Origin: Nocardioides anomalus | Lineage (GTDB): Bacteria > Actinomycetota > Actinomycetes > Propionibacteriales > Nocardioidaceae | DNA: 64,000 bases | Reading direction: 5' to 3' | NCBI RefSeq assembly: GCF_011046535.1 | Contig: NZ_CP049257.1 | Span: forward strand, 3,286,001 to 3,350,000 | Made by a program: the position numbers and the translations under genes | The notes under the pieces: generated by a model | The model's database searches: none | The model's input: the letters and a program-made list of their open reading frames with translations, nothing else | Told to the model about the DNA's origin: nothing | Shown: positions 1-64,000 of the stretch, piece by piece | Numbering within the stretch: the stretch's first letter is position 1 | Layout: the number at the start of each line of letters is the position of its first letter

Positions 1-288
1 GGAGTCCAGCAGCAGCGCGGCGCCGAGCCCGCCGAGCATGGACAGCGGGGTGACCAGCGCGGTGAAGAGCACCGTGTTGCCCGCCGAGCGCCAGAACCGG
101 TCGTCGCCGAGCAGCCGCGTGTAGTTGTCGAGGCCGACGAAGGTCCCCGAGCCGAAGCCGTCGGTGCGCTGCAGGCTGATGAGCAGCGCCCAGGCCAGAG
201 GGACGAAGACGAACAGCCCGAGCAGGACCACCGACGGCCCGACGAACCCGTACGCCGCACGCGCCTCGACCCGCGCCGAGCTCCTCAT
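1..288 (-). CDS. Carbohydrate ABC transporter permease, N-terminal part (cut by window edge)
   Basis: This is the first 96 codons of a sugar ABC transporter inner-membrane permease of the MalF/UgpA type. The visible part has a short cytoplasmic N-terminus, one strong hydrophobic segment (around residues 13-37) and then a polar stretch containing FVGLDNYTRLL, which is typical of this permease family just after the first membrane helix. A second hydrophobic segment starts near the window edge. The ATG overlaps the TGA stop of the upstream binding-protein gene (ATGA), so the two are co-transcribed and translationally coupled. The rest of the gene, and probably a second permease, lies outside the window. 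The sugar cannot be told from the sequence. Confidence 0.88.
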   Translation of the reverse strand, partial: MRSSARVEARAAYGFVGPSVVLLGLFVFVPLAWALLISLQRTDGFGSGTFVGLDNYTRLLGDDRFWRSAGNTVLFTALVTPLSMLGGLGAALLLDS

Positions 289-1589
289 CAGGCGACGGCC
301 TGCTGGATCCCGTCGCTCAGCCCCGCGATGGTGGTCTCCACGTCCTGCCCGCCGACGAACGCCGCCTCGAGCTGGTCCTGCAGCACGGCGATGATCTTCG
401 ACATCGACGGCGAGGCGACCTGACCGGAGTCCTGGGCCTGCACCGTGCTGGCCTGGCCGACGAACACCGGTGACAGGTCCGGGCGGACGTCGAAGTCGAT
501 GCCGTCCTCGACCAGGTCGGCCCGGGTCGGCAGCAGCGAGGCACCGGCGCAGAAGTCGCGCATCTGCTCGGCGTCGGTGACGTGGGCGAAGAACGCCGCG
601 GCCAGCTCGGGGTCCGCGCCCTTGGTCGCGACCAGCGCGTTGCCGCCGAAGTCGCCACCCGCGCGCACGTCGCGCGGCGAGAACGTGGCGCCCCACTCGA
701 AGTCGACGGTGGCGTCGGTGTCGGGGAGCAGGAACGCGCCGCCGAAGGTCATGGCCACGGTCTGGCCGTACCAGAGGTCGGCCGCGTAGGTCGTGGACTT
801 CACCGACGAGTTCGGCGGCACCAGCCCCGCCGGGAAGAAGCCCTGGGTGAACTCGACCGCGGCCCGGCCGGCGTCGGAGTCGATCGCCGCGGTCGCGAGG
901 TCGTCGCTGAGGAAGCGGCCGTCGGCCTCGAACAGCCAGCTCAGCCAGCGGGTGACGCCGTTGCCCTGCCAGTTGTAGGCGAAGGGGTACGTGTCGTCGG
1001 GCAGGGCCTGGCGCAGCTGCTGGGCCACCTGCTGGAACTCCTGCCAGGTCCACGCCTCGTCGAGCGTGGTGGGCACCGCGTCGATCCCGGCCGAGGACAG
1101 CAGGTCCTGGTTGTAGAGGATCACCGAGGTGTCGGTGTGGTGGGGCACGCCGAACGGCGACCCGCTGTTCTGCACCGCCGCCCACGCCTGCGGGGTGAAC
1201 CGGTCCGCGAACCCGGACTCCAGGTGCGAGCTGAGGTCGAGCAGCTGCCCGGCGCCGGCGTACGCCCCGAAGGTGTAGTACGGCACCCGGAACACGTCCG
1301 GCGGGTTCCCGGCCTGGATCTGAGCGTCGATGTTGGTGAACATCTGCTCGTAGGGCACCGCGTTGAGCTTCACCGTGGCGCCCGAGGACTTCTGGAACGA
1401 CTCGATCGCGGAGCGGAAGCCGGCCAGCTCGCTCTCGGTGCCCCAGGTCGTGAAGGTGAGCGTGCCGCTGGCCGTGCCCCCGTCGCCGTCGCTGTCGTCG
1501 TCGGAGCCGGTGAAGCCGCACGAGGAGAGCGCGGCGGCGCCGGCCAGGGCCGAGGTGGTGCCGAGGAGTCGGCGGCGGGACAGGTGCAT
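288..1589 (-). CDS. Extracellular sugar-binding lipoprotein of an ABC importer
   Basis: A 433-residue solute-binding protein of the family-1 (sugar) type that would capture a carbohydrate outside the membrane and hand it to the downstream permease. The N-terminus has a twin-arginine-like motif (SRRRLLG, residues 4-10), a hydrophobic stretch and a lipobox ending at Cys24 (LSSC), followed by an acidic Ser/Asp/Gly linker. This suggests a Tat-exported lipoprotein. The mature part has the typical start (LTFTTWGT) and a conserved aromatic-rich centre. The start was set at the ATG beginning the signal peptide because AGGAAGG lies 7-8 bases upstream. An in-frame upstream GTG would add a non-signal-like arginine-rich tail. 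It is the first gene of its operon and overlaps the permease start. Confidence 0.92.
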   Translation of the reverse strand: MHLSRRRLLGTTSALAGAAALSSCGFTGSDDDSDGDGGTASGTLTFTTWGTESELAGFRSAIESFQKSSGATVKLNAVPYEQMFTNIDAQIQAGNPPDVFRVPYYTFGAYAGAGQLLDLSSHLESGFADRFTPQAWAAVQNSGSPFGVPHHTDTSVILYNQDLLSSAGIDAVPTTLDEAWTWQEFQQVAQQLRQALPDDTYPFAYNWQGNGVTRWLSWLFEADGRFLSDDLATAAIDSDAGRAAVEFTQGFFPAGLVPPNSSVKSTTYAADLWYGQTVAMTFGGAFLLPDTDATVDFEWGATFSPRDVRAGGDFGGNALVATKGADPELAAAFFAHVTDAEQMRDFCAGASLLPTRADLVEDGIDFDVRPDLSPVFVGQASTVQAQDSGQVASPSMSKIIAVLQDQLEAAFVGGQDVETTIAGLSDGIQQAVA

Positions 1590-1634
1590 GGTCAGCCTTC
1601 CTGAGCGAGACGACCGAGCCGTCCCCGAGAGCGT

Positions 1635-1646
1635 CGTTGTGCAACG
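1635..1646. promoter_or_regulatory. Short palindrome upstream of the sugar transporter operon
   Basis: CGTTG-TG-CAACG is a perfect 5-bp inverted repeat about 45 bases upstream of the binding-protein start, in a 147-base gap. It could be an operator for a LacI-type or similar sugar regulator. It is short, and no regulator gene is visible beside it, so this is only a candidate. Confidence 0.2.
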
Positions 1647-1736
1647 TGTGCAGGTTCGTCCGCTGGACCTGGACAGTCTGCACCACTCACGGCGGCGTCG
1701 ACACCCCACTTCACCCGTGCGGGTGGTGGGCGACCC

Positions 1737-3998
1737 TCAGGCGGCCGGCCCCTCGAGCGCGGCGGTCGCCCCGACCTCCTCGGCCGGGGAGATGGCGAAG
1801 TTGTCGCGGAACAGCGCCGTCGGGTCGTAGCGGCGCTTGAGTGCGCGCAGCCGGGCCAGGTGCGCCGGCGGGAAGGCCCGCTCCACCCACAGCGGACCGG
1901 TGCCGGTCTCGAAGCTGAGGTAGCTGCCCGACAGGTGCGGGACCAGCCGCTCCCAGGCCGCGTCGAAGCCGGACCCGGCCCCGAACGCCGCCAGCGAGAA
2001 CGCCGCACTGCGCCCGGCGTACGCCGTCGCGGAGCTGGGCACGTCGGCGACCGCGCCACCGACCGCCCGGATCGAGAAGAAGTACGACACGCCCTCGTCC
2101 AGCAGCCCGGCCACCTCGGCGGCGAGCGCCGGCGAGAGGTGGTCGGCGAGACCGGAGTGGGCGCGCGGCTCGCCCTGGCCCTGCTGCGGCTCGTCGCTGC
2201 TGAACAGCGTCATCACCTGGTCGTAGGTCGTGAGCACCACGTTCTGCTGCAGCAGCGGCGCGACGTCGGCGACGGGCTGCAGCCGCGCGACGACGGTGTC
2301 GGGGTCGTCGGACTCGACGACCAGCATCGCCTGGGCGATCCGCTGGCCGCCCCGCCGGGCGCCGAGGATGACCTGGCCGGTGACGCTGCGGTCCGCCGCC
2401 TCGAGCGCCGCACCCCACCGCCCCAGGAAGGCCGGGGTGTCGCTGGCGTCGAAGGCCAGCTGGGCGAAGGCGACGGTGCCGACCCGCGCGGCGGTGAGCT
2501 CGAAGGACGTGGCGATGCCGAAGTTGGCGCCGGCTCCCCGCACCGCCCAGAACAGGTCGGGCTCCTCCTCCGCGCTCGCGCGCACCACCCGGCCGTCGGC
2601 CAGCACCACCTCGACCGCGGTCAGGTGGTCGATGGTCAGCCCGTGGCTGCGCGCGAACCACCCCACACCGCCCGCGGTGGCCAGGCCGCCGACGCCCACG
2701 CCGCCGTAGTCGCCGCTCGAGATGGCCAGGCCGTACGGCGCGAGCGTGCGGGCCACGTCGGCCCACCGGGCCCCCGGCCCGAGCCGCACCCGTCCGGTCT
2801 CGGCGTCGAGGACCTCGATGCCGTCGAGCGCGCTGACGTCGATGACCAGGCCACCGCGGTTGAGCGAGCGGCCGGAGATGCCGTGCCCGGCGCTGAGGAT
2901 GCCCAGCGGCAGCTCGCGGTGCGCCCGCGCGACCGCGAGCGCGTCCCGCACCTCCGCGACGTCGCGCGGTCGCAGCACCAGCCCGGGCGCGCCGCCGCGC
3001 AGGTAGCTCGAGCGGTAGCGCGCGTACCCCGGGTCGCCCGGCTCGACCGCCCGCTCGGCCAACGACGCCGGCAGCTCGTCGTACCCGATCCCGGGCAGGC
3101 GCCGGGCCAGCGCCGACGGCCCGCGCACCCGGCCGCGCTCACGCACCCCGGAGGCCGAGCGGGCCTCCCCGACCCGCGAGCGGACCTCCTCGGCCACCGA
3201 CGCGAACCGCTGCAGCCCGCCCTCGTCGTCGCCCATCACGATGAAGGTGCTGACGCCGTCCTCCACGGCGAGCCGGACCAGCTCGTCCGCGCCGGTGTCC
3301 GGCGTGACGTTGAGCAGCCGCACCACCTCTGCGGGGTCGCGACCGGCCTCGCGCGCCGCTGCGTCGATGACCTGCATCCCCCGCTCGAGGTCGCCGGGCT
3401 GGAGGTAGGGCAGCGACGGCAGCCACCCGTCCGCCGCCCGCCCGATCAGCCGCAGCATCCGCGGCTTGAGCGCGCCCAGCCAGATCGGCACCTCGTGCGC
3501 GGGCGCCGGCCCGCGCTTGGCCCCGTGCACCCGGTGGTGCACACCGTCGACGGCCAGCACCGACCGGTCGGAGGTGTCCCAGACCCCACGGATGACCCGC
3601 AGCGCCTCCTCCAGGGCGTCGACGGCCTCCCCCGGCTCCAACCGGGTGCCGCCGTACGCCTCGATCGCGTCCCAGAACCCACCCGCGCCCAGGCCGAGCG
3701 CCACCCGCCCCCCGGACAGCAGGTCCAGGCTGGCCACCGACTTGGCCAGCACCGCCGGCGGCCGCAGCGGCAGGTTGAGCACGTTGCCGGACAGCTGGAT
3801 GCGCGAGGTCCGCGCGGCGGCGTACGACATGAGCGTCCAGGTGTCGAGGAACGCCGGCTGGTAGGGGTGGTCCTGGAAGGTCACCAGGTCGAAGCCGAGC
3901 GACTCGCTCAGCACGGCCAGCTCGACCGGGCGCTGCGGCGAGGCAGCCGTGGGCGTGACGAAGGTGCCGAAGCGCAGCGGGTGGCCGTAGTCGGGCAT
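1737..3998 (-). CDS. Fusion of a luciferase-like flavin oxidoreductase and an FAD-linked (BBE-type) oxidase
   Basis: A 753-residue two-enzyme fusion. Residues about 1-275 form a luciferase-like (LLM class, FMN/F420-type) monooxygenase domain: FGTFVTPT near the start, then FQDHPYQ, GNVLNLPLR, GLGAGGFWD and GRAADGWLP. After a linker (about 275-320) comes an FAD-binding PCMH domain with SAGHGISGRS, where His is the usual covalent FAD attachment residue of berberine-bridge-type oxidases, then GGVGVGGLATAGGVGW. A C-terminal BBE motif (RYDPTALFRDNFAI) follows. The ATG used starts the LLM domain directly; an ATG 36 bases further up would intrude into the divergent promoter. It is divergent from an HxlR regulator, which probably controls it. 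The substrate is unknown. Confidence 0.85.
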   Translation of the reverse strand: MPDYGHPLRFGTFVTPTAASPQRPVELAVLSESLGFDLVTFQDHPYQPAFLDTWTLMSYAAARTSRIQLSGNVLNLPLRPPAVLAKSVASLDLLSGGRVALGLGAGGFWDAIEAYGGTRLEPGEAVDALEEALRVIRGVWDTSDRSVLAVDGVHHRVHGAKRGPAPAHEVPIWLGALKPRMLRLIGRAADGWLPSLPYLQPGDLERGMQVIDAAAREAGRDPAEVVRLLNVTPDTGADELVRLAVEDGVSTFIVMGDDEGGLQRFASVAEEVRSRVGEARSASGVRERGRVRGPSALARRLPGIGYDELPASLAERAVEPGDPGYARYRSSYLRGGAPGLVLRPRDVAEVRDALAVARAHRELPLGILSAGHGISGRSLNRGGLVIDVSALDGIEVLDAETGRVRLGPGARWADVARTLAPYGLAISSGDYGGVGVGGLATAGGVGWFARSHGLTIDHLTAVEVVLADGRVVRASAEEEPDLFWAVRGAGANFGIATSFELTAARVGTVAFAQLAFDASDTPAFLGRWGAALEAADRSVTGQVILGARRGGQRIAQAMLVVESDDPDTVVARLQPVADVAPLLQQNVVLTTYDQVMTLFSSDEPQQGQGEPRAHSGLADHLSPALAAEVAGLLDEGVSYFFSIRAVGGAVADVPSSATAYAGRSAAFSLAAFGAGSGFDAAWERLVPHLSGSYLSFETGTGPLWVERAFPPAHLARLRALKRRYDPTALFRDNFAISPAEEVGATAALEGPAA

Positions 3999-4027
3999 GC
4001 CACCAGCATGGCTACCCCCACACCGAG

Positions 4028-4065
4028 CGGACAATCTCAGGTAAGTGGGTTACTCTGAGTAAGTG
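4028..4065 (+). promoter_or_regulatory. Promoter and probable HxlR operator overlapping a leaderless GTG start
   Basis: A -35-like CGGACA (4028-4033), a 17-bp spacer and a -10-like TACTCT (4051-4056) put the transcription start at about the GTG at 4063, so the regulator mRNA is probably leaderless; no Shine-Dalgarno is present. The same stretch holds a perfect palindrome TTACTC-T-GAGTAA (4050-4062) and a direct repeat GTAAGTG at 4041-4047 and 4059-4065, spaced 18 bp. That layout suits autoregulation by the HxlR protein and control of the divergent oxidoreductase gene. Confidence 0.5.
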
Positions 4066-4407
4066 CCCACCACCAAGCGGCCCGTCGACCGGCCCCTCAT
4101 CAGCGACGCCACCTGCCGCGAGGCCACGTCGAGCCTGGAGTTCGTCGGCCGCCGCTGGACAGGCGCCATCATGCTCGCCCTCGGCCGCGGCGCCTCCCGC
4201 TTCAGCGAGGTCGAGGCCGCCGTCGACGGCCTCTCCCCCCGCCTCCTCACCGCCCGCCTGCGCGAGCTCGAGGCCCACGACCTCGTCGAGCGCGAGGTCG
4301 TCCCTACCACGCCCGTCTCGGTCCGCTACCGCCTCACCCCCCGCGGCCGCGACCTCCTCGCCGCCATGCAGCCCCTGATGACCTACCACCTGCGCTGGCA
4401 CGACTAG
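4063..4407 (+). CDS. HxlR-family winged-helix transcriptional regulator
   Basis: A 114-residue regulator covering one HxlR domain. It has the family's N-terminal Cys (Cys19, ATCREA), the core FVGRRWTGAIMLAL in place of the usual iggKWt, RFSEVEAAVDGLSPRLLT as the recognition helix region, and YRLTPRGRDLL near the end. Such proteins usually respond to electrophiles, redox state or small ligands and repress an adjacent divergent gene. Here the neighbour is the LLM/FAD fusion oxidoreductase, so a role as its local regulator is likely. The GTG start sits 6 bases after a -10-like hexamer with no ribosome-binding site, which suggests leaderless translation. The signal sensed is unknown. Confidence 0.9.
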   Translation: MPTTKRPVDRPLISDATCREATSSLEFVGRRWTGAIMLALGRGASRFSEVEAAVDGLSPRLLTARLRELEAHDLVEREVVPTTPVSVRYRLTPRGRDLLAAMQPLMTYHLRWHD

Positions 4408-4437
4408 GGAGACCAAACCAACGACCTCGGGGTCAGG

Positions 4438-5037
4438 TCAGCCGCCCGGCCGCGCCTTCTGCGGGTGCGGCGTCTCGTGCCGCGCGAGCATCGCCACGGA
4501 CTCCGCGATCTTGCGTGACCGCGTCTCCGCCCGCTTCACCGCGCTCACCCGGTAGATCAGCGCGAACCGGTTGGTCTTGGTCAGCACCTCCCACATCGCC
4601 TGCGCCTCCGGCACCGCCGCGATCGCCGCCACCAGGTCCTCCGGCGCCTCCACCTCCGACGGCGGGGCGTACGCCGCCTCCCACCGCCCATCAGCGCGAG
4701 CCGCCTCCACCGCCGCCAACCCCGCCGGCGTCATCAGCCCCGCCGACGACAGCCGCGCGACGTGCTCGGTGTTGCGCCGCGACCACACGCTCCGCGCACC
4801 ACGCGGCGTGAACCGCACGTACGACGTCTCCGCGTCCCGCTTGCGCCCCTGCCCGTCGATCCACCCGAAGCACAGGCCCTCGTCCACCGCCTGCTGCCAC
4901 GTCAACGACGTGACCGTCCCGCCCTTGCGCGTCAACGCCAGCCACACCCCCGGCGAGCTCGCGTGGTGCTCCTGCAACCACGCCCGCAACGCCGCCGCAT
5001 CAACGACGACCAGCTCCTCCAGCTCCACCGCCGGCAT
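4438..5037 (-). CDS. YdeI/OmdA-family protein
   Basis: A 199-residue member of the YdeI/OmpD-associated family. Family features seen are the N-terminal segment with WLQEHHASSPGVWL, the strongly conserved EGLCFGWIDGQ motif, FTPRGARSVWSRRN, and a C-terminal helical region ending in the basic KRAETRSRKI. These proteins are cytosolic; some relatives are linked to bacteriocin or peptide tolerance, but the biochemical function is not settled. The ATG at 5037 was chosen because it starts just before the conserved domain. An upstream in-frame start would add a proline/glycine-rich tail. No clear Shine-Dalgarno is present. It converges with nothing closely and looks monocistronic. Confidence 0.85.
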   Translation of the reverse strand: MPAVELEELVVVDAAALRAWLQEHHASSPGVWLALTRKGGTVTSLTWQQAVDEGLCFGWIDGQGRKRDAETSYVRFTPRGARSVWSRRNTEHVARLSSAGLMTPAGLAAVEAARADGRWEAAYAPPSEVEAPEDLVAAIAAVPEAQAMWEVLTKTNRFALIYRVSAVKRAETRSRKIAESVAMLARHETPHPQKARPGG

Positions 5038-5115
5038 GGACGGAGGGTAGCCGCCCCCTGAGGTGAGGTCAGGGGCCACGAGCCCGTCCGCCACACCCCA
5101 AGGCCACACCGCAAC

Positions 5116-5171
5116 GACCGCGGGACCGCGGGACCGCGGGACCGCGGGACCGCGGGACCGCGGGACCGCGG
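5116..5171. repeat. Seven perfect tandem copies of an 8-bp unit (GACCGCGG)
   Basis: Seven identical head-to-tail copies of GACCGCGG. Each contains the palindrome CCGCGG, so the array can fold in many registers. It lies in the gap between the divergent YdeI-like gene and the hypothetical gene that follows, upstream of both starts. The uniformity suggests recent slippage expansion, and copy number could vary between strains. Confidence 0.9.
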
Positions 5172-5231
5172 ACTACGCAGACCGTGCCCACCGGGACGAC
5201 ATGGCGTGCGCACCGGTCCCGGTGGTCAGAT

Positions 5232-5732
5232 GTGCCTGTGGATCCGTGGGACGGTGGCGAGGCCCTGAGCCTGTCCGAGAGCCACCCAGGAGTGGGAGTC
5301 GTCACCGACGACGTCGAGGAGCTCCCCGAGGTTCGCGAGGCCCGGGCGCGCGGTTGGGAGCCGGTGAGCGAAGCGCCGCTGTGGTGCTTCCTGCCGGCGG
5401 TGTGGCCCCGTGCTCACCGGGCGTGGACGCCGGATCGTCGCATCAGGCACTCGACGTACTCCAGCTCGGACGGCACGACGGGCCGGACACCGTGGAGCGC
5501 GTGGACCTACGCCGACGTCGAGGCCAGTCAGAACGCGATCCTGGCGGAGTGCGGCTTTCCTCCCCGTCCCTTCGGACGACTGTGGTTCGTGCGCATGGCC
5601 GGACCGTGGCCCTCTGTGGACGGGTTCCTCAGCGACCTCCTCCGTGACTGGGCGGTGCACCACGACGTGCTCGCCGACAGCGAGCTCGCCGACTTCACCA
5701 GGTCGCGCGTGCGCCAGGCGTTCTCCGTCTGA
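5232..5732 (+). CDS. Hypothetical protein
   Basis: A reading frame of 166 residues whose base use fits this genome; no family was recognised. The protein is rich in Trp, Arg and Asp, has no signal peptide or membrane segment, and contains a central YADVEASQNAILAECG stretch before a helical C-terminus ending in RSRVRQAFSV. The start is uncertain. GTG at 5232 has GGTGG 7 bases upstream and is preferred; GTG at 5238 or 5184 are alternatives. It lies directly downstream of the 8-bp repeat array and faces the GNAT gene on the other strand. It is probably a soluble cytoplasmic protein. Confidence 0.55.
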   Translation: MPVDPWDGGEALSLSESHPGVGVVTDDVEELPEVREARARGWEPVSEAPLWCFLPAVWPRAHRAWTPDRRIRHSTYSSSDGTTGRTPWSAWTYADVEASQNAILAECGFPPRPFGRLWFVRMAGPWPSVDGFLSDLLRDWAVHHDVLADSELADFTRSRVRQAFSV

Positions 5733-5778
5733 GCTCCGTCGTCAGCGACACCAGACGCTCCGACCGCGGCGGCCGGGC

Positions 5779-6300
5779 TCACCCCGTCGGCACCCAGTAC
5801 CGCCGTGACAGGACGCCCTCGGCGTTCGGCCGGATCCCCTCCAGCACCCCACCCACCGACTCGATCGTGGCCGCCGAGGCCGCGTTGTCGGCCAGGCACG
5901 GGATCAGCACCTCCGACAGCCCCAGCGCCACCCGCGCCTCCGACAGCATCAACGTCGTGGCCCACGACGCCAGCCCCCTCCGCCGCGCCGAGGGCCGCAC
6001 CCCGTAGGCGATGTGCCCCAGCCTGTCGTCGTACACGTGCCGCAGCACGATCGACCCCAACAGCCGACCGTCCTCGACCATCCACCCCCACGTGGCGTGC
6101 GGCTGCGGCGGACACGGCGTCCCCCGCAGGTGGCTCAGCCGCGTGATCTCCTCGACGTACGACGCGAACCACTCCGGCGACTCCACCTCATCGCCCTCGA
6201 CCAACCCGAACCCGTCCTCGTGCTCCCCCGGCCCCCACTCCCGCACGCAGTCCACGAACGCCGCATGCAGCCCAACTGACGGCCGGACGAGCTCCACCAT
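5779..6300 (-). CDS. GNAT-family N-acetyltransferase
   Basis: A 173-residue GNAT acyltransferase of the RimJ/RimL-like type that would move an acetyl group from acetyl-CoA to an amine. The family core is visible: GSIVLRHV (strand 4), then the acetyl-CoA loop YGVRPSARRRGLASWA, where RRRGLA matches the Q/RxxGxG/A pyrophosphate-binding motif, and a C-terminal CLADNAASAATIESVGG, the usual N-x-A-S-x-x-x-x-x-x-G signature. The substrate cannot be named. The gene marks the end of the ordinary high-GC chromosome; sequence beyond its start becomes visibly richer in A and T. It reads as a single-gene unit. Confidence 0.88.
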   Translation of the reverse strand: MVELVRPSVGLHAAFVDCVREWGPGEHEDGFGLVEGDEVESPEWFASYVEEITRLSHLRGTPCPPQPHATWGWMVEDGRLLGSIVLRHVYDDRLGHIAYGVRPSARRRGLASWATTLMLSEARVALGLSEVLIPCLADNAASAATIESVGGVLEGIRPNAEGVLSRRYWVPTG

Positions 6301-6488
6301 CCAGCCAGGCTAGGTGCCTCACCAACAGCCCTGTCTAGGCGTGCCCCAGCACGCGGCCACCCACTGGTGCTCGACCAAAGCCGCATTGTTTACGCCTTCC
6401 AACAGCGACGCATCGCGGCAGGTCGGTGCGCCAGGGGCCAGGTCATTTGCGGTGGTAGGACGCACCGAGGCTCCGCATCGTCACCCGG

Positions 6489-7127
6489 TCACGATGCTGG
6501 AGAAGTGATTGTCCAACCCAGCCATCGGAACTCGGAACCTACCGGTGTGCTGAAGTCACGCCAGTGAGCCGTGTACCGTCCGCCGAGGGTGCGGTCGTTC
6601 TTTGGGTACGGGCTATCCGGAGTACCCCATGAGAGTTCGCCGGTCAGCGTTCGTCCTTCGTCGATCCGAAAGGCGGCGTCGCGTGACGTAGCGGCGCCGG
6701 GGTTCCATAGACTTGGGCTGTTAGTAAGCATGATTGCGAGGCCGTTGCTGTCACCATCCGCGGTGAGGCGCTCGAGGCGAAACACGTCGTGGACGAAGCC
6801 GTGCCGAGCTAAGTCCATCGCCGCATGATCGCGCAGCAGGAACAGTTCGTCCGTGATGCCATCGGTGCCTTCCCACTTTCGCGTGGCGTACTTAAACTCG
6901 ACGCGAGTCACGGAGTCTCCGATGCACACCAAGTCGATGTACTCGGCTCTCCGAGTCAATGGATTGCGAGCTGGCACCTCGAGTCTAAGCTTGATATCGG
7001 GGTCCATGGACCAGACCGTTTGCGCGAAAGCGAACTGAAAGTCAGCCTCGGAGTGAAACACGGGTCTCGCGTATGCCAGCCGGCTCATGACATCGGTCAG
7101 CGGTAGCCGGTTGCCGATCATCCCCAT
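6489..7127 (-). CDS. PD-(D/E)XK-nuclease-like hypothetical protein
   Basis: A 212-residue protein with no family I can name. Its first 85 residues have the layout of a PD-(D/E)XK nuclease core: an N-terminal helix with Glu27 (SEADFQFAF), then YIDLV with Asp65, then RVEFKYA with Glu77 and Lys79 (E-x-K). Glu50 (RLEVPAR) lies between. The C-terminal half is mixed and ends in a Trp-rich stretch (FRWLGWTI). No signal peptide or membrane helix is present. Lower GC than flanking genes indicates transfer. It lies downstream of, and on the same strand as, a second nuclease-like gene with a 213-base gap. A restriction or defence role is inferred from fold and context only. Confidence 0.6.
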   Translation of the reverse strand: MGMIGNRLPLTDVMSRLAYARPVFHSEADFQFAFAQTVWSMDPDIKLRLEVPARNPLTRRAEYIDLVCIGDSVTRVEFKYATRKWEGTDGITDELFLLRDHAAMDLARHGFVHDVFRLERLTADGDSNGLAIMLTNSPSLWNPGAATSRDAAFRIDEGRTLTGELSWGTPDSPYPKNDRTLGGRYTAHWRDFSTPVGSEFRWLGWTITSPAS

Positions 7128-7340
7128 GCGTGAAGCCTGCCACCTATTGGCCGTAGACCTATCCTACGCGGCGGGATGACGCTCGATACCGATAGCCCGC
7201 CCGAGCCGAGAGAGGTTGGCGGCCAGGATGCCTACCGCTGCGACGCCCGCGCTTGTCCGAGTTCTATCTTCGAAGTCGGGCCACGGTTTGCTCGATCGGT
7301 ATATCGCGCCGACACCCAGGCGTGCTTACGCGCTCGACCA

Positions 7341-8267
7341 CTAAAGAAAGACGACCGTGAGCGACGTGGGCCTGTCGAGATAGAACTGCTCTAGCAACGC
7401 CGAGACAAAGTCCGCGCGGGCCTCGGCGTCCATTCGAGGCTCGGAAGAGTCATCAAGCGGTATGAGCCGCAGGCCGCCCCTCCGGCGGTCGGCGTTTGGT
7501 AAGCGAGCGCCCCGCAGCTTCTTCGTTACAGAGCTTGCGGCCGGTGAGATTCCGTACTCCCAGGGCCAACTCTTAGCGACGGGGAGCCGAGTCACCTCCG
7601 CAGGCGCTGGGAGCGGGGGGACGGGCGCGGCCATGATGCCGCGTGCCGAAGCCATCCGGGCAGATGCGCCAGAGGCCGCCGCCATCATGTCCCAGAAGTA
7701 GACCGCGCCGAGCGCCGGAGAATTCCACGAGCCTGCAGTCCGTGCCCACCAATTACTCCGACGGGGCACACGTTTGCCGTGAACAGGCGGCAGGCCTGTT
7801 TGATACAGGGCTAAATATCCCTCCTTCTGCCGTTGCTGACCATCCCAGGTGAATGGCGTTGTATTGAGCAGGTAACTGTGTGCCGCAGTGAGTCCCGACT
7901 TAAGCACGTATTCGTTTGTCGTTCGATCGATCCTTTGAACCACCTTGGCTTGGTAGATCCGCAACTTCTTTGAGCGATCGACTATTGCCAAATCGCCGCC
8001 TAGCAGGTATGCCTCGGCTTTCGACGTAATCGCGTAGGCCCCGCCGTCTGGGCCGTGCCGCCAGAGAGCTGCCATCGCTGCATCCGATATCCCGACCTCG
8101 CTGATAGACCAGGGCTCGAAATGACTCGTCACCGCCAGGCCAGCCGCCTTGGCGATCATCACGTCCGTGCGCCGGGCTGAAGTCGCGTACTCCCGCAGAG
8201 TCATGCGAACCTTCCAGGAGGCGATACCCATCGCACCAGCCAACTTCTCCGCGTCGCCCACGGTCAC
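7341..8267 (-). CDS. PD-(D/E)XK-like hypothetical protein with a DxxxQxK-type core
   Basis: A 308-residue protein without a recognised family name. Residues about 52-125 resemble a restriction-endonuclease fold: Glu57 in SISEVGISDAAM, then GGDLAIVD with Asp92, then RIYQAKVV with Gln106 and Lys108, the Q-x-K variant seen in some nucleases. GYLALYQTG follows. The middle (around 180-230) is Ala/Pro-rich and less conserved-looking, and the C-terminus is acidic then basic. The GTG start follows AGGAGG with a 4-base gap; a second GTG two codons on is an alternative. No membrane segment. It is probably part of the island's defence content, but this is inference from fold-like motifs. Confidence 0.6.
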   Translation of the reverse strand: MTVGDAEKLAGAMGIASWKVRMTLREYATSARRTDVMIAKAAGLAVTSHFEPWSISEVGISDAAMAALWRHGPDGGAYAITSKAEAYLLGGDLAIVDRSKKLRIYQAKVVQRIDRTTNEYVLKSGLTAAHSYLLNTTPFTWDGQQRQKEGYLALYQTGLPPVHGKRVPRRSNWWARTAGSWNSPALGAVYFWDMMAAASGASARMASARGIMAAPVPPLPAPAEVTRLPVAKSWPWEYGISPAASSVTKKLRGARLPNADRRRGGLRLIPLDDSSEPRMDAEARADFVSALLEQFYLDRPTSLTVVFL

Positions 8268-8636
8268 GTCACCTCCTCGGAGTTGCTCTCTCGGACATCT
8301 TGTCCGCAACCAGGCCAGGAGGTAGCGCAGGCGCTCAACTCGCAGGCGTGGTTGTGATCCAAGGGAGCGCGATCGGGGCCAGTTTGCTGGGACGTCGCTT
8401 GGAGCCTTTACGATTTTTCGGCTGGGTTCGATGCAGAGGTCGTTGGCTTTCCTGCCGAAGCCGTGGCCTCGCGCCCCTCAATGCGGATGATGGGCACTAG
8501 GTCCGTGCGACCCAGCCCGGCGTAGGCAGATGGATGGTGTCGCCTGTAACGATGATTGACCCTGGAGCAGCCAGGAAACACCGAGGATTGGAAACCAAAC
8601 GTGCTGGGGTACCGAGGACACACAGGGTGGCGTGAC
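8268..8636. other. Divergent intergenic region inside the island
   Basis: A 369-base gap between the nuclease-like gene (minus) and the AbiGi-like gene (plus). It must hold both promoters. Short open frames cross it on both strands, but none has a good start, ribosome-binding site or recognisable protein. No repeat or hairpin stands out. Confidence 0.5.
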
Positions 8637-9269
8637 ATGTCGGAGTACGCGGTCCACTTCACCACAGGCGCGGACGAGAACACTGATGGCTACTGGCCAG
8701 TGATGGGGATCCTGTCGACTGGAAACTTGAACCCGAGCCGACCGTTTGGGCTCGCGGCGGAGTATGACTTCCTCGACGAGACACAGAAGTCCGTCTGTCT
8801 GTCCGAGATCCCCCTGGACCAACTCGACCGGATCGTCGAAAACCGGAGCCAGTTTGGGATCGGTTTCAAGCAGGCTTTCCTAGTCGCAAACGGCGGAGCT
8901 CGTGTCTGGTACGTCGACGACCCGTCGAGCCTCGCTGACAGGTGGCGTTCGATGGTCGCCGCGGCCAAAGCGGAGTCCGACCCCGCTGCCGAGATCTGGC
9001 AACTCACACCGTTCGTGGACCTTGCCTCCGAGACAGCATGGTTCAGTCAGTGGGAATGGGAGCGCGAGTGGCGTGTTCCCCGTGGCCTCTCGTTCACGCC
9101 CGACGACGTCGCCTTCCTCTTCATCCCTGCCCAATTGCACGAGGCGGCGCGGTCATTCTTCGACGAGGTCCGCAACGAGAATCGCGGCCCCAGCTATGAC
9201 TGTTTGCTACTCGACGCCTCATGGGGTGAGGACCAGTTGCAAAAGGCGTTCGAGGATCTGCCGGTCTAA
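8637..9269 (+). CDS. AbiGi-like (putative abortive-infection antitoxin family) protein
   Basis: A 210-residue cytosolic protein resembling the AbiGi / DUF2971-like group. It begins YAVHFTTG, matching the usual VHFT start, then has VCLSEIPLDQLD (residues 53-64), SQFGIGFKQAFLVANGG (71-87), WYVDD and a central WEREWRVPRG (141-150), the family's conserved E-R-E-W-R block. AbiGi proteins are described as the antitoxin-like half of an abortive phage-resistance pair, but no matching AbiGii toxin is visible here. The ATG at 8637 was chosen because the family begins here and AGGGTGG lies 6 bases upstream. An in-frame GTG at 8601 and TTG at 8556 exist. Composition is lower in GC than the flanks. Confidence 0.65.
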   Translation: MSEYAVHFTTGADENTDGYWPVMGILSTGNLNPSRPFGLAAEYDFLDETQKSVCLSEIPLDQLDRIVENRSQFGIGFKQAFLVANGGARVWYVDDPSSLADRWRSMVAAAKAESDPAAEIWQLTPFVDLASETAWFSQWEWEREWRVPRGLSFTPDDVAFLFIPAQLHEAARSFFDEVRNENRGPSYDCLLLDASWGEDQLQKAFEDLPV

Positions 9270-9419
9270 GGCGCCGACGCCGATCTGTGGCCCAGGTGCG
9301 GGCTCTATAGCGAGATCGACAGGATGCGTGTGGCGTGTCATTGGAAGTGATCCAAAGCCACCGCTCGGGATCCGGACGCGTTCGCTATGCGGCAGAGTTG
9401 GTGCACCCGCTTGAGTCGG

Positions 9420-10301
9420 TCAGACGCCGGCAACGTACGCGGTGAGGAAGTGGACGCCGGGGCGGTCGAGGTTGCCACGTGCTCGGTCGTAGCGCTCGGT
9501 GGTTCTGGGGTCGGCGTGCCGCGCAAGGATCTGGGCGTCCCGGAGGGGCACGCCGGCGTCCAAAGCGTTGGTGATAGCAGCGTGACGTAGGGAGTGCGGG
9601 CTGATATGCCGCGGGATCCCAGCCGCCTTCGCAACCCGCATAACCATGCGGTACGCGTCGCGACGGTCGATCGGCTTGCCCGACAGCGGCCGCAGGATCA
9701 ACCGACCGGTGATCCGTTCGCCGCGGCAAGCTTCAAGGACGCGGAGGACCGGGACGGTCAGGGGCATGGTCGCCGGCTTGTCGCCCTTTCCCACCAGGTG
9801 CACACCCGATGGCCGCGAAGGGTCTCCGCGTAAAGCTCGATTCGGACTGCAGCAGCCTCGGATGCGCGGAGCGCGGTGATGCCCAGCAGGTAAGCCAAGG
9901 CGCCGTGGTGGACGGTGATGGTCTGGGCGACCTGCAGGAAGCGGATCAACTCGAGCCGGTCGAGGCCTTGGGTTCGGGACTCGTCGCTGTGCACCTTGGG
10001 TAGCCGGGCGTACACGGCGGGGTCGGCCGGGATCGTGCCGTCGATGTGGGCGAACCGGAAGAAGCCGCGGACGCCATGCATCATCGTGTTGATCGAGGAG
10101 GCCATCAGCCCGGGCGTCGCCCAGGCTGCGGATGTACAGCTCGACGTGTGCGCGTTGGATCCCCAGGAGCGGGTCCGACTCGTTGCCTTCGCACCACTCG
10201 AACCAGCGACGCACCTGATACGTGTAGAGCTCGTGGGTGTGCCCGGCGTAGCGGAGGCACCTGCGACGAGTGCTGCATCGGCGCCTGCGTCGGCGGGACA
10301 C
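9420..10301 (-). pseudogene. Tyrosine recombinase/integrase interrupted by two compensating frameshifts
   Basis: This encodes a phage-type tyrosine integrase, but in two alternating frames. The N-terminal SAM-like part (YQVRRWFEWCEG, HVELYIRSLGDA) is in one frame. From about 10117 the protein continues in the next frame (MMHGVRGFFRFAHIDG, LGITALRASEAAAVRI), and from about 9801 it returns to the first frame (VHLVGKGDKPATMPL to the stop). All catalytic residues are still encoded: Arg (LRASE), Lys (GKGDK), His-x-x-Arg (HSLRH), His (ARHAD) and Tyr (TERYDRA). The indels look like one extra C in GCCCGGGCTG and one missing C in GTGTGCAC. Unless these are sequencing errors the gene is dead. Its exact start is uncertain. 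Confidence 0.85.
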
Positions 10302-10333
10302 GTGTTGCGAGATCTCAGACTAGGGTCGCGCCT

Positions 10334-10783
10334 GTGAAGCGAGTGAGTCTTCCCGACCAATGGCACAGCCGAGACTTACCTGTGCTTGTGGAGGTAGCCC
10401 GCCAACTTCAGACGGAAAACTCGGTGGTGCATGGCCAGGCGGCTCAAGCGCTTGACTTAGAACCCGATGACGCCGCCCGTGCCTTCGATGCACTCATTGG
10501 GGTGTACCTAGCAGGCAAGGTCCAGCGCACTGGGGACGGTGAGATCTACTTGGCCTTTGCTTCGGGAGTCACCGAGAGGGGCCGCCGCGCAACCGGCCTT
10601 TGGCCGGACGGAGACACAGCAGTAGAGCAACTGCTATCTGCGTTGCGGCAGGCCGAGGATCTCACCGACGACCCTGACGAGAAGGGCGCCCTACGCAAAG
10701 CGTCGGGGCAACTGGCCACAGTGTCCCGGAGCGTCGTTGCTGAGGTCATTGCAGCAGTGGTTGCTCGGCAAGCAGGACTTTGA
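10334..10783 (+). CDS. Small hypothetical protein, possibly winged-helix-like
   Basis: A 149-residue soluble protein, divergent from the broken integrase. The N-terminal 75 residues have a helix-rich pattern that could form a small DNA-binding domain (RDLPVLVEVARQL, QAAQALDLEPDDAARAFDAL, VYLAGKV, then a short hairpin GDGEIYLAFASGVTERGRRA). The C-terminal half is helical and charged (LLSALRQAEDLTDD, GALRKASGQLATV), ending in VVAEVIAAVVARQAGL, which could oligomerise. Similar small proteins occur singly in actinobacterial genomes, but I know of no assigned function. The GTG start begins the conserved-looking LPDQW segment. A role in regulating the island is possible but not shown. Confidence 0.6.
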   Translation: MKRVSLPDQWHSRDLPVLVEVARQLQTENSVVHGQAAQALDLEPDDAARAFDALIGVYLAGKVQRTGDGEIYLAFASGVTERGRRATGLWPDGDTAVEQLLSALRQAEDLTDDPDEKGALRKASGQLATVSRSVVAEVIAAVVARQAGL

Positions 10784-11054
10784 CTGGGCTGAGAGTGGCA
10801 GGCAGTCCACCTCGCGGCGGAATCACGCGCTGCGCGGCCGGGCATAACCGCAGATGTCCCTGGATCGACGCGGACGACGCGTCGCTTGAGCTTGCGCCAC
10901 GAAGAACGGAGCCATGTGACGGCCGGTAGTTTCGCGTCACGCATCATGCGCCTCAGAGACTCGATCGCGTTTCGACTCGGATGTGGCACCTCGTGCTCAC
11001 CGGCACGTCTAGGGTTGGCCCGGCGCTCGATCAGCTAGAGGGAGGCCCGTCCGC

Positions 11055-12524
11055 ATGCTCAATATGTCCGCTTGGCAGGAGCTCCAGTTGGATGTGATCA
11101 GCGAACTGCACCTCGACCCATCCAACGTTCGCCTGGAGACTGCGTCCAACGCAGTTGAAGCAGACATCCTCGAAGACCTGTTCGCGAACGAAAATGCCCT
11201 GGGGCTCGTTGAGGGTATCGCTCAGATCGGTTACCTGATTCACGAGATTCCAATCGTAGTGAAGCGCAAGGGTAATTACATCGTCGTTGAGGGCAATCGC
11301 CGGGTGGCCGCCCTGAAGGCTATTCAGAATCCGTTGCTCGTCCCTGAGTTCAAGACTCGCATTAAGAACCTCAGCGCAGGCATCCCCAACAAATCTGCCT
11401 TGAAGAAGATCTCCGTCAAGGTTGCACCCAACCAATCTCAAGCCGACCAGCTGATCGCTTCCCTGCACACCTCAAACCTTCGACGTGCTTGGACTCCTGC
11501 GCGGCAGGCTGCCTTCTTCCAGGCACAGATCGACGCGGGACGCACGTACTCCCAGCTGCTCACGCGCTACCCGACCATCGATGTTCGCAAGTTCGTCTTT
11601 CGGGGCCACATGGTCAATCTGTTCAAGAGCGCGAAGTACTCGGATCCGGCTCTCGCTGACTTCCTCCAGACCAGCAAGTGGAAGCGGAGCCTGTCGGCTC
11701 TGGCGCGAATCTACGAATCAAAGGACTTCCTATCACTCACGGGCTTGGAGATGGACGACAAGGGGAAACTCTCGAAGTCCATCTCAGACAAGACCTTTGC
11801 CTTGGTAGCAGAGCACATCGTTCAAGGCATCAAGGACGGCGAGCTAGATACTCGAAGTTTGAACTCTGTTACAGCTCCGCGGTTCGTGCTCCTGATGTCC
11901 GATCTCGAATCGATCTGTGCTGCCGATCCCGGCGCGGTTTTGAAACCCACCGGACCTAGTGGAACCCCTCCTGCAGGGCCGCCTACCCCCGGGGGTGGCG
12001 GCGGAACTGGTTCCCCGCCGGGAGGCCCAACCAAGAAGACCGCTAAGAAGACCGCTAAGAAGGCCGCGGCGCCTCCAAAGGTGAAGGTTCGCAACCTGGA
12101 CCTGTCGCTACTTTCGGTCCCGCCCACCTATCCGCAGGCAATGACCACGCTGATGTCTGAGTTGTCCGCTATCGACATCCAGCGGACCCCGAACGTTGCC
12201 GTCGTGGTCTTCCGCGCAGTTCTTGAACGTTCTATCAAGTCGTACGCCGAGATTAATGGACACACAATCAAGCCGAACAAGAGCGGCTATGTACAACTAG
12301 CTGACGCGCTCAACTGGCTGCACGACTACGTCAATGCCAACGGGCCCAAGTCACTAGTGCAACCAATCAAGGCCGTGCTTAGCGGCAAGCTCCTCAATTT
12401 CGGAGGGTCAGCGAACGCATTGAACGCAATCAATCACAACCACCACTACCTGGTCGATCCAGACGAAGCCCTGCATATGTGGAACTCGATCAACTCCATC
12501 CTGCGCTTCGCGTTGAAACCATGA
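11055..12524 (+). CDS. ParB-N-domain-like protein paired with a DNA methyltransferase
   Basis: A 489-residue protein. Residues 15-90 form a ParB/Srx-like N-terminal domain: DPSNVRLE (21-28), a helix, IPIVVKRKGNYIVVEG, then EGNRRVAALK (79-88), which matches the ParB GERR-type box. A helical middle follows (about 110-290; TPARQAAFFQAQI, TSKWKRSLSALARI). A Pro/Gly linker and Lys/Ala repeat (KKTAKKTAKK, about 298-340) lead to a C-terminal helical domain (VFRAVLERSIKSYAE to LNAINHNHHYLV and a final WNSINSIL). No chromosome-segregation ParA partner is present, and the classic ParB DNA-binding helix-turn-helix is not obvious. GGGAGG lies 10 bases upstream. Its stop overlaps the methyltransferase start (ATGA), so the two are one operon. 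Function unknown; a defence or modification role is inferred. Confidence 0.75.
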   Translation: MLNMSAWQELQLDVISELHLDPSNVRLETASNAVEADILEDLFANENALGLVEGIAQIGYLIHEIPIVVKRKGNYIVVEGNRRVAALKAIQNPLLVPEFKTRIKNLSAGIPNKSALKKISVKVAPNQSQADQLIASLHTSNLRRAWTPARQAAFFQAQIDAGRTYSQLLTRYPTIDVRKFVFRGHMVNLFKSAKYSDPALADFLQTSKWKRSLSALARIYESKDFLSLTGLEMDDKGKLSKSISDKTFALVAEHIVQGIKDGELDTRSLNSVTAPRFVLLMSDLESICAADPGAVLKPTGPSGTPPAGPPTPGGGGGTGSPPGGPTKKTAKKTAKKAAAPPKVKVRNLDLSLLSVPPTYPQAMTTLMSELSAIDIQRTPNVAVVVFRAVLERSIKSYAEINGHTIKPNKSGYVQLADALNWLHDYVNANGPKSLVQPIKAVLSGKLLNFGGSANALNAINHNHHYLVDPDEALHMWNSINSILRFALKP

Positions 12525-13390
12525 CGCCGACAACTCGTGTAGCAAAACGACCACAGGTTTCGCCCTTAAGGTACCCGGGAGGCAAATCTGCCCTGTACCC
12601 GAGGCTCCGAGAACTCATCCGAAACAACGGTCTTGCAGGATGCACCTACGTCGAGCCTTACGCAGGCGGCGCAGGAGCCGCCCTGAGCCTGTTGGCAACC
12701 GGCCAAGTTGGTCGCATCGTCATCAACGACTTTGACCCCGCGATTGCTGCCTTCTGGACAACCCTTGTTAATAACCCAGACCTGATGATCAAGAGGATTC
12801 AGAAAGTAAGGCTCGACGTTCGTGAGTGGAAGCGGCAGAAGGCCATTTATATGGCGGCGAACGAGGCTGACATGGCGGAGCTCGGTTTTGCTACGTTCTA
12901 CCTGAACAGGACCAACAGGTCTGGTGTGTTGAACGGCGGCCCTATCGGTGGCCTCGACCAGACAGGCAACTACAAGATCGATGCGCGGTTCAATCGCGAC
13001 GGCCTCCAGGAGCGAGTCCGGATCATCTCGCTTTACGCCGACAAGATCACCGTCAGCTCTCGCGACGGGCTCGACGTCATTCGTGAAGCAACCAGACGAG
13101 CAGACACCTTCGTCTACGCCGACCCTCCGTACTTCGAAAAGGCTGGCTCGCTGTATCTCAACGCTTTCAAGGCAGCAAACCATGAGGCACTTGCCAAGAT
13201 CATGAACGGCCGTGCAAAGAAGAACTGGGTGTTGACATACGACAACGTTCCCCAAGTGTCGGCCCTCTACGGCGCGAGGCGGAGGGTCGAGTTCGGCCTG
13301 CACTACTCGGCACACAGGGTCACAAAGGCCACCGAGGTCATGGTGTTCTCCGACCCACTGGACATCTCGACGACGCTAGATCAATCCTGA
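12521..13390 (+). CDS. D12-class adenine-N6 DNA methyltransferase (Dam-like)
   Basis: A 289-residue DNA adenine methyltransferase of the MethyltransfD12 family, which moves a methyl group from S-adenosylmethionine to N6 of adenine in a short DNA site. Motifs are complete: PLRYPGGKS (15-23), VEPYAGGAGA (44-53, motif I), ND-FDPAI (69-75), FYLNRTNRSG (126-135) and the catalytic DPPYFEKAG (201-209, motif IV). The length is normal for the family. The ATG overlaps the stop of the ParB-like gene, and there is no adjacent conventional restriction endonuclease. Target sequence cannot be read from the protein. Base use is lower in GC than the core genome. Confidence 0.93.
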   Translation: MTPTTRVAKRPQVSPLRYPGGKSALYPRLRELIRNNGLAGCTYVEPYAGGAGAALSLLATGQVGRIVINDFDPAIAAFWTTLVNNPDLMIKRIQKVRLDVREWKRQKAIYMAANEADMAELGFATFYLNRTNRSGVLNGGPIGGLDQTGNYKIDARFNRDGLQERVRIISLYADKITVSSRDGLDVIREATRRADTFVYADPPYFEKAGSLYLNAFKAANHEALAKIMNGRAKKNWVLTYDNVPQVSALYGARRRVEFGLHYSAHRVTKATEVMVFSDPLDISTTLDQS

Positions 13391-13645
13391 CCCTGACCGC
13401 AGCCATGTCGATTCCACATGGTCCTCGCGCGCTCGGATCGTAAACCGTAGGGCACGAGCAGTAGCGCTTCGTCTGGCAAGCACGCGCTCCTGATGCATAC
13501 ACCGCGAAGGTCCGCTCTCGGTGCCTTGCACCCGCGTCACAGTGGGCGGAGTGACGCACTCAGAACAACGGGGGCTCGTCAGATCCGGTCATCTGCTCGT
13601 ATCCGCTGGCTGAGATGCAGAGCCCGACGACAAGACCCACCTCGC

Positions 13646-13808
13646 GACCGCGTCCTCCACGACTCCGTCGGCATGGGCACCGTCGTCACCGTCGAAGGCT
13701 GGGCGACAAAAAGTCGCTCGCATCGACTTCGGCAGCGAGGGCGTGAAGCGACTCCTCCTGCGCTGCGAACCGAGAGAGAAGCTCACGGACGCGAAGCGGA
13801 CGGACTAG
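13646..13808 (+). pseudogene. Degenerate copy of the pcrA 3' end, inverted and convergent
   Basis: On the plus strand this stretch encodes DRVLHDSVGMGTVVTVEG, then, after a 2-base loss, VASIDFGSEGVKRLLLR...REKL and a short tail to TAG. This is the C-terminal tail of PcrA, whose real gene ends head-on at 13805 on the other strand. The two TAG stops share the bases CTAG (13805-13808). No helicase domains precede it, so it is a remnant, not a gene. Confidence 0.85.
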
Positions 13809-13948
13809 AGCTTCTCGACAGGTGCGTAGCGCAGGAGGAGGCGTTTCACGCCTTCGCTGCCGAAGTCGATGCTCGCGACTTGTTTGTCGCCTTCGCCTTC
13901 GACGGTGACGACGGTGCCCATGCCGAAGGAGTCGTGGAGGACGCGGTC
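13646..13948. repeat. Large imperfect inverted repeat formed by the pcrA tail and its remnant
   Basis: The arms are about 13646-13795 and 13808-13948, almost without a spacer. They share long identical stretches such as GACCGCGTCCTCCACGACTC and GGCATGGGCACCGTCGTCAC. A transcript reading through either side could form a very long hairpin and act as a terminator or antisense partner. Confidence 0.8.
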
Positions 13949-16225
13949 GCCGGGGTCGAGGGAGGGGATGGTGCGGGCGGGCTTGGCCTTGCTGGCGGCG
14001 TCGGCTCGGGCGGCGGCGGAGGAGAAGTTGCGGCGGCCGCGGTCGGTGGGTGAGCCGGAGCCCCAGCCGCCTCCGCCGCCGTACGACGAGGAGAGGTCGG
14101 GGCGGTTCCAGGCGGCCTGGGCGGCCTCGGTGCGGCGCCAGTCGACGAGGTCGACGGGGAGCTCGTCGAGGAAGCGGGAGCCGGGGTTGTGGCTGGGGGC
14201 GCCCCAGGCGGAGCGGACGACGGCGCGGGAGATGTAGAGGCGCTCGCGGGCGCGGGTGAGGCCGACGTAGGCCAGCCGGCGCTCCTCCTCGAGCTCGGGC
14301 TGGTCGCCGAGGGAGCGCGAGTGGGGGAAGACGCCGTCCTCGAGGCCGGTGAGGAAGACGACGGGGAACTCCAGGCCCTTGGCGGTGTGGAGGGTCATCA
14401 GGGTGACCAGGCCCTCGTCGCCGGCGGGGATCTGGTCGGTGTCGGCGACCAGCGAGACGCGCTCGAGGAAGTCGGGCAGGCCGGGGGTCAGCACGCCGGC
14501 GTCGACGTCGGTCGGGTCGGCGGAGGGACCGGCGACGGGGTCGTCGGCGAACTCGCGGGCCACGGCGACGAGCTCGCCGAGGTTCTCCTGGCGGGTCTCG
14601 TCCTGCGGGTCGTCGGAGTCCTCGAGCATCTTGAGGTAGCCCGAGCGCTCGAGCACCGACTCGAGCACGACGTCGGGCCGCTCGCCGGCGTCGACCATCG
14701 ACTGGAGCTCCTCGATCATCGCCACGAAGCCGTCGATCGCGGTCACGGCGCGGGTGGCCAGGCCCGGCACGTCGCCCGCGCGCCGCAGCGCCTCGAAGAA
14801 GGTGAGCCCGTTGCCGGCGGCGTACGCGCGGACGGCGGCCACGGTGGTGTCGCCGATCCCGCGCTTGGGGACGTTGAGGATCCGGTCGAGGCTGACCTCG
14901 TCGGCGCCGTTGACCAGCAGCCGCAGGTAGGCCAGGGCGTCGCGGATCTCGCGGCGCTCGTAGAACCGGACCCCGCCGACGACGCGGTAGGGCTGGCCGG
15001 TGCGGATGAAGACCTCCTCGAAGACCCGCGACTGCGCGTTGGTGCGGTAGAACACCGCGACGTCGGCAGGCTTGTGGCCCTCGTCGGTCAGCTTGTCGAT
15101 CTCGCTGGAGACGAAGCGCGCCTCGTCGTGCTCGTCGTCGGCGACGTAGCCGACGATCCGCTCGCCGTCGCCGGCGTCGGACCAGAGCTTCTTGTCCTTG
15201 CGGCCCTTGTTGTGGCCGATCACGGAGTTGGCCGCGGTGAGGATGGTCTGGGTGGAGCGGTAGTTCTGCTCCAGCAGGATCGACGTCGCGTCGGGGAAGT
15301 CCTGCTCGAAGTCGAGGATGTTGCGGATGTTCGCGCCGCGGAAGGCGTAGATCGACTGGTCGGCGTCACCGACGACCATCAGCTCGGCCGGCTCGACCCG
15401 CTCGCCGCCGGAGGTCTCGACCTCCTCGTAGCGCGGCGCGCACAGCTCGGCGATGAGGGCGTACTGCGCGTGGTTGGTGTCCTGGTACTCATCGACCAGC
15501 ACGTGCCGGAACCGGCGCCGGTAGACCTCGCGCACGTCCGGGAACTGCTGGAACAGGTGGACGGTGAGCATGATCAGGTCGTCGAAGTCGAGCGCGTTGG
15601 CCTGGCGCAGCCGCTTCGCGTAGAGGGTGTACGCCGCGGCGTAGGTCTCCTCCAGCTTGTTGCTGGCCAGGTCGGTCGCCTCGGCGGCGTCGCGCAGCTC
15701 GTTCTTGTGGTCGGAGACCCAGTGCAGCAGCGACCCGGGCTGGAACTTCTTCGGGTCGAGGTCGAGCTCCTTGACCACGTTGGTCATCAGCCGCTTCTGG
15801 TCGGCGGCGTCGTAGATCGAGAACGACGACTTGTAGCCGAGCCTATCGATCTCCTTGCGCAGGATGCGCACGCAGGCGGAGTGGAACGTCGAGACCCACA
15901 TGATCCGCGCGCGCTTGCCGACCAGCTCCTCGACGCGCTCCTTCATCTCGGCCGCGGCCTTGTTGGTGAAGGTGATGGCGAGGATCGAGCCGGGGTGGGC
16001 CTTGCGCTCGGAGATCAGCCACGCGATCCGCCGGGTGAGCACCCGGGTCTTGCCCGAGCCCGCGCCGGCCACGACCAGCAGCGGCGCGCCCTCGTGGACC
16101 ACCGCGGCACGCTGCGGCTCGTTGAGCCCCGCGAGGAGCTCGTCGCGGCTCGGCCCGGAGCGGCGCGGCGCCTGCTCCGCGGTCGCGGTGAGGTGCTCGA
16201 AGCCGGGCAGCGCGTCGGTGCTCAT
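13805..16225 (-). CDS. pcrA: ATP-dependent DNA helicase PcrA/UvrD
   Basis: An 806-residue superfamily 1A 3'-5' helicase acting in nucleotide-excision and replication-linked repair. Seen in order: LNEPQRAAVV (Q motif), VAGAGSGKT (Walker A, about 51-59), ITFTNKAAAEMKERV (Ia), VDEYQDTN (II, about 245), VVGDADQSIYAFRGA (III), LEQNYRST (IV), VVGGVRFYERREIRD, TLMTLHTAKGLEFPVVF (V) and YVGLTRARERLY (VI). The C-terminal tail after a Gly/Ser-rich linker carries DRVLHDSFGMGTVV, the Tudor-like module that binds RNA polymerase in PcrA. Length is normal for the family. It marks the return to core high-GC sequence. Its 3' end is copied, inverted, just downstream. Confidence 0.96.
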   Translation of the reverse strand: MSTDALPGFEHLTATAEQAPRRSGPSRDELLAGLNEPQRAAVVHEGAPLLVVAGAGSGKTRVLTRRIAWLISERKAHPGSILAITFTNKAAAEMKERVEELVGKRARIMWVSTFHSACVRILRKEIDRLGYKSSFSIYDAADQKRLMTNVVKELDLDPKKFQPGSLLHWVSDHKNELRDAAEATDLASNKLEETYAAAYTLYAKRLRQANALDFDDLIMLTVHLFQQFPDVREVYRRRFRHVLVDEYQDTNHAQYALIAELCAPRYEEVETSGGERVEPAELMVVGDADQSIYAFRGANIRNILDFEQDFPDATSILLEQNYRSTQTILTAANSVIGHNKGRKDKKLWSDAGDGERIVGYVADDEHDEARFVSSEIDKLTDEGHKPADVAVFYRTNAQSRVFEEVFIRTGQPYRVVGGVRFYERREIRDALAYLRLLVNGADEVSLDRILNVPKRGIGDTTVAAVRAYAAGNGLTFFEALRRAGDVPGLATRAVTAIDGFVAMIEELQSMVDAGERPDVVLESVLERSGYLKMLEDSDDPQDETRQENLGELVAVAREFADDPVAGPSADPTDVDAGVLTPGLPDFLERVSLVADTDQIPAGDEGLVTLMTLHTAKGLEFPVVFLTGLEDGVFPHSRSLGDQPELEEERRLAYVGLTRARERLYISRAVVRSAWGAPSHNPGSRFLDELPVDLVDWRRTEAAQAAWNRPDLSSSYGGGGGWGSGSPTDRGRRNFSSAAARADAASKAKPARTIPSLDPGDRVLHDSFGMGTVVTVEGEGDKQVASIDFGSEGVKRLLLRYAPVEKL

Positions 16226-16314
16226 GACAGCCCAACCCTACGTGCCGCCGCCCCCAGCTGCGGCGGCGCCGGAGCCGCCCTGTCAGAGGGCGAGCCGGGC
16301 CCCCCAGCCGTGCC

Positions 16315-16671
16315 TCAGCCGTGGGCGGTCGACCAGAAGACCGCCACCGCGACGTTGGCCGCGGTGAGCACCAGCAGGCCGGTCCACAGCCCCTGCGGGA
16401 TCGCCTCCTTGCGCATGTTCACCATCACCAGCACGAGCAGCACCAGCCCGATGACGGCCTTGACCGCGATCTTGGCGTGGTTCACGTCGCCGTCCCCGGC
16501 CTCGAGCACGCCGACCAGCGCCAGCCCGGTCAGGAACGCCGTGCCGACCCCGTCGCGCATCGCCGCGTTGACTCGCTTGTAGGGCTCGCGGGCCTGCGCG
16601 AGCAGCCCGCCGAACAGCGCCGCCCACCCGAGCAGGTGGGCGAAGAGCAGGATCAGCCGGAGCGTGTGCAC
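16315..16671 (-). CDS. Small multi-pass membrane protein
   Basis: A 118-residue hydrophobic protein with four likely membrane helices (about 3-25, 43-60, 68-85 and 95-113) and short charged loops (QAREPYKRVNAAMRDG, AGDGDVNHAKIAV). No catalytic motif or family name was recognised, though similar small four-helix proteins are common in actinobacteria. It starts only 10 bases after the end of the tetR gene on the same strand, so it is probably in the TetR operon. Role unknown; the link with the regulator suggests a stress or transport-related function, which is inference. Confidence 0.75.
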   Translation of the reverse strand: MHTLRLILLFAHLLGWAALFGGLLAQAREPYKRVNAAMRDGVGTAFLTGLALVGVLEAGDGDVNHAKIAVKAVIGLVLLVLVMVNMRKEAIPQGLWTGLLVLTAANVAVAVFWSTAHG

Positions 16672-16681
16672 GAGCCGAAGA

Positions 16682-17320
16682 CTAGGCGAGCAGCGTGCGC
16701 ACGAGTACGTCGGCCAGCACGTCGGCGTACTGCTCGGGGGTCCTGCCGCGCGAGGTCACCAGCTCGAACCACTCCGGGCTGTTGAGCGACCAGACCAGGT
16801 CGGCCGCGTCGTCGTCGGACAGGTCCTCGCGCAGCCCGCCGGCCGCGCGCAGTCCGGCCACGAACAACCGCATGTTGGCGGCCCGGCGCTCGCTGATCGC
16901 GCGGTGCTGCGCGGCGCACTCGGGCTCGGTGCCCCCCGCCTCCTGCAGCGCCCGCATGATCGGCACCGACCGCGGCAGCACCCGGCCCATGGCGGCGGCG
17001 TACGTGCGGATCTTGGCCTCGGCGGTCGGCGCCTCCTCCACCGCCCGCACGTAGTCGCGCTGCCCGGCCGGCACCGGAGCGGGGCCCTCGGCGAGCGCCA
17101 TGTCGTGCACGGCGAGCAGCAGCTGCGCCTTGCGGCCGACCGTGGCGTAGACGGTGTCCAGGGAGACCCCGGCCCGCTCGGCCACCGCCTGGACCGACGT
17201 GGCGGCGTACCCCTGCTCGACGAAGAGCTCCCGGGCCGCCGCGAGGACGGACAGCCGGGTCGCCTCGGCGGCCGCCCGCCGTCGCGAGGCGTCGTAGGAC
17301 CGCTTGACCCGCTCCCCCAT
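16682..17320 (-). CDS. TetR-family transcriptional regulator
   Basis: A 212-residue repressor-type regulator. The N-terminal helix-turn-helix is typical: VLAAARELFVEQGYAATSVQAVAERAGVSLDTVYATVGRKAQLL (about 27-70). The C-terminal ligand-binding part is helical and not like any subfamily I can name. It is divergent from a cupin gene across a 49-base gap that contains a perfect inverted repeat, so it very likely represses itself and the cupin. A -10-like TAAATT ends 7 bases before its ATG, so its mRNA may be leaderless. The inducer is unknown. Confidence 0.92.
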   Translation of the reverse strand: MGERVKRSYDASRRRAAAEATRLSVLAAARELFVEQGYAATSVQAVAERAGVSLDTVYATVGRKAQLLLAVHDMALAEGPAPVPAGQRDYVRAVEEAPTAEAKIRTYAAAMGRVLPRSVPIMRALQEAGGTEPECAAQHRAISERRAANMRLFVAGLRAAGGLREDLSDDDAADLVWSLNSPEWFELVTSRGRTPEQYADVLADVLVRTLLA

Positions 17321-17332
17321 GCGGCCTAATTT

Positions 17333-17351
17333 ATCCGAAAGCCCTTCGGAT
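17333..17351. promoter_or_regulatory. Perfect inverted repeat, probable TetR operator
   Basis: ATCCGAA-AGCCC-TTCGGAT: two perfect 7-bp arms with a 5-bp spacer, midway between the divergent tetR and cupin starts. It overlaps the probable tetR -10 (17333-17328 on the minus strand). Its size and position match TetR-family operators, so binding should block both promoters. Confidence 0.65.
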
Positions 17352-17369
17352 CAATCTCAGGAGCTCGGC

Positions 17370-17870
17370 ATGTCGACACACGAGGGTGAGCAGCTGGTGG
17401 TCCACGAGCCCGGCACCGGCCGCGCGACCTGGGCCATGGGGTCGCTCTTCGAGCACCTCCTCGAGCGCGGCCAGAGCGACCGGCTCGGCGTGGCGCTGGT
17501 GACCCAGCCGCCGGGCATCGCCACGCCCCTGCACCGGCACAGCCAGGAGGCCGAGGCGTTCTTCGTCCTCGAGGGCCGGCTGTCCTACCAGGCGGGCGAG
17601 GAGCTGCACGAGCTCTACGACGGCTGCTTCATCCACCTGCCCCAGGGCGTGCCGCACGCGTTCCGGATCCGCGGGGACTCCCCCGCCAAGCTGCTCGCCC
17701 TCACCGCCCCGGCCGGGCTGTTGCACCTGTACGACGAGGTCGGGCTGCCGGCGGCGGAGCGGCGGCTCCCGGGCGAGGACGGCCAGACCCCGGAGGTGGA
17801 GATCCCCAAGTGGGTCGAGGTCGGGCCGCGCTACGGCCTCGAGGTCGTCGGGCCACCCATCCCGGAGTGA
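17370..17870 (+). CDS. Cupin-domain protein (quercetin 2,3-dioxygenase-like)
   Basis: A 166-residue single-cupin protein. It has the two cupin motifs: GIATPLHRHSQEAEAFFVLEG (about 49-69; metal-ligand His residues and Glu) and FIHLPQGVPHAFRI (about 87-100; second-motif His). This suggests a metal-binding small-molecule dioxygenase or isomerase, or a ligand sensor, in the cytosol. A clear AGGAG lies 9 bases upstream of the ATG. It is divergent from tetR across a shared operator, so it is the likely regulated gene. The natural substrate is not known; flavonol or other aromatic compounds are only suggested by family resemblance. Confidence 0.88.
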   Translation: MSTHEGEQLVVHEPGTGRATWAMGSLFEHLLERGQSDRLGVALVTQPPGIATPLHRHSQEAEAFFVLEGRLSYQAGEELHELYDGCFIHLPQGVPHAFRIRGDSPAKLLALTAPAGLLHLYDEVGLPAAERRLPGEDGQTPEVEIPKWVEVGPRYGLEVVGPPIPE

Positions 17871-17939
17871 GGGCGGCCCCGGTTCGGTGAGCCCTCGGTG
17901 CGCCCGTCGGTGCGCCATCGGTGCGCCGTCGGCCAGCCG

Positions 17940-18023
17940 GTCGGGACGCACCTGTCGTCGGTGCTGCGCGAGCTCCAGCTCTCCTCGCGGCACGAGCTGA
18001 CGCGCTGGGTCGCAGACCGGTGA
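17940..18023 (+). pseudogene. Remnant copy of a LuxR-type regulator C-terminus, convergent with the real gene
   Basis: The plus strand encodes THLSSVLRELQLSSRHEL followed by TRWVADR and a TGA stop. This matches the last 25 or so residues of the response regulator that ends head-on at 18031. Nothing upstream in this frame looks like the rest of a regulator; three loose copies of TCGGTGCGCC (17895, 17907, 17918) precede it. It is a gene fragment. Confidence 0.8.
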
Positions 18024-18123
18024 CTGCTCGTCAGAGCAGCCGACGGTCGGAGGCCCAGCGGGTCAGCTCGTGCCGCGAGGAGAGCTGGAGCTTGCGCAGG
18101 ACCGACGACATGTGGGTCTCGAC
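17940..18123. repeat. Inverted repeat formed by the LuxR regulator 3' end and its remnant
   Basis: The arms are 17940-18009 and 18054-18123, about 70 bases each with roughly six mismatches by eye, separated by 44 bases. That centre contains a smaller hairpin (CTGCTCG/AGAGCAG). It could fold as a long stem-loop at the end of the regulator mRNA. Confidence 0.8.
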
Positions 18124-18696
18124 GGTCTTGATGGAGATGAACAGTTCCTTGGCCACCTCCTTGTAGGCGTAGCCGCGGGCGATGAGCCGCATCACCTCGC
18201 GCTCGCGCTCGGTGAGCCGGTCGAGGTCCTCGTCGACGGCGGCCACCTCGATGGAGCCGGCGAAGGCGTCGAGCACGAAACCGGCCAGCCGCGGCGAGAA
18301 GACCGCGTCGCCGTCGGCGACCCGGCGGATGGCCGAGACCAGCTCGGGGCCGGTGATGGTCTTGGTGACGTAGCCGCGGGCGCCGCCGCGGATGGTGCCG
18401 ATGACGTCCTCGGCCGCGTCGGAGACCGAGAGCGCGAGGTAGCGGGTGTCCGGCGCGGTGAGGGCCGAGCGGCGCATCACCTCGACGCCGCCGCCGCCGG
18501 GCAGGTGCACGTCGAGCAGGACCACGTCGGGCCGGTGCTCGGCCACGGCCCTGACGGCCTGGTCGACGTCGGCGGCCTCGGCCAGCACCTCGACCACGCC
18601 GGCGCCGGCGGAGGCGAGCTCGGCGCGCACGCCGCTGCGGAACATCGCGTGGTCGTCGACGATGACGACCGGCACGGGACGGGCGGGGGTGGTCAC
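18031..18696 (-). CDS. NarL/LuxR-family response regulator
   Basis: A 221-residue response regulator. The receiver domain has the acidic pair in VVIVDDHAMF, the phospho-acceptor Asp in VVLLDVHLPGG (about residue 58), Ser/Thr in YLALSVSD and Lys in YVTKTITG. The C-terminal LuxR helix-turn-helix runs LTEREREVMRLIARGYAYKE to SIKTVETHMSSVLRKL. Its GTG start overlaps the stop of the sensor kinase (GTGA), with GAGGAG upstream, so the two form a coupled two-component system. Targets probably include the divergent PspC-domain genes. The 3' end is duplicated in inverted form just downstream. Confidence 0.94.
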   Translation of the reverse strand: MTTPARPVPVVIVDDHAMFRSGVRAELASAGAGVVEVLAEAADVDQAVRAVAEHRPDVVLLDVHLPGGGGVEVMRRSALTAPDTRYLALSVSDAAEDVIGTIRGGARGYVTKTITGPELVSAIRRVADGDAVFSPRLAGFVLDAFAGSIEVAAVDEDLDRLTEREREVMRLIARGYAYKEVAKELFISIKTVETHMSSVLRKLQLSSRHELTRWASDRRLL

Positions 18697-19985
18697 AAGG
18701 TCTCCTCGGGTGACGCAGGGGGTGTCGGGCGGGACAGGTGGAGCCGGACCTCGGTGCCCTCGCCGGGCGCCGAGCGGACCTCGGCGGTGCCGCCGTGGCG
18801 GGCCATCCGGTCGATGATGCTGCGGCGCACGCCGTACCGGTCCTCGGGTACGTCGTCCAGCGCGAACCCGGCGCCGCGGTCGCGGACGAAGACGTCGACG
18901 CTCTCGTCGCCGACCTCGGCGTAGACGTCGACCCGGCCGGTGCCGGCGTGCTTGGCGGCGTTGGTGACCGCCTCGCGGGTGGCCTGCACGAGCGGGCGCA
19001 GCACCTCGTCGTGCGGGCAGTCGCCGACGGCGACCACGTCGACGGTGACGCCGTAGGTGTCCTCGACCTCGGCGGCCGCGGACCGCAGCGCGCCGGCCAG
19101 GGAGGAGTCGTCGGTGGACTCGCCGACGTAGAGCCACGCGCGCAGGTCGCGCTCCTGCGCCCGGGCCAGGCGGGCCACGGTGGTGGGGTCGTGCGAGCTC
19201 TTCTGGATGAGCGCGAGGGTCTGCAGCACCGAGTCGTGCAGGTGGGCGGCCACGTCGGCGCGCTCCTCGACCCGGATGCGCTCCTCGCGCTCCGCCCCGA
19301 GGTCGCTGGCCAGCCGGAACACCCACGGCCCCACGACCAGCGAGAGCCCGACCACGCCGAGCAGCCCCGCCGCGAGGGCGACGCGCGCCTGGCCGAAGCC
19401 GTTGCCGGTCAGCCCGACCACGACCAGCGCCACGACGATGAGGGCGACACCGGCGGCCACCCGGGCGTACGACGCGAGCCCGCCCGAGCCGAAGACCATG
19501 CGCACCGGGTCGAGCCGCCCCGAGGTGTCGAGCCAGCGCTCGCGCTGGACCTCGTCGGCCTGGCGCCACAGCAGCGCGACGCCGGCCAGGCCGATGACGA
19601 TGGGCCAGAACACCGCGCCGCTGCCGAGCGTCGCCTGCGCCACCAGGATCACGCCGAGGCCGAGCGCGGCCAGCGCGATCGCCGGGCCGGCGTCGGTGAG
19701 CCGGCGCGAGCGGCGCGGGCGCCGGCCGCCGCGGGTCGCGCTCTCGGCGCCGGGCGTGCCGGTCTCGAAGCGGGAGTCCGACGGCACGACCAGCCACAGG
19801 CCGATGTACATCGCGATGCCGAGCCCGCTGATCGCGGTGGCCAGCAGGAACGCCGCGCGCACCCAGAGCACCGGCACCGCCAAGTGGCGCGCCAGCCCGG
19901 AGGCGACGCCGCCGAGCACGGGGCTCTCGGAGTCGCGCGTGACGCGTCGCCACTCGCGCGGCGGGTGGGTGGGTGCACTGGTCAT
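18693..19985 (-). CDS. PspC-domain sensor histidine kinase
   Basis: A 430-residue membrane kinase. The N-terminus is a PspC domain (SPVLGGVASGLARHLAVPVLWVRAAF, then a membrane helix ending MYIGLWLVVPSD, about 20-70). Several further membrane segments follow (about 98-140 and 168-225). The cytoplasmic part has a HisKA_3-type dimerisation helix with the phospho-accepting His in AAHLHDSVLQTLALIQ and an ATPase domain with REAVTNAAKHAG (N box) and VFVRDRGAGFAL (G1 box). It would sense envelope state and phosphorylate the overlapping LuxR-type regulator. It is divergent from a set of PspC-domain genes across 144 bases, consistent with one envelope-stress regulon. Confidence 0.93.
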   Translation of the reverse strand: MTSAPTHPPREWRRVTRDSESPVLGGVASGLARHLAVPVLWVRAAFLLATAISGLGIAMYIGLWLVVPSDSRFETGTPGAESATRGGRRPRRSRRLTDAGPAIALAALGLGVILVAQATLGSGAVFWPIVIGLAGVALLWRQADEVQRERWLDTSGRLDPVRMVFGSGGLASYARVAAGVALIVVALVVVGLTGNGFGQARVALAAGLLGVVGLSLVVGPWVFRLASDLGAEREERIRVEERADVAAHLHDSVLQTLALIQKSSHDPTTVARLARAQERDLRAWLYVGESTDDSSLAGALRSAAAEVEDTYGVTVDVVAVGDCPHDEVLRPLVQATREAVTNAAKHAGTGRVDVYAEVGDESVDVFVRDRGAGFALDDVPEDRYGVRRSIIDRMARHGGTAEVRSAPGEGTEVRLHLSRPTPPASPEETL

Positions 19986-20129
19986 GACGGGTCAACTGTC
20001 GCAGGTCAGAGCGGTCCACCCCATGGAGAAGCACCCCGAGCCGACCCTGAGGACGGCGCCCGCCCCTCCGGTCGGATTCAGGGTCGTCCCCGATGGTCCG
20101 CAGCGCCGCGAGGGCACAACCTTGGTGCC

Positions 20130-21317
20130 ATGACCACCACTCCCCCCGAGGCCGAGGAGCGTCCCGACGCCCCGCCGCCGGGCGCCGAGGGACCCCGCGC
20201 GACCCGCGAGGAGCTCAAGGAGCTCGGCTCGATCCGCCGCACCACCGGGCCCGACCGCAAGATCGCGGGCGTCGCCGGCGGCCTGGCCCGGCACCTCGAC
20301 ATCGACCCCGTCATCCTGCGGGTCGCGTTCGTGGTGCTGGTCTTCTTCGGCGGCGCCGGCCTCATCGCGTACGCCGCGTGCTGGCTCCTCGTCCCCGAGG
20401 ACGGCAGCCTCCGCCGCCCGCTCGGGCTCGACGACCGCAACCGCGGCTTCGCGCTGGTCGGTGTCGGCATCCTCGCCGGGCTCGCACTGCTCAGCGACAC
20501 CCTCGGCAACGACTTCTTCCCGTGGCCGGTGGCCATCGCCATCGGGCTGCTGGTCTTCCTCGTCGTCGGCGTCGTCGACCGGGACCGCAAGGTGGTGCCG
20601 ACCGCGCCGCCGGTCCCCCACCGACCCGACCCGATCACCGGCGAGCCGGTGCCGACCGGGCCCGCGGCGTACGTCGCGCCGCCGGCGTACCGACCGCTCC
20701 CGCGCAACCCGCGCAAGCGCGGACCCAGGCTGTTCTGGTTCACCCTCGCCCTGGCCGCCCTCGGCATCGGCGTGCTCGGCATCGCCGACGCCGCCGGCGC
20801 GGGCGTGGCCGACTCGGCCTACCCGGCCGTGGTCGTGGGCGCCTGCGGGCTGATGCTGCTGGTCGGCGCCTTCTGGGGCCGGGCCGGCGGGCTGATCCTC
20901 GTCGGGCTCGTCGCCTCGCTGGCGCTGACCCTCACCACGGCCGCCCAGGACGTCGAGGGCGGCGACATCAACCGCACCCCGCTCACCGCCGCCGCCGTCC
21001 CGAGCCGGCTGGACACCTCGGCCGGCGAGATCGTCCTCGACCTCACCCGCGTGCAGGACCTCCCCGCCCTGGACGGGCGGTCCCTGGAGCTCGACGCCGA
21101 CCTCGGCCGCATCGAGGTGGTCGTCCCCGCCGGGCTCACCGTCGAGGTCGACGCGCAGATCCACGGCCCGGGCCACCTCGAGCTGTTCGGCGACGAGCGC
21201 GGCGGCGTCGGCATCGGCGACGTCTCGCGGCACGAGGCGGGCCCCGGCGCACCCACGTTGTCCATCGAGGCCGACGTGGACCTCGGCGAGATCAAGGTCC
21301 TGGAGGGGGCATCGTGA
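20130..21317 (+). CDS. PspC-domain multi-pass membrane protein with C-terminal adhesin-like region
   Basis: A 395-residue envelope protein. A PspC domain (about 44-92: DRKIAGVAGGLARHLDIDPV to LIAYAACWLLVPEDG) is followed by membrane helices near 104-150 and 205-275. A C-terminal soluble region repeats aliphatic beta-strand patterns (GEIVLDLTRVQDL, LGRIEVVVPAGLTVEV, DVDLGEIKVLEG), as in the toastrack/DUF2154-like part often fused to PspC. It begins a three-gene operon with GTGA and ATGA overlaps and is divergent from the PspC-kinase. A role in membrane-stress response is likely from the family and context. The ATG is preceded by no strong Shine-Dalgarno. Confidence 0.87.
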   Translation: MTTTPPEAEERPDAPPPGAEGPRATREELKELGSIRRTTGPDRKIAGVAGGLARHLDIDPVILRVAFVVLVFFGGAGLIAYAACWLLVPEDGSLRRPLGLDDRNRGFALVGVGILAGLALLSDTLGNDFFPWPVAIAIGLLVFLVVGVVDRDRKVVPTAPPVPHRPDPITGEPVPTGPAAYVAPPAYRPLPRNPRKRGPRLFWFTLALAALGIGVLGIADAAGAGVADSAYPAVVVGACGLMLLVGAFWGRAGGLILVGLVASLALTLTTAAQDVEGGDINRTPLTAAAVPSRLDTSAGEIVLDLTRVQDLPALDGRSLELDADLGRIEVVVPAGLTVEVDAQIHGPGHLELFGDERGGVGIGDVSRHEAGPGAPTLSIEADVDLGEIKVLEGAS

Positions 21318-21634
21318 ACGACACCCTGAACGACGACGGCCGCCCGAGCGGGCGGCACCAGCTCAACATCGGCCACCTGGTCATGGGGATCGCCCTGCTC
21401 GGCATCCTCGGCATCTGGGCGCTGGTGCAGAGCGACACCGTCGGCGGCGACGACGTCCGCTGGCTGATGCCCATCCCCTGGGTCCTGGCCGGCGCGGCCG
21501 GGCTGACCGCCACGGCCATCACCGGCAGCCGCCGCTACGCCGTCAGGCAGACCGGCTGGGCCGGCGGGCCCGAGCCGACCCCGACCGTCCAGATCCCGAC
21601 CGACCCGACCGACCCGACCGAGGAGCGCCCATGA
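21314..21634 (+). CDS. Small two-helix membrane protein in the PspC operon
   Basis: A 106-residue protein with two hydrophobic segments (about 20-40: HLVMGIALLGILGIWALVQ, and 52-70: PIPWVLAGAAGLTATAI), basic residues after the second helix and a Pro/Thr-rich tail. The GTG start overlaps the previous stop, and its own TGA overlaps the next ATG, so translation is coupled along the operon. No family name was recognised. Position between two PspC-domain genes suggests an envelope-stress accessory role. Confidence 0.8.
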   Translation: MNDTLNDDGRPSGRHQLNIGHLVMGIALLGILGIWALVQSDTVGGDDVRWLMPIPWVLAGAAGLTATAITGSRRYAVRQTGWAGGPEPTPTVQIPTDPTDPTEERP

Positions 21635-21984
21635 CCACCGAGCCCACCAGCCAGCAGGCCGACCAGCCGCCGGCCCAGCCCACGGCCCAGCCGACGCCGC
21701 CGCCGGCGAGCCCGAACGCCGACCAGCAGTACGCCTCGTCGGCCAGGGTGCCGCGCCGCCTGGTGCGCCGCACCGACGACAAGATGCTGGGCGGCGTGTG
21801 CGCCGGGCTGGCCGACCACTTCGGCATCGACCCCACGCTGGTGCGGGTGCTGACCGTCCTCGTGACGGTCCTGGGCGCCGGCACGGTGGTCATCGCCTAC
21901 CTCGCGGCCTGGGCGATCGTGCCGAGGGACGTCGACGTGGACCCGGCGTACGCGGCGCAGACCGCCAGCGTCTGGTCCGGCTGA
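21631..21984 (+). CDS. Short PspC-domain protein
   Basis: A 117-residue protein. Its Gln/Pro/Thr-rich N-terminus (1-38) is followed by a PspC domain (RRTDDKMLGGVCAGLADHFG, about 46-65) and one membrane helix (about 70-98) ending in AAWAIVPRDV. It is the last gene of the PspC operon. Its final 88 bases overlap the 3' end of the GDPD gene on the other strand, so the tail (DPAYAAQTASVWSG) is read in both directions. It probably acts with the PspC-kinase and the larger PspC protein at the membrane. Confidence 0.88.
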   Translation: MTTEPTSQQADQPPAQPTAQPTPPPASPNADQQYASSARVPRRLVRRTDDKMLGGVCAGLADHFGIDPTLVRVLTVLVTVLGAGTVVIAYLAAWAIVPRDVDVDPAYAAQTASVWSG

Positions 21985-22808
21985 TCGCTGAACAGCCCGT
22001 CCACGCCCGCCTCGACCAGGGCCTGGACGCGTCCCGCCACCGCGGCGGGGCCGTCCGGGTCGTCGTGGCGCACGGTGTAGGCCAGGACGCCGAGCCCGGC
22101 CCGGTGCGCGGGACCGACCAGCCCGGGTCGCGCGAGCAGCGCGGGGACGTCGAGGGCCAGCACGTCGGCGTACGTCGCCACCTCGGCCAGTCCGGCCGGC
22201 GTGAGCAGCGGTGAGCCGGCCCCCTCGACCAGCTGGACCAGCGGCAGCGGGGTCCGCTCGCGCAGCCGGCGCACGCTGAGCGGGTCGAAGCTCTGCAGCA
22301 CCACCCCCGCGTGGACGTGGTCCAGGCCGTGGTCGCGCAGCGAGGCGAGCACCGTGTCCTCGAGCCGCTGAGCCTCGGCCGGCAGCTCGCAGGACTTGAG
22401 CTCGGCGTTGAGCCCGACCCGGCGCCCGCGCCGGCGCGACTCGTCGGCCAGGAGCAGCAGCAGCTCGTCGAGGGTGGCCACCTCGAAGTAGCCGTCGAAG
22501 CGCGCGCTGCCGGGCCGGCGCGCCGGCCAGCGCTCGGTGGCGCGCAGCGACTTCAGCTCGGCGAGGGTCAGCGCCTCCACCCGCCAGGGCCGGTCGGCGA
22601 AGTCGGCGCGCACCGCGATGTCGGTGGTCCGGGTCAGGTCGCTCTCGTGGCGCAGCACGGCGACGCCGTCCGCGGTGAGGACCAGGTCGGGCTCGACGGC
22701 GTCGGCGCCCTGGGCGAGGGCCAGGCGGTACGACGCGAGCGTGTGCTCGGGGCGGTAGCCGGGGGCTCCGCGGTGACCGATCACCAGTGGTCTCGTGGCC
22801 GATCCCAT
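21897..22808 (-). CDS. Glycerophosphodiester phosphodiesterase
   Basis: A 303-residue GDPD-family enzyme that would hydrolyse glycerophosphodiesters to glycerol-3-phosphate and an alcohol. Catalytic features: VIGHRGAPG (His-Arg near residue 11), AVEPDLVLTADGVAVLRHE (metal-binding Glu/Asp and His), LNAELKS (Glu) and VVLQSFDP. The TIM-barrel length is normal. No signal peptide is present, so it is likely cytosolic. It converges with the PspC operon and overlaps its last gene by 88 bases; the C-terminal 29 residues beyond DQTLAV lie in this overlap. The start ATG directly precedes TRPLVIGHRG. Confidence 0.93.
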   Translation of the reverse strand: MGSATRPLVIGHRGAPGYRPEHTLASYRLALAQGADAVEPDLVLTADGVAVLRHESDLTRTTDIAVRADFADRPWRVEALTLAELKSLRATERWPARRPGSARFDGYFEVATLDELLLLLADESRRRGRRVGLNAELKSCELPAEAQRLEDTVLASLRDHGLDHVHAGVVLQSFDPLSVRRLRERTPLPLVQLVEGAGSPLLTPAGLAEVATYADVLALDVPALLARPGLVGPAHRAGLGVLAYTVRHDDPDGPAAVAGRVQALVEAGVDGLFSDQPDQTLAVCAAYAGSTSTSLGTIAQAAR

Positions 22809-22880
22809 GACACCGACGGTCCGCGGGACACGTGGCCGGGAGGCGCAGACGACGTGAACCGGAAGTGACACTCTTCTGCC

Positions 22881-23426
22881 ATGTCGACGTTGCCGACCCT
22901 GGGCCGCCTCGCGTCGCTGCCCGCCCTGGAGCACCCCGAGCTGCTCGCGCCGCCGGTCCTCGCCGCGCTCCGGTCGTGGGAGCACGGCGCGGAGCTGGCC
23001 GTGGTGGAGATCGACCCCGAGGTCGCCGACACGGCCGCGATGAGCGCGGCGTACGACCTCGGCATGGACACCGGCGCCAACTGCGTGGTCGTCGGCGGCA
23101 AGCGCGACGGCGAGGAGCGGGTCGCGGCCTGCCTGGTCCGCGCCGACCGGCGCGCCGACGTCAACACCGTGGTCAAGCGCGCGCTCGACGTGCGCAAGTG
23201 CTCGTTCCTGCCGATGGACCGCGCGGTCGAGGAGTCCGGGATGGAGTACGGCGGGATCACCCCGGTCGGGCTGCCCGCGTCGTGGCGGCTGCTGGTCGAT
23301 CCGCACGTGCTGGACGTCGACGTGGCGGTGATCGGCTCGGGCGTGCGCCGCTCCAAGCTGCTGCTGCCGGGCCGGCTCGCCGCCGCGCTGCCGGGGGCCG
23401 AGGTGGTCGAGGGGCTGGCAGGCTGA
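22881..23426 (+). CDS. YbaK/EbsC-type aminoacyl-tRNA deacylase domain protein
   Basis: A 181-residue protein of the YbaK/ProX family, which removes wrongly attached amino acids (such as Ala or Cys on tRNA-Pro) in trans. Matching parts are MDTGANCVVVGGKRDGEERVAACLV (core strand region), NTVVKRALDVRKCSFLPMDRAVEESGMEYGGITPVGLP, which contains the conserved GxxxGxxxPxG element, and a C-terminal LLVDPHVLDVDVAVIGSGVR. The ATG is 6 bases after CACTCT, so the mRNA may be leaderless. Its stop overlaps the start of the DUF6328 gene (TGATG), making the two an operon with the lipoprotein that follows. Exact tRNA specificity cannot be given. Confidence 0.85.
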   Translation: MSTLPTLGRLASLPALEHPELLAPPVLAALRSWEHGAELAVVEIDPEVADTAAMSAAYDLGMDTGANCVVVGGKRDGEERVAACLVRADRRADVNTVVKRALDVRKCSFLPMDRAVEESGMEYGGITPVGLPASWRLLVDPHVLDVDVAVIGSGVRRSKLLLPGRLAAALPGAEVVEGLAG

Positions 23427-23923
23427 TGGCGGAGATCGGCGACGAGCGCGAGGACCCCGAGGGTCCCGACAAGGAGCGCGACGAGACCGAGGCGGAGCGC
23501 GAGGACCGCAAGTGGAACGACATGCTCCAGGAGCTGCGCGTCGTCCAGACCAGCGCCCAGCTCACTGCCGGCTTCCTGCTCACGCTGCCGTTCTCGCAGC
23601 GCTTCAGTGCGCTGAGCGACAGCCAGGAGGGCTTCTACCTCGCGCTGGTCGTCCTCAGCGCCCTGGTCGTCGCGCTGGTGCTCACCCCCGTGGCCATCCA
23701 CCGGCGGCTCGCCGGGCTGCGCGTCAAGGGCAAGGTCGTCGCCGCCGGGGCCTTCTTCATGCGGCTGGCGCTCGTGCTGCTGGCCACCCTGGTCGCGGGC
23801 ATCGTCACCTTCATCTTCGACGTGCTCCTCGACCGCACCGCGGCCGTGGTCACCGGGGCGGCGCTGGGCGTCGTGCTCACCGGGCTGCTGTTCGTGCTGC
23901 CTCGTACCCTCGTGCGCAGATGA
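23426..23923 (+). CDS. DUF6328-family membrane protein
   Basis: A 165-residue protein with an acidic N-terminus (1-28), the family signature KWNDMLQELRVVQTSAQLTAGFLLTLPFSQRF (29-60, contains the first hydrophobic segment) and three more membrane segments (about 68-92, 103-127, 137-158). DUF6328 members are small actinobacterial membrane proteins of unknown function. It starts on the last base of the previous stop and overlaps the lipoprotein start with ATGA, so it sits in a translationally coupled three-gene operon. Confidence 0.87.
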   Translation: MAEIGDEREDPEGPDKERDETEAEREDRKWNDMLQELRVVQTSAQLTAGFLLTLPFSQRFSALSDSQEGFYLALVVLSALVVALVLTPVAIHRRLAGLRVKGKVVAAGAFFMRLALVLLATLVAGIVTFIFDVLLDRTAAVVTGAALGVVLTGLLFVLPRTLVRR

Positions 23924-24885
23924 ACAGCCGGGCCGCCCTCACCCTCGTCGCCGTTCTCGCCCTGCTCACCAGCGGGTGCACCGGCGACGACAGCGGCGCG
24001 TCCGGACCGCCCGGGTCGTCCGGGTCGTCCGCCCCGAGCCCCTCGGAGTCGTCGCTGTTCACGCTGACGCCGGTCACGCTCCCGCCGGAGCCGCCGCCGA
24101 GCGGGAAGCTCAAGGCCGACATCGAGCAGTCCTCGCGCGACGGCGCGGCCGGCCGCTTCCAGGTGTGGGTCGACAACGACACCGACACGCTCATCACGCC
24201 GACCCGGGTGACCTACACCGACGCCCGGTTCCGCACCCCGCTGACCGGCACCCGGCTGCGCGACATCCCGTCCCAGGCGCGACGGGGCTTCCAGTTCCTC
24301 CTGCCGGGCCGACCCGCCTGCGGCCGCGAGGCCGACGGCGGCACGGTCACCGTCGACTACACCGTCGACGGCGACCGGCGCACGGCCACGGTCCCCGTCG
24401 AGGACGAGGCCGACGTGATCCAGCGCACCGCCGCCGCCCGCTGCCTCGAGCTGAGCATCGACTCCATCGCGAAGCTCTCGTGGGCCGACGAGGTCACCGC
24501 CGACGGTGACGGCGGCGAGGGCTCGGTCGGCACCATGACCCTGGTCGTCGACACCACCGGGCGCCGCGGACCGACGCTGGTCATCGACACCATCGCCGGC
24601 AACCCGGTGCTCTCCCCCGGTGACCTCGGCGTGTACGACGCCCACCTGACGGTCCGCGGCGACGACCCGCCCCAGCGCGTCGCGGTGCCGCTGCGGCCGA
24701 CCCGCTGCGACGCGCACGCCTTCGGTGAGTCCGGCAGCTTCGCGGCGTTCGCCCTCAACGTGCACGTCGACGGCCAGGCCGGCCAGTTCATCCTGCGGAT
24801 GGGGCCGACGGCCGCGGCCAGCGCCCTCGAGTACGCCAAGGCCTCGTGCGGCTTCCTCACCTCCATCGGCGGCGGAGAGGGCTAG
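23920..24885 (+). CDS. Secreted lipoprotein of unknown function
   Basis: A 321-residue protein with a lipoprotein signal peptide (AALTLVAVLALLTSGC, lipid-anchored Cys20) and a low-complexity Ser/Pro/Gly linker (to about 60). The mature region reads as beta-rich with paired Cys residues (RPACGRE, ARCLEL, TRCDAH, ASCGFL), likely disulphide-bonded. It is outside the membrane. No enzyme motif was found. The ATG overlaps the stop of the DUF6328 gene (ATGA). Pairing with a membrane protein suggests an envelope role. Immediately after the stop an 11-bp repeat array begins. Confidence 0.85.
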   Translation: MNSRAALTLVAVLALLTSGCTGDDSGASGPPGSSGSSAPSPSESSLFTLTPVTLPPEPPPSGKLKADIEQSSRDGAAGRFQVWVDNDTDTLITPTRVTYTDARFRTPLTGTRLRDIPSQARRGFQFLLPGRPACGREADGGTVTVDYTVDGDRRTATVPVEDEADVIQRTAAARCLELSIDSIAKLSWADEVTADGDGGEGSVGTMTLVVDTTGRRGPTLVIDTIAGNPVLSPGDLGVYDAHLTVRGDDPPQRVAVPLRPTRCDAHAFGESGSFAAFALNVHVDGQAGQFILRMGPTAAASALEYAKASCGFLTSIGGGEG

Positions 24886-24887
24886 CT

Positions 24888-24927
24888 GAGGGCTGGTCGA
24901 GGGCTGGTCGAGGGCTGGTTGAGGGCC
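24888..24927. repeat. Tandem repeat of about 3.6 copies of GAGGGCTGGTC
   Basis: Three near-perfect 11-bp units (24888, 24899, 24910; the third ends TT) and a partial fourth, right after the lipoprotein stop codon and before the ABC exporter promoter. No dyad suggests a terminator. Copy number may vary. Confidence 0.85.
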
Positions 24928-24998
24928 AGGTCACACGGCGACCACCCCGCCGGGTAATCCGTTCGCCAGCGAAGAGCCGGCTGCCTAGCCTTGAGCGA

Positions 24999-26717
24999 GT
25001 GCGCCGCCTCCCCCTCGACCATCCCGGCGAGGCGGTCCACAGCTCGCCCGGTGCGCTGCTGTGGTGGCTGGCCAAGGGCCAGTGGCGCACGCTGGCCGGC
25101 GGGATGGCCTTCGGCATCGTCTGGATGAGCTGCCAGGCGGTCATGCCCGCGGTGATCGGCCGCGCGATCGACCGCGGCGTGGCGGCCAAGGACGGCTCGG
25201 CGCTGGTGACCTACGCCGCGGTGATGCTCGCCATCGGGCTGCTCCAGGCCTTCACCGGGATCATGCGGCACCGCTTCGCGGTGACCAACTGGCTGACCAC
25301 GGCCTACCGCACCGTCCAGCTGGTCACCCGGCAGGCGGTGCACCTGGGCGGCACGCTGCCCCGCAAGGTCTCGACCGGCGAGGTGGCCGCGATCGGCGGC
25401 ACCGACCTGGCCCACCTCGGCAACGTCATGGACGTCTCGGCCCGCTTCGCGGGCGCGGTGGTCGCCTTCCTGCTGGTCGCCGTCATCCTGCTCACCGCCT
25501 CGGTGCCGCTCGGGCTGCTCGTCCTCATCGGCGTGCCGCTGCTCATGGCCCTCATCACGCCGCTGCTCCGGCCACTCAACCGGCGCACCGCCCACCAGCG
25601 CCACCTCATGGGCGACCTGGCCAACACCGCGAGCGACATCGTCAGCGGCCTGCGGGTGCTGCGCGGGATCGGCGGCGAGCAGGTCTTCCACGAGCGCTAC
25701 CGCCGCGAGTCGCAGCGCACGCGCTTCGCCGGCGTCCAGGTCGCGCGGCTGCAGTCGGTGCTCGACGCCCTGCAGGTGTTCCTGCCCGGCGTCTTCGTGG
25801 TGGCCGTGGTCTGGCTCGGCGCGCGGTACGCCGTGCAGGGGCGCATCACGCCCGGCGACCTGGTGGCGTTCTACGGCTACTCGGCGTTCCTGCTCATCCC
25901 GCTGCGCACGGCGACGGAGTACGCCAACAAGCTCATCCGCGGGCGGGTCGCGGCGGCCCGGGTGTGCCGGGTGCTCGCCCTCGAGCCCGACCACGACGAT
26001 CCCGCAGACCCGGCCGCGCTGCCCCCGGCCGGCGCCGTGCTCGCCGACGCCCGCAGCGGCCTCGTGGTCCGGCCCGGCCGGCTCACCGTGCTGGTCGCCG
26101 ACCAGCCCGACGAGGCGGCCGCGCTGGCCGATCGCCTGGGGCTCAGCGCCCCCGAGGTCGACGACGAGGTCACCCTGGGCGGCACCCCGCTGAGCCGGCT
26201 GCGCCGGGCCGACGTGCGCAGCCGGATCGTCGTGTCCGACACCGGCTCCGCGCTGTTCTCGGGCCGGCTCGGCGACGTGCTGGCCGCGCCCGGCGCGGAC
26301 CCGACCGCGGCGCTGCGCACGGCCGCGACCGAGGACATCCTCGAGGCCCTGCCCGACCGCCTCGACACGGTGGTGGCCGAGCGCGGCCGCACCTTCTCCG
26401 GCGGCCAGCGCCAGCGGCTGGTGCTGGCCCGCGCGCTGGCCCGCGACCCCGAGGTGCTCGTCCTGGTCGAGCCGACGTCGGCCGTCGACGCGCACACCGA
26501 GGCGACGATCGCGGCCCGGCTGCGCGACCACCGCGCCGGACGCACCACCGTCGTGGTCTCCTCCAGCCCGCTGCTGCTCGACGGCGCCGACGAGGTGGCG
26601 TTCCTGCAGGACGGCCGGGTGGTGGCCACCGGGACGCACGGCGAGCTGCTGGACCGCGTGCCGGCGTACCGCACAGTGGTGACCCGCGAGAGCGACGACA
26701 GCGAGGTGGTCGCGTGA
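24999..26717 (+). CDS. ABC exporter half-transporter with degenerate nucleotide-binding site
   Basis: A 572-residue membrane-ATPase fusion. Six membrane helices occupy about 28-300. The ATPase domain (about 345-570) lacks a Walker A: where GxxGxGKS/T is expected it reads LTVLVADQPDEAAAL. Walker B is also altered (VLVLVEPTS, with Val in place of the usual Asp). The ABC signature is intact (TFSGGQRQRLVLARAL), as is the D-loop SAVD. This is the non-catalytic half of a heterodimer with the next gene. The GTG start sits 7 bases after TAGCCT, so translation is probably leaderless. Its stop overlaps the partner's start (GTGA). Substrate unknown. Confidence 0.9.
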   Translation: MRRLPLDHPGEAVHSSPGALLWWLAKGQWRTLAGGMAFGIVWMSCQAVMPAVIGRAIDRGVAAKDGSALVTYAAVMLAIGLLQAFTGIMRHRFAVTNWLTTAYRTVQLVTRQAVHLGGTLPRKVSTGEVAAIGGTDLAHLGNVMDVSARFAGAVVAFLLVAVILLTASVPLGLLVLIGVPLLMALITPLLRPLNRRTAHQRHLMGDLANTASDIVSGLRVLRGIGGEQVFHERYRRESQRTRFAGVQVARLQSVLDALQVFLPGVFVVAVVWLGARYAVQGRITPGDLVAFYGYSAFLLIPLRTATEYANKLIRGRVAAARVCRVLALEPDHDDPADPAALPPAGAVLADARSGLVVRPGRLTVLVADQPDEAAALADRLGLSAPEVDDEVTLGGTPLSRLRRADVRSRIVVSDTGSALFSGRLGDVLAAPGADPTAALRTAATEDILEALPDRLDTVVAERGRTFSGGQRQRLVLARALARDPEVLVLVEPTSAVDAHTEATIAARLRDHRAGRTTVVVSSSPLLLDGADEVAFLQDGRVVATGTHGELLDRVPAYRTVVTRESDDSEVVA

Positions 26718-28474
26718 GCGCCGGCACCGCCCTGCCCGTGGCCGACGCCCCGGCGCTCCGCGCGTACGTCCGGGTCCTGGCCCGCCGGCACCCCCGGCTG
26801 CTGTACGGCGCGCTGGCCCTGCACGTCGCCGCCGCCCTGACCGCGCTGGCCGCGCCGCGGCTGCTCGGCGACCTGGTCCAGGCCGTCGAGCAGGGCACCA
26901 CGGTCGGCCACGTGGACCGCGTGGTCGCCGCCCTGGCGGCGTTCCTCGTCGCGCAGACCGTGCTCACCCGCTACGCCCGGCTGACCAGCCAGGTCCTGGG
27001 CGAGCAGGTGCTGGCCCAGCTCCGCGAGGACTTCGTCGAGCACACCCTGGCCCTGCCGCTGGGCACGGTCGAGTCGGCCGGCTCCGGCGACCTGCTGACC
27101 CGCACCGGCCGCGACGTGGACCAGCTCAACTGGTCGGTGCGCCAGGCCCTGCCGGAGTGGACCATCGCCGTCATCACCGCGGTGGCGACCTTCGTGGCCG
27201 CCCTCAGCGTCGGCTGGTGGGTGGCGCTCCCGGTGCTGCTCGGCCTGCCGCCGCTGGTCATCGGGCTGCGGTGGTACCTCGCCCGGGCCAAGGACGGCTA
27301 CCTGCGCGAGTCCGCGTCGTACTCCCGGATCAACGCGACGCTCACCGAGACCGTCGAGGGCGCCCGCACCGTCGAGGCGCTCGGCCTCGCGCCGGAGCGC
27401 GTCCGGGCCGCCGACGACGACGTGCGCGAGTCGTACGCCGCCGAGCGCTACACGCTCTACCTGCGCACGGTCTTCTTCCCCAGCATGGAGCTGTCCTACC
27501 TGATCCCGACGGTGGCGACCCTGCTGCTGGGCGGCTACCTCTACACCCAGGGCAGCGTGAGCCTGGGCGAGGTCACGGCCGCGGTGCTCTACGTGCAGAT
27601 GCTCATCGACCCGGTCGACCGGATCGTGTCGATCCTGGACGAGCTCCAGCTCGGCGCCGCCTCGCTGGCCCGCCTGCTCGGGGTGGCCGAGGTGCCCGAC
27701 GACCGCCGGGCCACCGGCGCGCAGCCGCGCAGCGAGGAGCTCGAGGCCCGCGACGTGCGCTTCGCCTACGCCGAGGGCGGGCGCGACGTCCTGCACGGCC
27801 TGGACCTGGACCTCGAGCCCGGCTCCCGGCTGGCCGTCGTGGGCCCGTCCGGCGCCGGCAAGTCGACGCTGGGCCGGCTGCTGGCCGGCATCCACCCGCC
27901 GCGCACCGGCTCGGTCACCGTCGGCGACGTCGCCCTGGTCGACCTGCCCCTGGCCGACCTGCGCGGTCACGTCGCCCTGGTCACCCAGGAGCACCACGTC
28001 TTCGTCGGCACCCTGCGCGAGAACCTCGCGCTGGCCGCACCGCCCGGCGCCACCGACGACGACATCCGCTCCGCGCTCGAGGCGGTCGACGCCCTGGAGT
28101 GGGTCGACGCGCTCCCCGACGGGCTCGACACCGTCGTCGGCTCCGGCGGCCGGGCCCTCACCGCGCCGCAGGCCCAGCAGGTCGCGCTGGCCCGGCTGGT
28201 CCTGGCCGACCCGCACACGCTGGTCCTGGACGAGGCGACCTCGCTCATCGACCCCCGCGCCGCGCGCCACCTCGAGCGGTCGCTGGCCGCCGTGCTGGAG
28301 GGCCGCACGGTGGTCGCCATCGCGCACCGGCTGTTCTCGGCCCACGACGCCGACCGGGTCGCGGTGGTCGAGGACGGCCGGATCAGCGAGCTCGGCCCGC
28401 ACGACGAGCTGGTCCGGGCCGGGGGGTCGTACGCCGCTCTCTGGGACAGCTGGCACGGCGGCTCCCGGAGCTGA
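26714..28474 (+). CDS. ABC exporter half-transporter with intact Walker motifs but altered signature
   Basis: A 586-residue partner of the preceding half-transporter. It has six membrane helices (about 28-310) and an ATPase domain with canonical Walker A (VVGPSGAGKSTLG, about 377-385), Q-loop LVTQEHHVF, Walker B LVLDEATSLID and H-loop IAHRLF. Its signature, normally LSGGQ, reads LTAPQAQQ. Together the two proteins would form one proper ATP site (this Walker A with the partner's SGGQ) and one dead site. Substrate may be a peptide, lipid or drug; nothing local tells. Co-transcribed and coupled to the upstream gene. Confidence 0.92.
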   Translation: MSAGTALPVADAPALRAYVRVLARRHPRLLYGALALHVAAALTALAAPRLLGDLVQAVEQGTTVGHVDRVVAALAAFLVAQTVLTRYARLTSQVLGEQVLAQLREDFVEHTLALPLGTVESAGSGDLLTRTGRDVDQLNWSVRQALPEWTIAVITAVATFVAALSVGWWVALPVLLGLPPLVIGLRWYLARAKDGYLRESASYSRINATLTETVEGARTVEALGLAPERVRAADDDVRESYAAERYTLYLRTVFFPSMELSYLIPTVATLLLGGYLYTQGSVSLGEVTAAVLYVQMLIDPVDRIVSILDELQLGAASLARLLGVAEVPDDRRATGAQPRSEELEARDVRFAYAEGGRDVLHGLDLDLEPGSRLAVVGPSGAGKSTLGRLLAGIHPPRTGSVTVGDVALVDLPLADLRGHVALVTQEHHVFVGTLRENLALAAPPGATDDDIRSALEAVDALEWVDALPDGLDTVVGSGGRALTAPQAQQVALARLVLADPHTLVLDEATSLIDPRAARHLERSLAAVLEGRTVVAIAHRLFSAHDADRVAVVEDGRISELGPHDELVRAGGSYAALWDSWHGGSRS

Positions 28475-28614
28475 TCCCGGGCCGGGAGGGAGCCACCCGA
28501 GAAGGCTCTGGCAACAAAACACCCGAAAGAATGTGACAAGACATCTCTTACGACGCCGGGTGGGTTACTGTCGAGTATCTACGAGTCCGGGGGGACACGC
28601 AGAAAGGTCTTTCC

Positions 28615-29214
28615 GTGCTCCCTACCGAACCGGCCGCACTCCTCACCGCCATCTACAGCCCGCACTCGCTCATCCGGGCCGGGCTGGTGCACCTGGTCCA
28701 GCAGCACCCCCGCCGCGTCGTGCTCGTCGGCGGCACCGATCTCGATCCGCAGGAGCCGCTCGGCCCCGTCGACGTGGTCGTCTACGACCTGGCCCGCCGC
28801 TGGGGCCACCCCGACGAGCTGCGCCAGCTGGTCGCCGCCGTGCCGGTGGTCGGCGTGACCCGCGAGGGCCGCGACGACCTGACCGAGCGGGCCCGCGCGG
28901 CCGGCGTGCGCCACGTCGTGGGCGAGGACGTCAGCGCAGTCGGGCTGGTCGACGCCCTGGCCCGGGTGACCGGCCACCGCGTGGTGCACCGCCACCGCGC
29001 CAGCCACGACCTCACCCCGCGCGAGCGCGAGGTGCTCAACCTGGTCGGCACCGGGCTGACCAACGCCCAGATCGCCGACGAGCTGGTGCTCAGCGTGAAC
29101 AGCATCAAGTCGCACCTGCGGCTGGCCTACCGCAAGATCAACGTCACCAACCGCCAACAGGCGGTGCTGTGGGCGGTGCGCAGCCTCGGGACGCCGGTGC
29201 CGACGCTGAACTGA
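28615..29214 (+). CDS. LuxR-family regulator with unusual receiver-like domain
   Basis: A 199-residue orphan regulator. The first 120 residues have the receiver length and pattern (AIYSPHSLIRAGLVHLV, VDVVVYDLARRW with a possible phospho-Asp, PVVGVTRE), but the usual acidic pair near the start is replaced by SPH, so normal phosphorylation is doubtful. The C-terminal LuxR DNA-binding domain is typical: LTPREREVLNLVGTGLTNAQ to SVNSIKSHLRLAYRKI. No kinase is adjacent. A 140-base upstream gap contains a -10-like TATCTA and an AAAGG before the GTG. Similar in layout to the regulator at 33651. Target genes unknown. Confidence 0.88.
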   Translation: MLPTEPAALLTAIYSPHSLIRAGLVHLVQQHPRRVVLVGGTDLDPQEPLGPVDVVVYDLARRWGHPDELRQLVAAVPVVGVTREGRDDLTERARAAGVRHVVGEDVSAVGLVDALARVTGHRVVHRHRASHDLTPREREVLNLVGTGLTNAQIADELVLSVNSIKSHLRLAYRKINVTNRQQAVLWAVRSLGTPVPTLN

Positions 29215-29226
29215 GGCCGACGGGGC

Positions 29227-29910
29227 CTACGCCTCGCCGTGGTCCAGGCCGGTGATGCGGATACCGGAGTTGACCTTGTACTTGCGGTTGATCGAGATCA
29301 GCACCGCGGTCATCGGCTCCAGGACCCGGGCCAGGCGCAGCTTGCCGGCGCTGACGCCGGAGCGGCCGGTGACCGCGCGGGCGAGCTCCATGGCCACCTC
29401 CTTGCCCTCGTCGGAGTCGCCGACGCAGAGCACGTCCTCGTCGAGGAACTCCTCGTCGCCCCACAGCAGCACCGCGGAGACGTTGTGGAAGGCACCCACG
29501 ACGGTGGCCTCCGGGGCCAGGCGGGCGGCGTGCTCGGCCGCCGAGCCCTCGCCGCCGTCGATGACGGCGCCGTGGGCGCCGCGCTTGTCGAAGGCCAGCG
29601 GGTTCACGCACGACACCACGGTCTTGCCGGCCAGCGGCAGGGACGCCACGAGCTCGTCGTGGCCGTCCCACGGCACGGCCAGCAGCACCACGTCGGCGTC
29701 CGCGCAGGCGTCGGCGTTGGCCGCGCCGCTCACCCGGCCCGCGCCCTCGACGCCCTCGAGCCGCTCGCGGATCTCGGCCGCCACGGTGTCCGCCTTGTCC
29801 GCGGCCCGCGAGCCGACGACCACGTCGTGCCCGTGCCGGGCGAAGCGGTAGCCCAGCCCCTTGCCCTGCGGGCCGGTCCCGCCCATCACCGCGATCCGGT
29901 ACGTCGTCAC
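29227..29910 (-). CDS. npdG: NADPH-dependent F420 reductase
   Basis: A 227-residue F420H2:NADP+ oxidoreductase that moves hydride between coenzyme F420 and NADP. The N-terminal Rossmann motif IAVMGGTGPQGKGLGYRFA (about 6-24) is the F420-reductase variant. VVVGSRAADKA follows for NADP 2'-phosphate contact, then VVLLAVPWDGH, VVSCVNPL, GAFHNVSA and GKLRLARVLEPMTAVL at the C-terminus, all typical of the family. GTG start. Its presence implies that the organism makes F420, which suits an actinobacterium. It converges with the LuxR gene (12-base gap). Confidence 0.92.
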   Translation of the reverse strand: MTTYRIAVMGGTGPQGKGLGYRFARHGHDVVVGSRAADKADTVAAEIRERLEGVEGAGRVSGAANADACADADVVLLAVPWDGHDELVASLPLAGKTVVSCVNPLAFDKRGAHGAVIDGGEGSAAEHAARLAPEATVVGAFHNVSAVLLWGDEEFLDEDVLCVGDSDEGKEVAMELARAVTGRSGVSAGKLRLARVLEPMTAVLISINRKYKVNSGIRITGLDHGEA

Positions 29911-29999
29911 GCCGGCGATGCTCCCACGGCTCTGCTCCGTGACCTCCAGGCGCCCCAGCAGTTGATACCTTGCACGACACAGGGGGTAGGGGAACAGCG

Positions 30000-32117
30000 A
30001 TGGCCAGAGAGCTTCGCGGCGACATCCAGGGGCTGCGCGCCGTCGCGGTCCTGGCCGTCATCGCCGCGCACGCCGGCGTGCCGTTCCTGCCCGGCGGATT
30101 CGTGGGCGTCGACGTGTTCTACGTCGTCTCCGGCTACCTCATCGCGGCCCTGCTCTACCGCGAGGTCCTGCTCACCGGGCAGGTCTCGATCGGCTCGTTC
30201 TGGGCCCGGCGGGCGCGCAGGATCCTGCCGGCCGCGACCCTGGTCACCGTCGTCACGGTGGCGCTGTCGCTGCTGTGGATGAGCCTGCTCGACGCCCGCC
30301 AGGTCGTCATCGACGCGCTGTGGGCCTCGGCGTTCGCGGCCAACGTGCACTTCGCCCAGCAGGGCGTCTTCTACTTCGCCCAGGACACCGGCCCCTCCCC
30401 GCTCCAGCACTACTGGTCGCTGGCCGTGGAGGAGCAGTTCTACCTGGTCTTCCCGCTCGTCCTGGTCGGCTGCCTCGCGCTGGCCCGGCTGGTCACGCGC
30501 GGGCACGAGCGCCGCGTCGAGCGGCTCCCCCGCGGCGCGGTGGTGACCGTGCTGGTCGTGCTCAGCCTGGCCTCGCTGGCCTGGTCCATCCACCAGACGG
30601 TGGGCTCGCCGTCGACGGCGTACTTCTCGACCTTCACCCGGGCCTGGGAGCTCGGCGTCGGCGCCCTGGCCGCCCTGGTCCCGCCGACCCTCCTGCGCCG
30701 GCTGACCCGGCTCACCCTGGAGGCGCTGGCCGTCGCCGGTGGCCTCATGCTGCTCGTGGCGTGCGTCGTCATCACGCCCGAGACGCCGTTCCCCGGCATC
30801 GCGGCCGCGCTGCCCGTCGTCGGCACCGCCCTGCTCATCCTGGCCGGCGCCGCGCCCGAGCACTCCGGGCGGCAGCCGTCGTCGAGCCGGGTGCTGGCCG
30901 TCAAGCCGCTGCGCATGGTGGGCGACTGGTCCTACTCGCTCTACCTGTGGCACTGGCCGGCGTTCATCCTGCCCCCGGTCGCGCTGGGCCGGTCCATGAC
31001 CTGGCCGGAGAAGATCGTCGCGGTCCTCGTGGTCGTGACCCTGTCGGCCTACTCCTACCGCTTCATCGAGATGCCCTTCCGCACCGGCAGGCCCGCGCAG
31101 CGCCTGCTCCGGCGCCGGGCACTGGTGCTCTACCCGCTCAGCGCCACGCTGGTCGTCGCCGTGGCCGCGGGCGGCTGGTGGTACACCGGCGTCCAGGGCG
31201 GCGAGCGCGGCGACAACCCGGCCATCACCGTGGCCGGCGGCCCGACCGCCGAGGGCATCCAGGACAACACCGAGGCGTTGGTCCGCGCCTCGGTCACGGC
31301 CGCTCGCGACAAGCGGGCCGTGCCCAGCAACCTGACCCCGGACCTGCTCAACCTGCGCAACTCCATCGCCGACGTGGGCGACTGCGACTACGAGCAGAAC
31401 GTCCGCAAGCTCTGCCCGGTCGGTGACGGCGACAAGACCCTGGTGGTGATCGGCGACTCCCACGCCCGGGCCTGGATCCCGGCGTTCAACCGGATCGTGG
31501 AGGCCGGCGGCTGGACCGGCTACTACCTGGTCAAGCCGCAGTGCACCGCGGCCCACGTGAGCATCGCCTCGCTCGACAACGACCAGCCGTTCACCGACTG
31601 CTCGGACTTCCAGGACTGGGTGGTCGACCAGGTCCGCGACCTCGACCCCGACCTGGTCGTCGTCGCGTCGAGCCCGCCGGTCAACGGGGTCTTCGACGGC
31701 GGCAAGCGGATCACCGACACCGCCGGGATCATCCCGGTCCTCCAGGCCGGCTACGACGACCTGTTCCTCGAGCTGTCCGAGGACGCCCGCGACGTCGCCC
31801 TGGTCAAGGACGTCCCCAAGTCGCCGGACGACCCGGCCACCTGCCTGTCCACCGGCAAGCCCAACCTCGACGACTGCATGTTCCAGCCCGTCGAGCGCTC
31901 CGCGGTGCTGGCCGACGTGGCCGTGCAGTCGGCCACCGAGGCCGGCGCCCACGTCGTCGACCCGACGCCGTGGCTCTGCTACGACGGCGAGTGCCCGGTG
32001 GTCATCGGCGGCACGCTGTCCTACCGCGACACCGACCACATCACGACCGAGTACGCCGCCAACCTGTGGGGCGAGCTCGGCACCGCGCTCGGGATGCTGC
32101 CGACCACCTCGGACTGA
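30000..32117 (+). CDS. OafA/YrhL-type acyltransferase with C-terminal SGNH domain
   Basis: A 705-residue membrane acyltransferase that would acylate cell-surface polysaccharide or peptidoglycan sugars. Residues about 1-380 form the acyltransferase-3 domain with some ten membrane helices. It contains RGDIQGLRAVAVLAVIAAHAG with the catalytic-type His, GGFVGVDVFYVVSGYLI, the RRARRILPA motif, HYWSLAVEEQFYLVFP and SYSLYLWHWP. A linker leads to an extracellular SGNH-hydrolase-like domain: VVIGDSHARAWIP (GDS), ASSPPVNG, and YRDTDHITTEYA with the D-x-x-H pair. TAGGGG lies before the ATG. It stands alone in a 30-base divergent gap from the F420 reductase side. Substrate unknown. Confidence 0.92.
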   Translation: MARELRGDIQGLRAVAVLAVIAAHAGVPFLPGGFVGVDVFYVVSGYLIAALLYREVLLTGQVSIGSFWARRARRILPAATLVTVVTVALSLLWMSLLDARQVVIDALWASAFAANVHFAQQGVFYFAQDTGPSPLQHYWSLAVEEQFYLVFPLVLVGCLALARLVTRGHERRVERLPRGAVVTVLVVLSLASLAWSIHQTVGSPSTAYFSTFTRAWELGVGALAALVPPTLLRRLTRLTLEALAVAGGLMLLVACVVITPETPFPGIAAALPVVGTALLILAGAAPEHSGRQPSSSRVLAVKPLRMVGDWSYSLYLWHWPAFILPPVALGRSMTWPEKIVAVLVVVTLSAYSYRFIEMPFRTGRPAQRLLRRRALVLYPLSATLVVAVAAGGWWYTGVQGGERGDNPAITVAGGPTAEGIQDNTEALVRASVTAARDKRAVPSNLTPDLLNLRNSIADVGDCDYEQNVRKLCPVGDGDKTLVVIGDSHARAWIPAFNRIVEAGGWTGYYLVKPQCTAAHVSIASLDNDQPFTDCSDFQDWVVDQVRDLDPDLVVVASSPPVNGVFDGGKRITDTAGIIPVLQAGYDDLFLELSEDARDVALVKDVPKSPDDPATCLSTGKPNLDDCMFQPVERSAVLADVAVQSATEAGAHVVDPTPWLCYDGECPVVIGGTLSYRDTDHITTEYAANLWGELGTALGMLPTTSD

Positions 32118-32454
32118 CGTCCAGGCCGCAGCACCAGGCACCGGGAGCGGACGGGCCGCCCGGTCAGACGAGCGGCGGTGGTGCGGCTGCCCGCCCGGTC
32201 AGCCCGGTCCGGACCGGCCGGAGCCGACGGCCCGAGCGACCGGGCGAACAGCCTGCCGACCCCCATTTTGCTCAAGACGCCCCCCACGGTCGCCTGAGAC
32301 CTGCCGACACCTCATTCGACTAGTCCGGACCCCGTTGCCGGAAGGACTTGCCGCGAATTGACACCCCAGGATCGCCGCGGGGCGCGCGCCACGGGACCGG
32401 GACCGCGCAAGGACGGTCAGGCGCGGGTCGGTGCGGGCGGGGCAGGATCGGACC
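32118..32454. other. Intergenic region without recognisable features
   Basis: A 337-base gap between the acyltransferase and the SDR gene. It is high in GC with one short A/T-rich patch (CCATTTTGCTCAA near 32265). Open frames here lack plausible starts or homology. No convincing terminator was found. A -10-like CAGGAT ending 6 bases before the SDR ATG is the only promoter-like element. Confidence 0.5.
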
Positions 32455-33318
32455 ATGAGCCGACCCCTGGACGGACAGGTGGTCCTGGTCAGCGGCGCGT
32501 CGCGCGGGCTGGGCCGGGCCACGGCGGTGGAGCTCGCGGCCGCGGGCGCGCACGTGGTGGCCACCGGCCGCAGCACCCGCGGCCACGCCACCCAGGACGC
32601 CGTGGACGACCTCACGCTCGAGGGCACCCTGGACGCCGTACGCCGCGCGGGCGGGTCCGGTGAGTGGCACCGGTGCGACCACACCCGGCCCGCGGAGGTG
32701 GAGGCCCTGCTGCACGACGTCCTGGACCGGCACGGCCGGGTCGACGTCCTTGTCAACAACGCGTGGGGCGGGCACGACCACCACGACGAGGTCGAGGGCG
32801 AGGAGGTCTGGGACGAGCCGATGGAGCAGTTCCGCGACATGCTGCTCGCCGGCGCCTACTCCGACTACGTCACCACGATGCTCACCCTGCGGCTGGCCAT
32901 GGGCCCCGCGGGCCGGGGGCGGGTGCTCACCACGACCTGGCACACGCCGGAGCCGCCGGCCTGGGTGCCGTACGAGGCGAGCAAGGCGGCCAAGAACCGG
33001 CTGGTCTACGCGCTCGGCTACCACCTGCAGACCCGAGGCATCCCGGTGATCGCGGTGGCGCCGGGGTGGATGCGGACCGAGCTGATGCTGACCCACCACA
33101 CCGAGGAGGAGCTGGCCGGGCGGACCGAGACCCCGCACCTCGCGGCGCGCGTCCTGGCGCGGCTCGCGGCCGACCCCGACGCGATGCGCCTCACCGGCCA
33201 GGTGGTCGACGTGGGCGAGCTGGCCGAGGCCTACGGCGTCGACGACCTGGACGGCACCCGCCCGCACGGCAACGCCGGGCGCTTCGAGCCGAGCCGACCG
33301 GTCCCGCCGCCGGCCTGA
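32455..33318 (+). CDS. Short-chain dehydrogenase/reductase
   Basis: A 287-residue classical SDR, NAD(P)-dependent. The cofactor motif is VSGASRGLGRA (about 11-21), then NNAWGG (NNAG-like, near 99), the active site VPYEASKAAKNRL (Tyr-x-x-x-Lys, about 172-184) and the usual PGWMRTE segment after it. The catalytic Ser position is in TTTWHTP, which is unusual. The first half has a longer loop after the cofactor motif (RSTRGHATQDAVDDLT). Substrate cannot be named. It appears monocistronic and ends at a strong hairpin terminator. Confidence 0.9.
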   Translation: MSRPLDGQVVLVSGASRGLGRATAVELAAAGAHVVATGRSTRGHATQDAVDDLTLEGTLDAVRRAGGSGEWHRCDHTRPAEVEALLHDVLDRHGRVDVLVNNAWGGHDHHDEVEGEEVWDEPMEQFRDMLLAGAYSDYVTTMLTLRLAMGPAGRGRVLTTTWHTPEPPAWVPYEASKAAKNRLVYALGYHLQTRGIPVIAVAPGWMRTELMLTHHTEEELAGRTETPHLAARVLARLAADPDAMRLTGQVVDVGELAEAYGVDDLDGTRPHGNAGRFEPSRPVPPPA

Positions 33319-33329
33319 GACGGGCGTGG

Positions 33330-33389
33330 ATCGAGGGCCGCGGACGCCCAGGGGCGTGCCCTGGCTGGGGTGCGTCCGCGACCCTCGAT
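33330..33389. terminator. Nested hairpin terminator between convergent genes
   Basis: Outer arms ATCGAGGGCCGCGGACGC (33330-33347) and GCGTCCGCGACCCTCGAT (33372-33389) pair at 17 of 18 positions. An inner stem CCAGGG-GCGTG-CCCTGG lies at 33348-33364. It lacks a U-tract, as is common for actinobacterial terminators. It sits between the stop of the SDR gene and the stop of the small membrane protein gene and should work in both directions. Confidence 0.75.
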
Positions 33390-33398
33390 GATGCGGGA

Positions 33399-33542
33399 TC
33401 AGGTGAAGATGCTGACCCCGCCCGGGCCCACGAGCAGCCCGACGACGATGAGGACCGCTCCCCACAGGATCTGTCCGCGGAACAGCGAGACGATCCCGGC
33501 CACGACCAGGACCACGGCCAGGATCCACAAGATGAACGCCAT
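33399..33542 (-). CDS. GPGG-motif small membrane protein
   Basis: A 47-residue hydrophobic protein with two short membrane segments (AFILWILAVVLVVAGIV and ILWGAVLIVVGLLVG) joined by SLFRGQ, ending in GPGGVSIFT. The GPGG element near the C-terminus defines a small actinobacterial membrane-protein family of unknown role. AGAGGAG lies upstream of the ATG, supporting translation. It is divergent from the LuxR-type regulator at 33651, so the two may share regulation. It ends next to a strong bidirectional terminator. Confidence 0.8.
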   Translation of the reverse strand: MAFILWILAVVLVVAGIVSLFRGQILWGAVLIVVGLLVGPGGVSIFT

Positions 33543-33626
33543 GCCCTGCTCCTCTCTGGTGCTCGGCACCGGAAGGGTTCCGGTGCCTCTGAGCACGACA
33601 CAACCACCCCTGAGCGGGTACCGGCA

Positions 33627-33648
33627 CCCACCTAGGGAGGTAGGTGGG
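33627..33648 (+). promoter_or_regulatory. 5' leader hairpin covering the ribosome-binding region
   Basis: CCCACCTA-GGGAGG-TAGGTGGG: perfect 8-bp arms with a 6-base loop that is itself the Shine-Dalgarno-like GGGAGG, ending 2 bases before the ATG at 33651. Folding would hide or present the ribosome site, so translation of the regulator may be controlled by this structure or by a protein binding it as DNA. Confidence 0.5.
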
Positions 33649-33650
33649 AG

Positions 33651-34322
33651 ATGGCCGGGAGTGAGCCGATCCTGATCGCGATCGTCGACGACTACGACGT
33701 CGTGGTGACCGGGGTGGCCGGGATGCTCGACCCCTACCGCGACCGCGTGCTGGTGGCCGAGCTGGACGCCGACACCGCGCTGCACGACGAGGTCGACGTG
33801 GCGCTGTACGACTCCTTCGCCCAGCCCGAGACCGACCAGGAGGAGATCGAGGTCCTCCTCGACAACCCGCGGGCCCGGCGGGTGGTCGTCTACTCCTGGA
33901 ACTTCCACCCCGAGCTGGTGGACCGGGCCAAGGACCTCGGGGTGCACGGCTACCTGTCCAAGGCCCTGTCGGCCCGCGAGCTGGTGGAGGCCATCGAGGC
34001 GGTGCACGCCGGGGAGCGGGTCTTCTCCGAGTCGCCGCCGCGGCACCGCGCCCAGCGCGCCCACGGTCCGGGCGACTGGCCGGGTCGCAGCGAGGGCCTC
34101 ACCGACCGGGAGTCGGAGATCCTGGCGCTGATCACCCAGGGCAAGAGCAACGCCGAGGTGGCCGCGCTGACCTTCCTGGCCCCCAACACGGTGAAGTCCT
34201 ACATCCAGAACCTCTACCGCAAGATCCAGGTCGAGAGCCGCACCCAGGCGGTCGTGTGGGGTGTGCGCCACGGCTTCCTGCCCGATCACCACCGCATCGA
34301 CCACTGGCGCGGCGGTCCCTGA
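33651..34322 (+). CDS. LuxR-family response-regulator-like protein
   Basis: A 223-residue regulator. The receiver has IAIVDDYDVVVTG with the acidic pair, VDVALYDSFAQ with a candidate phospho-Asp near residue 53, VVVYSWNF and the switch Lys in GYLSKALSA. An acidic loop after the Asp (QPETDQEEIEVLL) is unusual. The C-terminal LuxR helix-turn-helix is complete (LTDRESEILALITQGKSNAE to APNTVKSYIQNLYRKI). No dedicated kinase shares its operon. The nearby histidine kinase is on the other strand and already has an OmpR-type partner. A hairpin overlaps its ribosome-binding site. Confidence 0.88.
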   Translation: MAGSEPILIAIVDDYDVVVTGVAGMLDPYRDRVLVAELDADTALHDEVDVALYDSFAQPETDQEEIEVLLDNPRARRVVVYSWNFHPELVDRAKDLGVHGYLSKALSARELVEAIEAVHAGERVFSESPPRHRAQRAHGPGDWPGRSEGLTDRESEILALITQGKSNAEVAALTFLAPNTVKSYIQNLYRKIQVESRTQAVVWGVRHGFLPDHHRIDHWRGGP

Positions 34323-34333
34323 CCCCCAGGCGC

Positions 34334-35533
34334 TCAGCGCCGCGGCAGCAGGACCGACAGCCGCTCCGGCGTCTCGCCGGTGATCCGCCCGCCCAGCGCG
34401 GTGACCACCGCGCGGGCCTGGGTGAGGTTGATGGCGTCGTTGGGCCCGGCGCTCGCGTGCACGCCCTCGCACGACACCGCGATGGACAGGTGCCCGTCCT
34501 CGTCGGCGTCGAGGACCAGGCGGGTCGCCCCGCGACCGCGCCGCAGCACGTCGGCCAGGAGCAGGTCGAGGACGTGCTCGACCGGCCCCGGGGTGTACGT
34601 CGTGTCGATGGCGCCCTCGACCGCGGCCGAGACCGCCCGGCCCTGCTCGTCCAGGGCGTCGGCCCAGGCCTGGGCGGACTGCGTGGCCAGGTCGCGCAGC
34701 GGGATCTCCGCGCCGGCCACCAGCGCGCCCCGGCGCGAGAGCGCGACCAGGTCGCCGGCGACCTGGTCCATGGCCTCGATGCGGCCCACCGAGCGGGTGG
34801 CGGACTCGCGCACGTCGGCGGGTACGTCGTCCCGGCCGGCCAGGTCCTCCAGCTCCAGCCGGAGCCCGGTCAGCGGAGTGCGCAGCACGTGCGAGGCGTG
34901 CTCGGCGAAGGTCTGCTCGGAGGCCAGCCGCTCCTGGAGCTGGCCGGCGGAGGTGAGCAGCGCCTGGCTGATCGCGCGGGCCTCCGGCACCTGGGTGCGC
35001 GGCAGGTCGAGGTCGAAGCGGCCGCGCCCGAGCTGCTCGGCCGCCACGGCCAGCTGTCGGAACGGCCCGGACAGCTGCCGGGCCATCACGTAGCCCACGA
35101 GCGCGGCCAGCAGCGCCTCGAGCAGGACCAGGAAGCCGAGCGAGCCGATGTCGTTGTCGGCGAGCTCGTCCACCACGTCGCCCGACTCGGCCACGGTCAG
35201 CGTGGCGTCGCCCACGGCGACCGTCGTCGACAGCGGGTCGTCACCGCCGTCGTCGTACTCCTGGCCGTCGACGACCACCGCCGCGGCGTCGGACGGGTCG
35301 TAGGTCAGCCGCTGCGCGGTGTCGACCAGGGCGCTGAGGAAGGCCCGGTCGACCGGGCGCCCGAGCTCCACGCGCTGCTCGATGGCCGTCGCGAAGGTCG
35401 CCGCCTGCGCCCGCAGCGAGCGGCTCTCGTGCGTGCGGAGCAGGCCGTGGGAGGTGTAGGAGCGGACCCCCAGCGCGCCGAGGAGCAGCAGCACGCTGAG
35501 GACGACGAACGACGCCGTCAGCCGCGGTCGCAC
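34334..35533 (-). CDS. Sensor histidine kinase with degenerate ATP-binding domain
   Basis: A 399-residue membrane kinase-like protein. It has an N-terminal membrane helix (5-24), an extracytoplasmic region to about 130, a second helix (131-152), a HAMP-like segment, and a HisKA helix with the phospho-His in EHASHVLRTPLTGLRL (His215). The ATPase domain looks degenerate. Where the N box should read NLLDNA it is DLLLADVL, and where the G1 Asp should be it reads AVSCEGVHA. Phosphatase or partner-dependent action is possible. It follows the OmpR-type regulator by 12 bases on the same strand, so they form an operon. GTG start. Confidence 0.85.
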   Translation of the reverse strand: MRPRLTASFVVLSVLLLLGALGVRSYTSHGLLRTHESRSLRAQAATFATAIEQRVELGRPVDRAFLSALVDTAQRLTYDPSDAAAVVVDGQEYDDGGDDPLSTTVAVGDATLTVAESGDVVDELADNDIGSLGFLVLLEALLAALVGYVMARQLSGPFRQLAVAAEQLGRGRFDLDLPRTQVPEARAISQALLTSAGQLQERLASEQTFAEHASHVLRTPLTGLRLELEDLAGRDDVPADVRESATRSVGRIEAMDQVAGDLVALSRRGALVAGAEIPLRDLATQSAQAWADALDEQGRAVSAAVEGAIDTTYTPGPVEHVLDLLLADVLRRGRGATRLVLDADEDGHLSIAVSCEGVHASAGPNDAINLTQARAVVTALGGRITGETPERLSVLLPRR

Positions 35534-35545
35534 GTCGGGACCAGC

Positions 35546-36235
35546 TCAGTCGGACGGATTGCCCTCGAGGCGGAACCCGACGCCTCGCACCGCGACGACC
35601 TTCTCCTGCACACCGACGCTCTCGAGCTTCTGCCGTAGCCGGCCGATGGTGACGTCGAGGGTCTTGGTGGAGCCGTACCAGTTCTCGTCCCACACGTCGG
35701 CCATCAGCCGGGTGCGGGAGACGACCTTGTCCTTGTTGGCGACCAGGACGTTGAGGACCTCGAACTCCTTGCCGGTCAGCGGCACCTCGTCGTCGCCGGA
35801 GAAGACGCGGCGCGCGGCCACGTCGATGCGCAGCCCGCCCTCGTGGCTGGTGTCGGCGGCCGGGGCGTTGTTGGTGCGGCGCAGCAGCGCGCGGACCCGG
35901 GCCTGGAGCTCGGCCAGCCCGAACGGCTTGGCCATGTAGTCGTCGGCGCCGTAGTCGAGGCCGACCACGCGGTCGAGCTCGCCGGCGCGGGCGGTGACGA
36001 TCATGATGGCGCCCTCGTAGCCGCCGTCGCGGGCCTTGCGGCAGACCTCGAGGCCGTCCATGTCCGGGAGACCGAGGTCGAGGATGACCACGTCGGCGTG
36101 GCGGGAGGAGACGTCGTCCAGCGCCTTCTGCCCCGAGTCGACCCAGTGCACGTCGTAGCCCTCGCGCTCCAGGGTGCGGACGAGGGGGAACGCGATGTCC
36201 TCCTCGTCCTCGACGACGAGGACCCGCTGCGGCAT
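35546..36235 (-). CDS. OmpR/PhoB-family response regulator
   Basis: A 229-residue regulator. The receiver domain is complete: VLVVEDEEDI (acidic pair), VVILDLGLPDMDG (phospho-Asp about residue 52), IVTARAGE (Thr), YMAKPFGLAEL (Lys). The C-terminal winged helix has LTGKEFEVLNVLVANKDKVVSR, KTLDVTIGRLRQKLE and VRGVGFRLEG. It is the first gene of a two-gene operon with a sensor kinase whose ATP-binding part looks degenerate, so phosphorylation may depend on another kinase. Targets unknown. Confidence 0.94.
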   Translation of the reverse strand: MPQRVLVVEDEEDIAFPLVRTLEREGYDVHWVDSGQKALDDVSSRHADVVILDLGLPDMDGLEVCRKARDGGYEGAIMIVTARAGELDRVVGLDYGADDYMAKPFGLAELQARVRALLRRTNNAPAADTSHEGGLRIDVAARRVFSGDDEVPLTGKEFEVLNVLVANKDKVVSRTRLMADVWDENWYGSTKTLDVTIGRLRQKLESVGVQEKVVAVRGVGFRLEGNPSD

Positions 36236-36330
36236 GCCGCGATCATAGGACTAGACATGCGACGCGCGGGGCGCAACGCACCGAACCGCGGACGGCGCCA
36301 CGGCGGCCCTGGCAGCGCGTCGAGGCGCGC

Positions 36331-36867
36331 TCAGCCGACCGGGACCTTCTCCGGCACCCGTGGCACGACCCGCGGCGGCGTGCGCCAGCCCGCGAGGATG
36401 GCCATGGCCAGTGCGGCGGCCGCGGCCACGACCAGCAGGACCCACCCGCCGTCCATGACGAACGGGAGCCCGATCCACGGGATGCCCAGCCAGACCCGGT
36501 CGTAGGCCGACCCGGTGAGCGGCACGACCCAGGGCTCGGTCTGCGCGCCGTCGCCCTCGGTGGTCGCGACCCCGTCGTCGATCGAGACGATGCGCCGGGT
36601 CACGCGCTCGTCGCTGGCGCCGCCGGGCGGGGCGAAGATGATGACGTCGCCGACCGCGAGGTCCCCGGGCGGCACCTCACGGGCCAGCACGACCGAGCCG
36701 CGGCCCAGCGCGCCGTCCAGCCCGCGCCCGGTGACGACGTACCGGTCCAGGCCGAGCACCGCCGGCAGCAGGACGAGGAGCACCACCGGGGTCAGGATGA
36801 GCACGCCGAGCGCCAGGCGGCGCCTCTCGCCGCGGGTGGCGCGGTGCGGCACCGGTGCGATCTCCAC
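36331..36867 (-). CDS. S26 signal-peptidase-like membrane protein lacking the catalytic residues
   Basis: A 178-residue protein similar to SipW/archaeal-type signal peptidase I. One membrane helix (about 18-38) is followed by VVTGRGLDGALGRGSVVLAR, where active enzymes have GxSMxP; Ser is replaced by Gly. Further on, DERVTRRIVSID has Arg where the family has catalytic His or Lys. AVGDVIIFAPP and a C-terminal membrane helix (about 137-158) match the family. It is therefore probably not a peptidase. The GTG start at 36867 was preferred because AGGGGG lies 7 bases upstream; a GTG at 36948 would extend it by 27 residues. No substrate gene such as a TasA-like protein is next to it. Confidence 0.75.
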   Translation of the reverse strand: MEIAPVPHRATRGERRRLALGVLILTPVVLLVLLPAVLGLDRYVVTGRGLDGALGRGSVVLAREVPPGDLAVGDVIIFAPPGGASDERVTRRIVSIDDGVATTEGDGAQTEPWVVPLTGSAYDRVWLGIPWIGLPFVMDGGWVLLVVAAAAALAMAILAGWRTPPRVVPRVPEKVPVG

Positions 36868-36985
36868 GACTGCCCCCTGCAGGTCGTCGACGGGCTCCGA
36901 GCCGACCGTCCCCTCCAAACTAGGTGGACGTTCTCCACGGGCTCCCACGCCGCGTCCACGCCCGCGACACCGTTGGGTAACAGCT

Positions 36986-37912
36986 CTACTCGAACAGGTC
37001 GCCGTACTCCTCGACGCGGGCCAGCACCTGGTCGAACCGGAACTGGTCCAGGGCGTCGGGGTCCTCGGCCCCGGCCTCCACCTCGTCCCAGCCGAGCGGG
37101 GTGGCGACGTAGGGGCGCTCCTTGCCGCGCAGGGAGTACGGCGAGATGGTGGTCTTGGAGCCGGAGTTCTGCGACCAGTCCAGGAAGACCTTGCCCGCGC
37201 GCTTGGCCTTGGTCATCGTGGCCGTCACCAGCCTGGGGTGCGCCTTCTCGAGCTCCTCGGCCACGGCCTTGGCCAGCGCCGTCGACTCCTCCGAGGGCAC
37301 CCGGCGCGGGAGGTCGGCGTACAGGTGCAGGCCCTTGCTGCCGCTGGTCACCGGCTTGGGCACCAGGCCCCGCTCCTCGAGGACCTCCGAGGCCAGCAGG
37401 GCCACCTGGCAGCACTCGTGCAGCCCGGCGGGCTCGCCCGGGTCGAGGTCGATGACCACCCGGTCCGCGCCCCGCGGCCGGCCCTTCGCGTCCACCGTCC
37501 ACTGGTGCACGTGCAGCTCGAGGGCCGCCAGGTTGACCAGCCAGGTCAGCGTGGCCAGGTCCTCGACGATCGGGAAGGTGAGCGTGCCGTCCTCCTTCGA
37601 GGCCGTGCGCGAGCCGCTGGTCGGGACCGTGCAGGTGCGCACCCACGACGGCGTGCCGCCGGGGACGTTCTTCTCGAAGAAGCTCATGTCGTCCACGCCG
37701 TGCGGCCACCGGATCCGGGTCACCGCCCGGCCGGCCAGGTGCGGCAGCAGCACCGGCGCGATCTGCGCGTAGTAGTTGAGGACCTCGCCCTTGGTCGTGC
37801 CGGTGCGCGGGTAGAGCACCTTGCCGAGGCTGCTGATCTTCAGCGTCCGGCCCTCGACGTCGACGTAGACCTCCTCCTTGTCGACCTGGCCCTGCTGCTC
37901 GCGGCGCGGCAC
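36986..37912 (-). CDS. ligD: LigD polymerase-domain protein (non-homologous end joining)
   Basis: A 308-residue primase-polymerase of the LigD PolDom family, which fills gaps or adds (ribo)nucleotides at broken DNA ends. Seen: KVLYPRTGTTKGEVLNYYAQ (typical N-terminus), RWPHGVDDMSFFEKNVP, the metal-binding D-x-D in RVVIDLDPGEP, SGSKGLHLYADLP (conserved SGxKGxH) and DWSQNSGSKTTISPYSLR near the C-terminus. No ligase or phosphoesterase domain is attached; the ligase is a separate gene whose TGA ends exactly where this GTG begins. Ku is divergent nearby, so a complete two-component NHEJ module is present. Confidence 0.94.
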   Translation of the reverse strand: MPRREQQGQVDKEEVYVDVEGRTLKISSLGKVLYPRTGTTKGEVLNYYAQIAPVLLPHLAGRAVTRIRWPHGVDDMSFFEKNVPGGTPSWVRTCTVPTSGSRTASKEDGTLTFPIVEDLATLTWLVNLAALELHVHQWTVDAKGRPRGADRVVIDLDPGEPAGLHECCQVALLASEVLEERGLVPKPVTSGSKGLHLYADLPRRVPSEESTALAKAVAEELEKAHPRLVTATMTKAKRAGKVFLDWSQNSGSKTTISPYSLRGKERPYVATPLGWDEVEAGAEDPDALDQFRFDQVLARVEEYGDLFE

Positions 37913-38836
37913 TCAGAGCTCCTCGGGGGTGACATCGGTGCGCAGCCCGCGGTACGACGGCTGGCGCAGCCGCTCGTAGCCCAGGCCGTGGGTGTCCACG
38001 TCGACGACCAGCACCGGCTCGACCCAGGACGTGCCGCGCGCGTCGACCTTGGGGACCTCGTCGTCGAACGGGCTGTCGGCGCGGGCCAGCGGGGCGACCA
38101 GCTCGGCCAGCTGCCGGCTCACCGCGCCGCTGATGCCGCTGCCCACCCGGCCCCGGTAGAGCAGGCCGTCGGCCGTGACCTCGCCGACCAGCAACGCGGC
38201 CAGCCGGTCCGAGGTGCCCTCCTGGGGCCGCCACCCGCCGACCACGAAGGTCCCGCGGTGCCGGTGGGCGAACTTCAGCCAGCTCTGGGTGCGCTGGCCG
38301 GCGACGTAGCGACTGGTGAGCCGCTTGCTGACGATGCCCTCGAGCCCCTGCTGCAGCGTCGCCTGGTGCAGCATCGGGCCGTCGTCGTAGGCGTCCGGGA
38401 CCTGCCACGTCGAGTGCTCCAGGCCCAGCCCGCGCAGGATCGTGCGCCGCTCCCCCAGCGGCTGGTCGGTGACGTCCTTGCCGTCGACGCGCAGCACGTC
38501 GAAGACCATGTACGTCGCCGGCAGCCGGTCCGCGAGCCGGGCCGCGGACGACGCGCTGCGCACGTGCATCCGGTCCTGCAGGACCCGGAAGTCCGGCAGC
38601 CCGCGGTCGTTGAGGGCGATCACCTCGCCGTCCACCAGCAGGTCGCGGTCGCCCAGCGGGCTGCGGTTCAGCTCCGGCCAGGCGACCGTCACGTCGTTCT
38701 CGTTGCGGCTCCACAGCCGGGTCGCGCCGCCGCGCGTGGTGTCCGCGAGCACCCGCACGCCGTCCCACTTCACCTCGTGGGACCACCCCGGGTCGGTGGG
38801 CACGTGCGTGCCGGGCGAGGCGAGCATGGGGCGCAC
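37913..38836 (-). CDS. ATP-dependent DNA ligase (LigD ligase-type)
   Basis: A 307-residue ATP-dependent ligase of the LigD type. The nucleotidyl-transferase motif HEVKWDGVRVLAD (K-x-D-G-x-R; AMP-accepting Lys) lies near residue 22. LLVDGEVIAL, FDVLRVDG, EGIVSKRLTSRYVAG and SWLKFAHRHRGTF are the later motifs. The C-terminal OB-fold has VEPVLVVDVD. It would seal strand breaks in end joining. The start is either GTG at 38836 or ATG at 38827; both precede the conserved MLASPG. It directly abuts the polymerase gene and lies 28 bases from the divergent ku start. Confidence 0.92.
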   Translation of the reverse strand: MRPMLASPGTHVPTDPGWSHEVKWDGVRVLADTTRGGATRLWSRNENDVTVAWPELNRSPLGDRDLLVDGEVIALNDRGLPDFRVLQDRMHVRSASSAARLADRLPATYMVFDVLRVDGKDVTDQPLGERRTILRGLGLEHSTWQVPDAYDDGPMLHQATLQQGLEGIVSKRLTSRYVAGQRTQSWLKFAHRHRGTFVVGGWRPQEGTSDRLAALLVGEVTADGLLYRGRVGSGISGAVSRQLAELVAPLARADSPFDDEVPKVDARGTSWVEPVLVVDVDTHGLGYERLRQPSYRGLRTDVTPEEL

Positions 38837-38852
38837 GGCCCCATCATGTCGG

Positions 38853-38858
38853 TACCGT
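38853..38858 (+). promoter_or_regulatory. -10-like element for ku (leaderless)
   Basis: TACCGT, six bases before the ku ATG at 38865, matches the TAnnnT -10 pattern and would put transcription start on the start codon. There is no Shine-Dalgarno. The gap between the divergent ku and ligase starts is only 28 bases, so the two promoters must overlap. Confidence 0.4.
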
Positions 38859-38864
38859 GGCGCC

Positions 38865-39845
38865 ATGAGGGCCATCTGGAAGGGCGCGGTCTCGTTCGGG
38901 CTGGTCAGCGTGCCCGTGAAGCTGTACGCCGCGACCGAGTCCCACGACGTCTCCTTCCGCCAGGTGCACGCCAAGGACGGCGGCCGGATCAAGTACCAGC
39001 GCGTCTGCTCGCTCGACGGCGAGGAGGTGGCCTACGCCGACATCGCCAAGGGCTACGAGACCGAGGACGGGGAGATGGTCATCCTCAGCGACGAGGACAT
39101 GGGCGAGCTGCCCTCGACCTCCTCGCGCGAGATCGCCGTGGAGAAGTTCGTCCCCAGCGACCAGATCGACCCCATGCTGCTGGAGAAGAGCTACTACCTC
39201 GAGCCCGAGAAGTCCGGCGCCAAGCCCTACGCCCTGCTGCGCCAAGCCCTGCTCGACGCGGACCGGATGGCCGTGGTCACCGTCGCCATCCGCAACCGCA
39301 CGACCATCGCCGTGCTCCGGGTCAAGGACGACGTCATCGTCCTGCAGACCATGATGTGGCCCGACGAGATCCGCGTGCCCGACTTCTCCGTCGACGTCGG
39401 CGAGGTCAAGGACGCCGAGGTGAAGATGGCGCACATGCTGGTCGAGACCCTGGCCGGCGACTTCGACGCCTCCGAGTTCGAGGACGACTACGCCGAGGCC
39501 GTCGAGGCCCTGGTCAAGGCCAAGATCGAGGGCGGCGAGATCAAGCGCACCCCGACCTCCACCAAGACCTCCGGCGAGGTCGTCGACCTCCTCGCCGCCC
39601 TCCAGCGCTCGGTCGACGCGGCCAAGCAGGGCCGCGGCGAGACCGGGTCGAAGATCTTCGACGACGTCGAGGACGACTCCGACGCCGACTCCGACGACGC
39701 GCCGGCGGCGAAGAAGAGCGCCGCCAAGAAAGCCACCACCAAGAAGACGGCGGCCAAGAAGACCACCACCAAGAAGGCCGCCGCCAAGAAGACCACCACC
39801 AAGAAGGCCGCCGCCAAGAAGACCGCGACCCGCAAGGCGTCCTAG
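38865..39845 (+). CDS. ku: Ku protein (NHEJ end-binding) with lysine-rich tail
   Basis: A 326-residue bacterial Ku homologue, forming a ring on double-strand DNA ends and recruiting LigD. The Ku core (1-255) is typical: MRAIWKGAVSFGLVSVPVKLY at the start, HAKDGGRIKYQRVC, YVLDD-type region EKSYYLEP and MAHMLVETLAGDFD. The C-terminus (about 287-326) is a Lys/Ala/Thr repeat (AAKKTTTKKAAAKK) like those of mycobacterial and Streptomyces Ku, which help DNA binding. An acidic stretch (DDVEDDSDADSDD) precedes it. It is divergent from the LigD ligase and polymerase genes. Confidence 0.96.
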   Translation: MRAIWKGAVSFGLVSVPVKLYAATESHDVSFRQVHAKDGGRIKYQRVCSLDGEEVAYADIAKGYETEDGEMVILSDEDMGELPSTSSREIAVEKFVPSDQIDPMLLEKSYYLEPEKSGAKPYALLRQALLDADRMAVVTVAIRNRTTIAVLRVKDDVIVLQTMMWPDEIRVPDFSVDVGEVKDAEVKMAHMLVETLAGDFDASEFEDDYAEAVEALVKAKIEGGEIKRTPTSTKTSGEVVDLLAALQRSVDAAKQGRGETGSKIFDDVEDDSDADSDDAPAAKKSAAKKATTKKTAAKKTTTKKAAAKKTTTKKAAAKKTATRKAS

Positions 39846-39877
39846 GTCACCGGCAGCGCGAGCGGGCGCCGGCGGGT

Positions 39878-40654
39878 CTAGAGCCCGCGGGCGTCCGGAC
39901 GGACGGCGACCTCGAGGCTGAGGGCGCACGCGACGACGAGGGTCCGCAGCGGCCCGTGCACGCCGTCGGCGATGCGCACGACGTAGTCGTCGGGGCGGGT
40001 GAAGCGGGCCAGGTCCAGGCCGGCGAAGTCGCGGGTGATGGTGGCGACCTCGCGCCCGTGGGAGTCCACGATGCGCAGGTCCCAGCCGACCCAGTTCTCG
40101 GCCTGCAGGTCGCCGAGGAAGCGGCCGTTGGGGCCGAGGAAGGCGTAGGTGGTCTCGTCGCGGCGCAGCGTCTGCTGCACGATGCGGCCGGCGACCCGGT
40201 CGTCGACGTCGCGGACCTCGACGGCGGTGCGCGGCGCGACGAGCGGCCGGATGAGGGTGAGGGCGACCGAGCCCCGCTCGTCGACCAGCTCCACCACGTC
40301 GTTCTTGGTGACGTCGTGCTGGAGGACGCCGCGCATCCCGAGCTCGACGCCCGGCGAGGCGCGCCGCAGGGTTCCCGCCTGGCTGCCGTCGGGCCGGGTG
40401 AGGGCGCGGTCGGACCAGCGCCGGCCCAGGTCGGTGAAGCGCTCGACGACCAGCAGGTCCTCGTCGAGCAGCGGGCTGCGGGTCGCGGTGGCGGCGGTCT
40501 CCGCCACCGGGCCGCCGGGCTCGTCGACGCCGCTGGTCTCGCCGTCGCGGACGTACGGCGTCCAGCGCTGCCCGTCGAAGAAGCGCAGCTCGTGCCGACC
40601 GTAGGGGTCCTTCTGCCACCCCTCGACGTGTCCGGGCCGCTGCACCTGCGTCAC
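39878..40654 (-). CDS. DUF2510 and LURP-one/scramblase-like protein
   Basis: A 258-residue protein. The N-terminus is a DUF2510 module (EGWQKDPYGRHELRFFDGQRWTPYV, about 11-35). The rest (about 65-250) resembles the LURP-one-related/phospholipid-scramblase fold of beta-strands, with LLVVERFTD, RIVQQTLRRDETTYAFLGP, WDLRIVDSHGREVATITRDFAG and YVVRI. Such proteins in actinobacteria lack an assigned role. The C-terminal TLVVACALSLEVAVR stretch is hydrophobic and could be the buried helix of the fold. It converges with ku (32-base gap). Cytoplasmic or membrane-associated. Confidence 0.82.
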   Translation of the reverse strand: MTQVQRPGHVEGWQKDPYGRHELRFFDGQRWTPYVRDGETSGVDEPGGPVAETAATATRSPLLDEDLLVVERFTDLGRRWSDRALTRPDGSQAGTLRRASPGVELGMRGVLQHDVTKNDVVELVDERGSVALTLIRPLVAPRTAVEVRDVDDRVAGRIVQQTLRRDETTYAFLGPNGRFLGDLQAENWVGWDLRIVDSHGREVATITRDFAGLDLARFTRPDDYVVRIADGVHGPLRTLVVACALSLEVAVRPDARGL

Positions 40655-40663
40655 AGGGCGAGG

Positions 40664-41581
40664 TTAGGGCGCGGAGGGCTCCGCGCTCCGGCGATTCGTC
40701 AAACCGCCCCGGTCAGTCGACTCGCCCCGGGCCGCGGCCGAGTCCGGCAGCCGGGCGTGCAGCCGGTGGTGGGCCGCGTCGCTCAGCCGCGGGGCGAGCA
40801 GGTTGAGCCACTCCCCGACCCGTCCGACCACGGTGCCGGTGGTCACCGGCCGGTCCTCCAGCGCACGCACCACCCGCGCGGCGGCCGCCTCGGGCGAGAG
40901 GCCGGGCACCCGCGCGAAGGCCTCGGTCGGTGCGCTCATCGGGGTCCGGACCAGGCCGAAGCGCATGTTGGTGAAGCCGATCCCGTCGCCGTAGGTCTCC
41001 CGTCCCGCGATCCGGCTCCACGTGTCCAGCGCGGTCTTGGACGCGATGTAGGCGGAGTACTTCGGCGCCTTGAGCTGCACGCCCCACGTCACGACGTTCA
41101 CCACCTGCCCGAACCCCTGCGCGCGCATCGCCGGCAGCAGTCCGAGGGTCAGGCGCACCGGCCCCAGGAAGTTCACCGCGGTGCTGCGTTCGACGTCGTG
41201 GAAGCGGTCCTGGCTCAGCGTGAGCGAGCGCCGGATCGAGCGGCCGGCGTTGTTGACCAGGTAGTCCACGACGCCGTGCTCGGCGAGCACCTCCTCGACC
41301 AGCCGCGCGACGGCGCCGCCCTCGGCGGTGTCGCTCAAGTCGCAGACGTACGCCGCGGCGCGGCCGCCGTCCGCCTCGATCGCCGCCCGCACCCGCTCGA
41401 GCTCCTCGGCCCGACGGGCCACGAGCAGGACCAGCGCGCCGCGCCGGGCCACGGCCCGGGCGGTGGCCGCACCGATGCCGGACGACGCCCCGGTGACCAG
41501 GACGGTCCGCCCGGTCAGCGGGCTCGGACCACCGGTCAGTCGGCGCACGAGCGCCCGCGGCGTCTGGAGCAGGAGACCCAC
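40664..41581 (-). CDS. Short-chain dehydrogenase/reductase
   Basis: A 305-residue classical SDR. The cofactor site is VLVTGASSGIGAATARAV (about 27-44), with LVARRAEELE as the NADP-type Arg, CDLSD, LVNNAGRSIRRSL, and the active site SAYIASKTALDTWSR (Tyr-x-x-x-Lys). FGLVRTPMSAPTEAF follows. A longer C-terminal region (about 235-305) with LLAPRLSDAAHHRLHARLP resembles SDRs attached to membranes or acting on lipids. It lies 9 bases from the end of the DUF2510 gene start side on the same strand, so the two may be co-transcribed. Confidence 0.9.
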   Translation of the reverse strand: MGLLLQTPRALVRRLTGGPSPLTGRTVLVTGASSGIGAATARAVARRGALVLLVARRAEELERVRAAIEADGGRAAAYVCDLSDTAEGGAVARLVEEVLAEHGVVDYLVNNAGRSIRRSLTLSQDRFHDVERSTAVNFLGPVRLTLGLLPAMRAQGFGQVVNVVTWGVQLKAPKYSAYIASKTALDTWSRIAGRETYGDGIGFTNMRFGLVRTPMSAPTEAFARVPGLSPEAAAARVVRALEDRPVTTGTVVGRVGEWLNLLAPRLSDAAHHRLHARLPDSAAARGESTDRGGLTNRRSAEPSAP

Positions 41582-41608
41582 GCCGGGAGTCTCCCACCGG
41601 GGACGGGC

Positions 41609-41743
41609 TCAGCGACGGTGCCGGGTGTCCCCCGCGGCCAGGCCGCCGGGACGGCCGAGCCGCCGGGCGCCCTGGGCGGCACGCACCGCGAACCACAGCG
41701 CGGTGCTCAGCAGCACGGCGCCGATCGGGGCGGGGGTGGTCAC
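41609..41743 (-). CDS. Putative small single-helix membrane protein
   Basis: A 44-residue frame from GTG with one hydrophobic segment (IGAVLLSTALWFAVRAAQ, about 7-24) followed by an Arg/Gly-rich tail. It lies 27 bases upstream of the SDR on the same strand and its start falls just downstream of the crtE promoter region. No family was recognised. It may not be translated. Confidence 0.35.
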   Translation of the reverse strand: MTTPAPIGAVLLSTALWFAVRAAQGARRLGRPGGLAAGDTRHRR

Positions 41744-41896
41744 GCCGCGCCGGTGTCCGCGGGGCCCGTGACCACCCCCACCCCCCGGGGTGGGTTGGCC
41801 CCCGCGTGCTGTTTGGTGCTGGGGGTCGGGGGATACCTTCGCCTCACCCGTTCGGGTCCTGCTGGGGGACCCGGCGTTCCGGAGCGAAGGGTGCGC

Positions 41897-42928
41897 ATGA
41901 GTGCTGCTGGCTGGGTCGACGGAGCACTCGAGGAGCGGCTCCGCTCGGTGACGTCGGCCGACTCCGAGGAGGGCCGCAGCCTCGCGCAGGCACTCCGGGA
42001 CGCCAGCGCCGGCGGCAAGCGGTTCCGGCCCGCCCTGGTCGCCTCGGCCCACCACGGCCTGGCCGGTCGCCGGCCCGACGCCGTGCCCGTCGTCGGCGCC
42101 GCGGTGGAGCTGCTGCACACGGCGTTCGTGGTGCACGACGACGTCATCGACGGCGACACCACCCGCCGCGGCCGGCCCACGGTCCCGGCCAGCTTCCACG
42201 CCGCCGCCTCCCGCAACGGGGCCGACCCGCGGGCCGCCCACACCTACGGCCTGGCCGGCGCCGTCCTCACCGGCGACCTGGCCCTGAGCGCGGCGATCCG
42301 CGCGGTCGCCACCGCGCCCGCGCCGCGCGCGGTCGTCGAGCGGATGCTGGACCTGGTCGACCACGCCATCGCGGTGACCGCGACCGGCGAGCTGGCCGAC
42401 GTCCGCTTCGCCACGCACACCGACTGGCCCTCGCTCACCGAGGTGCTCTCGGCCGAGGAGCGCAAGACCGCCGTCTACTCCTTCGCCCTCCCCCTCCAGC
42501 TCGGGGCGGTGCTGGCCGACGCCGACGACGAGTGCGTCAACGCGCTGGCCGACGTGGGCCGGCACCTCGGCCTGGCCTTCCAGCTGCGCGACGACCTGCT
42601 GGGCGTCTTCGGCGACGAGCAGGTCACCGGCAAGAGCACGCTGTCGGACCTGCGTGAGGGCAAGGTGACCGTGCTCGCGGTCCACGCGCGCCGCACGCCG
42701 GAGTGGGCCGAGATCGAGCCCCACTGGGGCGAGCCCGACCTCACCGAGGAGCGCGCGGTGGTGGTGCGCCGGGCCCTCGAGCGCGCCGGCTCGCGCGCCC
42801 ACGTGGAGGCGATGGTCGAGGAGTACGTCGGCACCGCGGCCGACGGCGCCGCCCGGCTCGGCCTGCCCGCCGAGCTGGTCCAGTGGCTGAGTGCGCTCTG
42901 CGTCCCGGCGGCGACGGGCGCGGCATGA
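41897..42928 (+). CDS. crtE: Geranylgeranyl diphosphate synthase-type polyprenyl synthetase
   Basis: A 343-residue trans-prenyltransferase supplying C20 geranylgeranyl diphosphate for carotenoids. The family motifs are present: GGKRFRPALV (substrate Lys/Arg, about 36-45), FARM in AFVVHDDVIDGDTTRRGRP (DDxxD, about 80), RKTAVYSFALPLQ, and SARM in FQLRDDLLGVFGDEQVTGKS (DDxxD, about 232-236). It heads the operon crtE-crtB-crtI with ATGA and GTGA overlaps. Upstream are GC-rich hairpin sequences (GGGTCC/GGACCC near 41855-41872) and a GGATACCT that could be a promoter element. GAAGG lies 6-7 bases before the ATG. Confidence 0.92.
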   Translation: MSAAGWVDGALEERLRSVTSADSEEGRSLAQALRDASAGGKRFRPALVASAHHGLAGRRPDAVPVVGAAVELLHTAFVVHDDVIDGDTTRRGRPTVPASFHAAASRNGADPRAAHTYGLAGAVLTGDLALSAAIRAVATAPAPRAVVERMLDLVDHAIAVTATGELADVRFATHTDWPSLTEVLSAEERKTAVYSFALPLQLGAVLADADDECVNALADVGRHLGLAFQLRDDLLGVFGDEQVTGKSTLSDLREGKVTVLAVHARRTPEWAEIEPHWGEPDLTEERAVVVRRALERAGSRAHVEAMVEEYVGTAADGAARLGLPAELVQWLSALCVPAATGAA

Positions 42929-43818
42929 CCATGGCCCCGCACCGCCCCCCGCCGGCCGACCCGGCCGGCGCGTACGACGACCTGGCGCGGGCCAGCGCGG
43001 CCCTGGTCATCCGCCGCTACTCCAGCTCCTTCGGCCTGGCCTCGCGGCTGCTGGCCCAGCCGGTGCGCGGCCACGTGCAGAACGTCTACGCCCTGGTCCG
43101 CGTGGCCGACGAGCTCGTCGACGCGCCCCGACCGGGCGCCGGCCCCGACGAGCAGCGCGCGCTGCTCGACGAGCTCGAGGCCGACCTGCTCCGAGCCCTC
43201 GAGACCGGCCAGAGCGCCAACCTCGTGGTGCACGCCTTCGCCGGCACCGCCCGCGCCTGCGGCTTCGGCGCCGAGCTCACCGCGCCGTTCTTCGCCTCGA
43301 TGCGCACCGACCTCGACGTCACCGTCCACGACCGCGAGAGCTTCGACCGCTACGTCTACGGCTCGGCCGAGGTCGTCGGGCTGATGTGCCTGCGCGCGTT
43401 CCTCGCCGACCAGCCGTACGCCGAGACGGCGTACGTCCAGCTCACGCCCGGCGCGCGCGCTCTCGGCGCCGCGTTCCAGAAGGTCAACTTCCTGCGCGAC
43501 CTGGCCGAGGACACCGACCTGCTCGGGCGCCGCTACTTCCCCGGCGTCGACGCGGCCCGGCTCACCGACGCCCAGCGCGACGAGCTGCTGGACGACATCG
43601 AGGCCGACCTCCGCGTCGCGCAGACCGCGATCGCAGCGCTCCCGGGAGGCAGCCGGCGCGCCGTCCAGGTCGCGCACGCGCTGTTCGCCGAGCTGGCCCG
43701 CCGGCTCCGCGCGACGCCCGCCGCCGAGATCAGCCGGCGCCGGGTCCGCGTGCCCGGACCGGCCAAGGCGCTGGTCGCCGCCCGCAGCCTGCTGACCCGA
43801 CCGGAGGGGGACGCGTGA
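42925..43818 (+). CDS. crtB: Phytoene synthase
   Basis: A 297-residue squalene/phytoene synthase that joins two geranylgeranyl diphosphates head-to-head into phytoene. Seen: RRYSSSFGLASRLL (start of the family domain), YALVRVADELVDAP (first DxxxD-type Asp-rich site), YVYGSAEVVGLMCLRAF, and AFQKVNFLRDLAEDTDLLGRRYFP (second Asp-rich site). Length is normal. Its ATG overlaps the crtE stop and its TGA overlaps the crtI GTG, so translation is coupled through the operon. Confidence 0.95.
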   Translation: MTMAPHRPPPADPAGAYDDLARASAALVIRRYSSSFGLASRLLAQPVRGHVQNVYALVRVADELVDAPRPGAGPDEQRALLDELEADLLRALETGQSANLVVHAFAGTARACGFGAELTAPFFASMRTDLDVTVHDRESFDRYVYGSAEVVGLMCLRAFLADQPYAETAYVQLTPGARALGAAFQKVNFLRDLAEDTDLLGRRYFPGVDAARLTDAQRDELLDDIEADLRVAQTAIAALPGGSRRAVQVAHALFAELARRLRATPAAEISRRRVRVPGPAKALVAARSLLTRPEGDA

Positions 43819-45380
43819 GCGGGGCGCACGGTCGCACCGCGGTCGTCGTCGGCGGCGGCGTGGCCGGGCTGGCCACCGCCGGCCTGCTGGCCGCCGACGG
43901 CTGGGAGGTCGACCTGCTCGAGCAGGGCGACGCCCTCGGCGGTCGCGCCGGCTCGTGGGAGGAGGGCGGGTTCCGCTTCGACACCGGGCCGTCGTGGTAC
44001 CTCATGCCCGAGGTCTTCGACCACTTCTTCGCGCTCATGGGCACCAGCACCGCGGCCGAGCTCGACCTGGTCCGGCTCGACCCGGGCTACCGCGTCTTCA
44101 GCGAGGGCCACGACGAGCCCATCGACATCGCCGCCGACCGCGCCGCCAACGTCGCGCTGTTCGAGTCGGTCCAGCCCGGCGGCGGCACCGCGCTGGAGGA
44201 CTACCTCGACTCCGCCCAGACGGCCTACCGCCTCGCGCTGAAGCACTTCCTCTACAGCAGCTTCCAGTCCCGACGGGCCCTGCTCGCGCCCGAGATCGTC
44301 CGCAACGGGGCGCGCCTGTCCGGCCTGCTGAGCCGCTCGCTGGAGACCCACGTCGCCGGCCGCTTCACCGACCCGCGGCTGCGGCAGGTCCTCGGCTACC
44401 CGGCCGTCTTCCTCGGCACGTCGCCCGACCGCGCGCCGTCGCTCTACCACCTGATGAGCTGGCTCGACCTGGCCGACGGCGTGCGCTACCCGATGGGCGG
44501 GTTCACCACCCTCGTCGACGCCCTGGCCCGGGTGGCCGAGCGGGCCGGCGCGCGGCTGCACACCGGCGTCCCCGTCACGCGCATCCGCACCACCGGCGGC
44601 ACCGGCAAGCCCCGCGCGACCGGCGTCGAGACGGCCGGCGGCGAGCGGTACGACGCCGACCTGGTCGTCGGCGCCGCCGACCTGCACCACGTCGAGACCA
44701 CGATGCTGCCCCGCGAGCTGCAGACCTACCCCGAGTCCTGGTGGGCCAAGCGCGACCCCGGTCCGGGCGCCGTGCTCGCCATGCTCGGCGTCGAGGGCGA
44801 GCTGCCCGAGCTCGCGCACCACTCGCTGTTCTTCACCCGCGACTGGCACCAGAACTTCGGCGACGTCTTCGACACGCGCCGCGTCCCCGAGCCCGCCTCG
44901 GCGTACGTCTGCCGACCCTCGGCGACCGACCCCACGGTCGCGCCGCCGGGACACGAGAACCTCTTCGTGCTCGTGCCCGTCCCGGCCGACCCCGGCCTCG
45001 GCGGCGGCGGCGACCCGGCGGTCGAGAAGGCCGCCGACGCCGCGATCGCACAGACCGCCGCCTGGGCCGGCGTACCCGACCTGGCCGAGCGCATCGTCGT
45101 GCGCCGCACCGTCGGCCCGGCCGACTTCGCCAGTGGGCTCAATGCCTGGTCGGGCGGCGCGCTCGGCCCCGCGCACGTGCTCAGCCAGAGCGCGTTCTTC
45201 CGGGCCGGCAACGCCTCGCGCAAGGTCGACTCGCTGCTCTACGCCGGCGCCAGCACCATCCCCGGCATCGGGCTGCCGATGTGCCTGATCAGCGCGGAGC
45301 TGGTGCTCAAGCGGACCCGCGGCGACCGCTCGGTGCGGCCGCTGCCGGCGCCGCTCGCGGGCCGCACCGACGCGGCCTGA
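43815..45380 (+). CDS. crtI: Phytoene desaturase
   Basis: A 521-residue FAD-dependent phytoene desaturase that introduces double bases into phytoene to give neurosporene or lycopene. The N-terminal FAD motif is VVVGGGVAGLATAGLLAADG (8-27), then LGGRAGSWEEGGFRFDTGPS (family-typical), YPMGGFTTLVDALA, and the C-terminal FAD-binding ASTIPGIGLPMCLISAELV. It is the last gene of the crt operon. No cyclase, ketolase or glycosyltransferase gene follows in this window. Membrane association is expected from the family. Confidence 0.95.
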   Translation: MSGAHGRTAVVVGGGVAGLATAGLLAADGWEVDLLEQGDALGGRAGSWEEGGFRFDTGPSWYLMPEVFDHFFALMGTSTAAELDLVRLDPGYRVFSEGHDEPIDIAADRAANVALFESVQPGGGTALEDYLDSAQTAYRLALKHFLYSSFQSRRALLAPEIVRNGARLSGLLSRSLETHVAGRFTDPRLRQVLGYPAVFLGTSPDRAPSLYHLMSWLDLADGVRYPMGGFTTLVDALARVAERAGARLHTGVPVTRIRTTGGTGKPRATGVETAGGERYDADLVVGAADLHHVETTMLPRELQTYPESWWAKRDPGPGAVLAMLGVEGELPELAHHSLFFTRDWHQNFGDVFDTRRVPEPASAYVCRPSATDPTVAPPGHENLFVLVPVPADPGLGGGGDPAVEKAADAAIAQTAAWAGVPDLAERIVVRRTVGPADFASGLNAWSGGALGPAHVLSQSAFFRAGNASRKVDSLLYAGASTIPGIGLPMCLISAELVLKRTRGDRSVRPLPAPLAGRTDAA

Positions 45381-45386
45381 GCGACC

Positions 45387-46460
45387 TCAGACGGCGTCCC
45401 ACCGGAACAGTCGCGCCGAGATCAGCGTGACCACGACGGTGAAGACGACCAGGAACGCCATCGGCAGCAGGGCGGCGCCCGGTCCCTCGCCGCGGACCAT
45501 CACGTCGAGCATGCCGTCGTTGAGGTGCTTGAGCGGCAGCACGTTGGCCACGGCCCGCAGCCACGTCGGCGCCCCGTCGAGCGGGAAGAACGAGCCGGAC
45601 AGGAACGACATCGGCAACACGATGAAGTTCGCCGCGTTGACCGCGCCCTCGGTGGTGCGCGTGACCGCTCCGGCCAGCAGCCCGAGCGACATGAAGCAGA
45701 GCGTGCCCACGACCAGCAGCGGCACCGCCATCCACCACGAGCCGGTGAGCTTGAGCCCGAAGGCCACCGCGGCCAGCCCCACGAAGATGACCAGCTGGAC
45801 CAGCGCGATGCCCACGGTCACCGAGATGCGCGCGGCCACCACGGTGCGCGTCGAGACCGGCGAGAGCTGGAGCCGCCGGATCAGCTTGGTCTGCCGCCAG
45901 CCCTGGATGGTGGCCGCGGCGCCGATGGCGGCGCTCATCGCCACGGCCCAGCCGAGCAGCCCGGGCGTGTAGTACTGGATGGTCTTGATCGAGTCGTCCT
46001 CGACCCGCTCGGTCTCCAGGGCGTACGCCGGCGCCTGACCCGCCGCCTCGGCGAGCTGGGCGACGTTCGCGCCGTCCACGAAGGCCTGGAGCGTGCCCTG
46101 GGTGATGCCGGCCTTGACCTGGTCGGTCTGGGTGTAGTGCGCGACCAGGGTGTCGTCGCGCATCTCGACCGCGACGTCCGCGTCGCCCTTGCGGACCTCC
46201 TCCAGCGCGGCGGCCAGGTCGTCGCTGCGCTCGACGTCGAAGGTGTCCTCGAACGCCGCCTTCGCGTCGCCGTCGAGGCCGTCGATGAGCGAGACGTCGC
46301 CGACCTGGACCAGGTCGACCTCGGACTGGCCCTGGTCGGCCAGCAGCCCGCCGAAGAGGACCAGGAACATCAGCGGGAAGACCACCGAGAAGAAGACCGA
46401 CGTGCGGTCGCGGAGGAAGCCCTTGACGATGGCGACGCTGAGCGCGCGGAAACCGGTCAT
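45387..46460 (-). CDS. ABC-2 type transporter permease
   Basis: A 357-residue membrane permease of the ABC-2 export family. It has an N-terminal helix (about 18-40: VFFSVVFPLMFLVLFGGLL), a large extracytoplasmic domain (about 41-160) and five helices in the C-terminal half, with LIRRLQLSPVSTRTVVAAR, the typical coupling region, before them. FIVLPMSFLSGSFFPLDGAP is the family signature. It partners with the ATPase encoded immediately upstream (ATGA overlap). Likely exports a drug, lipid or polyketide; substrate not told by the sequence. It converges with crtI (6-base gap). Confidence 0.92.
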   Translation of the reverse strand: MTGFRALSVAIVKGFLRDRTSVFFSVVFPLMFLVLFGGLLADQGQSEVDLVQVGDVSLIDGLDGDAKAAFEDTFDVERSDDLAAALEEVRKGDADVAVEMRDDTLVAHYTQTDQVKAGITQGTLQAFVDGANVAQLAEAAGQAPAYALETERVEDDSIKTIQYYTPGLLGWAVAMSAAIGAAATIQGWRQTKLIRRLQLSPVSTRTVVAARISVTVGIALVQLVIFVGLAAVAFGLKLTGSWWMAVPLLVVGTLCFMSLGLLAGAVTRTTEGAVNAANFIVLPMSFLSGSFFPLDGAPTWLRAVANVLPLKHLNDGMLDVMVRGEGPGAALLPMAFLVVFTVVVTLISARLFRWDAV

Positions 46461-47296
46461 GCCCGGTACTCCCGTCCGGTGAGGTCGAGGAAGACGTCCT
46501 CGAGGGTGCCGGTCTGCACCTGGAGCCCGTCCAGGCGGTGCTCGGACGCCAGGCGGGCCACCTCGGCCGCCGGGTCGCGCGTGGAGAGGACCTCGCCGTC
46601 GGCCAGGGTGATCCGGGTCGGTGCGTCGAGGCCGCGGACCAGCGCGGCCGGGCTGTCGAAGCGCAGGACCCGGCCCTGGTCCATGATCGCGACCCGGTCG
46701 CAGAGCGCCTCGGCCTCGTCCATGTAGTGCGTGGTCAGCACCACGGTCCGCCCGGAGTCGTTGAGCCCCGACAGCAGGTCCCACAGGTTGCGCCGCGCCT
46801 GCGGGTCCAGGGCCGCGGTCGGCTCGTCGAGGAACACCACGTCCGGGTCGTGCACCAGGGCGCACGCGATGGACAGCCGCTGCGCCTGGCCGCCGGAGAG
46901 CTCCTCGACGCGGGCGCCGGCCTTGTCGGTCAGGCCGACCCGCTCCAGCCACGCGTCGGCAGTGGCCGTCGGCACGGCGTACAGCGCGGCGAAGGTGTGG
47001 ATCTGCTCGCGGGCGGTGAGCCGCTCGAAGAACGACGACGCCTGGAGCTGGACCCCGATGCGCGGCAGCAGCCGCGGGTTGCGCGGCCAGACCGGCTCGC
47101 CCAGCAGCGTCACCGACCCGGAGTCGGGCTTGCGCAGCCCCTCGATGATCTCCAGGGTCGTGGTCTTGCCGGCGCCGTTGGGCCCGAGGATGCCGACGAA
47201 CTCGCCCTCGTCGACGGCGAGGCTGACGCCGTCGACGGCGCGCACGTCGCCGTAGGTCATGGTGAGGTCCACGACCTCGATCGCCCGAGCGGTCAC
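46457..47296 (-). CDS. ABC transporter ATP-binding protein
   Basis: A 279-residue ATPase of the DrrA/NatA-like group. Motifs: Walker A GPNGAGKTTTLEII (about 37-50), Q-loop IGVQLQASS, signature VEELSGGQAQRLSIACAL, Walker B VVFLDEPTAALD and H-loop LTTHYMDEAEAL. A C-terminal extension after residue 215 is usual for this export group. It forms an exporter with the following ABC-2 permease gene, whose ATG overlaps its stop. GTG/ATG start near the beginning of the domain; no regulator is adjacent. Confidence 0.94.
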   Translation of the reverse strand: MTARAIEVVDLTMTYGDVRAVDGVSLAVDEGEFVGILGPNGAGKTTTLEIIEGLRKPDSGSVTLLGEPVWPRNPRLLPRIGVQLQASSFFERLTAREQIHTFAALYAVPTATADAWLERVGLTDKAGARVEELSGGQAQRLSIACALVHDPDVVFLDEPTAALDPQARRNLWDLLSGLNDSGRTVVLTTHYMDEAEALCDRVAIMDQGRVLRFDSPAALVRGLDAPTRITLADGEVLSTRDPAAEVARLASEHRLDGLQVQTGTLEDVFLDLTGREYRA

Positions 47297-47306
47297 GGGG
47301 CGGAGG

Positions 47307-48203
47307 CTACCGGGCTCCCGGGTGGCCGAGGTGCTCGCGCAGCGCCGCGACGGTCTCGTGCGGCGCCTCCTCGGGCACGAAGTGACCGCCCGGCACCGCG
47401 TGCCCGGTGACCTCGGCGTCGACGTAGGACCGCCACACCTCGAGCACGTCGTAGCGCCGCCCGACCAGCCCGGCCTCGCCCCACAGGGCCAGCGTCGGGC
47501 AGCGGACCCGGTCGCCCGCGACCCAGCTGGCCTCGTCGTCCTCGAGGTCGGCCGTGGCGCCGGCGCGGTAGTCCTCGGTCGTCGCGTGGATGCTCGCGGC
47601 GTCGAAGCAGGCGACGTACTCCGCGACCACGGCCTCGTCGAAGGAGGCGTCCGGCCCGGCCCACTGGCGCAGCTTGGTGCGCAGCCAGTGCTCGGCCGCG
47701 CCGCCGATGAGCACCTCGGGCAGGTCGTTCTCCTGGGCCAGGAAGAACCAGTGGTCGTAGCTGAGCGCCAGCTGCCGGTCCACGTCGCCGAAGACGTGCC
47801 GGGTCGGCGCGATGTCGAGCACCGCGAGGCTGGTCACCGCCTCGGCGTGGTCCAGCGCCAGCCGGTGGGCCACGCGGGCGCCGCGGTCGTGGCCGACGAC
47901 GGCGTACGACGGGTGGCCGAGCGCGCGCATCAGCCCGGCCTGGTCCGCGGCCATGGCCCGCTTGGCGTAGGCCGCGTGCCCGGCGTCGCTGGCCGGCCGG
48001 TCGCTGCGCCCGTAGCCGCGCAGGTCGGCGGCCACCACCGTGTGGTCCTCGGCCAGCGCGGGCGCGACCCGGTGCCACATGGCCGAGGTCTCGGGGTAGC
48101 CGTGCAGCAGCAGCACCGGCGGCCCCTGCCCCGCGACCCGCGCGTGGAGGCGCACCCCGTCGACCTCGACGTCGAGCTGCTCGCAGTCCCAGGAGTCCGG
48201 CAC
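47307..48203 (-). CDS. Alpha/beta hydrolase (haloacetate dehalogenase-like)
   Basis: A 298-residue alpha/beta hydrolase. The oxyanion motif is LLLHGYPETSAMWHRVAP, then VAADLRGYGRSDRP. The nucleophile elbow is VVGHDRGARVAHRLA, with Asp rather than Ser, as in fluoroacetate/haloacetate dehalogenases and epoxide hydrolases. The catalytic His is in VPGGHFVPEEAP. A cap region with HWFFLAQENDLPE matches the dehalogenase-like group. True substrate is unknown. The start is placed at GTG 48203; an ATG at 48248 would overlap the divergent GNAT start in the sequence GCATGC. Confidence 0.87.
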   Translation of the reverse strand: MPDSWDCEQLDVEVDGVRLHARVAGQGPPVLLLHGYPETSAMWHRVAPALAEDHTVVAADLRGYGRSDRPASDAGHAAYAKRAMAADQAGLMRALGHPSYAVVGHDRGARVAHRLALDHAEAVTSLAVLDIAPTRHVFGDVDRQLALSYDHWFFLAQENDLPEVLIGGAAEHWLRTKLRQWAGPDASFDEAVVAEYVACFDAASIHATTEDYRAGATADLEDDEASWVAGDRVRCPTLALWGEAGLVGRRYDVLEVWRSYVDAEVTGHAVPGGHFVPEEAPHETVAALREHLGHPGAR

Positions 48204-48234
48204 AAACCCTTCGTACCCCACGGCGCCGACGGCG

Positions 48235-48240
48235 TACGGT
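48235..48240 (+). promoter_or_regulatory. -10-like element for the GNAT gene (leaderless)
   Basis: TACGGT fits TAnnnT and ends 6 bases before the ATG at 48247, with no ribosome-binding site. Leaderless translation is likely. Confidence 0.4.
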
Positions 48241-48246
48241 CCGGGC

Positions 48247-49101
48247 ATGCTGCGCCACCAGGTCCTCGACCGCCCGGACGCGGCCGCGCTGGTCGCCCAG
48301 GTCGCCGGGTGGGACGCCGGCCGCCGCTACGTCGGCGCCGAGCTGCACGCGGGCGACCTCGGCTGGCACCTGCGCGGGCCCGACCAGGTCCTCGCCGGCA
48401 CCGTGCACGGCTGGTGGCGCGCCGACGGGCTGGTCGCCGTCGCCGAGATCGAGGACGCCACGGCGCGCCCGCGGGTGCGCCCCGACCTCAGGGCCGACCC
48501 CGAGGTCGCTGCCGCGGTGGCCGACGTGGTCGACGCGCTGCCCGGCGAGCAGCAGTGGAGCGAGGCGGCCGACGACTCGGCGCTGCGGTTCGAGCTCGCC
48601 GCCCGGGGCTGGTCCCTCGACCCCGACCCCTGGACCAACCTGTGGGCCGACGGCGCGCGCTGGGAGGTGGCCGACCGGGGCGAGGTGGTCCGCGCCGCGG
48701 ACGACGTGAGCGGACGGGTCACGGTGCAGCGCCACGGCTTCGCGAGGTCCACCTTCGACGAGCCGAGCTGGCACCGGATGGCGGCCGGACCCGGCTACCG
48801 CCCCGATCTGGACCTGGTCGTCCGGCACGACGGCGTCGCGGTCGCGGCGGGTACGGCGTGGCTGTCGGTGCCGGGCGGCCCGGCGTACCTCGAGCCGCTC
48901 GCCACCCACCGCGACCACCGCGGTCGGGGCTACGGCCGCGCCTGCGTGCGCGCGCTCGTGGACGCGTGCCTGGCCGCCGGCGCCTCCGGGCTGTCGGTGG
49001 CCACCCCGTCCAGCAACACCGGCGGGGTCGCGGCGTACGTCTCGGCCGGGATGGTCCCGGTGCAGACGCTGCAGGGGCTGACCAGGCGCCGGGGCGCCTA
49101 G
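48247..49101 (+). CDS. GNAT-family N-acetyltransferase
   Basis: A 284-residue acetyltransferase. The C-terminal GNAT core (about 150-275) has AYLEPLATHRDHRGRGYGRACV, where RGRGYG is the acetyl-CoA pyrophosphate loop, and SVATPSSNTGGVAAYVSAGM with the usual N-x-x-x-x-x-x-Y/G pattern. The N-terminal half (1-140) is an additional, less conserved domain, perhaps a degenerate second GNAT domain. Substrate unknown. It is probably leaderless. Its TAG stop shares CTAG with the stop of the convergent ABC exporter gene. Confidence 0.87.
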   Translation: MLRHQVLDRPDAAALVAQVAGWDAGRRYVGAELHAGDLGWHLRGPDQVLAGTVHGWWRADGLVAVAEIEDATARPRVRPDLRADPEVAAAVADVVDALPGEQQWSEAADDSALRFELAARGWSLDPDPWTNLWADGARWEVADRGEVVRAADDVSGRVTVQRHGFARSTFDEPSWHRMAAGPGYRPDLDLVVRHDGVAVAAGTAWLSVPGGPAYLEPLATHRDHRGRGYGRACVRALVDACLAAGASGLSVATPSSNTGGVAAYVSAGMVPVQTLQGLTRRRGA

Positions 49102-50957
49102 GCCAGGGAGTCGAGCCAGGCCTGGTGCAGCCCGGCGAAGCGGCCGTCGCCGCCCTCGATCAGCTCGGCGGGAGAGCCGTCCTCGACGACGCGGCCGTGC
49201 TCCATCACCAGCACCCGGTCGGCGATCTCCACGGTGGAGAGCCGGTGGGCGATGATCACCGCGGTCCGCCCGGCCAGCACCGTGCGCAGCGCGCGCTGGA
49301 CCAGCCGCTCCGAGGGCACGTCGAGCGAGGAGGTCGCCTCGTCGAGGATGAGCACGGCGGGGTCGGCCAGGAACGCGCGGGCGAAGGCCACCAGCTGGCG
49401 CTGCCCGGCCGAGAGCCGACCGCCGGAGTTGGCCACGTCGGTCTCGTAGCCCTCGGGCATGGCCGTGATGAAGTCGTGGGCGCCGAGCGAGCGCGCCGCC
49501 TCCACCACCTCGTCCATGCTCGCCGTGGGCCGGCCGAAGCGGATGTTGTCGGCGATGGTTCCGGAGAAGAGGTAGTTCTCCTGGGTCACCATCACCACGC
49601 TGCGGCGCAGGTCGTCGGAGGTCAGGTCGCGCAGGTCCACGCCGTCCAGGAGCACCCGGCCGGCGGTGGGGTCGTAGAACCGGGTGGCCAGCTTGGCCAG
49701 CGTGGTCTTGCCGGCGCCGGTGGTGCCGACGAGGGCCACGGTCTGCCCGGCCGGGACGACCAGGTCGAGGTCGGGCAGCACCGGGCGGTTGTCCACGTAG
49801 GAGAAGCCGACGTGCTCGAAGGTGACCGCGCCGCGGACGTGCTCCAGCCGGTGCGGGGTCGCGGGCTCCGGCACCGACGGCTCCTCGGCGAGGACGCCGG
49901 CCAGCTTGTCCAGCGCCGCCGAGGCGGACTGGAAGGTGTTGTAGAACTGCGAGATCTCCATCATCGGCTCGAAGAACTGGCGCAGGTAGAGCAGGAACGC
50001 CGCGAGCACGCCGACGGTCACGTCGCCGTGGTAGGCGCGGTAGCCGCCGTAGAGCAGCACCACGGCGATGGTCACGTTGCCGATGAGCCGGACGCCGGGC
50101 ATGAACCACGCGACCAGCCGGAAGGCGACCAGGTTGGCCGCGCGGTACTGGTCGTTGACGTCGTCGAAGATCTCCTGGTTGCGCGGCTCGCGGCGGAAGG
50201 CCTGGACCGCGCGGATCCCGCCCATGGACTCCACGAAGTGCACGATGACCAGCGCGACCTTCTCGCGCGTCACCCGGTAGGACGTCGCCGACTCGCGCCG
50301 GAACCAGGCGGTGAGCCAGACCAGGAACGGCCCGCACAGCAGCGCCACCAGCCCGAGCTTGACGTCGAGGAACAGCAGCAGGCCCGCGGTGCCGACCAGG
50401 GTCAGCGCCGCGGTGACCAGGCCGTCGAAGCCGGTCTCGAGCATCTCGTAGATCGCGTCGACGTCGGAGGTCTGCCGCGAGATGACCCGGCCCGAGGTGT
50501 AGGCGTCGTGGAAGGCCGGGCTGAGGGCCTGGAAGTGCCGGAAGACCCGGCGCCGGATCTCGAAGAGAATGTCCTGGCCGATCTGGCCGGAGCGGACCAG
50601 GAACAGCTGGCGCGCGAAGGCCTGGGCCAGCAGCGCCACGACCACGATCCCGACGATGAGCAGCAGCGGCTCGAGGTCGTCGCGCTCGCGGATCGGCGGG
50701 ATGCCGGTGTCGATGCCCTCCTTGACCAGGTAGGGGATGGCCAGCCGCGCGGCGTTCTCCACCAGCACGATGCCGACCAGCAGCTGGATGGCCCGCCTGT
50801 AGGGCGTGAGCAGCTCGCGCAGCAGCCGCTGGGAGCCGCCGCCGATCGTGCCCGCGGTCATCCGCTCCGCGGCCTCGTCGGCGTCGACCTCCGCCACGCC
50901 GCGCCACTCCGGCTGGGTCTGCTGCGCGGACTGCTGCGCGGACTGGTCCGTGCTCAC
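49098..50957 (-). CDS. ABC exporter half-transporter (catalytic half of a heterodimer)
   Basis: A 619-residue exporter half. After a polar Gln-rich N-terminus (1-45), six membrane helices span about 55-340. The ATPase domain has Walker A ALVGTTGAGKTTLA, Q-loop VMVTQENYLFSG, signature GRLSAGQRQLVAFARA, Walker B AVLILDEATSSLD and H-loop IIAHRLST, so its catalytic Glu and His are intact. The GTG overlaps the stop of the upstream partner (GTGA). Together they should form a heterodimeric exporter of drugs, lipids or peptides, like many actinobacterial pairs of this kind. Confidence 0.93.
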   Translation of the reverse strand: MSTDQSAQQSAQQTQPEWRGVAEVDADEAAERMTAGTIGGGSQRLLRELLTPYRRAIQLLVGIVLVENAARLAIPYLVKEGIDTGIPPIRERDDLEPLLLIVGIVVVALLAQAFARQLFLVRSGQIGQDILFEIRRRVFRHFQALSPAFHDAYTSGRVISRQTSDVDAIYEMLETGFDGLVTAALTLVGTAGLLLFLDVKLGLVALLCGPFLVWLTAWFRRESATSYRVTREKVALVIVHFVESMGGIRAVQAFRREPRNQEIFDDVNDQYRAANLVAFRLVAWFMPGVRLIGNVTIAVVLLYGGYRAYHGDVTVGVLAAFLLYLRQFFEPMMEISQFYNTFQSASAALDKLAGVLAEEPSVPEPATPHRLEHVRGAVTFEHVGFSYVDNRPVLPDLDLVVPAGQTVALVGTTGAGKTTLAKLATRFYDPTAGRVLLDGVDLRDLTSDDLRRSVVMVTQENYLFSGTIADNIRFGRPTASMDEVVEAARSLGAHDFITAMPEGYETDVANSGGRLSAGQRQLVAFARAFLADPAVLILDEATSSLDVPSERLVQRALRTVLAGRTAVIIAHRLSTVEIADRVLVMEHGRVVEDGSPAELIEGGDGRFAGLHQAWLDSLA

Positions 50958-52762
50958 GCGCGCACCTCCTCGTCGATGGCGCGGTCCAGCACGGCCTCGA
51001 GGTCGGGGTCGGCGTCGGAGCCGAGCAGGTCGGCGTACGCCGGCACGGTGGCGAGCAGCTCGCGGTGGGTGCCGACGTGGGTGATCCGGCCGTCCTGGAG
51101 CAGCGCGACCCGGTCGGCGAGCATCACGGTGGAGGCGCGGTGGGCGACGATGAGCCCGGTCGTCCCGGACAGCACCCGCTGCAGCGCCTCCTCCACGAGC
51201 TTCTCGGTGTGCACGTCGAGCGCGGACAGCGTGTCGTCGAGGACCAGGACCGTCGGCTGGGCGAGCACGGCGCGGGCCAGGGCCAGCCGCTGGCGCTGCC
51301 CGCCGGACAGCGACATGCCCTGCTCGCCGATCCGGGTGTCGAGCCCCCACGGCAGCTCGTGCACGAAGCCGGCCTGCGCCACCTCGAGCGCCTGCTCGAC
51401 CTCCGCGTCGGTGGCGTCGGCGCGCCCGAGGGTGAGGTTCTCCCGCGCGCTCATCGAGAACAGCGTCGGCTCCTCGAACGCCGTGGCCACCAGCGAGCGG
51501 AGGTGGTCGAGCTCGAGCTCGCGCACGTCGACGCCGTCGATGCTCACCCGGCCGCCGGTGACGTCGTAGAGCCGCGGGATCAGCGCTGTGAGCACCGACT
51601 TGCCCGACCCCGTCGCCCCGACCAGGGCCACGGTCTCCCCCGGTCGGATCTCCAGGTCGACCCCGCGCAGCACCGGTCCGGCGTCCGGACCGGCGTCGGG
51701 GAAGGCGAAGTCGACGCCCTCGAAGCGCACGTGGCCGCGCGGCTCGGCGATGCGCCGCGTGCCGCCGACGATGTCGGGCTCGGTGTCGAAGATCTCCAGG
51801 ATGCGCGCGCTGGCCGTCATCGCCTCCTGGCCCATGGCCAGGATGTAGCCGAGCGAGGCCACCGGCCAGACCAGCGAGAGCAGCAGGGTGATGAAGGCGA
51901 CCAGCTCACCGGGGGTGAGCTCGCCCTTGCCCACGCCGATCGCGCCGGTGGCCAGCACGATGACCACGGCGACGTTGGGGATGACCTCGAGGAAGGTCCA
52001 GAACCGCGCGGTGAGCCGGACCTTGGTCATCGACGTGGCGTAGAGGGTGCGCGCGGCCGCTTCGTACTGCTCGGCGACGTGCTCGGAGCGGCCGAAGGAC
52101 TTGATGACGCGGATGCCGACCGCGCCCTCCTCGGCCCGGGTGGCCAGGTCGCCCTGCTGGTCCTGCACCTGGCGCGAGACCGCGACGTAGCGCGTCTCGA
52201 AGCGCATCGAGAGCCAGACGACGGGCAGGGCGGTGGCGGCGACGACCAGGCCGAGCGGCCAGTACATGTGCAGCAGGACCCCGGTGACCACCGTGACCTG
52301 GAGGATGTTGAGGACCAGGAACAGCACGCCGAAGCCCATGAACCGGCGGATCGCGGAGAGGTCCTGGGTGGCGCGCGAGAGCAGCTGGCCGGACTCCCAG
52401 CGGGTGTGGAAGCTCATCGGCAGCCGCTGCAGGCGCTCGTAGAGGTCGTGGCGGATCTCGGTCTCCAGCCCGAGGACCGCGTTGGACTGCGCCCAGCGGC
52501 GCACCCAGATGAGGAAGGCCTCGAGGACGCCGAGGGCCAGGGCCAGCAGCCCCAGCGGCAGCAGCGCGCCGAGGTCGCGGTCGGTGATGGGGCCGTCGAT
52601 GATGGCCTTGGTCACCAGCGGGATGGTCAGCGTGGTCGCCACGGTGAGCAGCGCCGCGGCCGACATCACGCTGAGGGCCCGGGCGTGGGGGCGGAGGTAG
52701 CCCCGCAGCCGCCACAGCGAGTGCACCCCGGCCGGTCGCGTCTCCTGCCCCCGAGTTGTCAT
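50954..52762 (-). CDS. ABC exporter half-transporter (degenerate-site half)
   Basis: A 602-residue exporter half. Six membrane helices (about 30-310) are followed by an ATPase domain with Walker A ALVGATGSGKSVLT, signature MSLSGGQRQRLALARA and H-loop IVAHRAST. The Q-loop reads TAFEEPTLFS (Glu for Gln) and Walker B LVLDDTLSALD has Asp in place of the catalytic Glu. These are the usual marks of the degenerate site in heterodimeric exporters. It precedes and overlaps its partner. ATG at 52762 was used; TAGCAT lies 8 bases before it, so the mRNA has little or no leader. Confidence 0.93.
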   Translation of the reverse strand: MTTRGQETRPAGVHSLWRLRGYLRPHARALSVMSAAALLTVATTLTIPLVTKAIIDGPITDRDLGALLPLGLLALALGVLEAFLIWVRRWAQSNAVLGLETEIRHDLYERLQRLPMSFHTRWESGQLLSRATQDLSAIRRFMGFGVLFLVLNILQVTVVTGVLLHMYWPLGLVVAATALPVVWLSMRFETRYVAVSRQVQDQQGDLATRAEEGAVGIRVIKSFGRSEHVAEQYEAAARTLYATSMTKVRLTARFWTFLEVIPNVAVVIVLATGAIGVGKGELTPGELVAFITLLLSLVWPVASLGYILAMGQEAMTASARILEIFDTEPDIVGGTRRIAEPRGHVRFEGVDFAFPDAGPDAGPVLRGVDLEIRPGETVALVGATGSGKSVLTALIPRLYDVTGGRVSIDGVDVRELELDHLRSLVATAFEEPTLFSMSARENLTLGRADATDAEVEQALEVAQAGFVHELPWGLDTRIGEQGMSLSGGQRQRLALARAVLAQPTVLVLDDTLSALDVHTEKLVEEALQRVLSGTTGLIVAHRASTVMLADRVALLQDGRITHVGTHRELLATVPAYADLLGSDADPDLEAVLDRAIDEEVRA

Positions 52763-52892
52763 CGTCAACGATGCTAGGTCGCGCCACCGACAGGGGCTAA
52801 TCGATATCTGGTTCTTACCGTCCCGCGGCCCTCACGGGGCGCGACGAGCCGTGCGGGGACGGCTGTCGGTGGTCTCCGGCAGGGTGAGCACC

Positions 52893-53372
52893 ATGAGCGA
52901 TGCGCCGGTCTACACCCTCCAGGTCGTCGTGGACTGCGCCGACCCCCACACCCTCGCCGACTGGTGGGCCGAGGCCCTCGGCTGGCAGGTCGAGCCCCAG
53001 GACGAGGCGTTCATCCGGTCCATGCTCGACCAGGGGTTCGCCACCGAGGACCAGACGACCACGCACCAGGGTCGGCTGGTCTGGGCGTCCGGCGCCGCGC
53101 TCACCCACCCCAAGGGCACCGACCGCGCGCCACGCCTGCTGTTCGTGCGGGTGCCGGAGCCCAAGACGGTCAAGAACCGGGTCCACCTCGACCTGCGCCC
53201 GGGCCGCGACCCCGACCCGGCCGAGGTCGACCGGCTGGTCGCCCTCGGGGCCACCCGGGTCGGCCAGGGCACCGAGGGTCCCCGCACGGCCTGGGTCACC
53301 CTCCAGGACCCGGAGGGCAACGAGCTGTGCCTGCCGGTGCCGCCGGAGTTCCTGACGACCGAGGGCGCCTAG
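52893..53372 (+). CDS. VOC-family (glyoxalase-like) protein
   Basis: A 159-residue protein of the vicinal-oxygen-chelate superfamily. It begins YTLQVVVDCADPHTLADWWAEALGW (first beta-alpha-beta-beta module) and ends WVTLQDPEGNELCLP, the typical second-module end with a Glu metal ligand. LLFVRVPEPKTVKNRVHLDLRP in the middle contains the His ligand position. It may be a metal-dependent enzyme or a binding protein; substrate unknown. An ATG at 52893 opens the domain. Its TAG stop shares CTAG with the convergent glutamate dehydrogenase stop. Confidence 0.88.
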   Translation: MSDAPVYTLQVVVDCADPHTLADWWAEALGWQVEPQDEAFIRSMLDQGFATEDQTTTHQGRLVWASGAALTHPKGTDRAPRLLFVRVPEPKTVKNRVHLDLRPGRDPDPAEVDRLVALGATRVGQGTEGPRTAWVTLQDPEGNELCLPVPPEFLTTEGA

Positions 53373-56300
53373 CCGCTCAGCAGCCCCCGGACCACCCGCA
53401 GCCCGACCGACATCCGGGCCAGGTCGGCCTGGTCCTCGGCGCAGATCTGGCCCAGGGTCTCCGCGGCCCGGGCCACCAGCACGGCCTCGCCGTCCTCCCA
53501 CTCCGCGATCCGCTCGGGCGCGGCGAGCTCGGCCGGCGTGCCGCGCAGCACCTGGGCGGTGAGCGCGGTGTGCACGCCGTGCAGGTCGTCGCGCAGCGCC
53601 GCGCGGGCCATGGTCTGCCACTTGTCCTCGCGCGGCAGGGCCACGATCCGCTGGAGCAGCACCGGCAGCCCGAGCCGCTCCCCCAGCGCGAAGTGGACCC
53701 GCGCCACCTCCTCGGGGCTCAGGTCGAGCTGCTGGGCGGTCTCCACGACGCCGAGCAGCATGTACGCCGGCTCGAGGACCGCGACCCGGCGGGCGAGCTC
53801 CTCGGGCACCCCGCGCTCCTCGTACGCCGCGAGCCGGTCCAGGTAGGCCTGGAGCTCGCGCCCGACCATCAGCTCGGGCAGCTGGGCCATGGTGGCCTGC
53901 ACCGGGCCGGCGAACGCCTCGACGGTGGCCTGGCTGTCCAGGGGCGGGCGCCGGTTGGTGACCAGCCAGCGCGAGGCCCGCTCGACCAGGGTGCGCATCT
54001 GGATCCGCATCCGGGTCTGCAGCCCGGCGTCCAGCCGGTTGTCCCAGGTCGTCAGCTCGGTGCGGTAGGGTAGCGAGCCGTAGATCTCGCGGGCCACGAA
54101 GTTCGCCCGGGTCAGGTCGGCGGCCGACGCGCCGGTCTCCTCGGCCAGGCGCGGCCAGTAGGTCATGCCGGCGCCGTTGACCAGGTCGTTGACGACCTGG
54201 GTCACGATGATCTCCCGGCGCAGCGGGTGCGCCTCGATCTGCGCTTCGAACCGTTCCCGCATCGGCGTGGGGAAGTAGGCCTTGAGGTCGATGTCGAGGT
54301 ACGGGTCGTCGGGCAGGTCGCCCTCGAGCAGCTCGTCGGCCAGCACGATCTTGGTCCAGGCCATCAGCACCGCGAGCTCGGGCGGGGTCAGCCCGCGGCC
54401 ACGGTCGAGCCGACGGCGCACCACCCGACGCGAGGGCAGTCCCTCGATCTCGCGGTCCAGGGTGCCGGCCTGCTCGAGGCGGCGCATGAAGTCCTCGTGC
54501 ACGTGCAGCAGCGACGGCGCGTGCGCGACCGCGTTGGCCAGTGCGAGGTTCTGCTCGTAGTTGTCGCGCAGCACCAGGGCGCCGACCTCGTCGGTCATCT
54601 GCGCGAGCAGCGCGTTGCGCTGCTTCTCGGTGAGGTCGCCGGCCTTGACCACGCGGTCGAGCAGGATCTTGATGTTGACCTCGTGGTCGGAGGTGTCCAC
54701 GCCGGCGGAGTTGTCGATGAAGTCGGTGTTGACCCGTCCGCCCCTCCACGCGTCGGTGCGCGCCTCCTCCGACGCGCCGCGGGAGTCGCCGCCGGCCAGG
54801 ACGTACTCCACGCGCCCGGCCTGGGTCAGCCCGAGGTTGCCGCCCTCCCCCACGCAGCGGGCGCGGACCTGGGCGCCGTTGACCCGGATCGCGTCGTTGG
54901 CCTTGTCGCCGACGTCGGCGTGGGTCTCGTCCTCGCTCTTGACGTAGGTCCCGATGCCTCCGTTCCACAGCAGGTCGACCGGCGCCTGGAGGATCGACCT
55001 CATCAGCTCGGCCGGCGTCATCGCCGCCACGTCGGCGTCGATGCCGAGGGCGGTGCGCACGGCGTCGTTGAGCGGCACCGACTTCAGCGAGCGCGAGAAG
55101 ACCCCGCCGCCCTCGGAGATCACGCTCGGGTCGTAGTCCTGCCAGCTCGAGCGGGGCAGCTCGAAGAGCCGCCGGCGCTCGGCGTACGACGCCGCCGGGT
55201 CCGGCGTGGGGTCGAGGAAGATGTCGCGGTGGTCGAAGGCGGCGACCAGCCTGGTCGCCTCCGAGCAGAGCAGCCCGTTGCCGAACACGTCGCCGCTCAT
55301 GTCGCCGATGCCGACCGCGGTGAACTCCTCGCTCTGGCAGTCGATCCCGCGCTCGCGGAAGTGCCGCTGCACCGAGACCCACGCGCCGCGCGCGGTGATG
55401 CCCATGGCCTTGTGGTCGTAGCCGACCGAGCCGCCGGAGGCGAACGCGTCGCCGAGCCAGAAGCCGTAGTCCTTGGCCACCCCGTTGGCGATGTCGGAGA
55501 ACGTCGCCGTGCCCTTGTCGGCCGCGACCACGAGGTAGGAGTCGTCGCCGTCGTGGCGCACCACGCCCTCGGGCGGCACGGTCTCGCCGTCGACCAGGTT
55601 GTCGGTGATGTCGAGCAGCCCGGAGATGAAGGTCGTGTACGACGCGATGCCCTCGGCCAGCCACGCCTCCCGGTCGCTCGGGTCGGGCAGCTGCTTGCAG
55701 AAGAACGCGCCCTTGGCGCCGACCGGGACGATGACGGTGTTCTTGACCATCTGCGCCTTGACCAGGCCCAGCACCTCGGTGCGGAAGTCGTCGCGCCGGT
55801 CCGACCAGCGCAGGCCGCCGCGGGCCACCGGGCCGAAGCGCAGGTGCGCGCCCTCGACCCGCGGGGAGTAGACGAAGATCTCGAAGCGCGGCCGCGGCTG
55901 CGGCAGGTCCGGGATGGCCGACGGCTCGAGCTTGAGGCTGAGGTAGGGGTGCACGCCGCCGGTGGCCCGGTCGCGCTGGTAGTGGTTGGTGCGCAGCGTG
56001 GCCTTGATCAGGGTGAGGTAGGAGCGCAGGATCCGGTCGTGGTCCAGGCTGGCCACGTCGTCGAGGGCGGACAGGATCTTCTGCTCGACCTGCGCCTCGC
56101 GCCCCTCCTGCTGCTGCTCGGGGTCGAAGCGGGCCTCGAACAGCCGCACCAGCAGCCGGGTGATGTCGACGTTGCCGCGCAGTGCGTCCTCGATGTAGTC
56201 CTGCGCGAAGGGGCTGTTGCCCTGGCGCATGTACTTGGCGTACGCGCGGAGCACCGTGGCCTGCCGCCAGGTCAGCCCGGCGCCGAGCACCAGCCCGTTG

Positions 56301-58291
56301 AAGCCGTCGGTCTCGTTGTAGCCGTCCCACACCGCGCGCAGCGCGTCCTGGAACAGCTCGCGCGCACCGGACGGCAGCGGTCGGCCGTAGCGCAGCCCGA
56401 ACTCGTAGACCATCGAGGGCCGCTCGAGCCCGTCGAGCTCGTAGGGCCGCTCGTCGACGACCTCCACCCCCATCGATGACAGCATCGGGAGCACCTCGGA
56501 CAGCGAGAGCGGGTCACCGATGCGGTAGACCTTGAGCCGCACCTCCCCCGGACCGGCGTCCAGGCGCTCGTAGAGGCTGAGGTCCAGACCGCTGCCGTTC
56601 GCCGCGTCGGTGCGGATCGCCTCGAGCCGGCCGAGGTCGACCGAGGCGGTGCGCGCCGGGTAGTCCTCCTTGTAGGCCTCCGGGAACGCCTCGGCGTAGC
56701 GCCGCCCGAGGATCGTGCCGACCTCCTCGCCGTACTCCGCGACCACGGCCTGCAGGAAGTCGTCGCGCCAGCTGCGGCTGGCGTCGGTCAGGCGCCGCTC
56801 GAGCTCGGCGGTGTCGACGTCGACGAGGTCGGCGCCCTTGGACAGGTGCACGACGAAGTGCACGCGCGCGGTCGTCGACTCGTTGATGCGGACGGTGAAC
56901 TCGGTGGACTCCCCGTGCAGCTGGTCCTGCAGGATCCGCTCGAACCGTTCCCGGACCGCGGTGTTGTAGCGGTCGCGCGGGAGGTAGACCAGCACGCTCA
57001 CGTAGCGCCCGTAGGTGTCGCGGCGGATGAACATCCGCAGCGCCCGCCGCTCGCGCGCGCTCATCGCGGCCTCGGCCATCGGTGCCAGCTCGTCGACGGG
57101 GGTGTGCAGCAGCTCGTCGCGCGGGTAGGTCTCGAGCGTGTCCATCAGCGCCTTGCCGGCGTGGCTGCGCGGGTCGAAGCCGCTGCGCTTGAGCACCGCC
57201 TTGGCCTTCTCGCGGATGAGCGGGATCCGCATCAGGCTCTCGGTGTAGGCCGCGCTGGCCAGCAGCCCGAGGAAGCGGCGCTCGCCGTCCACCTCGCCGT
57301 TCGCGTCGAAGGTCTTGACGCCGACGTAGTCGAGGTACGCCGGGCGGTGCACGGTCGCGCGCGAGTTGGCCTTGGCCAGGACCAGCAGGGTCTTCTCGCG
57401 GGCCTTGGCCTTGACCGCGTCGGGCAGCCGGCCGAAGGACTCCGACATCTCCTGGTCCGCGCGCAGGATGCCCAGGCCCGTGCCGGGGACCGCGCGCAGG
57501 AACTCGTCGTCGCCGTCGCGCTCGAGGCGGTACTCCTTGTAGCCGAGGAAGGTGAAGTTCTCGGCGGCCAGCCAGGTGAGGAACTCCCCGGCCTGGCGCA
57601 GCTCCTCGGGGTCCAGCGGCGGCGGGTCGTCGCGCAGGTCCGCGACCACGGCCTCGACCTGGGCGTGCATCTTGCCCCAGTCCTCGACCGCCTCGCGGAC
57701 GTCGCGCAGGACCCGCTGGATGTCGTCGACGACCGACGCCGCGTCCTCGCCCTCGGGCAGCCGGTCGATCTCGACGTGCATCCACGACTCGCGGACCGCC
57801 TCGCCCTCGGGCTCGAGCGCACCGTCCGGCACCGACCGGACCTCCTGCAGCACCCCGGTGATGTCGCGGACCACGTCGAAGTTGGGGTGGATCACCACGT
57901 GCACGTCGCGCAGGTGGCGCGAGAGCTCCATGGTCAGCGAGTCGACCAGGAACGGCATGTCGTCCACGACGACCTCGACCACGGTGTGCCCGCCCGCCGA
58001 CCACCCGGCGTCGGCCAGCGTCGGGGTCGCGACCTGGACGTTGGCCGTGCCCTGCGGACGGTGCGCGGCCAGCTTGTAGTGGGCCGCGAACGCGCCGTAC
58101 ACGTCCATCTCGGAGCGGTCGGCCAGGTCCTCCGGCGCCACGTGGCGGTAGTAGGCCTGGAGCAGCTCGCCGACCTGGTCGTGCGGCGGCCCACCGGTCC
58201 CCTTGCCCGCCTGGGCCACCCTGGTCGCCTGCTCGATCAGCTCGGCCTTGGCCTGCTCGGACGTGGACTGGTGCTGCGTCGCCGTTGACAC
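53369..58291 (-). CDS. gdh: NAD-specific glutamate dehydrogenase, large (180-kDa) class
   Basis: A 1640-residue NAD-dependent glutamate dehydrogenase of the large bacterial type (GDH-180, as in Streptomyces, Mycobacterium and Pseudomonas), converting glutamate to 2-oxoglutarate, ammonia and NADH in catabolism. N-terminal ACT-like regions (about 30-450) precede the helical central part (about 500-760). The catalytic core has GGLRWSDRRDDFRTEVLGLVKAQ, TVIVPVGAKGAFFCKQLPDPS (substrate Lys area), DITDNLVDG, GGSVGYDHKAMGITARGAW, VGIGDMSGDVFGNGLL (dinucleotide-binding) and EGGNLGLTQAGR. The C-terminus is a long helical domain. GTG start close behind GGAGG. It is alone in its transcription unit, with an Lrp/AsnC regulator upstream on the same strand. 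Confidence 0.97.
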   Translation of the reverse strand: MSTATQHQSTSEQAKAELIEQATRVAQAGKGTGGPPHDQVGELLQAYYRHVAPEDLADRSEMDVYGAFAAHYKLAAHRPQGTANVQVATPTLADAGWSAGGHTVVEVVVDDMPFLVDSLTMELSRHLRDVHVVIHPNFDVVRDITGVLQEVRSVPDGALEPEGEAVRESWMHVEIDRLPEGEDAASVVDDIQRVLRDVREAVEDWGKMHAQVEAVVADLRDDPPPLDPEELRQAGEFLTWLAAENFTFLGYKEYRLERDGDDEFLRAVPGTGLGILRADQEMSESFGRLPDAVKAKAREKTLLVLAKANSRATVHRPAYLDYVGVKTFDANGEVDGERRFLGLLASAAYTESLMRIPLIREKAKAVLKRSGFDPRSHAGKALMDTLETYPRDELLHTPVDELAPMAEAAMSARERRALRMFIRRDTYGRYVSVLVYLPRDRYNTAVRERFERILQDQLHGESTEFTVRINESTTARVHFVVHLSKGADLVDVDTAELERRLTDASRSWRDDFLQAVVAEYGEEVGTILGRRYAEAFPEAYKEDYPARTASVDLGRLEAIRTDAANGSGLDLSLYERLDAGPGEVRLKVYRIGDPLSLSEVLPMLSSMGVEVVDERPYELDGLERPSMVYEFGLRYGRPLPSGARELFQDALRAVWDGYNETDGFNGLVLGAGLTWRQATVLRAYAKYMRQGNSPFAQDYIEDALRGNVDITRLLVRLFEARFDPEQQQEGREAQVEQKILSALDDVASLDHDRILRSYLTLIKATLRTNHYQRDRATGGVHPYLSLKLEPSAIPDLPQPRPRFEIFVYSPRVEGAHLRFGPVARGGLRWSDRRDDFRTEVLGLVKAQMVKNTVIVPVGAKGAFFCKQLPDPSDREAWLAEGIASYTTFISGLLDITDNLVDGETVPPEGVVRHDGDDSYLVVAADKGTATFSDIANGVAKDYGFWLGDAFASGGSVGYDHKAMGITARGAWVSVQRHFRERGIDCQSEEFTAVGIGDMSGDVFGNGLLCSEATRLVAAFDHRDIFLDPTPDPAASYAERRRLFELPRSSWQDYDPSVISEGGGVFSRSLKSVPLNDAVRTALGIDADVAAMTPAELMRSILQAPVDLLWNGGIGTYVKSEDETHADVGDKANDAIRVNGAQVRARCVGEGGNLGLTQAGRVEYVLAGGDSRGASEEARTDAWRGGRVNTDFIDNSAGVDTSDHEVNIKILLDRVVKAGDLTEKQRNALLAQMTDEVGALVLRDNYEQNLALANAVAHAPSLLHVHEDFMRRLEQAGTLDREIEGLPSRRVVRRRLDRGRGLTPPELAVLMAWTKIVLADELLEGDLPDDPYLDIDLKAYFPTPMRERFEAQIEAHPLRREIIVTQVVNDLVNGAGMTYWPRLAEETGASAADLTRANFVAREIYGSLPYRTELTTWDNRLDAGLQTRMRIQMRTLVERASRWLVTNRRPPLDSQATVEAFAGPVQATMAQLPELMVGRELQAYLDRLAAYEERGVPEELARRVAVLEPAYMLLGVVETAQQLDLSPEEVARVHFALGERLGLPVLLQRIVALPREDKWQTMARAALRDDLHGVHTALTAQVLRGTPAELAAPERIAEWEDGEAVLVARAAETLGQICAEDQADLARMSVGLRVVRGLLSG

Positions 58292-58301
58292 GCCTCCGAG
58301 G

Positions 58302-58748
58302 TTAGTCCGGTGCGACCGCCTCCGGGACGAGAGGGCGAGGTTGCACCGGGGTGGACACGACCAGGCTGGAGACGGTCTGGCCGAACAGCAGGAAGCGGTC
58401 CAGCGTCTCCTCCAGCGCCGCGATGCTCGCGGCGTGCACCTTGAGCAGGAAGCAGTCCTCGCCGGTGATCCGGTGGCACTCCGAGACCTCGGGCAGCCGC
58501 TGGGCCAGCTCGGCCACCTTGCTCAGCTGGCCGGCCGTCGGGCGCACCCGGACGTACGCCGCGACCGGCAGGCCCAGCGCGGCCGGGTCCACCTCGAGCC
58601 GGAACCCGATCACCCCGTCCTCGGTGAGGCGCTGCACCCGCTCGGTGACGGCCGGCGGCGACATGCCCACCCGGCGGGCCAGCGCGGACATCCCCAGCCG
58701 CGGGTCCGCGGCCAGCTCGCGCAGGATCTTCAGGTTGACGTCGTCCAC
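58302..58748 (-). CDS. Lrp/AsnC-family transcriptional regulator
   Basis: A 148-residue feast/famine regulator. It has an N-terminal AsnC-type helix-turn-helix (DDVNLKILRELAADPRLGMS, RRVGMSPPAVTERVQRLTEDGVI, about 2-45) and a C-terminal RAM (ligand-binding) domain with VSECHRITGEDCFLLKVHA. Such regulators usually respond to an amino acid. It lies 10 bases before the glutamate dehydrogenase gene on the same strand, divergent from an EamA exporter, so it may control either. GTG start, TAA stop. Confidence 0.94.
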   Translation of the reverse strand: MDDVNLKILRELAADPRLGMSALARRVGMSPPAVTERVQRLTEDGVIGFRLEVDPAALGLPVAAYVRVRPTAGQLSKVAELAQRLPEVSECHRITGEDCFLLKVHAASIAALEETLDRFLLFGQTVSSLVVSTPVQPRPLVPEAVAPD

Positions 58749-58836
58749 GCGGTTCCGCCTTCTCTTCCGCTCCCGGTGGGCCGTGCGCCTTCATCTTGCC
58801 ATTCCGACGGCGGCCCGCGCCGTGGATCCTCGTGGC

Positions 58837-59712
58837 GTGCGCCTGACCCGCCTGCCGCCCACGACGTACTTCCTGACCAGCGCGGTCTTCCACTACCTCG
58901 GCCCGTCGCTGGCCGTGCTGCTCTTCGCGCGCGTCGACGTGCTCGGCGTGGCCTGGCTGCGCATCGCCTCCGCCGCCGTGGTCTTCGCCGTGTGGCGCCG
59001 GCCCTGGCGGCTGCTGTCGGGCGGGTCGTGGCGGCTGTTCGTCGCCCTCGGTCTGGTCCTGGCCGCGATGAACTCGCTGTTCTACCTCGCCGTCGACCGG
59101 CTGCCGCTGTCCACGGTCGGCGCGGTGGAGTTCGTCGGCACCCTCGTGCTGGCCGCGCTCGGCGTGCGCACCCGCCGCAACGTGCTCGCCCTGCTGCTCG
59201 CCGTGGCCGGCGTCGCCCTGCTCACCCAGGTGCGCCTGGTGGCCGAGCCGCTCGGCTTCGTGTTCGCCTTCGCCAACGGCGCCGGCTTCGTGCTGTACGT
59301 CGTGCTGGCCGACCGGATCGCCAGCCCCGCCGACGGCTCCGACCCGATGGCCGGCATCGACCGCCTCGGTCTGGCCATGCTCGTGGCCGCAGTCGCCGCC
59401 ACGTCGTTCGGGCTGCTGCCCGCGCTCCCGGCGTTCACCCACCCGCTCTGGCTGCTCTGGGGCATCGGCGTCGGGCTCTGCTCCTCGGTCGTGCCCTACG
59501 TGACCGACCAGCTGGCCATGGCCCGGCTGCCGCGCGCGACCTTCGCCCTCATGCTCTCGCTGCTGCCGGCCGCGGCCACCGCGATCGGGTTCGTCGTGCT
59601 CGGCCAGGTGCCGACCGGGCGCGATCTCGCCGGGATCGCGCTGGTCGTCGTCGGGCTGGTCGTGCACCGGGAGGCTCAGAGCTCCGAGCGCAGCCCCCAG
59701 AGCAGCGGGTAG
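58837..59712 (+). CDS. EamA-family transporter (RhtA-like)
   Basis: A 291-residue membrane protein with about ten membrane helices in two EamA repeats. The first repeat covers about 8-135 (LGVAWLRIASAAVVFAVWR; LAAMNSLFYLAVDRLPLSTVGAVEF) and the second about 140-285 (SVVPYVTDQLAMARLPRATFALMLSLLPAAAT). It most resembles RhtA-type exporters of amino acids such as threonine or homoserine. It is divergent from the Lrp/AsnC regulator, which fits control by an amino acid. The GTG start lies 6 bases after GATCCT and may be leaderless. Its last 37 bases overlap the tryptophan dioxygenase gene. Confidence 0.9.
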   Translation: MRLTRLPPTTYFLTSAVFHYLGPSLAVLLFARVDVLGVAWLRIASAAVVFAVWRRPWRLLSGGSWRLFVALGLVLAAMNSLFYLAVDRLPLSTVGAVEFVGTLVLAALGVRTRRNVLALLLAVAGVALLTQVRLVAEPLGFVFAFANGAGFVLYVVLADRIASPADGSDPMAGIDRLGLAMLVAAVAATSFGLLPALPAFTHPLWLLWGIGVGLCSSVVPYVTDQLAMARLPRATFALMLSLLPAAATAIGFVVLGQVPTGRDLAGIALVVVGLVVHREAQSSERSPQSSG

Positions 59713-60494
59713 TAGCGCAGCGGCAGCCGGCTGCGCAGGTACGTCGAGCCGCTGGACCCGCCGGTCCCGGACTTGGAGCCGATCATCCGCTCCACCATCG
59801 TCACGTGCCGCGCGCGCCAGTTGGCGGCGAGCTCGTCGTGCTGGAGCAGCGCCTCGCTGACCGCCCACACGTCGGCGTACTGGCTGCGGTCGTGCGCGGC
59901 CCGCCGCAGCGACGCGCTGACCTCCTCGTCGGTGCCGGCCGGCAGCCCGCGCTGGCGCAGCACGTCGAGGAACGCGTCCCACAGCGTCGGCTCCTCGAGC
60001 CGCCGCCGCAGGCGCGCGTTCTCCTCGTCGGTGATCCCGCGGAAGCGGTCGACGTACGCCGGGTCCTTGGCGCCGGACAGGAACTCCAGCTCGCGGAACT
60101 GCACCGACTGGAAGCCGCTGGCCGGCGCCAGCCGCTGGCGGAACTCCAGGAAGTCCTGAGGGGTCATGGTCTCGAGCACGTCGACCTGGTGGACGAGCAC
60201 CCGCTCGATGACGTGAACCCGCGCGAGCAGGTGTTGGGCCCACCACACGCGCCCCGCGCTCATCGCGTCGCGGGCGGCCACGGCCTCGTGCAGGAGCTGC
60301 TTGAACCACAGCTCGTAGACCTGGTGGATGGTGATGAACAGCAGCTCGTCGTGGGCCGGCGGGTCGGACTCGAGGTGCTGGGAGTCCAGCAGCTGCGGCA
60401 GCCGCAGGTAGCTGCCGTAGGTCAGCTGCGCCCCCTGCTCGCCGAACGAGACGAACTGCTCCTCGGGCTGCTCCTCGGTCTGCTCCTGCGCCAT
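59676..60494 (-). CDS. kynA: Tryptophan 2,3-dioxygenase
   Basis: A 272-residue haem dioxygenase that opens the tryptophan ring to N-formylkynurenine, the first step of tryptophan breakdown. Family motifs: LTYGSYLRLPQLLDSQ (about 24-39), HDELLFITIHQVYELWFKQLLHE (substrate and haem-pocket His), LAPASGFQSVQFRELEFLSG, WRARHVTMVERMIGSKSGTGGSSGSTYLR (proximal His and substrate-binding GTGGSxG). No kynureninase gene is next to it in the window. The ATG at 60494 follows TAGGTT by 7 bases, so it may be leaderless. It converges with, and overlaps, the EamA gene. Confidence 0.96.
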   Translation of the reverse strand: MAQEQTEEQPEEQFVSFGEQGAQLTYGSYLRLPQLLDSQHLESDPPAHDELLFITIHQVYELWFKQLLHEAVAARDAMSAGRVWWAQHLLARVHVIERVLVHQVDVLETMTPQDFLEFRQRLAPASGFQSVQFRELEFLSGAKDPAYVDRFRGITDEENARLRRRLEEPTLWDAFLDVLRQRGLPAGTDEEVSASLRRAAHDRSQYADVWAVSEALLQHDELAANWRARHVTMVERMIGSKSGTGGSSGSTYLRSRLPLRYYPLLWGLRSEL

Positions 60495-60705
60495 GGCGCT
60501 CAACCTAGCCATGCTCCGCGGTGCCGCAGCCACGGCACCACCGTCGGCGCCGCAGGCTCGCGACTGGCCACCAGCAGCTCGCGCCCCCACCCACGACCCA
60601 GGTCGTGGAGGGGGACGAGGCCACCGAGCCGCTCCAGGTCGCGTCCGACCGCTGCGGCCGGGCTGACGGCCGGTTCCGACGGCCGCGCTCTGCCACACTC
60701 CCGGC

Positions 60706-61185
60706 ATGGACTTGCGCCACGAGCTGTCGTACGACGCTGCGCCGGCGCGGGTCTTCGCGATGCTGGCCGACCCGGACTTCCGCCGGGCGGCGTGTGCGGC
60801 GCAGGACGTGGTCTCCGCCGACGTCGAGCTCGAGCGCGACGGCGAGGGGTTCCGCCTCACCGTGGACCAGGTCCAGCGCACGACCGACCTGCCGTCGTTC
60901 GCCCGGACCTTCGCCGGCGAGACGACCCGGGCCGTCCAGCGCGAGGTGTGGCTCGGTCCCGACGCCGGGAGCCTGAGCATCGAGGCGCCCGGCACACCCA
61001 CCGACGTGACCGGCACCATCCGGCTCGAGCCGTCCGGCACCGGCACGACCGAGGTGGTCGAGCTGAGCCTCAAGGTCAAGGTGCCGCTCCTCGGCGGCCG
61101 GTTGGAGAAGCTGCTGGCCGAGCGGATCCGCGCGGGGATGGACGCCGAGCACGCCGTCGGCACCGCCTGGCTCGAGCAGCCCTGA
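60706..61185 (+). CDS. DUF2505-family protein (copy 1)
   Basis: A 159-residue protein of the DUF2505 family, which has a START/SRPBCC-like lipid-binding fold. It shows the family start MDLRHELSYDAAPARVFAML, the repeated element LTVDQVQRTTDLPSFAR, then GTIRLEPSGTGTTEV and a C-terminal helix KVKVPLLGGRLEKLLAERI. Two paralogues lie at 62227 and 63229. No enzyme role is known for the family. The ATG lies 6 bases after CACACT with no Shine-Dalgarno, so the mRNA may be leaderless. The next gene starts one base after the stop. Confidence 0.88.
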   Translation: MDLRHELSYDAAPARVFAMLADPDFRRAACAAQDVVSADVELERDGEGFRLTVDQVQRTTDLPSFARTFAGETTRAVQREVWLGPDAGSLSIEAPGTPTDVTGTIRLEPSGTGTTEVVELSLKVKVPLLGGRLEKLLAERIRAGMDAEHAVGTAWLEQP

Positions 61186-61186
61186 C

Positions 61187-62158
61187 GTGAGGCTCACGGT
61201 GCTGGCGCTGGCCACGGCCCTGGCGGCGGCCGCGCTGAGCGGCTGCGGCGGCGACGACCCGGAGCCGCGCTTCACCGGCGTCGCGTCCGCAACCCCGACA
61301 CCCACGCCCACCTCCACGTCGAGCGCGGCTGCGAGACCGACGCCGTCCCCGACGAGGCCCCCCGAGCTCCCGGGGCAGCCCGAGCTGGGCCACGACCCCG
61401 CGGCGCGCCGGGAGCTGCGCCGGGCCGTGCTGGCCCTGCTGCGCAGCGGCTCGGCGACGTACCGCCTGGACGCAGGGACGACCGGGGCCGGGTTGCAGGA
61501 GCGCGGGTCGTTCCGCCTCGACCCGCGGGCCTTCGAGATCCGCCGCTACCTGTCGACCGGGGACGGCACCTACACGTTCGACTTCCGGGCGGTCGGCGCG
61601 TCGGCGTGGATGCGCGCGATCGACTCGCCCGACACCGACGGCCCGTGGCCGTGCTGGGTCGACGTCGCCGACCTGGCCGCGGGCGCGCCGAGCGGGCTGC
61701 AGCAGCTGCTCACCTCCGACGTCGCCACGACCCAGCCGCCCAACGCGGTCATCGCGGCGTCGTACGGCGTGGGCCGGGAGTACACCGACCTCGAGCAGCT
61801 CGGCACCATCCTCGGCACCCTGGACCTGGTGACCGCGGTGTCCCTGCTCGGCTCGCAGGCCGTGCGGGAGCTCGGCCTGCCGCCCGACTCGCGGGCCACG
61901 GTCCCGGCGTACTTCGACGTCCGCGACGGGGTGCTGCGGGGCTACTCGGTGTCGTTCCGCTCGCTCTACCTCGCCCTGGAGGCCGAGGGCATCGAGGTGC
62001 CGGTCGACACCGGTGAGCTCATCCCCGGCACCGTCGAGGTGACCTTCGCCGACCAGGGCCGCCCGGTCCGGGTCCCGGCTCCGCCGCCCGCCGAGGTCGT
62101 GGACATCGCGCCCGGCCCAGGTGGCTTCGGCGCCGAGATGGACGCCTGCGGCGCCTGA
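61187..62158 (+). CDS. Lipoprotein, LolA/LppX-like
   Basis: A 323-residue lipoprotein with a signal peptide (LTVLALATALAAAALSGCG, lipidated Cys19), a Pro/Thr/Ser-rich linker (about 24-65) and a mature domain of beta-strand character (SGSATYRLDAGTTGAGLQE, GSFRLDPRAFEIRR, YTFDFRAVG, IVGVGREYTDLEQLG). This resembles actinobacterial LolA/LppX-type lipid-carrying lipoproteins, though the match is not strong. It starts with GTG one base after the first DUF2505 gene, so the two are co-transcribed. It is extracytoplasmic. Confidence 0.75.
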   Translation: MRLTVLALATALAAAALSGCGGDDPEPRFTGVASATPTPTPTSTSSAAARPTPSPTRPPELPGQPELGHDPAARRELRRAVLALLRSGSATYRLDAGTTGAGLQERGSFRLDPRAFEIRRYLSTGDGTYTFDFRAVGASAWMRAIDSPDTDGPWPCWVDVADLAAGAPSGLQQLLTSDVATTQPPNAVIAASYGVGREYTDLEQLGTILGTLDLVTAVSLLGSQAVRELGLPPDSRATVPAYFDVRDGVLRGYSVSFRSLYLALEAEGIEVPVDTGELIPGTVEVTFADQGRPVRVPAPPPAEVVDIAPGPGGFGAEMDACGA

Positions 62159-62226
62159 GCGACGGGCATCCGCGATGATGCGACCACGGGGCCGCGCGGC
62201 GCGGCCGGACGGGGAGGAGCACCAAG

Positions 62227-62709
62227 ATGGCGACCACGCTGACCTGCGAGCTGACCTACGACGCACCACTGACCGACGTCGGCGAGATGCTCATGGACCC
62301 GGCGTTCCGCGAGCGCGTCTGCGACGCCCAGGGCGCGACCCGGCGCACGGTGAGCGTCGGCCCGGACGGCGGTGGCATGAAGGTGGTCATCGACCAGGTC
62401 CAAGGCGCCGAGGGCATCCCCGGCTTCGCGCGCAAGTTCGTCGGCGACGAGATCAACCTCGTCCAGACCGAGCGCTGGGACGACGTCGAGAACGGCGTGG
62501 TCGAGGTCGTCATCCCCGGCAAGCCCGGCCAGATGGGCGGCACCATCACCCTGCGCGAGGCGGGCGGCACCACGACCGAGACCGTCGTCATGGAGATCAA
62601 GGTCGGCATCCCGCTCGTCGGCGGCAAGATCGAGTCGCTCATCGCCGACCTGCTGCGCAAGGCGCTGCGGGCCGAGAACGCCGTCGGGCGCCAGCACCTG
62701 GCCGGCTGA
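62227..62709 (+). CDS. DUF2505-family protein (copy 2)
   Basis: A 160-residue DUF2505 protein, paralogous to the ones at 60706 and 63229. It has TCELTYDAPLTDVGEMLMDP at the start, VVIDQVQGAEGIPGFARKF, then NLVQTERWDD, GGTITLREAGGTTTE and the C-terminal helix VGIPLVGGKIESLIADLL. GGGGAGGAG lies about 8 bases before the ATG, so it is translated from a leader, unlike copy 1. Role unknown; lipid binding is possible from the fold. Confidence 0.9.
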   Translation: MATTLTCELTYDAPLTDVGEMLMDPAFRERVCDAQGATRRTVSVGPDGGGMKVVIDQVQGAEGIPGFARKFVGDEINLVQTERWDDVENGVVEVVIPGKPGQMGGTITLREAGGTTTETVVMEIKVGIPLVGGKIESLIADLLRKALRAENAVGRQHLAG

Positions 62710-62764
62710 GCGGGCGTGGGACGTCCCCCTGCGCCGCCGCACCCTCGACCGGCGCGCGCTGCTG

Positions 62765-63208
62765 GTGCTGACGGGCGGCGTCGTCGTGGCCACCGCCGTG
62801 CTCACCGGCCTGCTGCTGTGGCTCGAGCACACCGCCGCACTCGCGGCGTCGCTCGGCTTCCTCGTCCTGTGGGCGGTCCTGGCCGGCGCCTACGTCCTCG
62901 CGTGGCTCCGGATGCGCGCGGTCGCCTCGCCCCTCGGCCTGCACGGCGACGGCGTCGTCTCCCGCAGCCCGTACGGCGAGCTGGTGGTGCCCTGGGAGTC
63001 CGTCGAGTCCGCACGGGTCGAGGGCCCGCTGCTGCGCATCCGGATCCGTCCCGGCGCGCCGGTCGACCACACCCGGCTGCGCCCGGCGGCGTGGCCGGTC
63101 GTGGAGGCGAACGGGATCCGGATCACGCTGGCCGCGCTCGACGTACCCCTGGAGGAGCTGCGGCAGGCGTTCACGGTCCAGTCCTCCGGGCGGGTGCAGG
63201 TGGCCTGA
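62765..63208 (+). CDS. Membrane protein with PH-like domain
   Basis: A frame of at least 147 residues: two membrane helices (about 3-22 and 28-50) followed by a soluble part with GDGVVSRSPYGELVVPWESVESARVEGPLLRIRIRP that resembles a bacterial PH (bPH) domain. The GTG at 62765 is the first usual start in frame, but the upstream codons (from about 62717, reading WDVPLRRRTLDRRALL) also look coding, so the true start may be a non-standard codon. It is between two DUF2505 genes. Confidence 0.65.
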   Translation: MLTGGVVVATAVLTGLLLWLEHTAALAASLGFLVLWAVLAGAYVLAWLRMRAVASPLGLHGDGVVSRSPYGELVVPWESVESARVEGPLLRIRIRPGAPVDHTRLRPAAWPVVEANGIRITLAALDVPLEELRQAFTVQSSGRVQVA

Positions 63209-63228
63209 GCGGCGGGTACTCGCCCCTC

Positions 63229-63711
63229 GTGACGACACGGGTGACCCGGGAGCTGACCTACGACGCCCCGGCGGCCGAGGTGCACCGGATGCTGACCACC
63301 GCGTCCTTCCGGCAAGAGGTGTGCGACCGGCTCCGCGTGGTGTCGGCGACGGTGTCGGTGCACCACGACGCCGTGGCCACCGAGGTCGTCATCGACCAGG
63401 TCCAGCGCGCCGACGGGCTGCCATCCATCGCGACGAAGCTGCTCGGCGACACCGTCCACGTCGTCCAGCGCGAGCGCTGGACCACGCCGACCCGCGCCGA
63501 CGTCGAGGTGAGCGTGCCCGGCCGGCCCGGCGAGATGCGCGGGACGGTGCGGCTCGAGGAGCGCGGGGTGGTCACGGTCGAGGTCGTCGAGCTGGACGTC
63601 CGGGTCCGCGTGCCGCTGGCGGGCGGGCGGCTCGAGGCGCTGGTGGCCGACCTGCTCGACCGCGCGCTCGACGTCGAGCACACGACCGGCCAGAACTACC
63701 TGTCGCCCTGA
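63229..63711 (+). CDS. DUF2505-family protein (copy 3)
   Basis: A 160-residue DUF2505 protein, the third paralogue within 3 kb. It begins TRVTRELTYDAPAAEVHRML and has VVIDQVQRADGLPSIATKL, HVVQRERWTTP, GTVRLEERGVVTVEVVE and RVPLAGGRLEALVADLL. The GTG start is 21 bases after the PH-like gene's stop. Its 3' end overlaps the small membrane protein gene on the other strand by 16 bases. Function unknown. Confidence 0.88.
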   Translation: MTTRVTRELTYDAPAAEVHRMLTTASFRQEVCDRLRVVSATVSVHHDAVATEVVIDQVQRADGLPSIATKLLGDTVHVVQRERWTTPTRADVEVSVPGRPGEMRGTVRLEERGVVTVEVVELDVRVRVPLAGGRLEALVADLLDRALDVEHTTGQNYLSP

Positions 63712-63881
63712 GGGTCCGCGGCCTCGCGGGCGTCCGCGGCGTCGTCGTCCTCCTCGTGGCGCCGGCGGGTGGCGATCACCAGGCCGAGCACCACGAACGG
63801 ACCGAAGGCCAGCACGAGGGTGAGCACCTTCTCGACCGGGTGCAGCGCGCCGAGGTGCAGCGCGACCAGGTCCGGGCTCAT
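63696..63881 (-). CDS. Small single-helix membrane protein
   Basis: A 61-residue protein with one membrane helix (VEKVLTLVLAFGPFVVLGLVI, about 16-37) followed by RRR and an acidic tail (RRHEEDDDAADAREA). The charge pattern suggests N-terminus out and tail in the cytoplasm. It starts 22 bases after the stop of the upstream pruA-like gene and is probably in its operon. Unrecognised family. Confidence 0.65.
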   Translation of the reverse strand: MSPDLVALHLGALHPVEKVLTLVLAFGPFVVLGLVIATRRRHEEDDDAADAREAADPQGDR

Positions 63882-63903
63882 GCCGGCCAGTCTCGCACCC
63901 GCC

Positions 63904-64000
63904 TCACCCCATGTAGGGGTAGCGGTAGTCGGTCGGCGGGACCAGCGTCTCCTTGATCGAGCGCGGCGAGGTCCAGCGCAGCAGGTTGACCGCGGCACCG
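63904..64000 (-). CDS. pruA: C-terminal end of a probable delta-1-pyrroline-5-carboxylate dehydrogenase (cut by window edge)
   Basis: The last 31 codons of a gene entering from the right edge. The tail NLLRWTSPRSIKETLVPPTD followed by YRYPYMG matches the conserved C-terminus of actinobacterial PruA, which oxidises glutamate semialdehyde to glutamate in proline breakdown. Only the end is visible, so the call rests on that motif alone. It fits with the glutamate dehydrogenase gene 5 kb away. Confidence 0.7.
   Translation of the reverse strand, partial: GAAVNLLRWTSPRSIKETLVPPTDYRYPYMG

Follow-up and report, generated by a model that had tools for sequence, protein, structure and literature searches.

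Genes A and B, located in a 64,000-nucleotide stretch of the Nocardioides anomalus genome (contig NZ_CP049257.1, positions 3,286,001 to 3,350,000; hereafter the window), form a real, intact, and strongly coupled two-gene system that, as judged by homology, belongs to the already known PD-λ-5 family. On balance, this pair is probably an anti-phage system of the PD-λ-5 type that senses unmodified DNA and has the HEPN-like end of protein A as its effector. A preliminary description of the same DNA had suggested either a modification-based defence or an epigenetic switch; the defence reading is supported by homology, as both proteins match PD-λ-5 models, and it leads to a family that is not new.

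PD-λ-5 was found in 2022 by functional selection for phage protection in E. coli (Vassallo et al., PMC9519451), where it changed the plating or plaque size of nine phages of a ten-phage panel, that is, of all but one; of the family, the E. coli member alone has published evidence of protection against phage. The system has been called in genome surveys, yet no account of its working was found, and the portions of PMC9519451, PMC10482375, PMC12824646, PMC10799925, and PMC12629846 that deal with it give no mechanism past a remark on RM and Abi. The features of the pair and its surroundings are as follows, in coordinates of the window.

11055..12524, plus strand: gene A, PD-Lambda-5_A by PADLOC models, with ParB-like fold, helix-turn-helix, linker, and HEPN-like domain (489 aa)
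11055..11489, plus strand: predicted ParB/Srx-type NTP-binding domain of A, aa 1-145
11292..11303, plus strand: GNRR (Box II) of A, aa 80-83, invariant in aligned relatives
11490..11924, plus strand: predicted helix-turn-helix/middle domain of A, aa 146-290
11946..12089, plus strand: Gly/Pro/Lys-rich disordered linker of A, aa 298-345, from pLDDT and poor conservation
12120..12521, plus strand: HEPN-like domain of A, aa 356-489
12213..12239, plus strand: R387, E391, and K395 (RxxxExxxK) in the HEPN-like domain of A
12420..12437, plus strand: L456-N457-x3-H461 of A, the HEPN motif with Leu at the arginine position
12521..12524, plus strand: ATGA shared by the A stop and the B start
12521..13390, plus strand: gene B, D12 N6-adenine DNA methyltransferase, PD-Lambda-5_B (289 aa; PF02086, PADLOC PDLC04018)
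13121..13132, plus strand: DPPY (catalytic) of B at aa 201-204, invariant in aligned proteins
6450..13640, no strand, limits approximate: lower-GC accessory island around A-B, from GC and same-genus absence

Family membership and coupling of the two genes

Both frames are open and overlap by the shared ATGA, as had been described, and from this arrangement A and B are read as one operon. A decayed remnant was ruled out as a reading of the pair, the open frames and motifs being intact. The best PADLOC match of A was to model PDLC04017 (E 9.7e-33, aa 3-273), and PDLC04015 spanned aa 15-480 with E 2.3e-16; of the 25 PADLOC matches listed for this protein, 24 are to PD-Lambda-5_A. The assignment of B as a D12 adenine methyltransferase was confirmed by PF02086 (E 1.5e-17; 64.7 bits against a Pfam cut-off of 22) and by its DPPY motif, found in 32/32 aligned proteins, and PDLC04018 (E 1.1e-105) was ahead of the generic MTase_II model (E 8.6e-78). 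B scored under the curated cut-off of the Dam subfamily TIGR00571 (65 vs 114.85 bits) and was the only D12 methyltransferase found in the 5.12 Mb single-contig genome. The pair thus shares with PD-λ-5 two components matched by family models, an operon, and a mobile-looking setting, whereas it represents an actinobacterial branch, and this likeness is drawn through family models, of which the best for A covers only aa 3-273.

A and B are regular neighbours elsewhere, the pairing being found in 70/70 contig loci and 6/6 genomes. A homologue search retrieved 488 A homologues; these counts rest on two samples, namely, 80 contig loci and 346 genomes. For the contig loci, 211 A relatives were found via A-like patterns and the best 80 were used, so that they favour closer relatives; ten of them were left out because A ran into the end of a contig or had fewer than 400 aa. 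In all 70 remaining loci with a full-length A, B was located within 300 bases, in 68 cases downstream on the same strand and in 2 convergently, and 48 of the 68 same-strand loci have a start codon (ATG, GTG, or TTG) in the B frame at the position of the 4-nt overlap. Among the loci left out, B matches occur in L061 and L078 and, weakly, in L035; they are absent from L030, L054, L064, L072, L074, L076, and L080, of which L076 scores best as gene C (see below). The second sample, 346 genomes of the phylum including that of N. anomalus, was searched regardless of neighbourhood, with at most four candidates scored per genome among the matches listed. An A match was present in seven genomes and extended over both halves in six, three of which (G149, G163, and G312) were counted as full-length on the basis of N- and C-terminal pieces in one open frame; the seventh, G310, has an N-terminal match only and no B. 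The six best B matches (352-450 bits) adjoin the six full-length A genes, and the next B-like match reached 161 bits. Chance neighbourhood is ruled out by this pairing. The three parts of A diverge in parallel with B (r 0.95, 0.94, and 0.92 over 64 of 71 pairs, near-identical ones being collapsed), which may reflect shared descent.

Relatives of B were also found with other partners. In Citrobacter phage phiNP (L111) and Streptococcus phage phiGBSVK-D (L112), A is replaced by an AAA ATPase gene that precedes a B-type D12 methylase about 39% identical to that of the window. In the samples analysed, A thus always occurs with B, whereas B relatives occur with other partners, a pattern that fits a dangerous A and a protective B. 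The first half of the PADLOC candidate model PDLC04607 (PDC-M38A) corresponds to ParB-like proteins, WPhi gp98 among them, and its second half to the phiNP ATPase. A scan of viral contigs revealed no A relative, and 17 records of a phage collection match A partially, none over 80% of its length; A and B of phage AS1 gave no match in E. coli genomes. The A proteins of L004 (Tessaracoccus caeni) and L005 (a Trueperaceae metagenome assembly, from another phylum) are equal in length and score, due either to recent transfer or to a binning error.

Genomic setting and four-gene operons

The accessory island proposed earlier stands out clearly in GC on its left side and for A-B, and less so on its right. 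Between 6.5 and 13.5 kb, GC in steps of 500 bases amounts to 0.56-0.68 (0.56-0.59 for A-B itself), as compared to 0.69-0.74 in the left and 0.66-0.76 in the right flank. Relatives of A were absent from 24/24 genomes of the same genus and present in 1/14 of the same order (E 4.7e-57). In agreement with the preliminary description, Pfam detected neither a restriction enzyme nor a ParA in six neighbouring ORFs, and a partition locus was rejected as a reading for want of ParA among them. A conventional restriction-modification system is likewise improbable, since family models revealed no endonuclease in the ORFs scanned, although A itself may have nuclease activity; type II systems with a D12 methylase also combine this enzyme with an adjoining partner gene, but their partner is an endonuclease, and A is none by the family models used.

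Several other elements were noted in the island, which also holds ORFs that match no family. Remnants of a tyrosine integrase occupy 9420-10366 on the minus strand, divided between two frames that overlap, and make up a broken integrase. Weak similarity to AbiGi (PADLOC E 2.2e-4; Pfam E 0.0064, which does not reach the cut-off) makes the ORF at 8556-9269 a possible second defence gene. At the right edge, an inverted extra copy of the final ~140 bases of a helicase gene (13805-16225, minus strand), which we take to be of the UvrD/PcrA type, lies tail to tail with the original (13644-13784 vs 13808-13950), the arms being 98% and 84% complementary. In six relatives both arms match a single place, and the copy is possibly the scar of an insertion or inversion. 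The left-flank proteins of the window had no match within 12 kb beside the helicase gene in these six relatives, so that the empty site cannot be reconstructed from them. Around A-B loci in general, the families encountered include relaxase (4), ResIII (4), SWI2/SNF2 (3), AbiEii-type AAA (3), GmrSD_N (2), and Schlafen (2), as determined from 103 of 339 listed ORFs and with 25 of 88 families listed.

In 11/80 contig loci, 10 of them titled as actinobacterial and 1 in a deltaproteobacterial assembly, A-B is followed by gene C, encoding a second ParB-like protein, and gene D (L015, L018-L024, L026, L028, and L031). Three further loci have the order A-B-C and two C-D-A-B; the window contains A-B only. 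The C protein of L015 belongs to PHROG family 3694, and the D proteins of L015 and L022 belong to families 14650 and 3984; gp98 and gp96 of the E. coli phage WPhi, which adjoin an annotated cytosine methylase, fall into the same PHROG families as these C and D proteins. The DIVAW...YGQVA pattern of D is reminiscent of PD-(D/E)XK nucleases.

Domain anatomy of protein A

The anatomy first proposed for A consisted of a ParB/Srx-like N-terminus, a helical middle, a Lys/Pro-rich linker, and a helical C-terminus. The N-terminal assignment stands, and the motifs quoted for it were located at aa 21-26 (DPSNVR) and 79-88 (EGNRRVAALK); the middle models as a helix-turn-helix; the linker was found at about aa 298-345, with a pLDDT below 50 at aa 298-320 and 322-341 and poor conservation; the HEPN-like nature of the C-terminus had been missed. 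In the structure model, residues 1-290 take the form of a ParB/KorB/Noc-type NTP-binding fold plus helix-turn-helix, the closest folds of the N-terminal part being KorB, ParB, and Noc. The predicted ParB fold carries the Box II arginine of the ParB/Srx NTP-binding fold, within a GNRR motif that is invariant in 85/85 and 40/40 aligned proteins. Pfam and NCBIfam gave no family above cut-off for A, and a sequence search of solved structures revealed no relative (best E 0.21). According to the pertinent part of a 2025 ParB-fold survey (PMC12704722), the NTP bound by a ParB-fold protein cannot be predicted. With the ParB/KorB/Noc CTPases A shares, by the model, the N-terminal fold, the GNRR of Box II, and the helix-turn-helix, but it differs in its HEPN-like C-terminus and in that no ParA was seen adjoining it. 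ParB proteins carry a dimerisation domain at the position of this HEPN-like end.

HEPN is the fold of many RNase toxins. The predicted structure of the A C-terminus showed a HEPN-like fold in VIA-align, with a Z that helical bundles also obtain through their common arrangement. The C-terminus has an E-x3-K in helix 2 and a polar-x3-H at a helix end, both of which are described among the hallmarks of HEPN (PMC3710099). R387, E391, and K395 are each invariant in 85/85 closer proteins; in 40 diverse A proteins, R387 is conserved in 39, E391 in 37, and K395 in 16, and by the residues listed the K/R of E-x3-[KR] is present in 19/40. In the same set, H461 is found in 39, N/D/H at position 457 in 39, and L/M/F at position 456 in 40; the relative L059 lacks the histidine as well. 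The C-terminus of A hence keeps the HEPN histidine and the polar and acidic residues without the canonical arginine. As the Rx4-6H motif is not present, its arginine position being occupied by L/M/F in 40/40, the domain is referred to as HEPN-like; HEPN families with the histidine and without the arginine are listed in PMC3710099. For the same reason, together with the histidine missing in L059 and the K/R present in 19/40, RNase activity of A is doubtful, and the domain may only dimerise.

Similarity searches with this part of A gave mixed results. Foldseek returned no significant HEPN match (none with E below 0.6; 2hsb at E 1.2). In profile comparison, the HEPN family DUF4145 gave P 3.9e-4 (vs P 0.16 for a TetR control), at a probability of 35.5%, over the first helices only, the histidine lying outside the match, and 1/40 A proteins touches DUF4145 in Pfam (E 0.0046). 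HepT was rejected as the closest HEPN family (P 0.22). The domain has the HEPN-like fold, E-x3-K, and polar-x3-H in common with a DUF4145-like branch of the superfamily but has L/M/F in place of the Rx4-6H arginine. The combination of HEPN, ParB, and methylase has precedent, since the tables of the 2013 HEPN survey (PMC3710099) list Saro_3948 as a HEPN-ParB fusion and the MAE_28990 HEPN family in operons with ParB and DNA methylase genes; such ParB and methylase partners are a feature in common with A-B. HEPN is not mentioned in the main text of the ParB-fold survey (PMC12704722). Vassallo et al. (PMC9519451) noted remote HEPN similarity for 6/21 of their systems, among which PD-λ-5 may be; a review table (PMC10952713) gives HEPN for other PD systems and not for PD-λ-5. 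A Gordonia plasmid (L086, 3791-4369) carries a C-terminal HEPN-like piece of an A gene with no annotated gene beneath and no B match in the stretch, an apparent remnant.

Proposed mechanism and alternatives

In the favoured reading, B would mark self by methylating the adenine of a short motif wherever this occurs on the host chromosome, as the motifs of B suggest. The N-terminal fold and helix-turn-helix of A, putatively gated by NTP, would load at or near copies of this motif that are unmethylated, such as those on incoming DNA of phage or other foreign origin. Thereupon, the HEPN-like end would be brought together or released and would most likely cut RNA, stopping phage production or the cell in an abortive outcome.

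The preliminary description had considered a ParB-like nuclease as candidate effector, a role for which the HEPN-like domain of A is now a rival. Were A restriction-like, its ParB/Srx domain would be an NTP-regulated nickase or nuclease on unmethylated DNA and its HEPN-like domain would serve for dimerisation only. This would agree with the missing HEPN arginine and with the DNase or nicking activity described for ParB-like domains, including a Bacillus cereus ParB-adenine methylase fusion (PMC5512222), but the near invariance of R387, E391, and H461 in the 40 diverse proteins exceeds what a dimer interface seems to need, and no nuclease family scored above cut-off in A with Pfam or NCBIfam, which leaves this reading unlikely. 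In that fusion, as in GmrSD (ParB-like DUF262 plus HNH; PMC10952713), a ParB-like fold serves restriction or nicking, according to the parts of these sources concerned, whereas the C-terminal domain of A is a different one and the methylase of A-B is a separate gene; GmrSD_N was weakly touched by 2/40 A relatives (best E 0.0025).

An addiction module, with B acting like an antitoxin, A harming cells that lose methylation after loss of the island or prophage, and defence arising as a by-product, would account for the lack of any full-length A without B in both samples and for the mobile setting with integrase remnants and lower GC. PD-Lambda-5, discovered in a P2-like prophage, also tends to be prophage-encoded in Actinobacteria, as reported in the section of PMC10482375 concerned. 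However, the family was selected for phage protection and affects most panel phages (PMC9519451), and we consider addiction as its main function rather improbable. It is very improbable that A is a KorB/Noc-like DNA-binding regulator with sites methylated by B, hence an epigenetic switch, regulator, or partition factor; the nearest folds of its N-terminal part would suit such a role, but the absence of the ParA family from the six neighbouring ORFs, the HEPN-like end, and the PADLOC membership point away from it and to defence, and nothing observed here speaks for an epigenetic switch.

The anatomical reading of A gives a testable mechanism for PD-λ-5. It is conceivable, as a tentative proposal, that PD-λ-5 embodies a new principle of self/non-self sensing, in which an NTP-gated ParB clamp that is excluded by methylation switches on a HEPN-like effector, and that in the A-B-C-D branch, found mostly in Actinobacteria, one methylase licenses two ParB-based sensors. 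If true, this would connect immunity with the clamps of chromosome segregation, and it would explain how a methylase can take part in defence where no restriction enzyme is recognisable.
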